From: an uncultured Syntrophaceae bacterium
GTDB lineage: Bacteria; Desulfobacterota; Syntrophia; Syntrophales; UBA2185
Length of the DNA: 36,847 bases
Direction of reading: 5' to 3'
Assembly (NCBI GenBank): GCA_903893135.1
Contig: CAITLA010000110.1
Span: forward strand, 1-36,847
Shown: positions 1-36,847 of the stretch, one piece after another
Layout: each line of letters starts with the position of its first letter
Position numbering within the stretch: position 1 is the stretch's first letter
Made by a program: the position numbers and the translations under genes
Notes under the pieces: model-generated
What the model saw: only the letters and a program-made list of their open reading frames with translations
Database searches by the model: none
What the model was told of the DNA's origin: nothing

Positions 1-480
1 CAATTCAATTTTTGCATACGTTTTAAAAAAATATCTGATGAATTTGACTTTCCCGCTTTCGCTCATAATCATGAATTTTCCGAACTCTGCCATGTCTTCT
101 TTTCCGCGACCATGTATCTGGACATCATTATTTTCAAATTTACCAAATATGTGGGCGTGAAACAGAAAAACTTCTTCGCCGCGCGTCAATTGGGCGGTAT
201 GGCATGTGACATAACAGTTCTTGGCGAGCTCGTAGATACCTTCTAACTCTATGTTATTGACATTCGCTTTATACTGCTGATCGAAATTTTCTTTTGCCAG
301 ACTGTTTATTTTTTTTACCAAGGTCTCTTTGTCCGTCTTTCCATCCTTAGCGGAAAGAAAGAGCTGGTGAAGAAAACCTTCCTCCAGCAGTTTCTGTTGA
401 TCTTGAGCACAAATAATTGACGCACCGGCAAGCGCGAAAAAGACGGAAAATGAAATTAATAAGCGCATCAGTTTATGCAT
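1..480 (-). CDS. Secreted protein of unknown function, partial at the window edge
   Basis: The reading frame starts at an ATG with an AAGGAG-type ribosome site 8-10 bases upstream and stays open for 160 codons to the window edge, so the C-terminus is missing. The N-terminus is a signal peptide: Lys/Arg-containing start, hydrophobic run at residues 6-23, then Ala-Gln. The mature part is mixed and hydrophilic. Residues 89-94 read C-Y-V-T-C-H, one residue longer than a standard CXXCH haem site. A sentence-level function cannot be given; periplasmic location is inferred from the signal peptide. It is followed downstream of its start by a repeat-bearing gap. Confidence 0.7.
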   Translation of the reverse strand, partial: MHKLMRLLISFSVFFALAGASIICAQDQQKLLEEGFLHQLFLSAKDGKTDKETLVKKINSLAKENFDQQYKANVNNIELEGIYELAKNCYVTCHTAQLTRGEEVFLFHAHIFGKFENNDVQIHGRGKEDMAEFGKFMIMSESGKVKFIRYFFKTYAKIEL

Positions 481-602
481 ATCTTTGCTCCTTCTTATCA
501 TGTCCAATCCTATTATACGTATCGGTAACTCTTAATTATCCAGTAACGGTTGCCAGGATATCTTTTGAGACGTTTGCAAAATTGTATAAAACCAGCACTT
601 AT

Positions 603-745
603 GTCATTCTGGCGAACCCCGGATCGATGTCCGGGGCAGGCACCGTAATCCAGGCCCACTGAAAATACTGGATTCCGTGTCGCGCTTCGCTTGCACGGAA
701 TGACAAAAATGGTAATTGCAACACAGTCTCCAAGCACGGAATGAC
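603..745. repeat. Palindromic intergenic repeat with GTCATTC/GAATGAC ends
   Basis: GTCATTC at 603-609 is matched by GAATGAC at 698-704. Inside lie two hairpins: CCCCGGA/TCCGGGG around 617-637, and ATTCCGTG/CACGGAAT around 672-700. A further copy of the end motif (CACGGAATGAC) follows at about 735-745. The arrangement resembles short dispersed intergenic palindromes common in Desulfobacterota genomes. No gene is seen in 481-785 otherwise. Confidence 0.55.
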
Positions 746-785
746 GAATAGAGGAGTTATGCAAAGGTTTTCTTTTGTATCACGT

Positions 786-845
786 TTATTTCGTATCTAC
801 AAATTTATACCCGATGCCCCTGACAGTAAGAATTTTTTTCGGCAT
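786..845 (-). pseudogene. Remnant of OmpR/PhoB-type response regulator (C-terminal tail)
   Basis: Directly downstream of radA on the same strand, 19 codons ending in TAA read MPKKILTVRGIGYKFVDTK. The ILTVRGIGYKF string is the signature of the last strand-wing of the OmpR/PhoB winged-helix output domain. Nothing of the receiver or the rest of the DNA-binding domain precedes it; the radA stop codon lies three bases upstream. It is best read as the surviving 3' end of a deleted gene. The family recognition comes from memory of the motif, and the fragment is too short to be sure. Confidence 0.5.
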
Positions 846-847
846 AA

Positions 848-2206
848 TCAGAAAAGATACTCCAGGAGTTTTTTCAGACTGTTGACCTTGATACACTCCA
901 TCTTTTTTTCCTGAGATCCATTTCGGGAAGAGGTCTGAGGAATGATGCAGCGCACAAATCCCATGCGGGCCGCCTCCTTGATCCTGATGTCCATCTGGGA
1001 GATCCCCCTCACCTCGCCTGCAAGACCCACTTCACCGAATACCACGGTACCTTTATCAATAGGTTTGTCAAGAAAACTGGAAGCCATGGATGCAACAATT
1101 CCCAAGTCAACTGCCGGCTCGTCCACCTTCATGCCGCCCGCCACATTGATAAAAACATCATGACCGCTGAGACGGAAACCGCACATCTTATCCATGACAG
1201 CCGCAAGCAAGGCTATCCGATTATGGTCCACCCCGATGGTCGTCCTTCGCGGCATACCGAAATTAGTAGGATTAACAAGGGCCTGGATCTCTATAAGGAT
1301 CGGCCTGGTGCCTTCAATGCTCGGCACAACCACGGAACCCGGCGCCCCTTCCGGCCGTTCAGTCAGGAAAAATGCCGAGGGGTTCGCAACTTCAATCAAA
1401 CCATTGCTCCTCATTTCAAAGACGCCGATTTCATTGGTCGGCCCGAATCTATTCTTGATGGCCCTGATGATACGATACGCATGACTGGAGTCCCCCTCGA
1501 AATAAAGCACCGTATCCACCATATGTTCCAGCACCTTCGGGCCTGCTATGGAGCCGTCCTTGGTTACATGACCGACCAGAAAAATGGGGATGCCCGTCTT
1601 TTTTGCAAGGAGAATGAGACGCGCTGATGACTCCCTGACCTGTCCGACGCTTCCCGGCGCGGACGTGAGGACCGGTGAATACATGGTCTGAATGGAATCG
1701 ATTACTACCGCCCTCGGCGATATATCCTTGATATGTTTGACAATGCTATCCAGATCAATCTCAACCAGGACTAAAAGATTTTTCGATGAAGCCCCGAGCC
1801 GTTTGCCCCGGAGCTTTATCTGCTTTGCCGATTCCTCTCCGGAGATGTAGAGGATCTTCAAATCCTTTTCTGCCATATTGTTGACGACTTGAAGAAGCAG
1901 CGTCGATTTGCCGATGCCGGGGTCGCCTCCCACCAGGGTTACAGAGCCGTTTACAATACCGCCGCCAAGAACCCTGTCCATTTCCGCAATTCCCGTAGTC
2001 ATCCTTTCCTTTTCATCGGCAACGATTTCATCGATGGGCAAAGGAGATTCGTTGAACTGGATGCCTGCGGGACCCGCGGGATCAATAGCTCTTATTTCTT
2101 CCTCGGCAAACCGGTTCCATTCATCACATGAGGGACACTTACCCAGCCATTTTGGTGACTGGTGGCCACAGTTCTGACAAAAAAATGCGGTTTTAATCTT
2201 TTTCAA
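848..2206 (-). CDS. radA: DNA repair protein RadA
   Basis: RadA is a RecA-like branch-migration ATPase that processes recombination intermediates. The 452-residue product has the full family layout: an N-terminal four-Cys zinc finger (Cys10, Cys13, Cys24, Cys27), a Walker A motif GGDPGIGKST near residue 93, the RadA-specific KNRFG motif near residue 250, and a Lon-protease-like C-terminal domain. Length is normal. The start is a TTG; the zinc finger follows at the usual distance and no better ATG exists upstream. It is transcribed away from serC, sharing a 152-base divergent gap, and its own downstream neighbour is only a response-regulator remnant. Confidence 0.95.
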   Translation of the reverse strand: MKKIKTAFFCQNCGHQSPKWLGKCPSCDEWNRFAEEEIRAIDPAGPAGIQFNESPLPIDEIVADEKERMTTGIAEMDRVLGGGIVNGSVTLVGGDPGIGKSTLLLQVVNNMAEKDLKILYISGEESAKQIKLRGKRLGASSKNLLVLVEIDLDSIVKHIKDISPRAVVIDSIQTMYSPVLTSAPGSVGQVRESSARLILLAKKTGIPIFLVGHVTKDGSIAGPKVLEHMVDTVLYFEGDSSHAYRIIRAIKNRFGPTNEIGVFEMRSNGLIEVANPSAFFLTERPEGAPGSVVVPSIEGTRPILIEIQALVNPTNFGMPRRTTIGVDHNRIALLAAVMDKMCGFRLSGHDVFINVAGGMKVDEPAVDLGIVASMASSFLDKPIDKGTVVFGEVGLAGEVRGISQMDIRIKEAARMGFVRCIIPQTSSRNGSQEKKMECIKVNSLKKLLEYLF

Positions 2207-2358
2207 TTAAATAACCCTTTTCAATGCTTTAATATACCATAAACATATGTTTTTTTAACCAAGCAGTCAATACGAAACCAATTCAAAAAATCTTGAGTAA
2301 TCATTTCAATGCTGATATATTTCAACGTCTGTCAAAAAAAATCGGGAGATAGTGAAGT

Positions 2359-3486
2359 ATGCATAATCCAAATTTTAGTTCCGGCCCTTGCAGCAAGAGG
2401 CCTAATTGGAGTCTTGATTTTCTCAAGAACGCCGTCGTCGGCAGGTCCCATCGCTCGTCCATGGGAAAGGAGAAACTGGCAAAGGCCATAGCCGAAAGCA
2501 GAGAGATACTGGGAATCCCAAAGGACTACCTTGTCGGAATAATGCCCGGCTCGGACACGGGCGCTTTTGAAGCGGCCATGTGGACCCTCCTTGGGCCTCG
2601 TCCTGTTACTGTACTGGTCTGGGAGAGCTTCTCCGAAGGTTGGGCAACGGATATTACCAAACATTTGAAACTGAACCCCACCGTCCTGAAAGCAGATTAC
2701 GGGAAGATACCAGATCTCAAGGCCGTTGACTGGTCCAATGATGTAGTCTTCGTTGCCAACGGCACCACAAGTGGCGTAAGAATCCCAGACTGGAACTGGA
2801 TTCCGAAGGATCGTTGGGGGTTATCCCTCTGCGACGCCACAAGCGCTGTTTTCGCGATGAATATCGACTGGTCGAAAGTGGACGTACTGACGTATTCCTG
2901 GCAGAAATGCTTGGGCGGTGAAGCAGCCCATGGCATGCTCATCTTAAGCCCGAAAGCCATACAGCGCATCGAAACTTACGATCCGCCTTGGCCGCTTCCC
3001 AAAGTTTTCCGGATGAAAAAAGGCGGCAAGATCGATAAAGCGATCTTTGAAGGCGACACCATCAATACTCCATCCATGCTCTGCGTGGAAGACTACCTCG
3101 ATGCCCTCAAATGGGCAAAGGAAATAGGACTGGCCGGTCTCATAGAGAGGAGCGAGAAAAACCTTAAGGCCGTCGAAGAATGGGTTGGAAAAAATGACTG
3201 GATCGATTTCCTTGCGGCCTCAAAGGACACACGATCGAGCACATCCGTGTGTCTCTCTGTAACCGGTGAAAAAGTACGTAAGCTCTCTAAGGACGATCAG
3301 GCAAAGTTCCTCAAGAGCATCGCCAGCGAACTCGGGAAGAAAAATATTGCGCAAGACATAAATTCTTACAGGGATGCCCCGCCGGGATTCCGTTTCTGGT
3401 GCGGCCCAACGATCGAACCGGAAGATATTAAAGATGCCTTGGCAGAAATGGCGAACGTGTATAATCAAAAAATTAAAGAATTATGA
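2359..3486 (+). CDS. serC: Phosphoserine aminotransferase, class V PLP enzyme
   Basis: It converts 3-phosphohydroxypyruvate and glutamate to phosphoserine and 2-oxoglutarate, the second step of serine synthesis. The 375-residue protein is of the archaeal/alphaproteobacterial SerC branch rather than the E. coli branch, judged from the opening ([10 protein letters not shown]), the GTTSG motif near residue 135 and the PLP lysine in [13 protein letters not shown] (Lys183). The start has a GGGAG site. It ends 54 bases before serA, which supplies its substrate, so the two probably form one operon. The length and all expected motifs are present. Confidence 0.92.
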
Positions 3487-3540
3487 TCTCATTTGGATCA
3501 TCAGAATATCTCATTAATTAAATTCAGGAGGATGACGATT

Positions 3541-5124
3541 ATGAAAAAAGTTCTCGTAAGCGATACCCTGGCTGCCGAGGGCATTGAAATACTGAAGAAC
3601 GCACCTGGCATTGAGGTGGATGTGATGACAAACCTCACGCCGGATGAACTAAAAGGCATCATTAAGGATTATGATGGCCTTGCCATCAGGAGCGCGACGA
3701 AGGTCACCAAGGAAATTATCGACCATGCGGAGAAGCTCACTGTAATCGGGCGGGCAGGAATAGGCCTTGATAACGTGGATATTGCCGCGGCGAGCAAGAG
3801 GGGTATCGTCTGCATGAATACACCCGGAGGCAACACTATCACTACGGGTGAACATACCATTGCCATGATGTTTTCCATCGCGAGAAAAGTGCCCCAGGCC
3901 ACGGCGTCCATGAAAGAGGGGAAGTGGGAAAAGAATAAATTCATGGGCGCGGAGCTCTACAACAAGACCCTCGGCATCATCGGCATCGGGCGGGTTGGTA
4001 CCATCGTTGCCGACCGGGCAATGGGTCTGAAGATGAATGTTATCGCCTATGACCCTTTCATCTCACCGGAAGCGGCTAGTAAGCTGGGGATCACCCTCGT
4101 TACTTTGGACGAGCTCCTACAGAAGTCCGACTTTATTTCAGTCCATACCCCCATGACGAAAGAGACGAGAGGCATGATAAATGCCAAGGCTTTTGACAAG
4201 ATGAAGAAAGGGGTCTTTTTGATAAATTGCGCGCGTGGCGGGATCATCAATGAGAAGGACCTCTGTGACGCCCTCGTCTCAGGAAAAGTTGCCGGCGCCG
4301 CCCTTGATGTTTTCGAAGAAGAGCCGACAAAAAACAAAGAGCTTATTTCTCTCGGCAACGTAATCTGCACGCCCCATCTGGGCGCGTCAACTGACGAAGC
4401 ACAGATTAATGTGGCCATAGCCATCGCCGAGCAGATAGTGAACTTTCTCACCAGAGGAGAAATTAAAAATGCCGTTAATTTCCCGTCTGTCAGCGCCGAA
4501 CTGCTGACTGTTATCCAGCCTTACTTGCACCTCGCGGAAAAAATGGGAACGTTTGAGGCGCAGCTGGTTAAGGGTGGCATCAAAGAAGTTACGGTGGAGT
4601 ATAGCGGAGATATCTTGAACTATAACGTCGCTCCCATAACCATTTCTCTGCTGAAGGGGCTGCTGACACCCATCCTGAATGAGAACGTTAATTACATAAA
4701 TGCACCTCTCATCGCCAAAGAACGCGGCATCAGGGTTGTCGAGTCAAGAAGCAGCGAGGCAAAGGATTATACGAGCATGATATCGCTGACTGTCAAAACA
4801 GCCCAGGAAGCGGGCTATGCGGTGGGCACCATCTTCGGGCGACAGGATCTCAGAATCGTCAGGGTCAACAAATTCACTGTCGAGGTAATCCCGGAGGGGC
4901 ATATGCTCGTCGTATCCAACTACGACAAACCCGGTGTCATCGGTAATCTTGGCACTACCCTGGGAAACAACAATGTCAATATAGCGAGACTCCACTTGAG
5001 CCGTGAGCAGATCGACGGAGAGGCACTCGTAGTCCTGACGACGGACACGATGGTGCATGAGGATGTCCTCGATAAACTCCGCAATCTGCCCAACATCATC
5101 TCCGTTACCCAGTTGGAGATGTAG
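3541..5124 (+). CDS. serA: D-3-phosphoglycerate dehydrogenase (long form with ACT domain)
   Basis: SerA oxidises 3-phosphoglycerate with NAD to phosphohydroxypyruvate, the committed step of serine synthesis. The product is 527 residues, the long form: catalytic and NAD-binding domains with the GIGRVG dinucleotide motif near residue 146, the catalytic Arg in NCARGGI, Glu in FEEEP and His in TPHLGAST. An intervening substrate-binding domain and a C-terminal ACT domain (last ~75 residues) follow, the usual site of serine feedback. A frame extension to a TTG at 3493 is possible, but the ATG at 3541 has a perfect AGGAGG site and begins at the family's normal MKKVLVSD. It lies between serC and purA. 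Confidence 0.95.
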   Translation: MKKVLVSDTLAAEGIEILKNAPGIEVDVMTNLTPDELKGIIKDYDGLAIRSATKVTKEIIDHAEKLTVIGRAGIGLDNVDIAAASKRGIVCMNTPGGNTITTGEHTIAMMFSIARKVPQATASMKEGKWEKNKFMGAELYNKTLGIIGIGRVGTIVADRAMGLKMNVIAYDPFISPEAASKLGITLVTLDELLQKSDFISVHTPMTKETRGMINAKAFDKMKKGVFLINCARGGIINEKDLCDALVSGKVAGAALDVFEEEPTKNKELISLGNVICTPHLGASTDEAQINVAIAIAEQIVNFLTRGEIKNAVNFPSVSAELLTVIQPYLHLAEKMGTFEAQLVKGGIKEVTVEYSGDILNYNVAPITISLLKGLLTPILNENVNYINAPLIAKERGIRVVESRSSEAKDYTSMISLTVKTAQEAGYAVGTIFGRQDLRIVRVNKFTVEVIPEGHMLVVSNYDKPGVIGNLGTTLGNNNVNIARLHLSREQIDGEALVVLTTDTMVHEDVLDKLRNLPNIISVTQLEM

Positions 5125-5136
5125 AGAGGAGAATGA

Positions 5137-6438
<1,302 letters not shown>

Positions 6439-6508
6439 CAGCTTTTTTTCTTGACAACTCAAGAGTCTTCTTAGTAAGAGGGCAAGCTTTTAAAATTATA
6501 TCATGGGT

Positions 6509-6584
6509 GGGCCGTTAGCTCAGTTGGTAGAGCAGCGGACTTTTAATCCGTTGGTCGGGAGTTCAAGTCTCCTACGGCCCACCA
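6509..6584 (+). tRNA. tRNA-Lys (anticodon UUU)
   Basis: A 76-base cloverleaf can be folded by eye: acceptor arms GGGCCGT and ACGGCCC pair fully, the D arm is GCTC/GAGC, the anticodon loop CTTTTAA carries TTT, and the T arm contains the GTTCAAGTC loop. The 3' CCA is encoded in the DNA. It closely resembles bacterial tRNA-Lys sequences. A terminator follows at once. Confidence 0.97.
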
Positions 6585-6601
6585 AGATAAACAAATAAGA
6601 C

Positions 6602-6631
6602 AGCCACCATAAGAAAAAGGTGGCTTTTTTA
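6602..6631 (+). terminator. Intrinsic terminator after tRNA-Lys
   Basis: AGCCACC and GGTGGCT form a perfect 7-bp stem around a 10-base A-rich loop, followed by a run of T residues. It closes the purA/tRNA-Lys transcription unit. Bases 6632-6839 after it hold no convincing gene. Confidence 0.9.
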
Positions 6632-6839
6632 TTCCCGGCTGAATCTGGCTACATTTGACTAGGTATGCGGGGAAAATGCAGGAAGAATTTTCTAATGAGG
6701 TACCGATTTCTTCCTGTAATACGCAGACACCTACCTTCGATATTAATTGTAGATTTCAAATGGTAATCCACAACACACAATGGCTATTTCCTCGTGATTT
6801 ATGTATAAAGGAAAGCCAAAGATTTAAGAAATACAATAT

Positions 6840-7145
6840 ATGAAAAGGAAAATAATAATAGCAATTGTAATATTGCTTCTTCTGCTCTTTTACCCATTTT
6901 GGTTTGTCCATGATGCCAAAACACGGATCAACCATTTTTCTCAACGGATATCGGTGGGCACACCTATTGAAATAGTTGAATTGTTGTCACATGAATTCGA
7001 TTTGAACATAATTAAGATTACAGGAAAAGGCCCAGGGTCTACGACATTTGTTGTTTGGGACGGCTGGGCTTTTGCCAGATGGACCTGCCATGTTTCGTTT
7101 GAAAATAATAAAGTCGTGAGCAAGAATGTTTCGTTTATTGATTAG
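6840..7145 (+). CDS. Small membrane-anchored or secreted protein, unknown
   Basis: This 101-residue product opens with Lys-Arg-Lys and a hydrophobic stretch (residues 5-24) that serves as signal peptide or anchor. The remainder is soluble and mixed in charge, with no motif I recognise. Its ribosome site is poor, so the start is less certain. It stops 8 bases before the next gene, a polytopic membrane protein, so the pair is probably one unit. Base use is noticeably more AT-rich than in the housekeeping genes upstream, which suggests a different origin. Confidence 0.6.
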   Translation: MKRKIIIAIVILLLLLFYPFWFVHDAKTRINHFSQRISVGTPIEIVELLSHEFDLNIIKITGKGPGSTTFVVWDGWAFARWTCHVSFENNKVVSKNVSFID

Positions 7146-7153
7146 GATACTGG

Positions 7154-7774
7154 ATGGCACCATTTTTTAAGGTTTACATGATTTGTTGGGTAAGCGCCTG
7201 TCTTGCGGCGCTTCTTCTTTCTTATAAGGAGAGAAAGAGTATTTCCTTATTCCAAGTTGAGTATTGGCGCTTTATATTTAAACCATGGCGGTTAACAACA
7301 TTCACTATAGCCTGCTTGGGCATGATTATTATAGCCCCTTATACAGGCGATCCTACATGGGATTATTTTGATGCTTTCTTCATGTCAACACTAACATATT
7401 TGACCTCACCTTGGGCAATAGGCACCATATACAATGCGGCGAAAAGGAAAACTAGGCTGTCACATGCTTATCTTGCTATTTGTGTATGGATGTTTTCTGC
7501 AAGCTGGTCTTATGATATTTATCTTGTATTGCGAGACGGGAGCTATCCGGAAACTTGGTTCTCAAATATCTTTGCATCCTCGGTCTTATATATTTCTGCC
7601 GGTCTCTTTTGGAATCTGGACTGGGTTCATGGCAGGGGAGTCACATTTGCTTTCATGGAAAATAGCTGGTCTTATAGTAAGGCCAAATCGGCTTTCTCGA
7701 AAATAGTTTGGTATGCTCTGCTTTTCATAGCATTTGTCTCGTTTTTAATACTATATTTCTTCCTCCTTAAATAA
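7154..7774 (+). CDS. Polytopic membrane protein, unknown
   Basis: The 206-residue protein has about five to six hydrophobic segments: residues 6-23, 49-67 (with nearby 74-90), 104-122, 137-154 and 183-205. Between segments 2 and 3 is a short loop GDPTWDYFDAFF, and the first cytoplasmic loop is basic. I do not recognise the family. It follows the preceding small anchored protein by 8 bases and shares its AT-rich composition. The two may act together at the inner membrane, but that is inference from spacing only. Confidence 0.65.
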   Translation: MAPFFKVYMICWVSACLAALLLSYKERKSISLFQVEYWRFIFKPWRLTTFTIACLGMIIIAPYTGDPTWDYFDAFFMSTLTYLTSPWAIGTIYNAAKRKTRLSHAYLAICVWMFSASWSYDIYLVLRDGSYPETWFSNIFASSVLYISAGLFWNLDWVHGRGVTFAFMENSWSYSKAKSAFSKIVWYALLFIAFVSFLILYFFLLK

Positions 7775-8104
7775 GTAGGCCATAGGTGTGATAGTGAGAA
7801 CAGCAGCATTCTTCCCGAAAGAGAGCATCCAGTGATTTAGGCAGGCAGCGATACTTTCAACTGGTAATAATTAATATTCGGTTATTATTCCATTGACACA
7901 GAAAACCACTTATCTTGTCTCCGACCGTCATAAATCAACACCTTATCAATATTTAGCAGACCATTTCACAAATTTTCGTTTCGCCTCAGGCGAGGGGTTC
8001 CCACCATCTCCATGGAGACACTAAAAATTGACAATCTCTCTAAGATGTGGTTGACTTAACCATCAACCTATGTGGCATAGGGGTCGGATAAAGGAGCTGA
8101 CAAA
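7775..8104. other. Intergenic stretch without a recognisable gene
   Basis: No supported reading frame is seen in these 330 bases. A short palindrome CGCCT-C-AGGCG lies near 7982-7994. The last 20 bases are the AGGAG ribosome site of the next gene. A TTGACA hexamer near 8028 has no matching -10 at normal spacing. Confidence 0.5.
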
Positions 8105-8803
8105 ATGAAAAAGTTACTTTTTGGAATAATCTTTTTAGCTTTGATAGGTGCCTTTCCTATCATGACGATGGCAGCGGTAGATGTAAGTGTTGGAATTTCT
8201 ATACCACTACCACCACTTATCACATTCGAAGCACCGCCGAATGTAGTCGTATTACCAGACACTAATAGTGTTTACGTTGCTCCAGGTATAAACGTAGACC
8301 TGTTTTTCTGGAATGGTTTCTGGTGGCGTCCGTGGGAAGGTCGCTGGTATCGCTCACCGTATTATGATCGTGGCTGGGTTTATTACAATAGTGTTCCAAG
8401 ATTTTATTATGACGTAGACCCATATTGGAGGGGACACTATCAGAACCATAATTGGCACGGTCACATTTGGAACTATCAACCGATTCCTCATTCACAACTT
8501 CAACAGAACTGGAAGAGCTGGCAGAGTAGCCGATATTGGGACAAGAAAAAAACTTGGGCTGTTCAGGGTTATACACCTAAACCACAACAACAGAGACAGG
8601 TATTAAGACAACAAAGACAAACACTATACCAACAAAAGCCTGAAGTTCAACAACATCAGCAATTTCAAAGACAACAGAAACAAGAACAACAAAGACAACC
8701 TCAGATGCAGCAACATCAACCTCAGAGACAACAGCAAAATAAGGGTGAATCACATCAACAGTCTCAAGGACACGAAGGAATGGGTGAAGAACATAGAAAG
8801 TAG
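8105..8803 (+). CDS. Secreted Trp/Tyr-rich protein with Gln-rich tail
   Basis: The 232-residue product has a clear signal peptide (residues 1-23, ending MAA). It then has a short Pro/Val-rich segment, an aromatic core (residues ~60-150) dense in Trp, Tyr, Arg and His, and a low-complexity tail (residues ~158-225) made largely of Gln with Arg, His and Lys. The aromatic core, with WNGFWWRPWEGRWYRSPYY-like spacing, recalls small exported proteins seen in Geobacter-type bacteria. No enzyme motif is visible. The start has an AGGAG site. A cell-envelope or extracellular structural role is inferred only from composition. Confidence 0.75.
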   Translation: MKKLLFGIIFLALIGAFPIMTMAAVDVSVGISIPLPPLITFEAPPNVVVLPDTNSVYVAPGINVDLFFWNGFWWRPWEGRWYRSPYYDRGWVYYNSVPRFYYDVDPYWRGHYQNHNWHGHIWNYQPIPHSQLQQNWKSWQSSRYWDKKKTWAVQGYTPKPQQQRQVLRQQRQTLYQQKPEVQQHQQFQRQQKQEQQRQPQMQQHQPQRQQQNKGESHQQSQGHEGMGEEHRK

Positions 8804-9112
8804 GATGACAAGAAGTTTAAAAACGTTGCCATCTATAATATCTGTCGGGTAGAACAAAAAAATCGTAATCGTCAACATTCAGGATAATTTTGGAATAAAG
8901 AGTAGTGGGAGGTAGAAACTAAACCAAGGGAGAAGAGGCGCAACTGCCTTCTTTATAGACATAGATCTTTCTAATCGCTAACTGTCCGAAAAATCAATTC
9001 TGACGAGTTATAGGTGAACTCGTTAAAAGTGATGAGACTTAATTTGAGGGTGTTTGTAAAGTCGAATTAAATATCTTGGATATAAATTATACAAAAAGGA
9101 GTCAGAAAGTAA
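8804..9112. other. Intergenic stretch with a small hairpin
   Basis: No gene is seen in these 309 bases. ACGAGTT (9003-9009) and AACTCGT (9017-9023) form a perfect 7-bp stem, but no T-run follows, so it is not a typical terminator. The stretch just before the next gene is AT-rich and ends in its AAGGAG site. Confidence 0.45.
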
Positions 9113-9574
9113 ATGAAAACTCAAAAATTAAGAAAGACTTCTCTGATGTTCATCACGGTTATCTTTTTCGCAATTGGGTCAGTTTCCTTCGCTGCACAAA
9201 CGTCGACGCATGAGACATCAACGAAAGATGTCAAAGAGAAGGTGGCGGATGCTGCTCAGTCAATCAAGGACTATTCCGTCAATCAGCGAGATGAAGCCGT
9301 TAAAAAGACAAAGGATGCCCTGGATGACCTGGACGTCCGCATCGACAGAATGGAATCCCAGCTTAATAAAAAATGGCACCAGATGGATCAGTCCTCTCGC
9401 AAGAAATCGAGGGATACCTTAACGGCGCTCAGGAAAAAGCGCAACGAAGTCGCCGAGTGGTATGGGGGATTGAAGCATAGCTCCAGCAATGCATGGGAAG
9501 ATGTCAAAAAGGGCTTTTTGAAGAGCTACCGAGAGCTTCGAGACTCCTTCGATAAAGCGCACAGTGAATTCTAG
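9113..9574 (+). CDS. Secreted coiled-coil protein, unknown
   Basis: This 153-residue product has a signal peptide (residues 1-28, ending FAA). The mature part is very rich in Lys, Asp, Glu and Ser with heptad-like hydrophobic spacing, most regular at residues 60-120, so it is almost all helix. It resembles small periplasmic helical proteins with apolipoprotein-like repeats, but no named family is certain. The ribosome site AAGGAG lies about 12 bases before the ATG. It stands alone between two non-coding gaps. Confidence 0.7.
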   Translation: MKTQKLRKTSLMFITVIFFAIGSVSFAAQTSTHETSTKDVKEKVADAAQSIKDYSVNQRDEAVKKTKDALDDLDVRIDRMESQLNKKWHQMDQSSRKKSRDTLTALRKKRNEVAEWYGGLKHSSSNAWEDVKKGFLKSYRELRDSFDKAHSEF

Positions 9575-9810
9575 AGGGCTTTTTTAGAGGTGCCACAACA
9601 CACGGATTGTATCCACCGCTGATTTTCGTGTTACTCTCTTACGATCTGTAATCCTCATTTCCGACGAATGTCCGCTGCTGAACATTTGTAGGTGGAGTGC
9701 ACAACTCCGCTGATTGATTAGATCGCCATCTTTCGGTTTGCTGGTGACCCTACCTGTCTTGACGAGACGCTCTTAGTGGTGCTGCGTTTCTTGATGTTAA
9801 TAAGGTGTTC

Positions 9811-10206
9811 ATGATGCGATTAGCGACTTTCGTACTAACTCTCATATTTCTTCTGATCCCCAGCATTTCGTTATCCCAAGGATCACAAATAGACTCCGAT
9901 TCTTACTGTCATGAGCTCAACGGAGACCTTCGGAACGCTTATACGGCGGCACAGGCTTACCTTTATGAGCACCCTGAGGGAATAATCAACAGCGTTGAAA
10001 TACTCCATGACTATGGTCTTAGAGAGCATCTCGCAGGTGCCGTAATTGATGTTTATAGCTTCAGTGCAGATGATGGTTTTATGAGGGCAAAACACCCAAT
10101 GTGCAACAAAGAATACCTTATGGACTCGGCTGGAAACATAACAGTAACCGAGGAAGCAAATGAACTGACATCTATTCCAAATACCAAGAGGGCTGTAATG
10201 GATTAA
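9811..10206 (+). CDS. Secreted protein resembling a type IV pilin globular domain
   Basis: From the ATG at 9811 the product is 131 residues; a GTG two codons earlier is possible, but AAGG spacing favours 9811 or 9814. It opens with a cleavable signal peptide (to about residue 23). The mature part starts with a Cys-containing segment, then DLRNAYTAAQAYLYEHPEG, which matches the part of Geobacter-like pilins right after the N-terminal helix, and ends with a DSAGNITV-like strand also typical of pilin tails. Two Cys lie far apart and could form a disulfide. The usual pilin class III leader and hydrophobic helix are absent. Homology is inferred by eye. Confidence 0.6.
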   Translation: MMRLATFVLTLIFLLIPSISLSQGSQIDSDSYCHELNGDLRNAYTAAQAYLYEHPEGIINSVEILHDYGLREHLAGAVIDVYSFSADDGFMRAKHPMCNKEYLMDSAGNITVTEEANELTSIPNTKRAVMD

Positions 10207-10259
10207 TTACTGAAACCGCGTTTCTCAAAAGGGTGCGTGGTTTCTATTTGTGAGGACTT

Positions 10260-10682
10260 ATGAAAAATAAATTACTGTTCATACTATTGACGATTATCAT
10301 CTTCTCGTTTCCATCCATCTGTTTTTCAGAATCGAAAACGGTTGTAGGTGAAGATTGTCAAACCTATTTAGGGAATATGAAGAATAAGAAAGAATTAGGA
10401 GAATTTAGAAAATCCGTAAGGGAGAAATCAATAAAGTTAGGTCTTGTAGGATTATTAGAATTGAAGAGAGATGAGGATTTCGACAGTCTTGAGGATTGTT
10501 TTCCTGAGATTATTCGTAAAATTATAAGTCATCAATACTTGGAAAAAGTTGTAGTTATTAGTCATACAGAAAAGGGAAGAAAAATATGTGATAAGGTAAG
10601 AATAACTTCAGACCCAGAAGTAATAGAAAAATATCTTATTCAAGAGAAATGTTTAGACAGGAGTAAAATGACACAACCTTGA
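10260..10682 (+). CDS. Small secreted protein with conserved-looking Cys, unknown
   Basis: The 140-residue product has a signal peptide (residues 1-23, ICFS-ES cut region) and a charged, Lys/Glu-rich mature part with Cys at about residues 33, 80, 109 and 130, an even number compatible with two disulfides. The start has a GAGG site at good spacing. The coding sequence is strongly AT-rich, unlike the YcaO gene that follows. No family is recognised. It is one of four lone exported proteins in this stretch. Confidence 0.6.
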   Translation: MKNKLLFILLTIIIFSFPSICFSESKTVVGEDCQTYLGNMKNKKELGEFRKSVREKSIKLGLVGLLELKRDEDFDSLEDCFPEIIRKIISHQYLEKVVVISHTEKGRKICDKVRITSDPEVIEKYLIQEKCLDRSKMTQP

Positions 10683-10915
10683 TTTGAGGAGATTCAAGTG
10701 TAGCGGCTCAAAGGAACTAATCGTCGATGCAATCGACATGACACAGTCATTAAGTTTTCAAAGAACAATATAATTATCCTTCCCCGCCCTAAGACTTGCT
10801 TTTAAAAAACTCGTATTGAAAAAGAGGACGCGTGTTGATATGTATACGCTCCCGCATGGGGCATTGCGGCCCTTGGTTGTTTTTCCTGAGTAAAGATTGA
10901 TTCGGAGGATGCAGT

Positions 10916-12124
10916 ATGAAAATGCCAAGCATAATTCTAAAAGAGTGTCCCAAGGTTTACATCCTGGAGACGCACCGTTCCAAGACACCGGACTCCACAC
11001 TTCAATTTATCCAAAGCATCAAAGAACTGGTCAGCATGATTGACTTTCGCGAAGCATCGGATCTCGACAGGATCGGGATTCCGGTTTTTATCTGCCATCG
11101 TATAAGGCCGGACAGTTCAAGAACGAGCCACACGGGTAAGGGAGTGTCCCAGATTCAGGCCCAGGTTTCACTGACCATGGAGTCGATCGAACGCTATTCG
11201 TCAGAATTCAAGGACGAGTACAAAAGTAAACTGGTCAGTGGCAGCTATAACCAGTTGAAACGGAAGTTCAACATTCTTGATCCTCACGAGATGATTCTTT
11301 CGAAGATCAGCGATTACGATCATGATCGGGATATTAACTGGGTATGGGGATGTGATCTGGCGCGGGATGAGGATATCCTGGTCCCTGCCTGCGCGGTCTA
11401 CCATCCCTACCATCTGGACAATGCCTTTCTTATGGACACTCATACGAACGGCATTGCGGCGGGCAATACTATAGAAGAAGCCGTTGTGCACGGTCTTGCT
11501 GAGGTCATCGAGCGTGACTCATGGAGCATCGCAAGGTACGAAGGTAATTACAGCGACGCCCTTTTTATCGAGGATGAACCTGCCAACCAGTTCATTATCA
11601 ACATTTTTGACAAATTCGCAGATGCCGAGATAGAGATCGTCGCCAAAGACATCACTTCAGATATCGGAGTTCCGGTGATTGCCGCCTTCTCCCGTGATCT
11701 GGTTTATCCCGCCATGAAACCCGTAGACGGTTTCGGCGCCCATCTTGATCCCCGTGTCGCCATGATTCGATCCCTTCTCGAGATCGTGACCACCAGAGCT
11801 TTGTTCATTCAGAAGTTTGGGATCGAAGGAATGTGCGAACCCGTCACGGCCTATCTTGGTGAGCAGGAGAGAACCGATGATCCACGGTTTTATGCATATA
11901 ACCAGAAGGGCCTTCGCGAGATTGAAGTGAGTTACGGTAATGACATCCTCCTGGATGTCAGGACCATAATCGGGAAGCTGCAGGCAAGGGGTTTGGAGCG
12001 GGTGATAGCAGTAAATCTGACAAGGCCGGATACAGGCATTCCGACGGTGCGCATGATCGTTCCGGGGCTGGAGACATACTGCTTTGACAAGATGAGAATA
12101 GGAGCGCGCATCCTGAAAGGTTAA
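10916..12124 (+). CDS. YcaO-family ATP-dependent cyclodehydratase/thioamide-type protein
   Basis: YcaO enzymes use ATP to activate peptide backbone amides, forming azolines, or thioamides as in the McrA-modifying YcaO of methanogens. The 402-residue product is a stand-alone YcaO domain. Visible motifs are the ATP/Mg segment SLTMESIERYS (near residue 87), GNTIEEAVVHGLAEVIERD (near residue 183) and a Pro-containing late region (RMIVPGLE). It is closest in feel to the archaeal 'methanogenesis marker 1' branch. The start has a strong GGAGG site. No TfuA, dehydrogenase, transporter or precursor peptide is adjacent, so the substrate is unknown. Confidence 0.85.
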   Translation: MKMPSIILKECPKVYILETHRSKTPDSTLQFIQSIKELVSMIDFREASDLDRIGIPVFICHRIRPDSSRTSHTGKGVSQIQAQVSLTMESIERYSSEFKDEYKSKLVSGSYNQLKRKFNILDPHEMILSKISDYDHDRDINWVWGCDLARDEDILVPACAVYHPYHLDNAFLMDTHTNGIAAGNTIEEAVVHGLAEVIERDSWSIARYEGNYSDALFIEDEPANQFIINIFDKFADAEIEIVAKDITSDIGVPVIAAFSRDLVYPAMKPVDGFGAHLDPRVAMIRSLLEIVTTRALFIQKFGIEGMCEPVTAYLGEQERTDDPRFYAYNQKGLREIEVSYGNDILLDVRTIIGKLQARGLERVIAVNLTRPDTGIPTVRMIVPGLETYCFDKMRIGARILKG

Positions 12125-12161
12125 ATGGAAGACTGAATGAAGACAGGGCTGCGATAGAATA

Positions 12162-12242
12162 ATGAAAGAAACATCAATTCTCAAGGAAGTCGAAAAAGTC
12201 GAGATCCTGACGCGCCATAGTGTGTCTATAAGAAGCAGATAA
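12162..12242 (+). pseudogene. Possible N-terminal scrap of an MBL-fold hydrolase gene
   Basis: Twenty-six codons just after the YcaO gene begin MKETSILKEVEKVEILT, which is how many metallo-beta-lactamase-fold proteins of the dihydropterin-phosphate-synthase-like group begin. The frame then runs into unrelated residues and a stop, with no HXHXDH region. A real short peptide is the alternative; a good ribosome site is lacking. The identification rests on memory of the family's opening and is weak. Confidence 0.25.
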
Positions 12243-12252
12243 GATGCGCTAC

Positions 12253-12756
12253 CTATTTGCTCCCTGGCAGTGCAATATTCGTATCCGAACCTTTATACCA
12301 CCAGAAATCGTTGCCGCCGACAGGATCGTAATATCTATAATCCCCCTCTTTTTCAATGACAGGGGCATGATCCGTTTCATTTGCTTCATGAATCAACCTG
12401 TCCGAAGTCATGACAGGCCCGATGAGACATCCATGCTTCTTGATCGCCTCGACGGCATATGATGAACACGATGGGTACATCTGGCAACGATCTCCAATCA
12501 CCGGGGATATATAATGTTGGTAAAACCTGATTGCCTGTATTAAAAAATATCCGCCAAATGACCCGTCCGTTTCCTGCGCCAGTGTTTCTTCTCTGTCCGA
12601 AGCTGAATCCCTGTCATCCCAGGGCGCAAATGGTTTCTCGTCCATACAGTAGCAGGGAACAGCAAAGCCCATCGATGCCATAATCACGGGAACGATGATG
12701 ATAAGAGCCATCTTGGTTTTGAATTTTCGCGACTGCCGGGCCATTAAAGAGTCCAT
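12253..12756 (-). CDS. yidD: YidD-family protein with N-terminal signal/anchor
   Basis: YidD assists YidC in inserting inner-membrane proteins. The family core is seen at residues ~75-115: FYQHYISPVIGDRCQMYPSCSSYAVEAIKKHG, with the paired Cys and Pro-x-C-SxYA pattern (shown here in pieces: RFYQHYISP, CQMYPSCSSYA). Unlike the ~70-residue E. coli protein, this one is 167 residues, with a basic, hydrophobic signal-like start (residues 14-36) and a C-terminal extension ending in a Trp/Tyr-rich piece (GGNDFWWYKG). A second Met at residue 5 could be the start. It stands alone, convergent with the YcaO gene, not in the usual rpmH-rnpA-yidC cluster. Confidence 0.8.
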   Translation of the reverse strand: MDSLMARQSRKFKTKMALIIIVPVIMASMGFAVPCYCMDEKPFAPWDDRDSASDREETLAQETDGSFGGYFLIQAIRFYQHYISPVIGDRCQMYPSCSSYAVEAIKKHGCLIGPVMTSDRLIHEANETDHAPVIEKEGDYRYYDPVGGNDFWWYKGSDTNIALPGSK

Positions 12757-12790
12757 TCGATCAAAAAGAATTCTAATGCGACAATCAAAT

Positions 12791-12820
12791 CTTATATTTT
12801 ATATGAGGGAAATTGTGCAA
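12791..12820 (-). promoter_or_regulatory. Candidate promoter for the YidD gene
   Basis: On the minus strand TTGCAC and TATAAG are 18 bases apart, close to the sigma-70 consensus, and the site lies about 35 bases upstream of the start codon. It is a by-eye match only. Confidence 0.35.
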
Positions 12821-13097
12821 GATAAATATATCGGCTGATACGGTGATTTTATATTTTGGTCAATTTGTATAGCTTATCAATCACCGAGGCAGATTCCGAT
12901 TTCCCGGGCCGTGCTGATCTTGTCACTATCTAACTGTACCATCATCTATACTTTATAATTACGCATAAATAGGCCAGATATGAGCATATCCGGGGTTGTT
13001 ATATTACCAAGAAACATGCAAATTTTTCCCTCTTTAGATGTTGACGTTGCATTTTCAAATAAATACTAATATAAGCGGATTACTAAGCGGAGAGCAT

Positions 13098-14318
13098 ATG
13101 GATAAACCTGTTTTGAGAAGGGACATTCAACCCGTCGCCACAACCATTAAAGGCCGGCGGATGATAGCATTTCATGATCCCTACCGTTTGGCCGACCACA
13201 GCGTCGCTTTTGCTTTCAACACACTCCCCATCCTGCAGCTCTTAGATGGAGAACATGATCTCACGGACATTCAGGCCATGCTGATGAAACAGCAGGGCGG
13301 TCGCATAGTTTATGTCTCGGAGATTGAATCGTTTATTGAGTCTCTCGACAGGGCCTGTCTTTTGGAAAGTCCATTCTTCAACCAGAAGATGTGCGGACTC
13401 CGCAGCGAGTTCAGCAGCCAGCCCATAAGGCTCCCCGTCCATGCGGGAAAGTCCTATATATCAGAACCGGTAGAGCTCTCGCAGTTCATACAGAATACAG
13501 AAAACAATCTCAGTCAGGAAAATTTGCGAGATATCCAGGATAACATTACAGGTATCCTCGCTCCCCATATTGATATCAATATAGCCAAAGATATCTATGT
13601 AAATACTTACCGTTATTTGCAAGGCAAATGCTATGATACCGTTGTAATTTTAGGGATCAATCATCACGTACAGGAAGGGCTCTATTGTATCTCTGAAAAA
13701 AATTACGCAACTCCTTTCGGAGAGATCAAGACTGATAAGAATTTTATCAGAGAATTAAAGAAGAGGGTGCCTGGAGGAACATTCGCAGCAGATGATTTCG
13801 GCCACATGACGGAACATTCCATCGAGTTTCAAACCATTTTCCTGCACCACTACCTGAAGCATCCATTTGCCATAGTGCCCATTTTGTGTGGGGGCGTCCA
13901 CGAGTTCATCCACCAAGGAAGAAATATCCTGACTGATGAGAGGTTCCGAGGGATGGTGTCCCTGATGAAGCAGTTGCTGGAAGAAAGGAAAGGGCGCATA
14001 CTTCTTGTGGCAGGAGTCGACCTTTCCCACGTGGGACGAAAATTCGGCGATCAAGCGCCCGCGGATGTTCTTCTTCCCCAGGCGACAGCTCACGACAAAA
14101 TGATGCTTTCTTTCCTTAGTCGTGGAGAACCGGAGAACATCTTCCTCACGGCAGTCGAAACCCTGGACAGGTACCACGTTTGCGGTCTTCCTGCTATTCT
14201 GCTTTTCGCCAGCCTGCTTGCAGAAAACCGCGCGGACATCCTTCACTTTGATACGTACCACGAACGCGAGACAGAGAGCGCCGTAAATTACGCATCATTG
14301 ATTTTCTCCTCCACATGA
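13098..14318 (+). CDS. Memo-domain protein (AmmeMemoRadiSam system protein B) with PqqD-like N-terminus
   Basis: The 406-residue protein has two parts. Residues ~1-95 resemble a PqqD-like winged-helix domain, including FHDPYRLAD and ILQLLDGEHDLTDI. Residues ~150-400 form the Memo fold, related to dioxygenases, with APHIDI, GINHH, VDLSHVG and late CGLPAILLF supplying the expected His and Cys of the metal-site region. Memo proteins in bacteria usually travel with AMMECR1 and a radical SAM protein; neither is here. An ATG at 13098 with GGAGAG is preferred over the TTG at 13038. Function in bacteria is not established. Confidence 0.85.
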   Translation: MDKPVLRRDIQPVATTIKGRRMIAFHDPYRLADHSVAFAFNTLPILQLLDGEHDLTDIQAMLMKQQGGRIVYVSEIESFIESLDRACLLESPFFNQKMCGLRSEFSSQPIRLPVHAGKSYISEPVELSQFIQNTENNLSQENLRDIQDNITGILAPHIDINIAKDIYVNTYRYLQGKCYDTVVILGINHHVQEGLYCISEKNYATPFGEIKTDKNFIRELKKRVPGGTFAADDFGHMTEHSIEFQTIFLHHYLKHPFAIVPILCGGVHEFIHQGRNILTDERFRGMVSLMKQLLEERKGRILLVAGVDLSHVGRKFGDQAPADVLLPQATAHDKMMLSFLSRGEPENIFLTAVETLDRYHVCGLPAILLFASLLAENRADILHFDTYHERETESAVNYASLIFSST

Positions 14319-14424
14319 CTTCATCACGGGGGAGGATGTCTAAGTAATTTCTTAAGGAAACACATGGATGAAATAGGGCTCAATCTGTCGTCAGTATAAG
14401 GGCATTGCAAATCTGCGAATACAA

Positions 14425-14453
14425 TTGACATCATCGATAATTTAGAATATTTT
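14425..14453 (+). promoter_or_regulatory. Candidate sigma-70 promoter for the DUF4124 gene
   Basis: A perfect TTGACA is followed at exactly 17 bases by TATTTT. The site ends 38 bases before the start codon, leaving a short leader with the GGGAGG ribosome site. Confidence 0.5.
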
Positions 14454-14491
14454 TTAATGCAAAAATAATCGAAGTTGGGAGGGCTCAAGGC

Positions 14492-14962
14492 ATGGCTTCT
14501 TACAAATTGCGCAGATTATTGCCAAGGGTGTCCCTACTGCTGCTCGGCTTTGTATGGATTGCTGCTGCCGGCGAAGCACAGGGAGGAACACTGTACGAAT
14601 ATGTCGACAAAGACGGCACGGTGGTCATTACTGATAGCCCGCCACCCGGAGTCAATGTTAAGCCGTTGGAATCGCTACCTGCAATTACAGAAGAACAAAA
14701 AAAAGCATCGGAAAAAGAAGGCAATGAAAAATTGCAGAGATATCGTGAGGCCGATGCGAAGAGGAAAGAAAGGGAAGAAAACATCAAAGCCATCAGAGAA
14801 GAATTGGAGAAGGCAAAGAGAGACGAAGACAACTACAGGGTGAATATGAACCAGGCTTCCGGTTTCGCGCAGAGAAGCCACTGGCGCAAACTGTTAGATG
14901 AACAGCTAAAACTCATAGACGAAAAGAAGAAAAAACTTGACGACCTCGAAAGCCGACCATGA
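14492..14962 (+). CDS. DUF4124-type secreted protein with coiled coil
   Basis: The 156-residue product has a signal peptide (to about residue 31). It then has the short DUF4124 motif: a YEYVDKDGTVVITDSPPPG segment in which a Tyr-x-Tyr-x-Asp-x-x-Gly turn precedes ITDSPP. The rest is a long charged helix (residues ~63-155) rich in Glu and Lys. Proteins of this type are periplasmic and of unknown role. The start has a strong GGGAGG site, and a candidate promoter lies just upstream. It converges on meaB with a 30-base gap. Confidence 0.8.
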   Translation: MASYKLRRLLPRVSLLLLGFVWIAAAGEAQGGTLYEYVDKDGTVVITDSPPPGVNVKPLESLPAITEEQKKASEKEGNEKLQRYREADAKRKEREENIKAIREELEKAKRDEDNYRVNMNQASGFAQRSHWRKLLDEQLKLIDEKKKKLDDLESRP

Positions 14963-14992
14963 CTTGAAAAATGAAACAAAAAAATAGGGTCC

Positions 14993-15958
14993 TTAAAAAC
15001 ACCCCTGTAAATACTTCCTGGCTATTTCTTCGGCCAGAGTAGAAGGATCCGATTCCTTTTTCAGTATTTTTTCGACCATACGGTCGAGTTCACCCGTCTT
15101 GACGAGCATCCCTAACACAGGTTCGAGGATATTGGATCGCAGGGCCTCATTCAGCTCATGCAGCCTCTTGCGCCGCTGCCTGTCACCGATAAGATCACTG
15201 CTTATTAGATATTCATAGTGTTCGTGAACCTTGGAAGATAATGTTTGAATGTCCTGGTCAAACTCTTCCGGCTTAAAGGAATTTCTGATTGTAACGACAG
15301 GCGGCCGCCAACCCCCGGGAGGAATCGGTGACATTTCAATCATGGTCATCAATTCCCGCTGGAGTTTCGCTGCTCCGTCACGATCCGCCTTGTTGACGAC
15401 GAATACGTCTGCAATCTCCATGATTCCTGCCTTGATTGCCTGGATTTCATCTCCCATACCAGGCACAAGGACAACGACTACCGTATGGGCATAGTGGATA
15501 ATCTCCACCTCCTGTTGACCCGTACCTACGGTTTCTACAAATATCACATCTTTCCCCATTGCATCCATAACATGGATGGCATCGCCAACTGCCTTTGAGA
15601 GCCCGCCCAAGGAACCGCGCGTGGCGAGGCTCCGTATGAAGACGCCTATATCCTCGGAATGGCGCTGCATACGGATCCTATCACCGAGCGTTGCTCCTCC
15701 CGTAAAGGGACTTGTCGGATCAACGGCGAGAACCCCTACCGTTCTTTCCTTCTTACGGCTTGTCTCAATGAGACCGTCAACAATAGTGCTCTTCCCTGCT
15801 CCAGGAGACCCGGTAATCCCAACGACCTGGGCCTTGCCCGTATATGGGAAAATATGTTTTATAGTCAGTTTTGCTTCGGGGATACTATCTTCTATGTCTC
15901 TTATAAGGCGGGAGGCAGTCCGAACGTCACCCGCCTTAATCCTCTTTCCTCTCTCCAT
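14993..15958 (-). CDS. meaB: MeaB/ArgK-type GTPase, chaperone of the acyl-CoA mutase
   Basis: MeaB-type G proteins load adenosylcobalamin on acyl-CoA mutases and protect them from inactivation. The 321-residue product shows the P-loop GSPGAGKST near residue 50, the switch segment VDPTSPFTGGATLGDRIRM, the Walker B region FVETVGTGQQE and the NKAD base motif. Length is normal. Its ATG overlaps the stop of the B12-binding subunit gene by one base (TAATG), showing translational coupling. It is the last gene of the large subunit-small subunit-chaperone operon, so its client is the mutase encoded here. Confidence 0.95.
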   Translation of the reverse strand: MERGKRIKAGDVRTASRLIRDIEDSIPEAKLTIKHIFPYTGKAQVVGITGSPGAGKSTIVDGLIETSRKKERTVGVLAVDPTSPFTGGATLGDRIRMQRHSEDIGVFIRSLATRGSLGGLSKAVGDAIHVMDAMGKDVIFVETVGTGQQEVEIIHYAHTVVVVLVPGMGDEIQAIKAGIMEIADVFVVNKADRDGAAKLQRELMTMIEMSPIPPGGWRPPVVTIRNSFKPEEFDQDIQTLSSKVHEHYEYLISSDLIGDRQRRKRLHELNEALRSNILEPVLGMLVKTGELDRMVEKILKKESDPSTLAEEIARKYLQGCF

Positions 15959-16368
15959 TATGTTCTTTCCACAGGTTTTATATTTTTGTTAACCCACGCC
16001 ACGATCGTATCCAGGGTAGTACCCGGCACGAAAATCGCCTTGATGCCTGCGTCATAGAGTTTCTGAAAATCCTGTTCGGGGATGATTCCCCCGCCGATCA
16101 CGGAGATATCACCTGCACCTTTTTCCCTCAATAGATTAACTACCTGGGGAAATAAATACCTGTGCGCTCCCGATAGACAGCTTAGACCTACGACATCCAC
16201 ATCTTCCTGAATCGCCGACGCTGCAATCATCGCCGGTGTCTGATGACACCCCGTATATATTACTTCAAAACCAGCGTCCCGGAAACACCTGGCTAAAATC
16301 CTGGCGCCCCGATCATGACCGTCAAGACCTGGTTTTGCTACCATAACACGAATCTTTCTCTTAGCCAT
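15958..16368 (-). CDS. Acyl-CoA mutase small subunit, B12-binding
   Basis: This 136-residue protein is a stand-alone cobalamin-binding domain. It carries the DGHDRG motif (Asp-x-His-x-x-Gly, with the axial His) at residues ~14-20, the SxLSG loop (SCLSG) and a GGG motif followed by IIPEQDF. It pairs with the upstream large subunit to form the active mutase. The start is taken at the ATG placed 7-8 bases after GGAGGAG; an ATG two codons earlier is possible. It follows the large subunit by 24 bases and overlaps meaB by one base. Confidence 0.93.
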   Translation of the reverse strand: MAKRKIRVMVAKPGLDGHDRGARILARCFRDAGFEVIYTGCHQTPAMIAASAIQEDVDVVGLSCLSGAHRYLFPQVVNLLREKGAGDISVIGGGIIPEQDFQKLYDAGIKAIFVPGTTLDTIVAWVNKNIKPVERT

Positions 16369-16392
16369 TACCATCTCCTCCTTCAATCAGTC

Positions 16393-18075
16393 CTAATAGA
16401 GTCCCGGATCACGGTACTCGCCATAGAGCTCACGATAGACGTCGCACACCTCCTGGATACTGGCCAGATTCTTAACGGCCTCAATACAGTGGGGCATGAC
16501 ATTTTCGCCCTTCTTGCACGCATTCTTAATGTCTTCGAGACTCTTCTTCACTGCCTTATTGTCCCGCTTTCTGCGGACTGCATTCAACCGCGCGATCTGA
16601 TCCTCTTCAACTTTATCATCAATCTCTAAAAGAGGGATGGGTATCTGTTCATCGGTAACATATTTGTTGACGCCGACCATAATCTTTTCACAGGAGTCTA
16701 TCTGCCTCTGGAACTTGTAGGCCGCATCAGCTATCTCCAACTGCGGGAACCCTTTATCTATTGCCGCAACCATACCGCCCATCTCGTCAATCTTATTGAT
16801 GTAGTCCCACGTCTGCTCTTCCATTTCGTTGGTTAAAGCTTCGACGAAGTACGAACCTGCCAACGGATCAACCGTGTTGGCAGCGCCGGTCTCTTCCGCG
16901 ATGATCTGCTGGGTTCGAAGCGCAATCTGCACGGCGGAATCCGACGGCAGGCACATCACCTCGTCAAGGGAATTGGTGTGCAAGGATTGAGTGCCGCCAA
17001 GGACAGCGGCGAGGGCTTGCGTGGCCGTCCGCACGACGTTGTTGTACGGCTGCTGAGCTGTCAGTGAACACCCGGCGGTTTGTGTATGGAAGCGCATCCA
17101 CCACGATCTCGGGTCCTTGGCCTTATAGCGGTCCCGCATTACTTTTGCCCAGATCCTCCGGGCAGCACGCATCTTACAGATCTCCTCGAAGAAATCCACA
17201 TGGGAATTAAAGAAAAAAGAAAACCGCGGAGCAAATTCATCGACATGTAATCCTTTCCGGTTGACGACATCCTCCACATACTCCATGCCATCACGAAGGG
17301 TAAAGGCAAGCTCTTGAACTGCTGTGGAACCGGCTTCCCTGATATGGTACCCGCTGATGCTGATAGTGTTCCACCTGGGAACATACTTCGTCCCGAATTC
17401 AACGGTGTCACTTATGAGTCTGACTGACGGCTCCGGCGGACACATGAACGTCTTCTGTGCGATGAATTCTTTCAGCATGTCATTCTGGATCGTGCCGCCT
17501 ATCTTGGTAAGCGGTATACCCTTGATCTGTGCCGCTGCACAGTACATCGCCCAGAGCACAGTAGCCGGCGGATTGATTGTCATGGACGTGGTAACCTCAT
17601 CCATGGGAATACCGTCCACTAATTGCAGCAAATCCTCGAGGGTATCTATGGCGACCCCGCACTTCCCACACTCACCACGGGCCTTGGGCGAGTCCGAATC
17701 GTAGCCCATAAGAGTTGGAAAATCAAAGGCTGTACTGAGGCCGGTCTGTCCCTCTTTGAGAAGCATGTGCCACCGTTTGTTGGTGTCTGCAGCGCTTCCC
17801 ATGCCAGAAAACATCCTGAACGTCCAGTATCGTCCGCGATAACCCGTCGCCTGATTACCCCGTAAAAATGGAAACTGCCCGGGGTATCCAATATCACGGG
17901 TAAAGTCCATATCCTTTATGTCATCAGGACCATAGAGCCTCTTGATTTCGAGATCTGAAACGGTAGACCATCGTTCCCTCTGGTCAGGAACTTTACTGAC
18001 CACCCTCCGGACCTCATCCTCCCATTTTTTCTTGAGCTCGCTGGATTGACTCAGCACCTCTTTTGCAAAATACAT
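16393..18075 (-). CDS. icmA: Acyl-CoA mutase large subunit, isobutyryl-CoA mutase-like
   Basis: The 560-residue TIM-barrel subunit rearranges a CoA thioester using adenosylcobalamin with the separate B12 subunit. Its numbering matches the Propionibacterium methylmalonyl-CoA mutase exactly: Thr85, Arg87 and Gln197 are kept, but Tyr89 is Phe (RYWTFRMFSG) and Arg207 is Gln (LKEFIAQKT). From published work, Phe and Gln at these places mark isobutyryl-CoA mutase, Tyr and Arg mark methylmalonyl-CoA mutase, and Ile marks 2-hydroxyisobutyryl-CoA mutase. It should therefore interconvert isobutyryl-CoA and butyryl-CoA. The ATG at 18075 has a perfect AAGGAGG site. Specificity is inferred from these residues and from the butyrate-oxidation neighbours; other branched substrates are not excluded. 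Confidence 0.85.
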   Translation of the reverse strand: MYFAKEVLSQSSELKKKWEDEVRRVVSKVPDQRERWSTVSDLEIKRLYGPDDIKDMDFTRDIGYPGQFPFLRGNQATGYRGRYWTFRMFSGMGSAADTNKRWHMLLKEGQTGLSTAFDFPTLMGYDSDSPKARGECGKCGVAIDTLEDLLQLVDGIPMDEVTTSMTINPPATVLWAMYCAAAQIKGIPLTKIGGTIQNDMLKEFIAQKTFMCPPEPSVRLISDTVEFGTKYVPRWNTISISGYHIREAGSTAVQELAFTLRDGMEYVEDVVNRKGLHVDEFAPRFSFFFNSHVDFFEEICKMRAARRIWAKVMRDRYKAKDPRSWWMRFHTQTAGCSLTAQQPYNNVVRTATQALAAVLGGTQSLHTNSLDEVMCLPSDSAVQIALRTQQIIAEETGAANTVDPLAGSYFVEALTNEMEEQTWDYINKIDEMGGMVAAIDKGFPQLEIADAAYKFQRQIDSCEKIMVGVNKYVTDEQIPIPLLEIDDKVEEDQIARLNAVRRKRDNKAVKKSLEDIKNACKKGENVMPHCIEAVKNLASIQEVCDVYRELYGEYRDPGLY

Positions 18076-18234
18076 ATTACCGCCTCCTTCCAATAAATCT
18101 GATATAACTGCTATTATCAATCAGTACTTGACTATCGAATCCGCGGATTTTCTCTCCACCATGCGGGTTTGTCAAATAGAAAAAAGACTACCCGCCCCCT
18201 CTACATTCAATAAATGGACAACTATCCAAAGTTA

Positions 18235-18264
18235 TGCTATGCGATCTTCCGATAGAACATAGCA
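18235..18264. promoter_or_regulatory. Inverted repeat between the divergent mutase and small-protein genes
   Basis: TGCTATG (18235-18241) and CATAGCA (18258-18264) are perfect inverse copies separated by 16 bases, just before the GGAGG site of the plus-strand gene. It could be an operator or a leader hairpin; neither can be told from sequence alone. Confidence 0.35.
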
Positions 18265-18283
18265 CAAAATCCGGAGGTACTAG

Positions 18284-18583
18284 ATGAAAATCAAAATGCC
18301 CATAAAGTTTCACGGCAATTACCGGGTCACCATACGCCAGGGTACATGGGAAGCCCGCGAACGATGCCAAAAACTCGTAATCAGAGAAATAACACCCGCT
18401 GAAAAAGAGCAATACTACAAACAAATGGATGAAAAGGATGTGCCTACGCACCAAGTAAACTTTTTCGATTTTGGTTGCCGCCGCATTATAGAGGGTAAAC
18501 TCACAGTAAACGAAGAAGACAGGGTGGCTTTCGCAGTTGAAGAAAAAGAGTATGAGTTCTCACCCTTCAAAATCGAAAAATAA
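18284..18583 (+). CDS. Small soluble protein, unknown
   Basis: A 99-residue protein with no signal peptide, rich in Lys, Glu and Arg, with Cys at residues ~28 and 65. It begins MKIKMPIKFHGNYRVTI and has alternating beta-like and helical stretches; no known motif is seen. The GGAGG ribosome site is excellent, supporting a real gene. It lies on the opposite strand inside the mutase/beta-oxidation locus, divergent from the mutase large-subunit gene and converging on the acyl-CoA dehydrogenase gene. It thereby splits the minus-strand genes into two transcription units. Confidence 0.65.
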   Translation: MKIKMPIKFHGNYRVTIRQGTWEARERCQKLVIREITPAEKEQYYKQMDEKDVPTHQVNFFDFGCRRIIEGKLTVNEEDRVAFAVEEKEYEFSPFKIEK

Positions 18584-18675
18584 CTTTCATCAAAGCATAT
18601 ACTGAAAGACGAAAGCCTCTTCAGACATCTCTATTTTTCTGCTTCTATGAGACGAACCGTGTCGTATTGACAGCT

Positions 18676-19824
18676 TTATCTCATACTCAAAAGTTTTCTT
18701 GAGATAACCACCCTCTGAATCTCGTTCGTCCCTTCATAGATCTGACAGATCTTCGCATCCCGCATGTGTCTTTCGGCCGGATACTCTTTTGTGTAGCCGT
18801 AACCGCCGAATATCTGCACGCCTTCAACGGCAGCCCTCATTGCCACATCGGACGCATAACACTTTGCCATGGCCGATTCTTTCTCAAATTCGAGATGATT
18901 GTCTTCCATCCAGGCGGCACGAAGGAGCAGTAATTCCGCTGCATCGAGCTCCATTGCCATGTCGGCGAGCTTGAACTGGATCGCCTGGAATGTTGATATC
19001 GGTTTGCCGAACTGCACTCTCTCTTTTGCATAAGCGAGGGCGTCTTCCATGGCCGCCCGGCCGATACCGCAAGCCTGGGAACCGATACCGATTCTCCCCG
19101 CGTCAAGCCCCATCATCATCTGCTTAAAACCCTGTCCCGGCTTACCCAGGAGGTTTGCCGCCGGTATCTCAGCATCCTCGAAGACAAGCTCAGCCGTTCC
19201 CGAAGCAAGAATTCCCATTTTCTCCTCGATCTTTCCTACTTTGAAACCCGGGGTGTTCTTCATATCCACGATGAGATTGATGACCCCTTTGTATCCTAAC
19301 GCGGGATCGGTCGTGACAGCTAAAACGCAGTAATGCGCCACATTACCGTTCGTTATGAATATTTTGGTCCCGTTAACGATATATTTGTCACCTTTCAATA
19401 CGGCGCGACACTTCAATGCGGCAGCATCCGAACCGGCGCTTGGCTCTGTCAATCCATAGCACCCCTCAACCTGCCCGCTCGCTACAGGCGGTAGATACTT
19501 TTTCTTCTGCTCTTCCGTCCCGAAGGCTAATATCGGGTACCCGTAAAGGGAATTGTTGACCGATACAATGACACCGCAGCTTGCACATGCCTTGGAAATT
19601 TCAATCATGCAGAGAACATATGTTACTACATCCATGCCGGCCCCGCCGTATTCCTGAGGTACGGCAACCCCCATGATTCCCATCTCGCCCAGTTTGCGGC
19701 AGATCTCTTCCGGATGCCTGTGGGTCTTGTCCAGCTCTGCTGCTATGGGTTTAATCTCCTGCTCTGCAAACTTCTTCACCATATCTCTCACGTCCCGCTG
19801 ATCATCTGTTAAACCGAAATTCAT
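18676..19824 (-). CDS. Acyl-CoA dehydrogenase (butyryl-CoA dehydrogenase-like)
   Basis: This FAD enzyme oxidises a short-chain acyl-CoA to the enoyl-CoA, passing electrons to electron-transfer flavoprotein. The 382-residue product has the family length. It shows the FAD-contact segment YGLTEPSAGSDAAA, the ITNGNVAHY strand and the catalytic Glu in CQIYEGTNEIQR near the C-terminus, the position used by short-chain dehydrogenases. The start has a GGGGG site. It is the last gene of the thiolase-dehydrogenase-hydratase set, 53 bases after the hydratase. No etfAB genes are in the window. Confidence 0.93.
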   Translation of the reverse strand: MNFGLTDDQRDVRDMVKKFAEQEIKPIAAELDKTHRHPEEICRKLGEMGIMGVAVPQEYGGAGMDVVTYVLCMIEISKACASCGVIVSVNNSLYGYPILAFGTEEQKKKYLPPVASGQVEGCYGLTEPSAGSDAAALKCRAVLKGDKYIVNGTKIFITNGNVAHYCVLAVTTDPALGYKGVINLIVDMKNTPGFKVGKIEEKMGILASGTAELVFEDAEIPAANLLGKPGQGFKQMMMGLDAGRIGIGSQACGIGRAAMEDALAYAKERVQFGKPISTFQAIQFKLADMAMELDAAELLLLRAAWMEDNHLEFEKESAMAKCYASDVAMRAAVEGVQIFGGYGYTKEYPAERHMRDAKICQIYEGTNEIQRVVISRKLLSMR

Positions 19825-19877
19825 GGCTCATAACCCCCTTACAATAATGTTTTATTAAAGCAGTATAAAACGGCGAA

Positions 19878-20660
19878 TCAACTTCCAGTGTAAACAGGTT
19901 TTCTCTTTTCGATGAAGGCCTTCATTCCTTCTTTCTGATCATCCGTGCTGAAGCACTGGGCGCAACATTCCATTTCCAGCCTGATCCCGTTATCAAGCGC
20001 AAGATCATAACCATAATTGATCGAATGCTTGGCCATTTTTAGGGCGAATCCAGGCATACCGACCAGTTTCCGCGCGAATTTTTTCGTTTCCGGGAGAAGC
20101 TGATCGAGGGGAAATACCCTGTTTACGAGACCAATATCGAAAGCCCTTTTCGCATCGACCTGCTCGCCACCCATGATAAGCTCCTTGGCCCTCCCCATTC
20201 CTATTAAACGCGAAAGCCTCTGAGTTCCTCCCCATCCCGGTATCAATCCGATCAGTATTTCCGGCTGGCCGAAACGGGCTGTTTCCGATGCAAATCTCAT
20301 ATCACAGGCCATGGAAATTTCCGTGCCGCCGCCCAAAGCGAAACCGTTCACGGCAGCGATGGAGGGCTTGGGCAGCGTTTCAATCAATCGCAGCGTCTCA
20401 TTACCCAACTCCATAAAGGCAAGGGCCTCTTTAGGCCGCAGGTTCTGCATCTCTGATATGTCAGCGCCTGCTACAAAGGCCTTTTCTCCTGACCCGGTGA
20501 GAATGAGAACCTTTATGGCGTCATCATTCTTACAGAGGGTAGCCGCATCCATAAGCTCCTTCATCGTTTCCGTATTCATCGCATTTAAGGCCTTGGGCCT
20601 GTTAAACGTTATTGTAGCGACACCATCCTCAACTGCAAACAAGAGGTTCTTGAATTCCAT
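19878..20660 (-). CDS. Enoyl-CoA hydratase (crotonase)
   Basis: It adds water to crotonyl-CoA, giving 3-hydroxybutyryl-CoA. The ATG at 20660 gives 260 residues, the crotonase norm; the frame can be extended 36 codons upstream, but those residues are not family-like and an AAGGGGG site favours the inner start. Motifs: oxyanion-hole AGADI near residue 64, ALGGGTEISMACD with the first catalytic Glu, and the second Glu in FGQPEILIGLIPGWGGTQRL (given here in pieces FGQPE and GWGGTQRL). It sits between the dehydrogenases of the same pathway. Confidence 0.93.
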   Translation of the reverse strand: MEFKNLLFAVEDGVATITFNRPKALNAMNTETMKELMDAATLCKNDDAIKVLILTGSGEKAFVAGADISEMQNLRPKEALAFMELGNETLRLIETLPKPSIAAVNGFALGGGTEISMACDMRFASETARFGQPEILIGLIPGWGGTQRLSRLIGMGRAKELIMGGEQVDAKRAFDIGLVNRVFPLDQLLPETKKFARKLVGMPGFALKMAKHSINYGYDLALDNGIRLEMECCAQCFSTDDQKEGMKAFIEKRKPVYTGS

Positions 20661-20857
20661 CCGATGTACCCCCTTTCCACTTTCTTTTAATGGTTCGGAA
20701 AAGCTTTCCGAGTGCATATTATTTTTTTCGTCAACCTTTGGACATCTTATCACGAGGCTTGAAGCCATGATCTCGGGCTGCGCTCCCTGCCGAAGCGAGC
20801 TTTACAATTGTCGAAAAAATATTCTCGTCACGGAAGAACATCTTTCGAATGCAAGCA

Positions 20858-21715
20858 TTACTTGCTGTAATCGTAGAATCCTTTTCCCGTCTTTCTCCCC
20901 ATGTAACCCGCATCCACGTATTTCTTAAGGAGCGGACAGGGACGGTACTTGGAATCGCCAAATCCCTTGTAAAGAACGTCCATTATAGCCCAGCATGTAT
21001 CGAGACCAATCAGGTCAGCCAACGCCAGAGGACCCATGGGGTGATTCATGCCCAATACCATAATGTCATCAATGGCCTTTGGCGTGCCCACTCCTTCCAT
21101 CAGGGTATAAACTGCCTCATTGATCATGGGCATAAGGATCCTGTTCGCTATAAATCCCGGAAAGTCATTGCATTCCACGGGAACCTTCCCAAACTGCTTG
21201 GACAGCGCTTCCGTCGTGTTGTACGTCTCCTGAGAGGTAGCCAAACCCCTGATGATCTCCACGAGTCTCATCACGGGAACGGGGTTCATAAAATGCATCC
21301 CGATGACTAAGGCAGGCCTCTTTGTTGCACCGGCTATCCTCGTAATGGGAATAGAGGAAGTATTCGTGGCAAGGATTACCCCGGGCTTGCAGACTTCATC
21401 AAGTTTTCTGAATATCCCAAGTTTGAGATCTTCTCGTTCTATGGCTGCCTCCACAACAAAATCGGCATCCTTCATGTCTTCCAGCTTCGTGCTCTTCTTG
21501 ATGCGGCCCATGATCTCTTTTTTCTGGTCAGCCGTCAGCTTTTCCTTGGCAACAAGGCGGTCCAGGTTTTTTGAAATCGTATCGTACCCCTTGTCGACAA
21601 ACTGGTCTGCAATGTCATTCATGATTACATTCAGTCCCCCTGTGCTTGCAGCAACCTGAGCTATGCCGTTGCCCATCTGGCCGGCTCCGATAACACCGAA
21701 TGTCTTAACTGCCAT
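20858..21715 (-). CDS. 3-hydroxybutyryl-CoA dehydrogenase
   Basis: This NAD enzyme oxidises 3-hydroxybutyryl-CoA to acetoacetyl-CoA. The 285-residue product has the dinucleotide motif [14 protein letters not shown] at the N-terminus, the [11 protein letters not shown] strand, the catalytic His in [11 protein letters not shown] and the Glu of its charge pair further on, then the C-terminal domain with [17 protein letters not shown] (in pieces). A GTG one codon earlier is possible; the GGGAGG site fits the ATG. It lies between the thiolase and hydratase genes, as expected for butyrate beta-oxidation. Confidence 0.95.
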
Positions 21716-21863
21716 CACTACCTTCCTCCCGTCATTTTTTATTCTCAGAACATCAGCTTCCCATTAAGGCAAGTGAAAGGTCTTTTCCCGTACCATTTCA
21801 TCGGAGATAAGCGAGACTATGTAGTCGGAAAAAAGAACTTGAGCCCCAGGGAAAGTCAATCGT

Positions 21864-23219
21864 TTACACTTTGATCAGCATCGCGTCACCCTGAGCATGG
21901 CCCGAGCAGATTCCGCATATCCCGATCCCGCCGCCTCTTCGCCGCAGTTCATAGGCAAGAGTCATGACAATCCTCGCGCCCGTCGCACCTATAGGGTGAC
22001 CATATGCGATGGCGCTTCCATTCACATTGACCCTCTTATACATATCTTCCTTGCTCATGCCTAAGATATTGCGGGCACTAACCAAGACAACGGCAGCAAA
22101 GGCTTCATTGATTTCCAGTAGATCTATTTTATCGAGAGTCATGTTATTCTGTTCGAGAAGTTTCTTGATTGCGAGTCCCGGCACAGTCGCAATATCCTTC
22201 GGTGGCTGGGAAACCTCGGCGTAATCGAGTATGGTAAACAGGGGTTTTATGCCCAGTTTGTCGGCCATTTCCCTGCTCATTACCAGACAGACATCTCCGC
22301 CGTCATTGACACCCGGTGCATTACCGGCCGTAACACTTCCGGGGCCTCCGGTAACCGGGCTTTTATGATTGAAGACCGGCGGCAATTTGGCTAACCCGTC
22401 TATAGTCGTCTCCGGCCTTGGTCCTTCGTCTTTGTCGAAGATGACGACCTTTTTCCCCTGCTTCACCTCGACGGGAAATATCTCGTCGTCCAGTTTTCCC
22501 GTCTTCATTGCCTCAACTGCTGCCAGCTGGGAGCGAAGAGCCCATTCATCCTGATCCTGCCGTGTAACTCCGAATTCATCGCCAACCTCAGAACCGTGAA
22601 CGGCCATGTGCCGGTTATAAAATGCGTCCCAGAGCCCATCGTAAACAACTAAATCAAGGACTGGCCGATTCGGGAGTCCCATCCTTGCCCCCCACCTCAT
22701 CTCAGGCAGAGCATACGGGCCATTGCTCATGCTTTCCTGGCCGCCCGCTACGCAAATCTCGGCCCTTCCCAGTTGAATCATCTGGACTGCAAGGTCGATC
22801 GGCTTAATACCTGAAGAACATACCTTATTGATCGTAATGGAGGGAATGGATTCTGGGAGACCGGCCAGGATAGTTGCCTGCCTGCTGGGGATTTGTCCAC
22901 ACCCCGCAGGAACTACCTGCCCCATGAAAACGTAATCCACATCGGATGGTTTGACCTTTCCATTCGTTCGCCTGATTACTTCTTTTATCGCCAAGGCTCC
23001 AAGTTCGGGGGCAGTGAAGTCTTTCAGCGCTCCCCCGAATCTGCCATACGGCGTCCGGCATGCTTCAACAACGACAACTTCTCTGACGCTCTTAAATTGA
23101 CTTTTTATTTTCCGTCCCATGGTTGAGAAATCTGGCTTTCTCTCACCGAACTTTGAGATTGGCGCATGAGCATACATCTCCGCCCTGGTCTTTTCCAGCT
23201 TCTGCGGCACTTTTTCCAT
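21864..23219 (-). CDS. Acetyl-CoA C-acetyltransferase (thiolase) with N-terminal extension
   Basis: It splits acetoacetyl-CoA with CoA into two acetyl-CoA. The thiolase fold starts only near residue 45 (VREVVVVEACRTPYG). The active Cys lies in NKVCSSG, the His-contact region in NEAFAA and YGHPIGATGARI, and the second Cys in GICSGHAQGDA, where many homologues have GGG. The product is 451 residues, some 50 longer than usual, because of a charged N-terminal leader. The ATG at 23219 has GGGGG at 6 bases; 23231 is an alternative. Confidence 0.9.
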   Translation of the reverse strand: MEKVPQKLEKTRAEMYAHAPISKFGERKPDFSTMGRKIKSQFKSVREVVVVEACRTPYGRFGGALKDFTAPELGALAIKEVIRRTNGKVKPSDVDYVFMGQVVPAGCGQIPSRQATILAGLPESIPSITINKVCSSGIKPIDLAVQMIQLGRAEICVAGGQESMSNGPYALPEMRWGARMGLPNRPVLDLVVYDGLWDAFYNRHMAVHGSEVGDEFGVTRQDQDEWALRSQLAAVEAMKTGKLDDEIFPVEVKQGKKVVIFDKDEGPRPETTIDGLAKLPPVFNHKSPVTGGPGSVTAGNAPGVNDGGDVCLVMSREMADKLGIKPLFTILDYAEVSQPPKDIATVPGLAIKKLLEQNNMTLDKIDLLEINEAFAAVVLVSARNILGMSKEDMYKRVNVNGSAIAYGHPIGATGARIVMTLAYELRRRGGGIGICGICSGHAQGDAMLIKV

Positions 23220-23514
23220 TACTACCCCCATTTTTTAGAGCTTTGCAAAATAGAACTCTGTCTTCGGAAAAAGCGAGAATATACCATGATTGCTTTCGAA
23301 GACAATTTTCAAGTCAACTGTTGAAACTGAACGGTCGAAAGTTCTCTTCCGTTGTTATTTTACGAGCAATATAGCTTCAGCAGACGCAGTCCATAAATAG
23401 CGAAACCTTCCGCCCGGCTATGCAAGCTGAAGATTGCGGCTACTTTGACGACTCAAAAAGGCCTCAACTGCCCGTATACAAAAACCCTTGAGCGTCAGAC
23501 ACCCCCAGATCCGT

Positions 23515-24681
23515 CTATGTCGATTCTTTGAGGCTGTTAAGAATGTCTCTGGCAATTATCATCCGCTGGATCTGGTTGGTCCCTTCATAGATCAACGTAA
23601 TCCGGACGTCTCTCGCATAGCGTTCGACTGGGAATTCATTGGTATATCCGTATCCACCGAGCATCTGCACGGCATTGAAGCAGGCCCTGTCAGCGGCTTC
23701 GGTCGCAAAATACTTCGCCATAGATGCTGCTCTTGCAAAGGGCTTGACCATCTCTTTTTTAAACGCGGCGTTCATAAGGAGGAGCCTCGCTGCCTCCAGC
23801 TCCGTATAGGATTCTGCAACCATCCACTGGATAGCCTGGAAATTTGTTATGGACTGATCGAACTGCTTTCTCTCCATTGCATATCGTGTGGCATAATCCA
23901 TGGCAGCAAGTCCGACACCTAAAGCGAGAGATCCAATGCCTATGCGTCCACCTGCGAGCTCTCCCGTGGCTGTCTTGAAGCCGCCATTCAGTTTCCCCAT
24001 AAGGGCTGATTTTGGTATCCGGCAGTCTTCAAAGATCAGTTCATTCGTTGAAGAAGCGTGCTGTCCCATTTTGTGCTCTTCCCGTCCAATCTTAAGACCG
24101 GGGACGCCGTTTTCAACGAGGAATGTGCTGATGCCGCTGCCTTTCTTAGCCTTCTTATCGGTTACTGCCCAAACGACAAACACGCCCGCGTATTCAGCGC
24201 TGGTAATGAACATCTTTGATCCATTGAGAACCCATTGATCGCCGTCCAGAACAGCAGAGGCCTGGAGCGCCGCGGCATCGGAACCCGCCACGGTTTCAGT
24301 CAAACCAAACCCGCCGGCAGGGTATTCACCGGAACAGATCTTCGGTATGTAAGCCATTTTCTGTTCCTCAGAGCCGATTGCCTGAATCACCTCACAGACC
24401 AGATTGTTGACGGACATGGTTACTGCCGTCGAGGCGCAGGCCCTGGCGATTTCCGTAACCGCCAGACTGAAAGACACGACACCTGCTTCAGAGCCTCCAT
24501 ATTGACTCTTCACATTGATGCCCATCAAGCCAAGGCTGGCGAGTTTCTTCAAATTCTTTAAGAAGGTGTCACGATCGCCTACCTGGTCGAGCCGCGCCGC
24601 TGCCGGTTCCAGTTCTGTCCTCGCGAAGCGCCGAGCTGTGTCCTGAATGATTGTTTGTTCTTCTGTCAGATCTAAATTCAG
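23515..24681 (-). CDS. Second acyl-CoA dehydrogenase, CTG start
   Basis: A second FAD acyl-CoA dehydrogenase of 388 residues. The obvious family N-terminus NLDLTEEQTIIQ is reached only if translation starts at a CTG placed 7 bases after a perfect AGGAGG, since an in-frame TAG lies 5 codons before it and no ATG, GTG or TTG falls between. Motifs: FGLTETVAGSDAAAL, MFITSAEYAGVF and the catalytic Glu in TLIYEGTNQIQRM. It differs clearly from the other dehydrogenase here, so the two may serve different acyl chains or branched versus straight butyryl-CoA. It follows the CoA-transferase genes. Confidence 0.9.
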   Translation of the reverse strand: MNLDLTEEQTIIQDTARRFARTELEPAAARLDQVGDRDTFLKNLKKLASLGLMGINVKSQYGGSEAGVVSFSLAVTEIARACASTAVTMSVNNLVCEVIQAIGSEEQKMAYIPKICSGEYPAGGFGLTETVAGSDAAALQASAVLDGDQWVLNGSKMFITSAEYAGVFVVWAVTDKKAKKGSGISTFLVENGVPGLKIGREEHKMGQHASSTNELIFEDCRIPKSALMGKLNGGFKTATGELAGGRIGIGSLALGVGLAAMDYATRYAMERKQFDQSITNFQAIQWMVAESYTELEAARLLLMNAAFKKEMVKPFARAASMAKYFATEAADRACFNAVQMLGGYGYTNEFPVERYARDVRITLIYEGTNQIQRMIIARDILNSLKEST

Positions 24682-24704
24682 ATCCCTTCCTCCTTTCTAA
24701 TTAT

Positions 24705-24737
24705 CCTGTCAGCCTGCCTGAACGGCAGGTTGACAGG
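24705..24737. terminator. Inverted repeat between CoA-transferase and dehydrogenase genes
   Basis: CCTGTCAGCCTGCC and GGCAGGTTGACAGG pair at 13 of 14 positions around the 5-base loop TGAAC. No T-run follows, so it is more likely an attenuator, RNA-stability element or repeat than a full terminator. It separates gctB-like from the CTG-start dehydrogenase gene. Confidence 0.5.
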
Positions 24738-24757
24738 ATCCATATTAGAGTTACTTT

Positions 24758-25654
24758 CTAACCAATAATTGACTTGATCGCGGCGGGATATTCCGTTTTC
24801 GCCGGCAGGAAGATCAATTCCGGATCAACGAACTCCCTGAGGACAAAGAGCTCCTTGTAAGTCGGGATTGGAGTTTCACCTTTAACTTTTGAAACATTCA
24901 GGTCAAATCCGCAATTCTCTTTGATCTTCTCCACGGTGATACCGGGGTGGCAGGTTTCCAGGTAGATGATTCCCTTGTCATCAAACCGGTATACGCCCAT
25001 ATTCGTTACCACACCACAGGGGCCGCAATCCGCATAGGGCGTCCCTTTCCAGACCTCCTTCTTCGGTTTCCACTCCCGTTTCTTGAAATCCCAGCACCAC
25101 CAGCCGGGCGTTGTGGTATAATCATTTCTCTCCAGGAATCTCCTCTTTTCCTGAAGGATGATGTAAGCAACTCTTTTCGACATGGTTCCTATGTCGGAAT
25201 TCCCCCCGGAACCTGTGAAGCGGTGCACTGGGGCATAGTAATCACCGATGGATGTAACATTTACGCCGCCGTATTTATCGATAGCGGCACCTCCCAGAAA
25301 CCCCAAGGTCACAAAACCCTGCTGCAAATAATAACCAAAGGTATCCACCAATCCACCCAGGGTGGAACACAAATTGGCCGCCCTCTGGTCGCTCACAGAC
25401 ATGGGCACATGCATGGTCTTTCCGTCGCATATCCCCGATTCGTATATTAACACCGCATTCGGTGCATTCAGCATGTTGGCAGCCATAATCCCCACCATGG
25501 GAAGCCCTGTACCGGCAAAGACGACATCATCGTTCAGGACCTCGTGAGCAATAGCGATAGCCATCAATTCCGGCAGGATAAATTCACCCGCCTTGGCTTT
25601 CTCACTGGGTATCTTATCGATCAACTCCATCAATTGTTCCATTGTTTTAGCCAT
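24758..25654 (-). CDS. CoA-transferase subunit B, glutaconate-CoA-transferase-like
   Basis: With the neighbouring subunit A it moves CoA between acids, letting the cell activate a short-chain acid without ATP. The product from the ATG at 25654 is 298 residues. It carries the family's ESG motif (IYESGICDGK), whose Glu is the nucleophile that forms the acyl-CoA intermediate, and the GGAAIDKYGGVN segment. Start choice: GGGGGG lies 7 bases before this ATG; earlier starts would overlap subunit A. The gene is 19 bases after subunit A and shares its operon. The true acid substrate is unknown. Confidence 0.9.
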   Translation of the reverse strand: MAKTMEQLMELIDKIPSEKAKAGEFILPELMAIAIAHEVLNDDVVFAGTGLPMVGIMAANMLNAPNAVLIYESGICDGKTMHVPMSVSDQRAANLCSTLGGLVDTFGYYLQQGFVTLGFLGGAAIDKYGGVNVTSIGDYYAPVHRFTGSGGNSDIGTMSKRVAYIILQEKRRFLERNDYTTTPGWWCWDFKKREWKPKKEVWKGTPYADCGPCGVVTNMGVYRFDDKGIIYLETCHPGITVEKIKENCGFDLNVSKVKGETPIPTYKELFVLREFVDPELIFLPAKTEYPAAIKSIIG

Positions 25655-25673
25655 TTTCATTCCCCCCTTTCCT

Positions 25674-26729
25674 TTAATAGCCACTGCGAGCGACGGATAA
25701 AGGCATCTTCATCCTCGGTGCCGGGTTCTTTCCTCGCATCATCTTGGTGCTGTATCCAGTGGTGCTGTCCGCTCTGAGAGACAACAATTTCTTTGCACCA
25801 AGCTTAACAATAAATTCTTCCCAGCTCTTCGGGCCAAAAACCCATTCATCGATCCATTTTTTCAAATCCTCCACGTTTCTTGATGCTTTATCCATCTCCC
25901 TCATAAAGGGCACGTCATAGTCATAATAGAAAGGGACACCGCTCGGGAAGGCTCCCCAGGGCACTTCCACAATGGCGTCAACAGTAAAGAAGGGAATCTG
26001 GTTGGCTTCCGGATCCTTCCTCATCTCTCCTTCGGGAACTACCTCTTCGGCCGTGATTACGACCTTGTCGCATGCAAAGGCCATTTCTTTATCGATCGTC
26101 CCGATACCTCGCCACCTCGCCGTCCCCTTGTCGCCTACCTTAGATACGTGAATGACTGCCAGTTCGGGCCTAGCTGCGGGAAGCAGGACGACCTCTCCAT
26201 CACCAAAGAAGGGTTCCTCAATCTGGATGAACTTTTTCTTTGCAATTCTCGGATTTTTACCATTCCTCAGACCCGCTTTTCCCAGTGCATCATAGTCCGG
26301 ATTATAGAGGTCTGATCCCAGCGGCGCATAATAGGGAATGAACGGCGCCCCAATTGCCCCGGCAAGGAATCTCATGGCCATGGCACCGTGAGAATAGTCC
26401 TCAAGAATTATCTTTCCTGCCTTGTAAATCCTTTCCATGTTGATGTCGAGTTTTCCCGCCATCTCCCCCCAGCCCATCCAGTCGGTTTCATAGATCTTAA
26501 TAGCACCGACGGTATTGAGGAGCCAGGTGCAGCAACTGCCATGCCTGTCGATAACATGCAGGTCCTTGTATTTTTGTCTTACCACTTCCCAGGCAAAGGC
26601 CATCGGGTTTCTGTTGAATCCCGTAAACCCGCTGAAGGCAATCTGGATCCCGTTATGCATGTATTTCTTGACCGCTTCTTCAAGCGTCATAATTGCAGCT
26701 TTCTTAGCTTTCCCGCGAATTCTCGCCAT
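25674..26729 (-). CDS. CoA-transferase subunit A, glutaconate-CoA-transferase-like
   Basis: A 351-residue subunit A of the glutaconate/3-oxoacid CoA-transferase superfamily (family I). It starts with the IAFSGFTGFNRNPMAF glycine loop near residue 30, has an AGAIGAPFIPYYAPLGSDL segment (given as AGAIGAPF and YYAPLGSDL), and the long central domain typical of GctA. The ATG has a GGAGG site. It lies just before subunit B and after a membrane protein, with a perfect hairpin between. Likely role: CoA transfer onto isobutyrate or butyrate, inferred only from the neighbouring beta-oxidation genes. Confidence 0.9.
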   Translation of the reverse strand: MARIRGKAKKAAIMTLEEAVKKYMHNGIQIAFSGFTGFNRNPMAFAWEVVRQKYKDLHVIDRHGSCCTWLLNTVGAIKIYETDWMGWGEMAGKLDINMERIYKAGKIILEDYSHGAMAMRFLAGAIGAPFIPYYAPLGSDLYNPDYDALGKAGLRNGKNPRIAKKKFIQIEEPFFGDGEVVLLPAARPELAVIHVSKVGDKGTARWRGIGTIDKEMAFACDKVVITAEEVVPEGEMRKDPEANQIPFFTVDAIVEVPWGAFPSGVPFYYDYDVPFMREMDKASRNVEDLKKWIDEWVFGPKSWEEFIVKLGAKKLLSLRADSTTGYSTKMMRGKNPAPRMKMPLSVARSGY

Positions 26730-26823
26730 AACTTCCTCCTTTCAAAAAAACATTGCCAATTCGCATACCGCTCCTCGTTCACGGAAACAAAATCCGTGTG
26801 CATGGGCAGCATATGCTTAAAAG

Positions 26824-26857
26824 CGAGGTAAAGGGGCTGGTCAGCCCCTTTACCTCG
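26824..26857 (-). terminator. Perfect 16-bp hairpin after the membrane protein gene
   Basis: CGAGGTAAAGGGGCTG and its exact reverse complement flank a 2-base loop, then CTTTT follows on the minus strand. It begins 12 bases past the membrane-protein stop and 95 bases before the start of the CoA-transferase A gene. It probably terminates or attenuates transcription there. Confidence 0.75.
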
Positions 26858-26868
26858 ACTCGAATTAA

Positions 26869-28158
26869 TTAATGATGCGCATCATGAACGTAGAAAGGCC
26901 ACTTGTGGAAGAACCACTCGTTCCAGAGAAGCGGAATGATCCACCAGAAGTTCCATATAAGGGATTCGCCATTGATAAACCTTTCGGCTAAACCATGCTC
27001 CATGTGATGATTGCCCAGTCCCCAGTGACCGAAGTTGAGGTGGTAGAAGCACACGTACAGAACCGCTGTTAAAATAAGCACACCTACTGTCCTGAACCAG
27101 AAGCCTCCCCAGGAATCTACATTCTTCGCCGGAGACATATCGTCAAAGTAGTGGTGCCACTGGAGGAAGGGAATCAGGGTCATACCGGCAATCTCCGCTG
27201 AATGTATCCACAGGAAGCGCGCGGGGTTTCCCTTGTCCCCTGCAGGCAGATGTTTAATAACATCCTCCATGTCCGCCCATAGCGGAATGAGTTGCAGACA
27301 AATCAGGGCTATAATATATCCAGCCACAACGGTTATACAAAAAGAAATTAGACCTTTCCAGGGCTGGGGAAGCTTGATGAGTGTCCAAGGTTTCATGCGC
27401 CAGACGTTGGGCGTCATGAAGAGGATGATGATCATCCACTCCCACCAACCAAAGACCCAATACACATGGGGAGTGCCACCGGACAGACCGACCCACCAGG
27501 GAGTGTTGAATCCAATAGAATTACCGAACATCTTGCCCCAGACCAAACCAAAGAAAGGAACGATAAGAACAACGTAGAAGAACAGGGTGAGGAGACTGCA
27601 CCAACCGATCTCGGCAAGACCCGCTGCGGGCTGCTCCAGGTTGCTCGGACGGATGGGCCATTTACCAAAGTAGATCGTCACAAACGGATACGAGAAGAAC
27701 CCGATCAGAACAAATCCCACGATTGCACTCTGCGCGAGGTGCGCTTTTTGCATTACCTCCAAGGTAATTATTTTCCCGTCGGGCAACACTATCGCCCCTG
27801 CGGCTGCCAGTGCATTAATATTGGATTGGCTCAAGAAATTGAACCCCATGCCAAAAACCCGATAAAAAATGACTTCAATAACGAACCATGTGAGGGCTGC
27901 GTTCACGATTGTCATCGTAACGCCTCTGGCGGCTGGCGACATTTTCTGAAAGGGCCAGTCACCCAAAAACATGTGCTGCCATAACCCGACCAAAATCATC
28001 ACTGCGAGTATCATAACCATCGGGTAAGGAAACCAACCTACGGGCCCACGAGGATCGCTCAAAATATACCAGGTAACCCAAGCGATCAAGAAAAAAACTA
28101 TGGTAGTAACGATGCCTGTCATGGGTTGACCCCAACGAGGCCGTAATTCTCCTGCCAT
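26869..28158 (-). CDS. Trp/His-rich polytopic membrane protein of unknown function
   Basis: The 429-residue protein has about nine or ten hydrophobic segments (near residues 15-33, 44-64, 80-103, 140-165, 183-208, 232-253, 270-294, 315-335, 353-374, 400-418). It is unusually rich in Trp (about 30) and in His near membrane boundaries: a WIHSAEIAG helix leading to LQWHHYFDD, then YHLNFGHWGLGNHHMEHG, and a C-terminus ending HDAHH. I do not recognise it as any named transporter. It follows the PAS-LuxR gene and precedes the CoA-transferase genes on the same strand, with an AGGAGG site. Plausible roles are short-chain acid uptake or membrane electron transfer, both inferred. Confidence 0.85.
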   Translation of the reverse strand: MAGELRPRWGQPMTGIVTTIVFFLIAWVTWYILSDPRGPVGWFPYPMVMILAVMILVGLWQHMFLGDWPFQKMSPAARGVTMTIVNAALTWFVIEVIFYRVFGMGFNFLSQSNINALAAAGAIVLPDGKIITLEVMQKAHLAQSAIVGFVLIGFFSYPFVTIYFGKWPIRPSNLEQPAAGLAEIGWCSLLTLFFYVVLIVPFFGLVWGKMFGNSIGFNTPWWVGLSGGTPHVYWVFGWWEWMIIILFMTPNVWRMKPWTLIKLPQPWKGLISFCITVVAGYIIALICLQLIPLWADMEDVIKHLPAGDKGNPARFLWIHSAEIAGMTLIPFLQWHHYFDDMSPAKNVDSWGGFWFRTVGVLILTAVLYVCFYHLNFGHWGLGNHHMEHGLAERFINGESLIWNFWWIIPLLWNEWFFHKWPFYVHDAHH

Positions 28159-28314
28159 AATGTCATCCTCCTTTTTTGATTCCAATTAAAGTTGTTAAAA
28201 TCTTCCAGAATTCGTTTACCGAATCATAACTCTAATCTAACTTGATGATCACCTCCTCCCTAATATTCAATAACACGTTTATAATTTCCCCGTGACGACT
28301 GCCTAAATCCTCGC

Positions 28315-28344
28315 ATTATATAAAATATGCTACTATAAATTGAA
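28315..28344 (-). promoter_or_regulatory. Candidate promoter upstream of the membrane-protein gene
   Basis: On the minus strand, a perfect TATAAT (28320-28315) is preceded at 18 bases by TTCAAT, a poor -35. The weak -35 with a strong -10 is the pattern of an activator-dependent promoter. The leader to the start codon is about 150 bases long. Confidence 0.45.
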
Positions 28345-28348
28345 GAAT

Positions 28349-28369
28349 GGACCACCTCGCCATTGGTCC
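28349..28369. promoter_or_regulatory. Candidate operator: GGACCA-N9-TGGTCC dyad
   Basis: A perfect 6-bp inverted repeat with 21-bp span sits immediately upstream of the weak -35, centred about 50 bases before the expected transcript start. That placement suits a dimeric activator; the LuxR-type protein encoded just upstream is the natural candidate, by inference only. The rest of the 427-base gap (28159-28585) holds no gene. Confidence 0.4.
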
Positions 28370-28585
28370 GCCACTTTCATTCTATGGTGCCTTTTAATGC
28401 AGGTCATGGGGTATGCTGTACTAACTATTGGTATCTGTTAATGATATAAGTCTCTAAAACTGAAAATGGTTAATTTGGGAGCTCTATGCTGCGATCAAAT
28501 CTGACACCTTATATAGGTATAAATATGAAAAGACAATATTAAAAGATTTATAACTAATATTAAAAAATATTTAACTTTTCGGAAA

Positions 28586-30703
28586 TTATGAAGATAGATA
28601 GGAACGAAGATTATGCTTTTTGGTTAAATTGAGTTTGCGCCGGATATGATAACGGTATACATTGACTGCGCTTTCAGAGACGTTAAGAAGTGCCGCTATT
28701 TCTTTAGTTGTTTTTTCCTCCTTTATAAGATTGGCGATCTGCACCTCCCTGTTGGTAAGATTCAAGTACTTGACTGACAATTTTTGCGCAAAGGGTGATA
28801 CGATTTCTTTTAGATTTGATTCGAGGACGTTGACATAGGATGAGCCCTTCAGATCTACGCGGCTTTTCAATTTATCAATATATGGCAGTATGAGCAGCTT
28901 CACGTTTGACAGCACCTTTTGTTCGAGCTCATTTCTATCCTCTTCTCTCTGCTTGAGCAGGACCCTTAAGGCCGCATTGAGGTCTTCAAGCTCGTTAGTC
29001 TTTGCCTCAAGCTCAACCTCTCTTTTCTCCAGCATTTCCTCTGCCTGCTTGCGCTCCGTAATATCCCGGATCGATTCGATGGCGCCCACTATGCGCCCTT
29101 TGCTATCGTAAAGGGGACTTGCCTTTGCCCAGAGGAAGGCTCTATTATCCTTCAAAGCAGGAACCCATGTCTCCACGATCAATTGGTCCTCCTCCTTTTT
29201 AAAAACAGAATAATAATTCCGCTCAGTTTTCTTGTCCGGTTTCAAGACAAGATCAATCAAGATAGGCCTTCGTACACCATAAAATGGCAAGGCATACTCA
29301 AAGTCACCTTTTCCCACCATGTCGTCAGCTTTAACTCCCGTCATTTCCTCTATGGCGCGATTCCATGCAATCACGTTCCCCTTCCGGTTAATCGCAAGTG
29401 TCGCGTCCGGCAAGAAATCAATAATATCCGACAACCGCCTCTCTGATTCCCTTAGCGCCTCTTCCGCCTGCTTGCGCTTGGTAATGTCTTTCGAAACCAC
29501 CGTTACGGCTATGGTCCTCCCCTCAGGGTCCTTAACGGGACTCAATGACCTGAGAAAGTATTTATCATCTCTTTCACTCTTGTGTTCATGCTGGATTGCC
29601 TGGCCCATTTTAAAAATACGGCTGATGATTTCCATGAATTCTCTGGCATCCTCTTCAGAATGGAATTCATCATATGATTTTCCTTCCACATCCCCTAAGG
29701 AAATGCCAAGCCGCGACAGGAATCCTTCGTTCATGAACAGATACCTGCAATCCTTGTCAACGAGATACATCACGTCAGTACTGGATGCGAGGGATCGGTA
29801 TTTTTCCTCTGATTCCTGAAGCATTCTTTCCGCCTCTTTGCGCTCCGTAATGTCCCTGATCGACTCAATGGCGCCCACGATATCGCCTTTGCTATCATAA
29901 AGGGGACTGGCCTTTGCCCAGAGGAAGGCCTTTTTCCACTTCAAAAATGGCACCCATGTCTCTATAATAAGGATATCTTTATTCTTTTCGAGAATAGAAT
30001 AATAACTCCGTTCAATTTTCTTATCCGGCTTCAGTACCAGATCAGCCAAGATGGGCCTTCGTATGCCGTAAAAGGGCAACGCATATTCGTAGTCACCTTT
30101 TCCTAATATGTCGGCGGCTTTGACACCCGTCATTTCCTCTATGGCATGATTCCACGCAATAACCTTCCCTTTTAAGTCAATTGCAAGTGTCGCATCCGGC
30201 AGAAAATCAATAATATCCGCTAACCGTCTCTCTGATTCTCTTAGCGCCTCCTCCACCCTCCTGCGCTCGGTGACATCTATGGCATTTCCCAGGATTGCCG
30301 GCTTTCCGTTGTATTGGATGGGGGAGACTATCTGAATCACATACCTGATTGCGCCCTGTTTGGTTACCATTCTGAATTCATATGGCGCATAGTCTATGCC
30401 CTGGAGCATCTCGCGGGCTTTCTTCTTTGCCATTTCCTTATCGTCGGGATGAACTATAATGCCGGAATCCTTGCCTACGAGCTCTTCTGCTGTATAATCG
30501 GCATAAGCAATAGCACTTGTATTAATATAGCGAAATTTTCCATCCTGCACAATGAAGGCGGCAGCAAAGGATTTCTCCGTCAGGCTTCTGAAAAGCTGCT
30601 CACTCTCGAGCAGCTTTACATCCGCTTTCTGGCGCCCTGAAGATCTTCTGTCCGCCAATGATGTCTTCTGATTTGGACTCTCATTGGTTAATTTCTTGGA
30701 CAT
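28586..30703 (-). CDS. Multi-PAS sensor regulator with LuxR-type DNA-binding domain
   Basis: A 705-residue one-component regulator. Residues ~34-148, 155-288, 298-412 and 418-551 are four PAS/PAC units, each ending with a DITERK-type boundary. A charged coiled coil (~553-600) follows, then a LuxR-type helix-turn-helix (~647-700) with LTNREVQIANLIKEEKTTKEIA (given as LTNREVQIA and TTKEIAALLNVSESAVNVY). No histidine-kinase or receiver domain is present, so it likely senses a small molecule or redox state and binds DNA directly. PAS units 2 and 4 are near copies. It is transcribed toward the CoA-transferase/beta-oxidation genes and probably controls them. Confidence 0.9.
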   Translation of the reverse strand: MSKKLTNESPNQKTSLADRRSSGRQKADVKLLESEQLFRSLTEKSFAAAFIVQDGKFRYINTSAIAYADYTAEELVGKDSGIIVHPDDKEMAKKKAREMLQGIDYAPYEFRMVTKQGAIRYVIQIVSPIQYNGKPAILGNAIDVTERRRVEEALRESERRLADIIDFLPDATLAIDLKGKVIAWNHAIEEMTGVKAADILGKGDYEYALPFYGIRRPILADLVLKPDKKIERSYYSILEKNKDILIIETWVPFLKWKKAFLWAKASPLYDSKGDIVGAIESIRDITERKEAERMLQESEEKYRSLASSTDVMYLVDKDCRYLFMNEGFLSRLGISLGDVEGKSYDEFHSEEDAREFMEIISRIFKMGQAIQHEHKSERDDKYFLRSLSPVKDPEGRTIAVTVVSKDITKRKQAEEALRESERRLSDIIDFLPDATLAINRKGNVIAWNRAIEEMTGVKADDMVGKGDFEYALPFYGVRRPILIDLVLKPDKKTERNYYSVFKKEEDQLIVETWVPALKDNRAFLWAKASPLYDSKGRIVGAIESIRDITERKQAEEMLEKREVELEAKTNELEDLNAALRVLLKQREEDRNELEQKVLSNVKLLILPYIDKLKSRVDLKGSSYVNVLESNLKEIVSPFAQKLSVKYLNLTNREVQIANLIKEEKTTKEIAALLNVSESAVNVYRYHIRRKLNLTKKHNLRSYLSS
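29051..29461 (-). repeat. Internal duplication within the PAS regulator, copy B
   Basis: Residues ~415-551 repeat residues ~152-288 at an offset of 263 residues (789 bases; matching copy A at 29840-30250). Both protein and DNA are closely similar, for example the LPDATLAI, EYALPFYG and FLWAKASPLYDSKG stretches. The intervening PAS 3 is a different type. Confidence 0.8.
29840..30250 (-). repeat. Internal duplication within the PAS regulator, copy A
   Basis: The partner of the copy at 29051-29461. The duplicated unit is a PAS domain with an unusually long insertion between WN..IEEMTGV and the FLWAKASPL strand; a Lys-Lys-x-Glu-Arg loop lies in it. The DNA similarity indicates a fairly recent duplication or ongoing gene conversion. 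Confidence 0.8.
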
Positions 30704-30929
30704 CTACAATTCTCCATTTTCGGATATTGGAACTCGCCGATGAGGAAGATATTTATTTTGCAGCCCCTTCAGCCAATGGGGCGAATTCTGAAGTTTATCT
30801 TTATACCACAAATCCGAAATGAAGACAATGTATCTGTCGAGATCAGATCCGTTTATCATTGACAATACTCTGCCTCTCTTTTATACTTCTTTCTATCGAT
30901 GAATCCTGACTTAGCGGAGTTATGCATGT

Positions 30930-31097
30930 ATGGAATGCCAGAAAATTCATGGAGACGGAAATTTCAGGATTGACCGGCACGGATATGACTCCGATGACCC
31001 CGGGGCACGCGATGAAAGGGTTGATGTATCACCTGCCGGTACGGAGGGAATCTTTATCGATACAGAACGTCCTGAAGGTGACGGTGAAAAGAGATAA
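30930..31097 (+). CDS. Possible small acidic protein (55 residues)
   Basis: A short frame begins MECQKIHGDGNFRIDRHGYD and continues Asp/Glu/Gly-rich to a stop 25 bases before a strong terminator. Codons have a clear purine-first pattern and GGAG lies 10 bases before the ATG. A frame at 30922-31107 (61 residues) overlaps but reads less like protein and has a ribosome site too close to its start. The single-gene transcript ending at the terminator supports something being expressed here; it could also be a small RNA. Confidence 0.4.
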   Translation: MECQKIHGDGNFRIDRHGYDSDDPGARDERVDVSPAGTEGIFIDTERPEGDGEKR

Positions 31098-31122
31098 AGC
31101 GATTTAAACATTAGGTATCTTC

Positions 31123-31160
31123 AATACCCCGGAAATCAACGGACTCTGGGGTATTTTTTT
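31123..31160 (+). terminator. Strong intrinsic terminator
   Basis: AATACCCC and GGGGTATT form a perfect 8-bp stem around a 17-base loop, followed at once by a T-run. It closes the short transcription unit upstream and precedes the MBL-fold gene by 35 bases. Confidence 0.85.
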
Positions 31161-31194
31161 AAGCCACAATTAAAATAATAAGGGGAAGTCAAAT

Positions 31195-31944
31195 TTGAAA
31201 GTGGTTTTCTTAGGAACAAATGGGTGGTACGATACGCAAACGGGAAATACAATCTGTGTTCTTATAAGGACAACAGATTATGAGATTATTCTCGATGCCG
31301 GTAACGGCCTTTACAAACTGGACCGGTATATACATGAAGGGAATGGCAAGCCCGCCTACCTTTTCCTCAGCCATTTTCATCTTGATCACATCATAGGCTT
31401 GCATACACTGAATAAATTCAACTTCCGACAGGGTCTTAATATCTGCGGCCCCACCGGCACAAGAGATACTCTGCAAATATTTATCAATGACCCCTTCACG
31501 GCGTCCGTCTCGCAACTCCCATTTTCAGTCAATACTTATGAATTGCCGAAAGAGAGCAACAACCTCCCATTCACAGTTGAAGCCGAAGAGCTCAATCACC
31601 AGTCACTGACTTTAGGATACAGATTTGAAATAGAAGGAAAGGTCATCAGCTACTGCCCGGATACCGGTTTCTGTGAGAATGCCATCCACCTGGCCAGATC
31701 AGCAGATCTCCTGATAGCTGAATGTGCGTACAAAAGCGGCCAGTCCTCCGAAAGCTGGCCGCATCTGAACCCGGAGACTGCTGCAACGATTGCCAGGGAT
31801 GCAGGCGCAAGAAGCCTGGCTCTTATTCATTTCGACGCAGAAATATATAAGACCTTGGCAGAAAGGAAAGAAGCAGAAGGTGTAGCCCGAAAAATATTCA
31901 AGAATACCTTTATGACAGCCGATGATATGGAGATAGATTTATAG
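31195..31944 (+). CDS. MBL-fold metallohydrolase, RNase Z/phosphodiesterase-like
   Basis: The 249-residue product has the metallo-beta-lactamase fold: SHFHLDHIIG (HXHXDH, two-metal site) near residue 60, an LDAGNG strand before it, the metal-bridging Asp in CPDTGF and later His in LIHFDA. The branch is that of RNase Z-like and PQQ-type hydrolases, acting on a phosphodiester or thioester that cannot be named. Start is TTG with AAGGGGAAG upstream, at the normal opening KVVFLGTNGW. The first broken gene of the rearranged patch follows 36 bases later. Confidence 0.88.
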   Translation: MKVVFLGTNGWYDTQTGNTICVLIRTTDYEIILDAGNGLYKLDRYIHEGNGKPAYLFLSHFHLDHIIGLHTLNKFNFRQGLNICGPTGTRDTLQIFINDPFTASVSQLPFSVNTYELPKESNNLPFTVEAEELNHQSLTLGYRFEIEGKVISYCPDTGFCENAIHLARSADLLIAECAYKSGQSSESWPHLNPETAATIARDAGARSLALIHFDAEIYKTLAERKEAEGVARKIFKNTFMTADDMEIDL

Positions 31945-31980
31945 TAAGCTCTGCGCATTAAGGATTGGGGAGTGCTTTCA

Positions 31981-32210
31981 TGGCGAAAACAATTTTGGTT
32001 GTTGATGATGAAGTGACAGTTCGCGATCTACTCAAAGATACTTTTGTTATCGAGGGCTATGATGTGCGACTCGCAGAAGGAGCCGAGACGGCTTTTGAGA
32101 TTTTGAAAGAAGAAGACATCGAGGTCATATTTCTTGATCTTAAATTGTTCGGTCAGGAGAAACCATGGCCAGCAGGCATAGCAGCAGGAAAAAAGCCATC
32201 AAGGCCGTAA
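31981..32210 (+). pseudogene. Truncated response-regulator receiver domain
   Basis: A receiver domain begins normally (AKTILVVDDEVTVRDLL, acidic pair, then FLDLKLFG with the phospho-acceptor Asp) after an ATG with GGGGAG. Family identity ends near base 32150, where MNGIEL should follow; the last ~18 codons translate the antisense of a motB fragment. Half of the receiver and any output domain are missing. The cause is a rearrangement, a deletion, or an assembly join. The starting point at 31981 is preferred over a TTG at 31965. Confidence 0.75.
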
Positions 32211-32307
32211 TGAAGTCCGCATAGGCAACCTTCCACTGCCCTCCGTGATGCCCCGCATGTTTCTTTGTTTTCTTAACTACAATGATGGGCCTTAATCTCT
32301 CAGCCAT
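32140..32307 (-). pseudogene. motB: N-terminal fragment of MotB flagellar stator
   Basis: On the minus strand 55 codons read as the MotB N-terminus: MAERLRPIIVVKKTKK, then GGQWKVAYADFITALMAFF with the conserved proton-relay Asp in the transmembrane helix, and LLAMVSPD. A stop follows at the joint with the receiver fragment, and the whole periplasmic OmpA-like domain is missing. A TAATG overlap with the upstream motA tail keeps the normal operon junction. The fragment cannot make a working stator. Confidence 0.8.
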
Positions 32308-32387
32308 TATTTCCTAACCTGTCTGACAGCCTCCTCAATCTCTACGAAGTCGGGTATCTCCTTTGTCAGAATTGCCCTCTGCCAATC
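32307..32387 (-). pseudogene. motA: C-terminal tail of MotA-like stator
   Basis: Twenty-six codons ending in TAA overlap the motB start by one base (TAATG), and read RAILTKEIPDFVEIEEAVR near the end, compatible with a MotA cytoplasmic tail. An in-frame stop lies directly upstream, so the rest of motA is gone. Identification leans on the adjoining motB fragment. Bases 32388-32473 hold nothing else. Confidence 0.5.
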
Positions 32388-32473
32388 TTACTCCGTGTAA
32401 CTGCCATGGGCTCACCGCGGCAACACAACATAAAGATACGTAAATCATTAATCGTCATAACAGCCCTTTAACT

Positions 32474-33334
32474 TTAATCGCCGAATTGATGTTTTGCCTG
32501 GTAAAAAGGCATCAATACGATAATAGTATTCAAACCATTCTCACTCCTTATGTCAACGCCGGCGCCCCATTTCCTTAACAGCGAGAAGGCGCATAGCAGT
32601 GCCCCTTCTCCGGTTCCTCCCAGAGAAGAAGCATACCCCTGCACTTCATCAAGCAATAGTCTTTTCAGATCGTCGGAAATGGGAACCCCTCGATTCTGGA
32701 TCTTCACGCATATCTGTCCATTTTCAAGTTGTGTTGAAATATATAGTTCCTTTGGGGCACTGTCCTTCATGGCGACCGCTGCATATCTGATCATTGTAGA
32801 AAAGGCCAGGGAATAGTCAGCTGGGGCTCCTCTGACCCCCGGTAGGTCTCTATCGAGTTGCAAAGTTTTTTTGACGCTATGCCTGAAATCCAGATAAAAA
32901 TCGAAAAACCTCATCTCCAGTTCGATAAGCTCGGATAGATTCACTTTCTGCGCAGTCCGATCACCGATCGCACAAAATTTCCCCATCACGGTCTGAAGAA
33001 TGCCAGAGAGTCTATCAGCCTCACGCGCTATGGAGTCAACGTCACGGATCAGTTTTTTATTATCCTCCTGATAAGATGTATCCTTTTCTACATCTGCTCT
33101 CTTCATGATATCCATTAATTTTCTCTGCAGCAACCTGGAGCGCCCCATGATGCCATTTAAAGGATTAGCAAAATTGTGAACGATGCCGGGCACAAGTTCT
33201 TCAATAAATGTGCCCTGAAATTCTTTCTCCAGAATGCTTTGAATTTCTTGGTGATACATATTTTTATTATTTTCCTGATCAGCAAGCTTCGTTTTTCTTG
33301 TTCCCCGATCTTTACCGTCTTCGCTCATCTCCAT
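32474..33334 (-). CDS. Histidine-kinase-like protein with degenerate ATP-binding domain
   Basis: The 286-residue soluble product has an H-box in PGIVHNFANPLNGIMG (phospho-acceptor His53) and a long dimerisation helix, so it looks like a PAS-less sensor kinase. In the ATPase region the N-box Asn is absent (STMIRYAAVAMKD where NALxA is expected) and the first Gly box is missing; only a GTGEGALL segment near residue 243 recalls the second. ATP use is doubtful, and it may act as a partner or phosphotransfer protein. The start has AGGAAG. It faces the broken motA/motB patch. Confidence 0.75.
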   Translation of the reverse strand: MEMSEDGKDRGTRKTKLADQENNKNMYHQEIQSILEKEFQGTFIEELVPGIVHNFANPLNGIMGRSRLLQRKLMDIMKRADVEKDTSYQEDNKKLIRDVDSIAREADRLSGILQTVMGKFCAIGDRTAQKVNLSELIELEMRFFDFYLDFRHSVKKTLQLDRDLPGVRGAPADYSLAFSTMIRYAAVAMKDSAPKELYISTQLENGQICVKIQNRGVPISDDLKRLLLDEVQGYASSLGGTGEGALLCAFSLLRKWGAGVDIRSENGLNTIIVLMPFYQAKHQFGD

Positions 33335-34073
33335 CTCACTTCCTATTATCGATGATCATGTTCTGCAACATCTTTCATGCCTCCTCTACCTTGGCCTCTT
33401 CCGTATCACCCGGCTTTTCTTTTGTAGGATAGCCGGTAGAGTATATTGTAACCACGTTCAGTAGAGAAAGCTGATATTCATATATTCAATCATTTCATAA
33501 AGCCAACGCTTTATAGTAACACAAATCTTGTAAAATATACTTCTTTTATTCCTACGCCGAGGAAGCCGTCTAATTCATCCCGTATCTTACCTTGAATTAT
33601 ACTGTAAGCCTTTTCCCATTTGGTAGTGTAAAATATTTTGTGTAAATTGGTAAGGGGCTTTGGGTATAAAAACGGCGCATTCCCTCTAATAAGGATTTGT
33701 CCCCACAAACCAAGATGAGTGGAGAGGATTCTATGAACGTAGAAAGGAGGTCATCAAGTATCGTTTCATTGATGGGGTCAATTTCCGAATGCATACGGGG
33801 AGAGAGGTGGAGATAATCCCCATTCTCGTTGCTATCGGGTTCACCGGGAATGGATAAAAACTAGTTTTGGGATTCCATATCCGGCGATAAGCAATCCGCC
33901 AATAATGAAGAAATGGCTGCATCCGGCTCCCATAGCCCTCTCTATTCCATAACCCCCCTGCCGGGTATAGATCCTATTTTTCTCTTGCAATGGAGATTTT
34001 TGTATGTTAAAAGCTTTGTGAAAATCATCGTATACGTTAGTGGGCATATGAATACATGGCGGGGAGTTGCGCG
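33335..34073. other. Long stretch without a confident gene
   Basis: No clear gene is seen in these 739 bases. A plus-strand open stretch at 33693-33857 reads like protein (EWRGFYERRKEVIKYRF then GREVEIIPILVAIG) but has no start codon after an in-frame stop, so it may be a gene remnant. Antisense frames over 33511-33794 are equally open and cannot be preferred. The end of the stretch contains the GGGGAG site of the next gene. Confidence 0.4.
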
Positions 34074-34289
34074 ATGACGATTTCGTCTTATCAGATTGAT
34101 AACATTCTGAAGTCATATGGAAAGCAGAAAAAGGCCAAGGTCGGAACATCGCAGCAACTCGATGCGGCAGATGGTGCAAAGTATGCAGACATAGCCACTC
34201 CGGACACCGGCGATGAGACAGACGCTTACGACAAAATTTCATGCAGCCTGATGGATATTCTCCTAAAATCCAAAAAAAAAATTGACTGA
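34074..34289 (+). CDS. Small flagellar-cluster-type protein, orphan
   Basis: A 71-residue soluble protein beginning MTISSYQIDNILKSYGKQKK. This opening recalls a small conserved protein that sits beside flgM-type genes in Desulfovibrio and relatives (the DVU0524-like group), a comparison from memory. The middle is Asp/Ala-rich and likely disordered, with a C-terminal helix ending KSKKKID. The ATG at 34074 has GGGGAG; a longer reading from 34056 adds MAGSCA and is less likely. No flagellar gene is next to it, apart from the motA/motB scraps 1.7 kb away. Confidence 0.6.
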   Translation: MTISSYQIDNILKSYGKQKKAKVGTSQQLDAADGAKYADIATPDTGDETDAYDKISCSLMDILLKSKKKID

Positions 34290-34351
34290 GCCAGATCCTA
34301 TACCCTTATCTATCCACGGAAAATGCATAATATCTATCATGCCTTCTACGT

Positions 34352-35860
34352 ATGAATGATGTAATTCCAGAAAAAAAGACTATACTGGTCGTTGATGACG
34401 ACATCGGCATCAGATCACTCCTTGCTGACGCCATATGTCAGGCTGGTAATTACGCAGTGATAGAGGCGTCCGATGGTGTTGAAGGCCTGGAAAAGCTGGG
34501 GCAAAATCATTTTGATATGGTCATATGCGATGTCATGATGCCCGGCATGAATGGCATGGATCTCCTGGACAAAATTAGGCAAATCAAGCCGACAACGCAT
34601 GTGATTCTTATTACAGCCTACCCTACAATCGGACTGACCGTTTCAGCAATGAAGACCGGTGCAGTAGACTTCCTGGCAAAACCATTCGATATCGATGACC
34701 TCTTATATAAGGTTGATGTCCATTTAAGGGCAAAAACCATTTTATCTGAATACGAAGAACAAACAACGTCCCCTTCTCTGACTACCAAAATAAGTGACCT
34801 GACTACACGCAGCTACATATACGACAAGATTGAACTCACAAGAAACAATGACGAAATCTTTCAGGAAATGGTCGACCTTGCCCTTAAGGTCGTCGGCGGA
34901 GAAGCCTGTTCTATACTCTTGTACGATAGAGATCATCAGGAATTTGATGCCGTCGTCGTCAAAGGAGTGTCACAAACTTTTTTCAAAAGTGTGATTATCC
35001 CATCTCTGTATTCCATACTCAGAGAAACCGTGCATAAGAGAGAGCCTTTGCTTCGAAATATTATTAGAAATACCACATATTCATCTGTCATCTGTTCTCC
35101 CCTAAAAATGAGAGACCAGGTCTTTGGCATCATAGCGCTTTCAGGAAAAAGCAACGAACATGTCTATACGGAAAGGGATCTCTATTATATACAGAGTATT
35201 GCCAACAGGGCTTCTCTCAACATCGAGAACAGGCTTCTGTACGAAAGTCTGTATACGAATCTTTTAAGCACCTTTCAGTCTCTCGTCACTTCCATTCAGG
35301 CCCGTGATTATTATACAGAAGAGCACTCCATGAGGGTGAAAGATATTGTAATTAGAACTGCAGAAGCCATGAGTTGTTCCCCCAGTGAAATAGAATCGCT
35401 AAAGATAGCGGCAACTCTGCATGACATAGGAAAAATCTCCGTGCCTGATGATATCCTGCTGAAACCGGGTCGACTCACTACTTACGAATTCGATGTTATA
35501 AAGAACCACCCGGTGATTGGGGAAAATATTTTAAAGCCCCTTCCCATCTTGGATATGGAAAGATTAATAATCCGCCATCACCACGAACGGTGGGACGGTA
35601 CTGGTTATCCCGATGGCCTCCAGGGTTCCAATATTCCTTTTTTCTCCAGGATGCTGGCCGTTGCGGATGCTTTTGATGCGATGACTAATAACCGACCATA
35701 CCGAAAGGCAATGGAAATAGGTGCAGCTGTTGCCGAGTTGAAAAGAAATGTTAATCGTCAATTTGACGAAGAAATCGTGGACTACTTTATAAGCACTCTT
35801 CATCGGCGACCAACCATTGCGCCCCGTGGGATTCTACCTGATACCGGGCAGCTTGTGTAG
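34352..35860 (+). CDS. Response regulator with GAF and HD-GYP domains
   Basis: A 502-residue regulator whose output domain should hydrolyse cyclic di-GMP. Order: receiver (1-125, phospho-acceptor Asp60 in VICDVMMPGMNG, Lys110 in AKPF), GAF-like domain (~155-295), linker helix and HD-GYP domain (~305-485). Catalytic motifs are intact: HD at 357-358 in LHDIGK, then HHHERWDGTGYPDGL with GYP at 418-420, and DAFDAMTNNRPYR. The ribosome site is poor. No cognate kinase is adjacent; the degenerate kinase 1 kb upstream on the other strand is one possible partner. Confidence 0.92.
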   Translation: MNDVIPEKKTILVVDDDIGIRSLLADAICQAGNYAVIEASDGVEGLEKLGQNHFDMVICDVMMPGMNGMDLLDKIRQIKPTTHVILITAYPTIGLTVSAMKTGAVDFLAKPFDIDDLLYKVDVHLRAKTILSEYEEQTTSPSLTTKISDLTTRSYIYDKIELTRNNDEIFQEMVDLALKVVGGEACSILLYDRDHQEFDAVVVKGVSQTFFKSVIIPSLYSILRETVHKREPLLRNIIRNTTYSSVICSPLKMRDQVFGIIALSGKSNEHVYTERDLYYIQSIANRASLNIENRLLYESLYTNLLSTFQSLVTSIQARDYYTEEHSMRVKDIVIRTAEAMSCSPSEIESLKIAATLHDIGKISVPDDILLKPGRLTTYEFDVIKNHPVIGENILKPLPILDMERLIIRHHHERWDGTGYPDGLQGSNIPFFSRMLAVADAFDAMTNNRPYRKAMEIGAAVAELKRNVNRQFDEEIVDYFISTLHRRPTIAPRGILPDTGQLV

Positions 35861-36101
35861 CTCGTCTGTCAGACATAGAGAATATTCTGCCGCAGAAATT
35901 GACTAATCTTCTCATCTTTGTTCCTTTTTCCTTGTTACCTCCAGGAAAAATTTCCGTTAGTTGGCTCATACAGGATTTCACCGGCGTAATCAATGATTTT
36001 TCTTGCGTCTTTGCCGCGACCGACTGATGAGGTTGTCTTATCGAGTACTGCCGGATGACGAAAAGATTTCGGTGACAAATGATCCTCATCAGTATTTTGC
36101 C

Positions 36102-36130
36102 TTGACAACTTTTATGTAAGTCATTATAAA
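36102..36130 (+). promoter_or_regulatory. Near-consensus sigma-70 promoter
   Basis: A perfect TTGACA and TATAAA are exactly 17 bases apart. Transcription would begin near 36137, about 160 bases before the start of the edge gene. The remainder of the 437-base gap (35861-36297) holds no supported gene; a start-less frame at about 36150-36306 reads as a Lys/Glu-rich peptide. Confidence 0.6.
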
Positions 36131-36297
36131 TATGTTTCGATAAATATATCAGATAATTGACTGATGCCTTAAAATCTCGTTTTTGGCGACCAAGATGGTT
36201 CAATTTTCCGTAAGAAGAGGGAACAGGATACTGTAAAAAAGAAGACTGATTCCCGGCAGGCGGACTTAGAAGAATTTCTTCGTGAAACCTCCCTTAA

Positions 36298-36847
36298 ATG
36301 CACGTAGACAAGAGACAAAAGAAGTTTACCATCATTATCATCCAAGACGAGAGGCGACTGTGTTCCTTTAAGCTTTCGATGAACTTCTTAACAGTCTCCC
36401 TGGTGACAGTCATTGGCCTGTGTATTATCTCCTTCGCCGCAGTTCTCCTCCACAACCGGATGGGGGGTTTTAAAGAAGAGCTCACATCTAATATTGGAAC
36501 TCACACTAAACCCCTCGCTGCAGGAAAGAATGCGGTGTCAGCCGATGCGGCAACTGTAATCGCCGTTACACAATCTTACAACTTGTCTATAGAAAATTTC
36601 GAAGCAAACTGCGACCTTTCAAGAAAATTATTCCGCTATTCGTTTCTCCTGAAAAACAAGACCTCGAAAAATGCCCCGGCGTCGGGGTATATCTTTCTCA
36701 TTCTGAAATCGGATGGTTCGGGGGCAGAACGTTGGCTCGCTGATCCCCAAACTAATCTGTCCAATGGAGTCCCGCAGAATTTCAGGGATGGCGATCCCTT
36801 TTCCATCACTAGACATAAAGTTATAGCGAAGGACATCTCCATACAAC
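36298..36847 (+). CDS. Membrane-anchored protein, partial at the window edge
   Basis: The ATG follows an in-frame stop and the frame stays open for 183 codons to the window end. A basic cytoplasmic start (HVDKRQKKF) precedes a transmembrane helix at residues ~28-50, as in membrane-anchored M23 peptidases, where a similar KKFTIIIIQD opening is seen. The exported part (residues ~80-183) is beta-rich with an RYSFLLKNKTS...SGYIFLILK pattern; no peptidase motif has appeared yet. The function is unknown. The ribosome site is weak and a near-consensus promoter lies upstream. Confidence 0.65.
   Translation, partial: MHVDKRQKKFTIIIIQDERRLCSFKLSMNFLTVSLVTVIGLCIISFAAVLLHNRMGGFKEELTSNIGTHTKPLAAGKNAVSADAATVIAVTQSYNLSIENFEANCDLSRKLFRYSFLLKNKTSKNAPASGYIFLILKSDGSGAERWLADPQTNLSNGVPQNFRDGDPFSITRHKVIAKDISIQ

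Follow-up and report, generated by a model that had tools for sequence, protein, structure and literature searches.

Butyrate and isobutyrate arise as intermediates when fat and protein are turned into methane and sulfide and, to our knowledge, little has been established about the proteins by which syntrophic and sulfate-reducing bacteria take them up. The stretch of DNA analysed here, called the window (36,847 nucleotides, contig CAITLA010000110.1 of assembly GCA_903893135.1, from an uncultured Syntrophaceae bacterium), contains a complete C4 acyl-CoA oxidation set and, at the head of it, a gene for a membrane protein rich in tryptophan and histidine (Table 1). What does this protein do? An earlier sequence-only reading called its family unrecognised and proposed a pathway-specific role, either in substrate uptake or in moving electrons from acyl-CoA oxidation to the membrane. 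We consider, with moderate confidence, that it imports short-chain fatty acids of the butyrate/isobutyrate class across the cytoplasmic membrane and belongs to a family unnamed in the libraries searched.

Table 1 Features of the gene cluster in the window, in minus-strand order
Feature	Position	Strand	Basis or remark
PAS-repeat protein, C-terminal LuxR-type HTH	28586..30703	(-)	Pfam PAS + GerE
AGGAGG ribosome-binding site	28167..28172	(-)	8 nt before ATG; read directly from the sequence
Trp-/His-rich ten-helix membrane protein	26869..28158	(-)	429 aa; no Pfam/NCBIfam/PDB match
Type I CoA-transferase subunit A	25674..26729	(-)	PF01144
Type I CoA-transferase subunit B	24758..25684	(-)	PF01144
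Acyl-CoA dehydrogenase	23515..24552	(-)	Pfam
Thiolase, acetyl-CoA C-acetyltransferase type	21864..23231	(-)	Pfam + NCBIfam
3-Hydroxybutyryl-CoA dehydrogenase	20858..21718	(-)	NF004474 above cut-off
Short-chain enoyl-CoA hydratase	19878..20768	(-)	Pfam + NCBIfam
Second acyl-CoA dehydrogenase	18676..19824	(-)	Pfam
B12-dependent acyl-CoA mutase large subunit	16393..18120	(-)	Phe/Gln pair as in isobutyryl-CoA mutase
B12-binding small subunit of mutase	15958..16386	(-)	TIGR00640 above cut-off
MeaB-like G3E GTPase (mutase chaperone)	14993..15958	(-)	N-terminal sequence with P-loop

The membrane protein and its homologues

The mechanically called open reading frame of the membrane protein reaches a TTG at 28185, beyond the ATG start. 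The protein contains 31 tryptophans, close to the 30 or so counted earlier (7.2 %, compared to a mean of 1.8 % over 711 called genes from related loci), and 16 histidines, and the three histidine clusters pointed out before, QWHHYF, GNHHMEHG and the C-terminal HDAHH, were all located in it.

The description of the family as unrecognised stood up to both sequence and fold searches. The protein matched no family in Pfam or NCBIfam, and nothing was found when the sequences of the PDB were searched with a profile of 54 homologues. No homologue was found in the plasmid collection, and a search of the literature library found no paper on the protein. A relationship to Abhydrolase_9_N was considered and rejected: a weak Pfam signal was seen in 12 of the 54 members (best 5.9e-5), it was missing from the window protein and six other members when these were rescanned at E 0.01, and we took it for a chance resemblance between membrane proteins.

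One scan of species genomes, sensitive to close relatives only, yielded homologues at 80 loci with roughly 58-89 % identity; the records of these loci belong to Desulfobacterota/Deltaproteobacteria or name no phylum. A clear orthologue was present in 16 of 395 genomes drawn from the phylum, and the distribution is thus patchy. In one close relative (L071, L086 and L089; G002:C179) the gene is split into two overlapping open reading frames, which points to a frameshift or a fault in the assembly.

Six histidines (H62, H231, H319, H335, H336 and H418) are invariant in all 54 aligned homologues, as are the acidic residues D35, D67, D339, D340, D348, E240, E322 and E398 and the basic residues R37, R254, R314, K166, K256 and K419; strictly conserved aromatic residues complete this set. 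Other histidines are kept partly (H385 in 53, H425 in 46 and H384 in 34 of the 54 homologues) or weakly (H388 in 23, H428 in 22 and H429 in 8). Of the clusters to which the sequence-only reading had given weight, QWHHYF is therefore fully conserved and GNHHMEHG in part, and HDAHH is mostly not conserved past its first histidine. The conserved histidines may bind haem or a metal.

Predicted structure

The AlphaFold2 model, built from the homologue alignment (pLDDT 86.7, pTM 0.86), has ten transmembrane helices, in agreement with the approximately ten hydrophobic segments seen earlier. The predicted helices span residues 13-33, 47-65, 75-105, 141-164, 178-211 (with a break at 199), 233-251, 267-293, 313-337, 350-373 and 399-415. 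Lysine and arginine favour the even loops over the other loops (11.6 compared to 5.9 per 100 residues), and thus both the N- and the C-terminus are probably cytoplasmic.

In the family consensus a QPxxG motif stands at the start of helices 1, 3, 5 and 7 (units 1-4), and helices 2, 4, 6 and 10 are each followed by a WP-type motif. The placement of these motifs points to a putative arrangement of five tandem two-helix units. Comparison of the units by hhalign gave weak similarity (best pair E 6e-4), so that the five-unit description rests mainly on the motif positions and the order of the helices. When the model was used in Foldseek, all PDB matches had E 0.33 or above and all viral ones E 0.2 or above, and the TM-scores were low; 'no known fold' is thus a statement relative to the PDB and viral libraries searched, and it depends on a predicted model.

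The window cluster and its mutase

As had been noted, the gene lies between a regulator and a CoA-transferase: the PAS-LuxR protein is encoded upstream, and the type I CoA-transferase pair downstream. The PAS-LuxR protein is likely to regulate the cluster, and its gene is retained upstream of the membrane gene in two related loci (L003 and L004). It has 705 amino acids, whereas its counterpart in the closely related L003 has 968; in tblastn the two halves of the latter align to one stretch, so that the two proteins differ in PAS repeat number. Scans for sigma-54 and sigma-70 promoters gave hits no more frequent than expected by chance. The Pfam match of the MeaB-like protein was obtained on its homologue L007:5637-6602.

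When the mutase of the window was aligned with solved mutases, it had phenylalanine at the position of the 1req tyrosine (Phe in entry 5req) and glutamine at the position of the 1req arginine. We take this Phe/Gln pair to be the mark of isobutyryl-CoA mutase, as opposed to the Tyr/Arg pair of methylmalonyl-CoA mutase. The pair was found in all 26 mutases encoded near the membrane gene, split or fused, and a propionate/methylmalonyl reading was rejected on this ground; automatic naming of the genes at 14993-18120 as methylmalonyl-CoA mutase would thus mislead. One of the fused mutases scores above the NCBIfam cut-off for IcmF. Related mutases of non-carboxylated acyl-CoAs act on 2-hydroxyisobutyryl-CoA or pivalyl-CoA; the solved sequence closest to the window mutase is 4r3u, a 2-hydroxyisobutyryl-CoA mutase, which has isoleucine where the window mutase has phenylalanine. 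A gene cluster with isobutyryl-CoA mutase that serves the syntrophic use of isobutyrate, and is related to a group present in sulfate reducers, has been described (PMC5017805).

Gene neighbourhood across relatives

The neighbourhood was compared over 79 loci on codon-based gene calls; genes were labelled after representatives that Pfam or NCBIfam had identified. Within 3 kb of the membrane gene a CoA-activating enzyme was encoded at 51 of the 79 loci, a beta-oxidation enzyme at 21 and mutase-related genes at 19, and 20 loci, partly on short contigs, had none of the expected enzymes. CoA-activating enzymes made up 80 of the 321 genes nearer than 3 kb, compared to 8 of the 268 beyond 6 kb; the loci are phylogenetically related, so that a Fisher value is indicative only and p-values overstate independence.

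The activating enzymes belong to three unrelated classes, type I CoA-transferases, pairs of CaiB-type CoA-transferases and AMP-ligases, and the class switches at least 11 times among the 48 tips of the gene tree. The constant element is thus the membrane protein together with acid activation, and not any one enzyme. The layouts vary accordingly: thiolase, membrane protein, acyl-CoA dehydrogenase and the two CoA-transferase subunits follow each other in L051, L056 and L078, the membrane gene stands between two AMP-ligase genes in L045 and L046, and in L008 and L012 it is divergent from the mutase genes and backed by CaiB pairs. This repeated pairing with activating enzymes of three classes, for a protein that matches no known family, supports the proposal of a pathway-specific role in substrate uptake.

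At the level of whole genomes, a mutase-family gene lies within about 21 kb of the membrane gene in at least 10 of the 16 genomes that have the latter, within 3 kb in seven (G310, G223, G404, G422, G268, G312 and G352) and further away in G000, G144 and G198; this count is at family level, the Phe/Gln pair being established in it for the window's own mutase only. Fused IcmF was present in 6 of the 16 genomes, compared to 58 of 395 overall (one-sided Fisher 0.02, again indicative only).

A distant subfamily

The window group has a distant subfamily, whose homology extends over 384 columns (profile probability 99.5 %, E 9e-23, about 24 % identity) and of which the source genome itself encodes a paralogue (G000:C65). 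The subfamily has no Pfam name. Its structure model had a pLDDT of 58 and was therefore left out of the fold search. The two groups have H319, E322 and the WP and QP motifs in common: all 21 distant sequences have H319, and E322 and R356 are each present in 19. Other residues stand in place of H62, H231, H335 and H336 and, in nearly every case, of H385 and H418; the histidine set is thus mostly specific to the acid-linked group. Judged from these alignments, H319/E322 would be the core common to both groups, and the group-specific histidines would be in line with a site for substrate or protons.

The gene context of the distant subfamily is quite different. In most loci viewed the neighbours are Tat-signal proteins of the metallo-beta-lactamase fold (e.g. 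L002, L087, L088, L090 and L107-L114), in some they are CobW-type GTPase fusions, and in the source genome a FUR regulator adjoins the gene. ExbB/ExbD-like proteins were seen near it in two loci, by eye only. The distant membrane protein and a Tat-signal metallo-beta-lactamase-fold protein form a recurring cassette (L123:6520-8886, on G000:C65, and L115, L116, L173, L179 and L180), to which several loci add a protein of about 85 amino acids and one of about 300 amino acids. The latter, like the distant membrane protein, has no Pfam name, and in L115 it is fused to a CobW GTPase. The frame at L179:11267-13999 is a run of masked bases and not a gene.

These neighbours raise the question of whether the window protein is instead a metal- or cobalamin-linked membrane protein, supplying cofactor to the B12-dependent mutase as the distant subfamily would serve another metal system. 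The CobW-type GTPases, FUR regulator and Tat-exported metallo-hydrolases beside the distant relatives agree with this, as do the retention of H319/E322 in both groups and the mutase and MeaB genes that often adjoin the membrane gene. However, CoA-activating enzymes are near the gene at far more loci than mutase-related genes (51 compared to 19 of 79), and L051, L056 and L078 have a plain thiolase, acyl-CoA dehydrogenase and CoA-transferase setting. We regard a cofactor role as unlikely.

Proposed role

The repeated siting of the gene beside enzymes of C4-acid activation and oxidation makes an entry door for such acids the most likely role of the protein. As it matches no known transporter family, this function rests on gene context; the predicted ten-helix architecture, which is typical of permeases, was also counted in favour of an importer. 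The acid may bind at the conserved cluster of H62, H335, H336, D339 and D340 near the inner face, with a second putative binding site at H319/E322, nearer the outer face. It would be carried inwards, probably together with a proton, and the adjoining CoA-transferase or ligase would then trap it as acyl-CoA. Against an importer speak the AtoE-type short-chain fatty acid transporter also encoded in the source genome, the fact that neutral C4 acids can cross membranes unaided, the 20 of 79 loci with none of the expected enzymes within 3 kb, and the different context of the distant subfamily.

The other half of the earlier proposal, that the protein moves electrons, has been weakened. In this explanation the conserved histidines would bind haem, for example by pairing H319 and H335/H336 of helix 8 with ligands from helices 2 and 6, and electrons would pass from acyl-CoA dehydrogenase/ETF to quinone. 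Invariant histidines do occur at both sides of the membrane, a single predicted helix carries H319 and H335 at a spacing of 16 residues, and acyl-CoA dehydrogenase genes adjoin the membrane gene in several loci. However, EtfA, EtfB and an EMO-like protein (CCG, Fer4 and NarI-gamma domains) are encoded side by side elsewhere in the source genome, and in Syntrophus aciditrophicus EMO reduces methylmenaquinone with electrons taken from ETF, as the known syntroph route (PMC8805022), so that a second dedicated carrier is not needed. An electron carrier would not explain the many loci with only acyl-CoA ligases alongside, such as the ligase-membrane protein-ligase loci, which have no acyl-CoA dehydrogenase nearby. 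In addition, the sequences of the membrane protein and of the genome's EMO-like protein are not similar, and H319 alone of the conserved histidines persists in the distant relatives. An electron carrier is thus improbable. A protein that exports the acid or the product acetate, or a channel that lets them pass in both directions, would have the same gene context, and sequence does not reveal the direction of transport. It seems equally improbable, as in most loci the partner is the CoA-transferase or ligase of the initial, activating step and not one of the acetate-forming enzymes looked for in a non-systematic survey.

If the importer is placed in the context of both groups, a wider picture can be drawn, which we put forward only tentatively: a new transporter superfamily with a fold absent from the PDB and made of five tandem two-helix units. 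In syntrophs and sulfate reducers one of its branches would import C4 fatty acids, and the sister of this branch would serve a system with a Tat-exported metallo-hydrolase and a CobW-type GTPase. With a candidate that is family-wide and has named invariant residues, the uptake of C4 acids becomes directly testable. The membrane protein, having no fold match in the PDB, would be a useful structure target, and its gene could mark the use of C4 acids in metagenomes.

Comparison with known systems

The EMO/DUF224 ETF:methylmenaquinone oxidoreductase is likewise a membrane protein and serves acyl-CoA oxidation in syntrophs (PMC8805022). The EMO-like protein of the source genome has the CCG, Fer4 and NarI-gamma domains, whereas the window protein has none of the three. 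Di-haem cytochrome b proteins have axial histidines paired across helices at haem distance; the conserved histidines of the window protein, mapped on its predicted helices, would be candidates for such pairs. Among the transporters of short acids, the ActP-type sodium:solute symporters (PF00474) gave no Pfam match, and hhalign against the SSF protein of the genome gave E 0.35. The six-helix SatP/YaaH acetate permeases (PF01184) gave no profile match, and no member of that family was found in the source genome.

AtoE-type transporters (SCFA_trans, PF02667) take up C4 acids, and their genes lie beside those of CoA-transferases. The membrane protein would do the same job and has the CoA-transferase setting in common with them, but no sequence similarity: the Pfam scan was empty, and hhalign against the AtoE-type protein of the genome gave E 0.48. 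SLAC1/TehA (PF03595) is the tellurite-resistance/dicarboxylate channel family, which has five helical hairpins around a central pore and includes carboxylate carriers. Pfam showed no similarity to it, hhalign against four Desulfobacterota members gave E 0.35, and TehA was missing among the 50 best Foldseek PDB rows; however, the ten predicted helices of the membrane protein, with their QPxxG periodicity, can be read as five hairpins as well.
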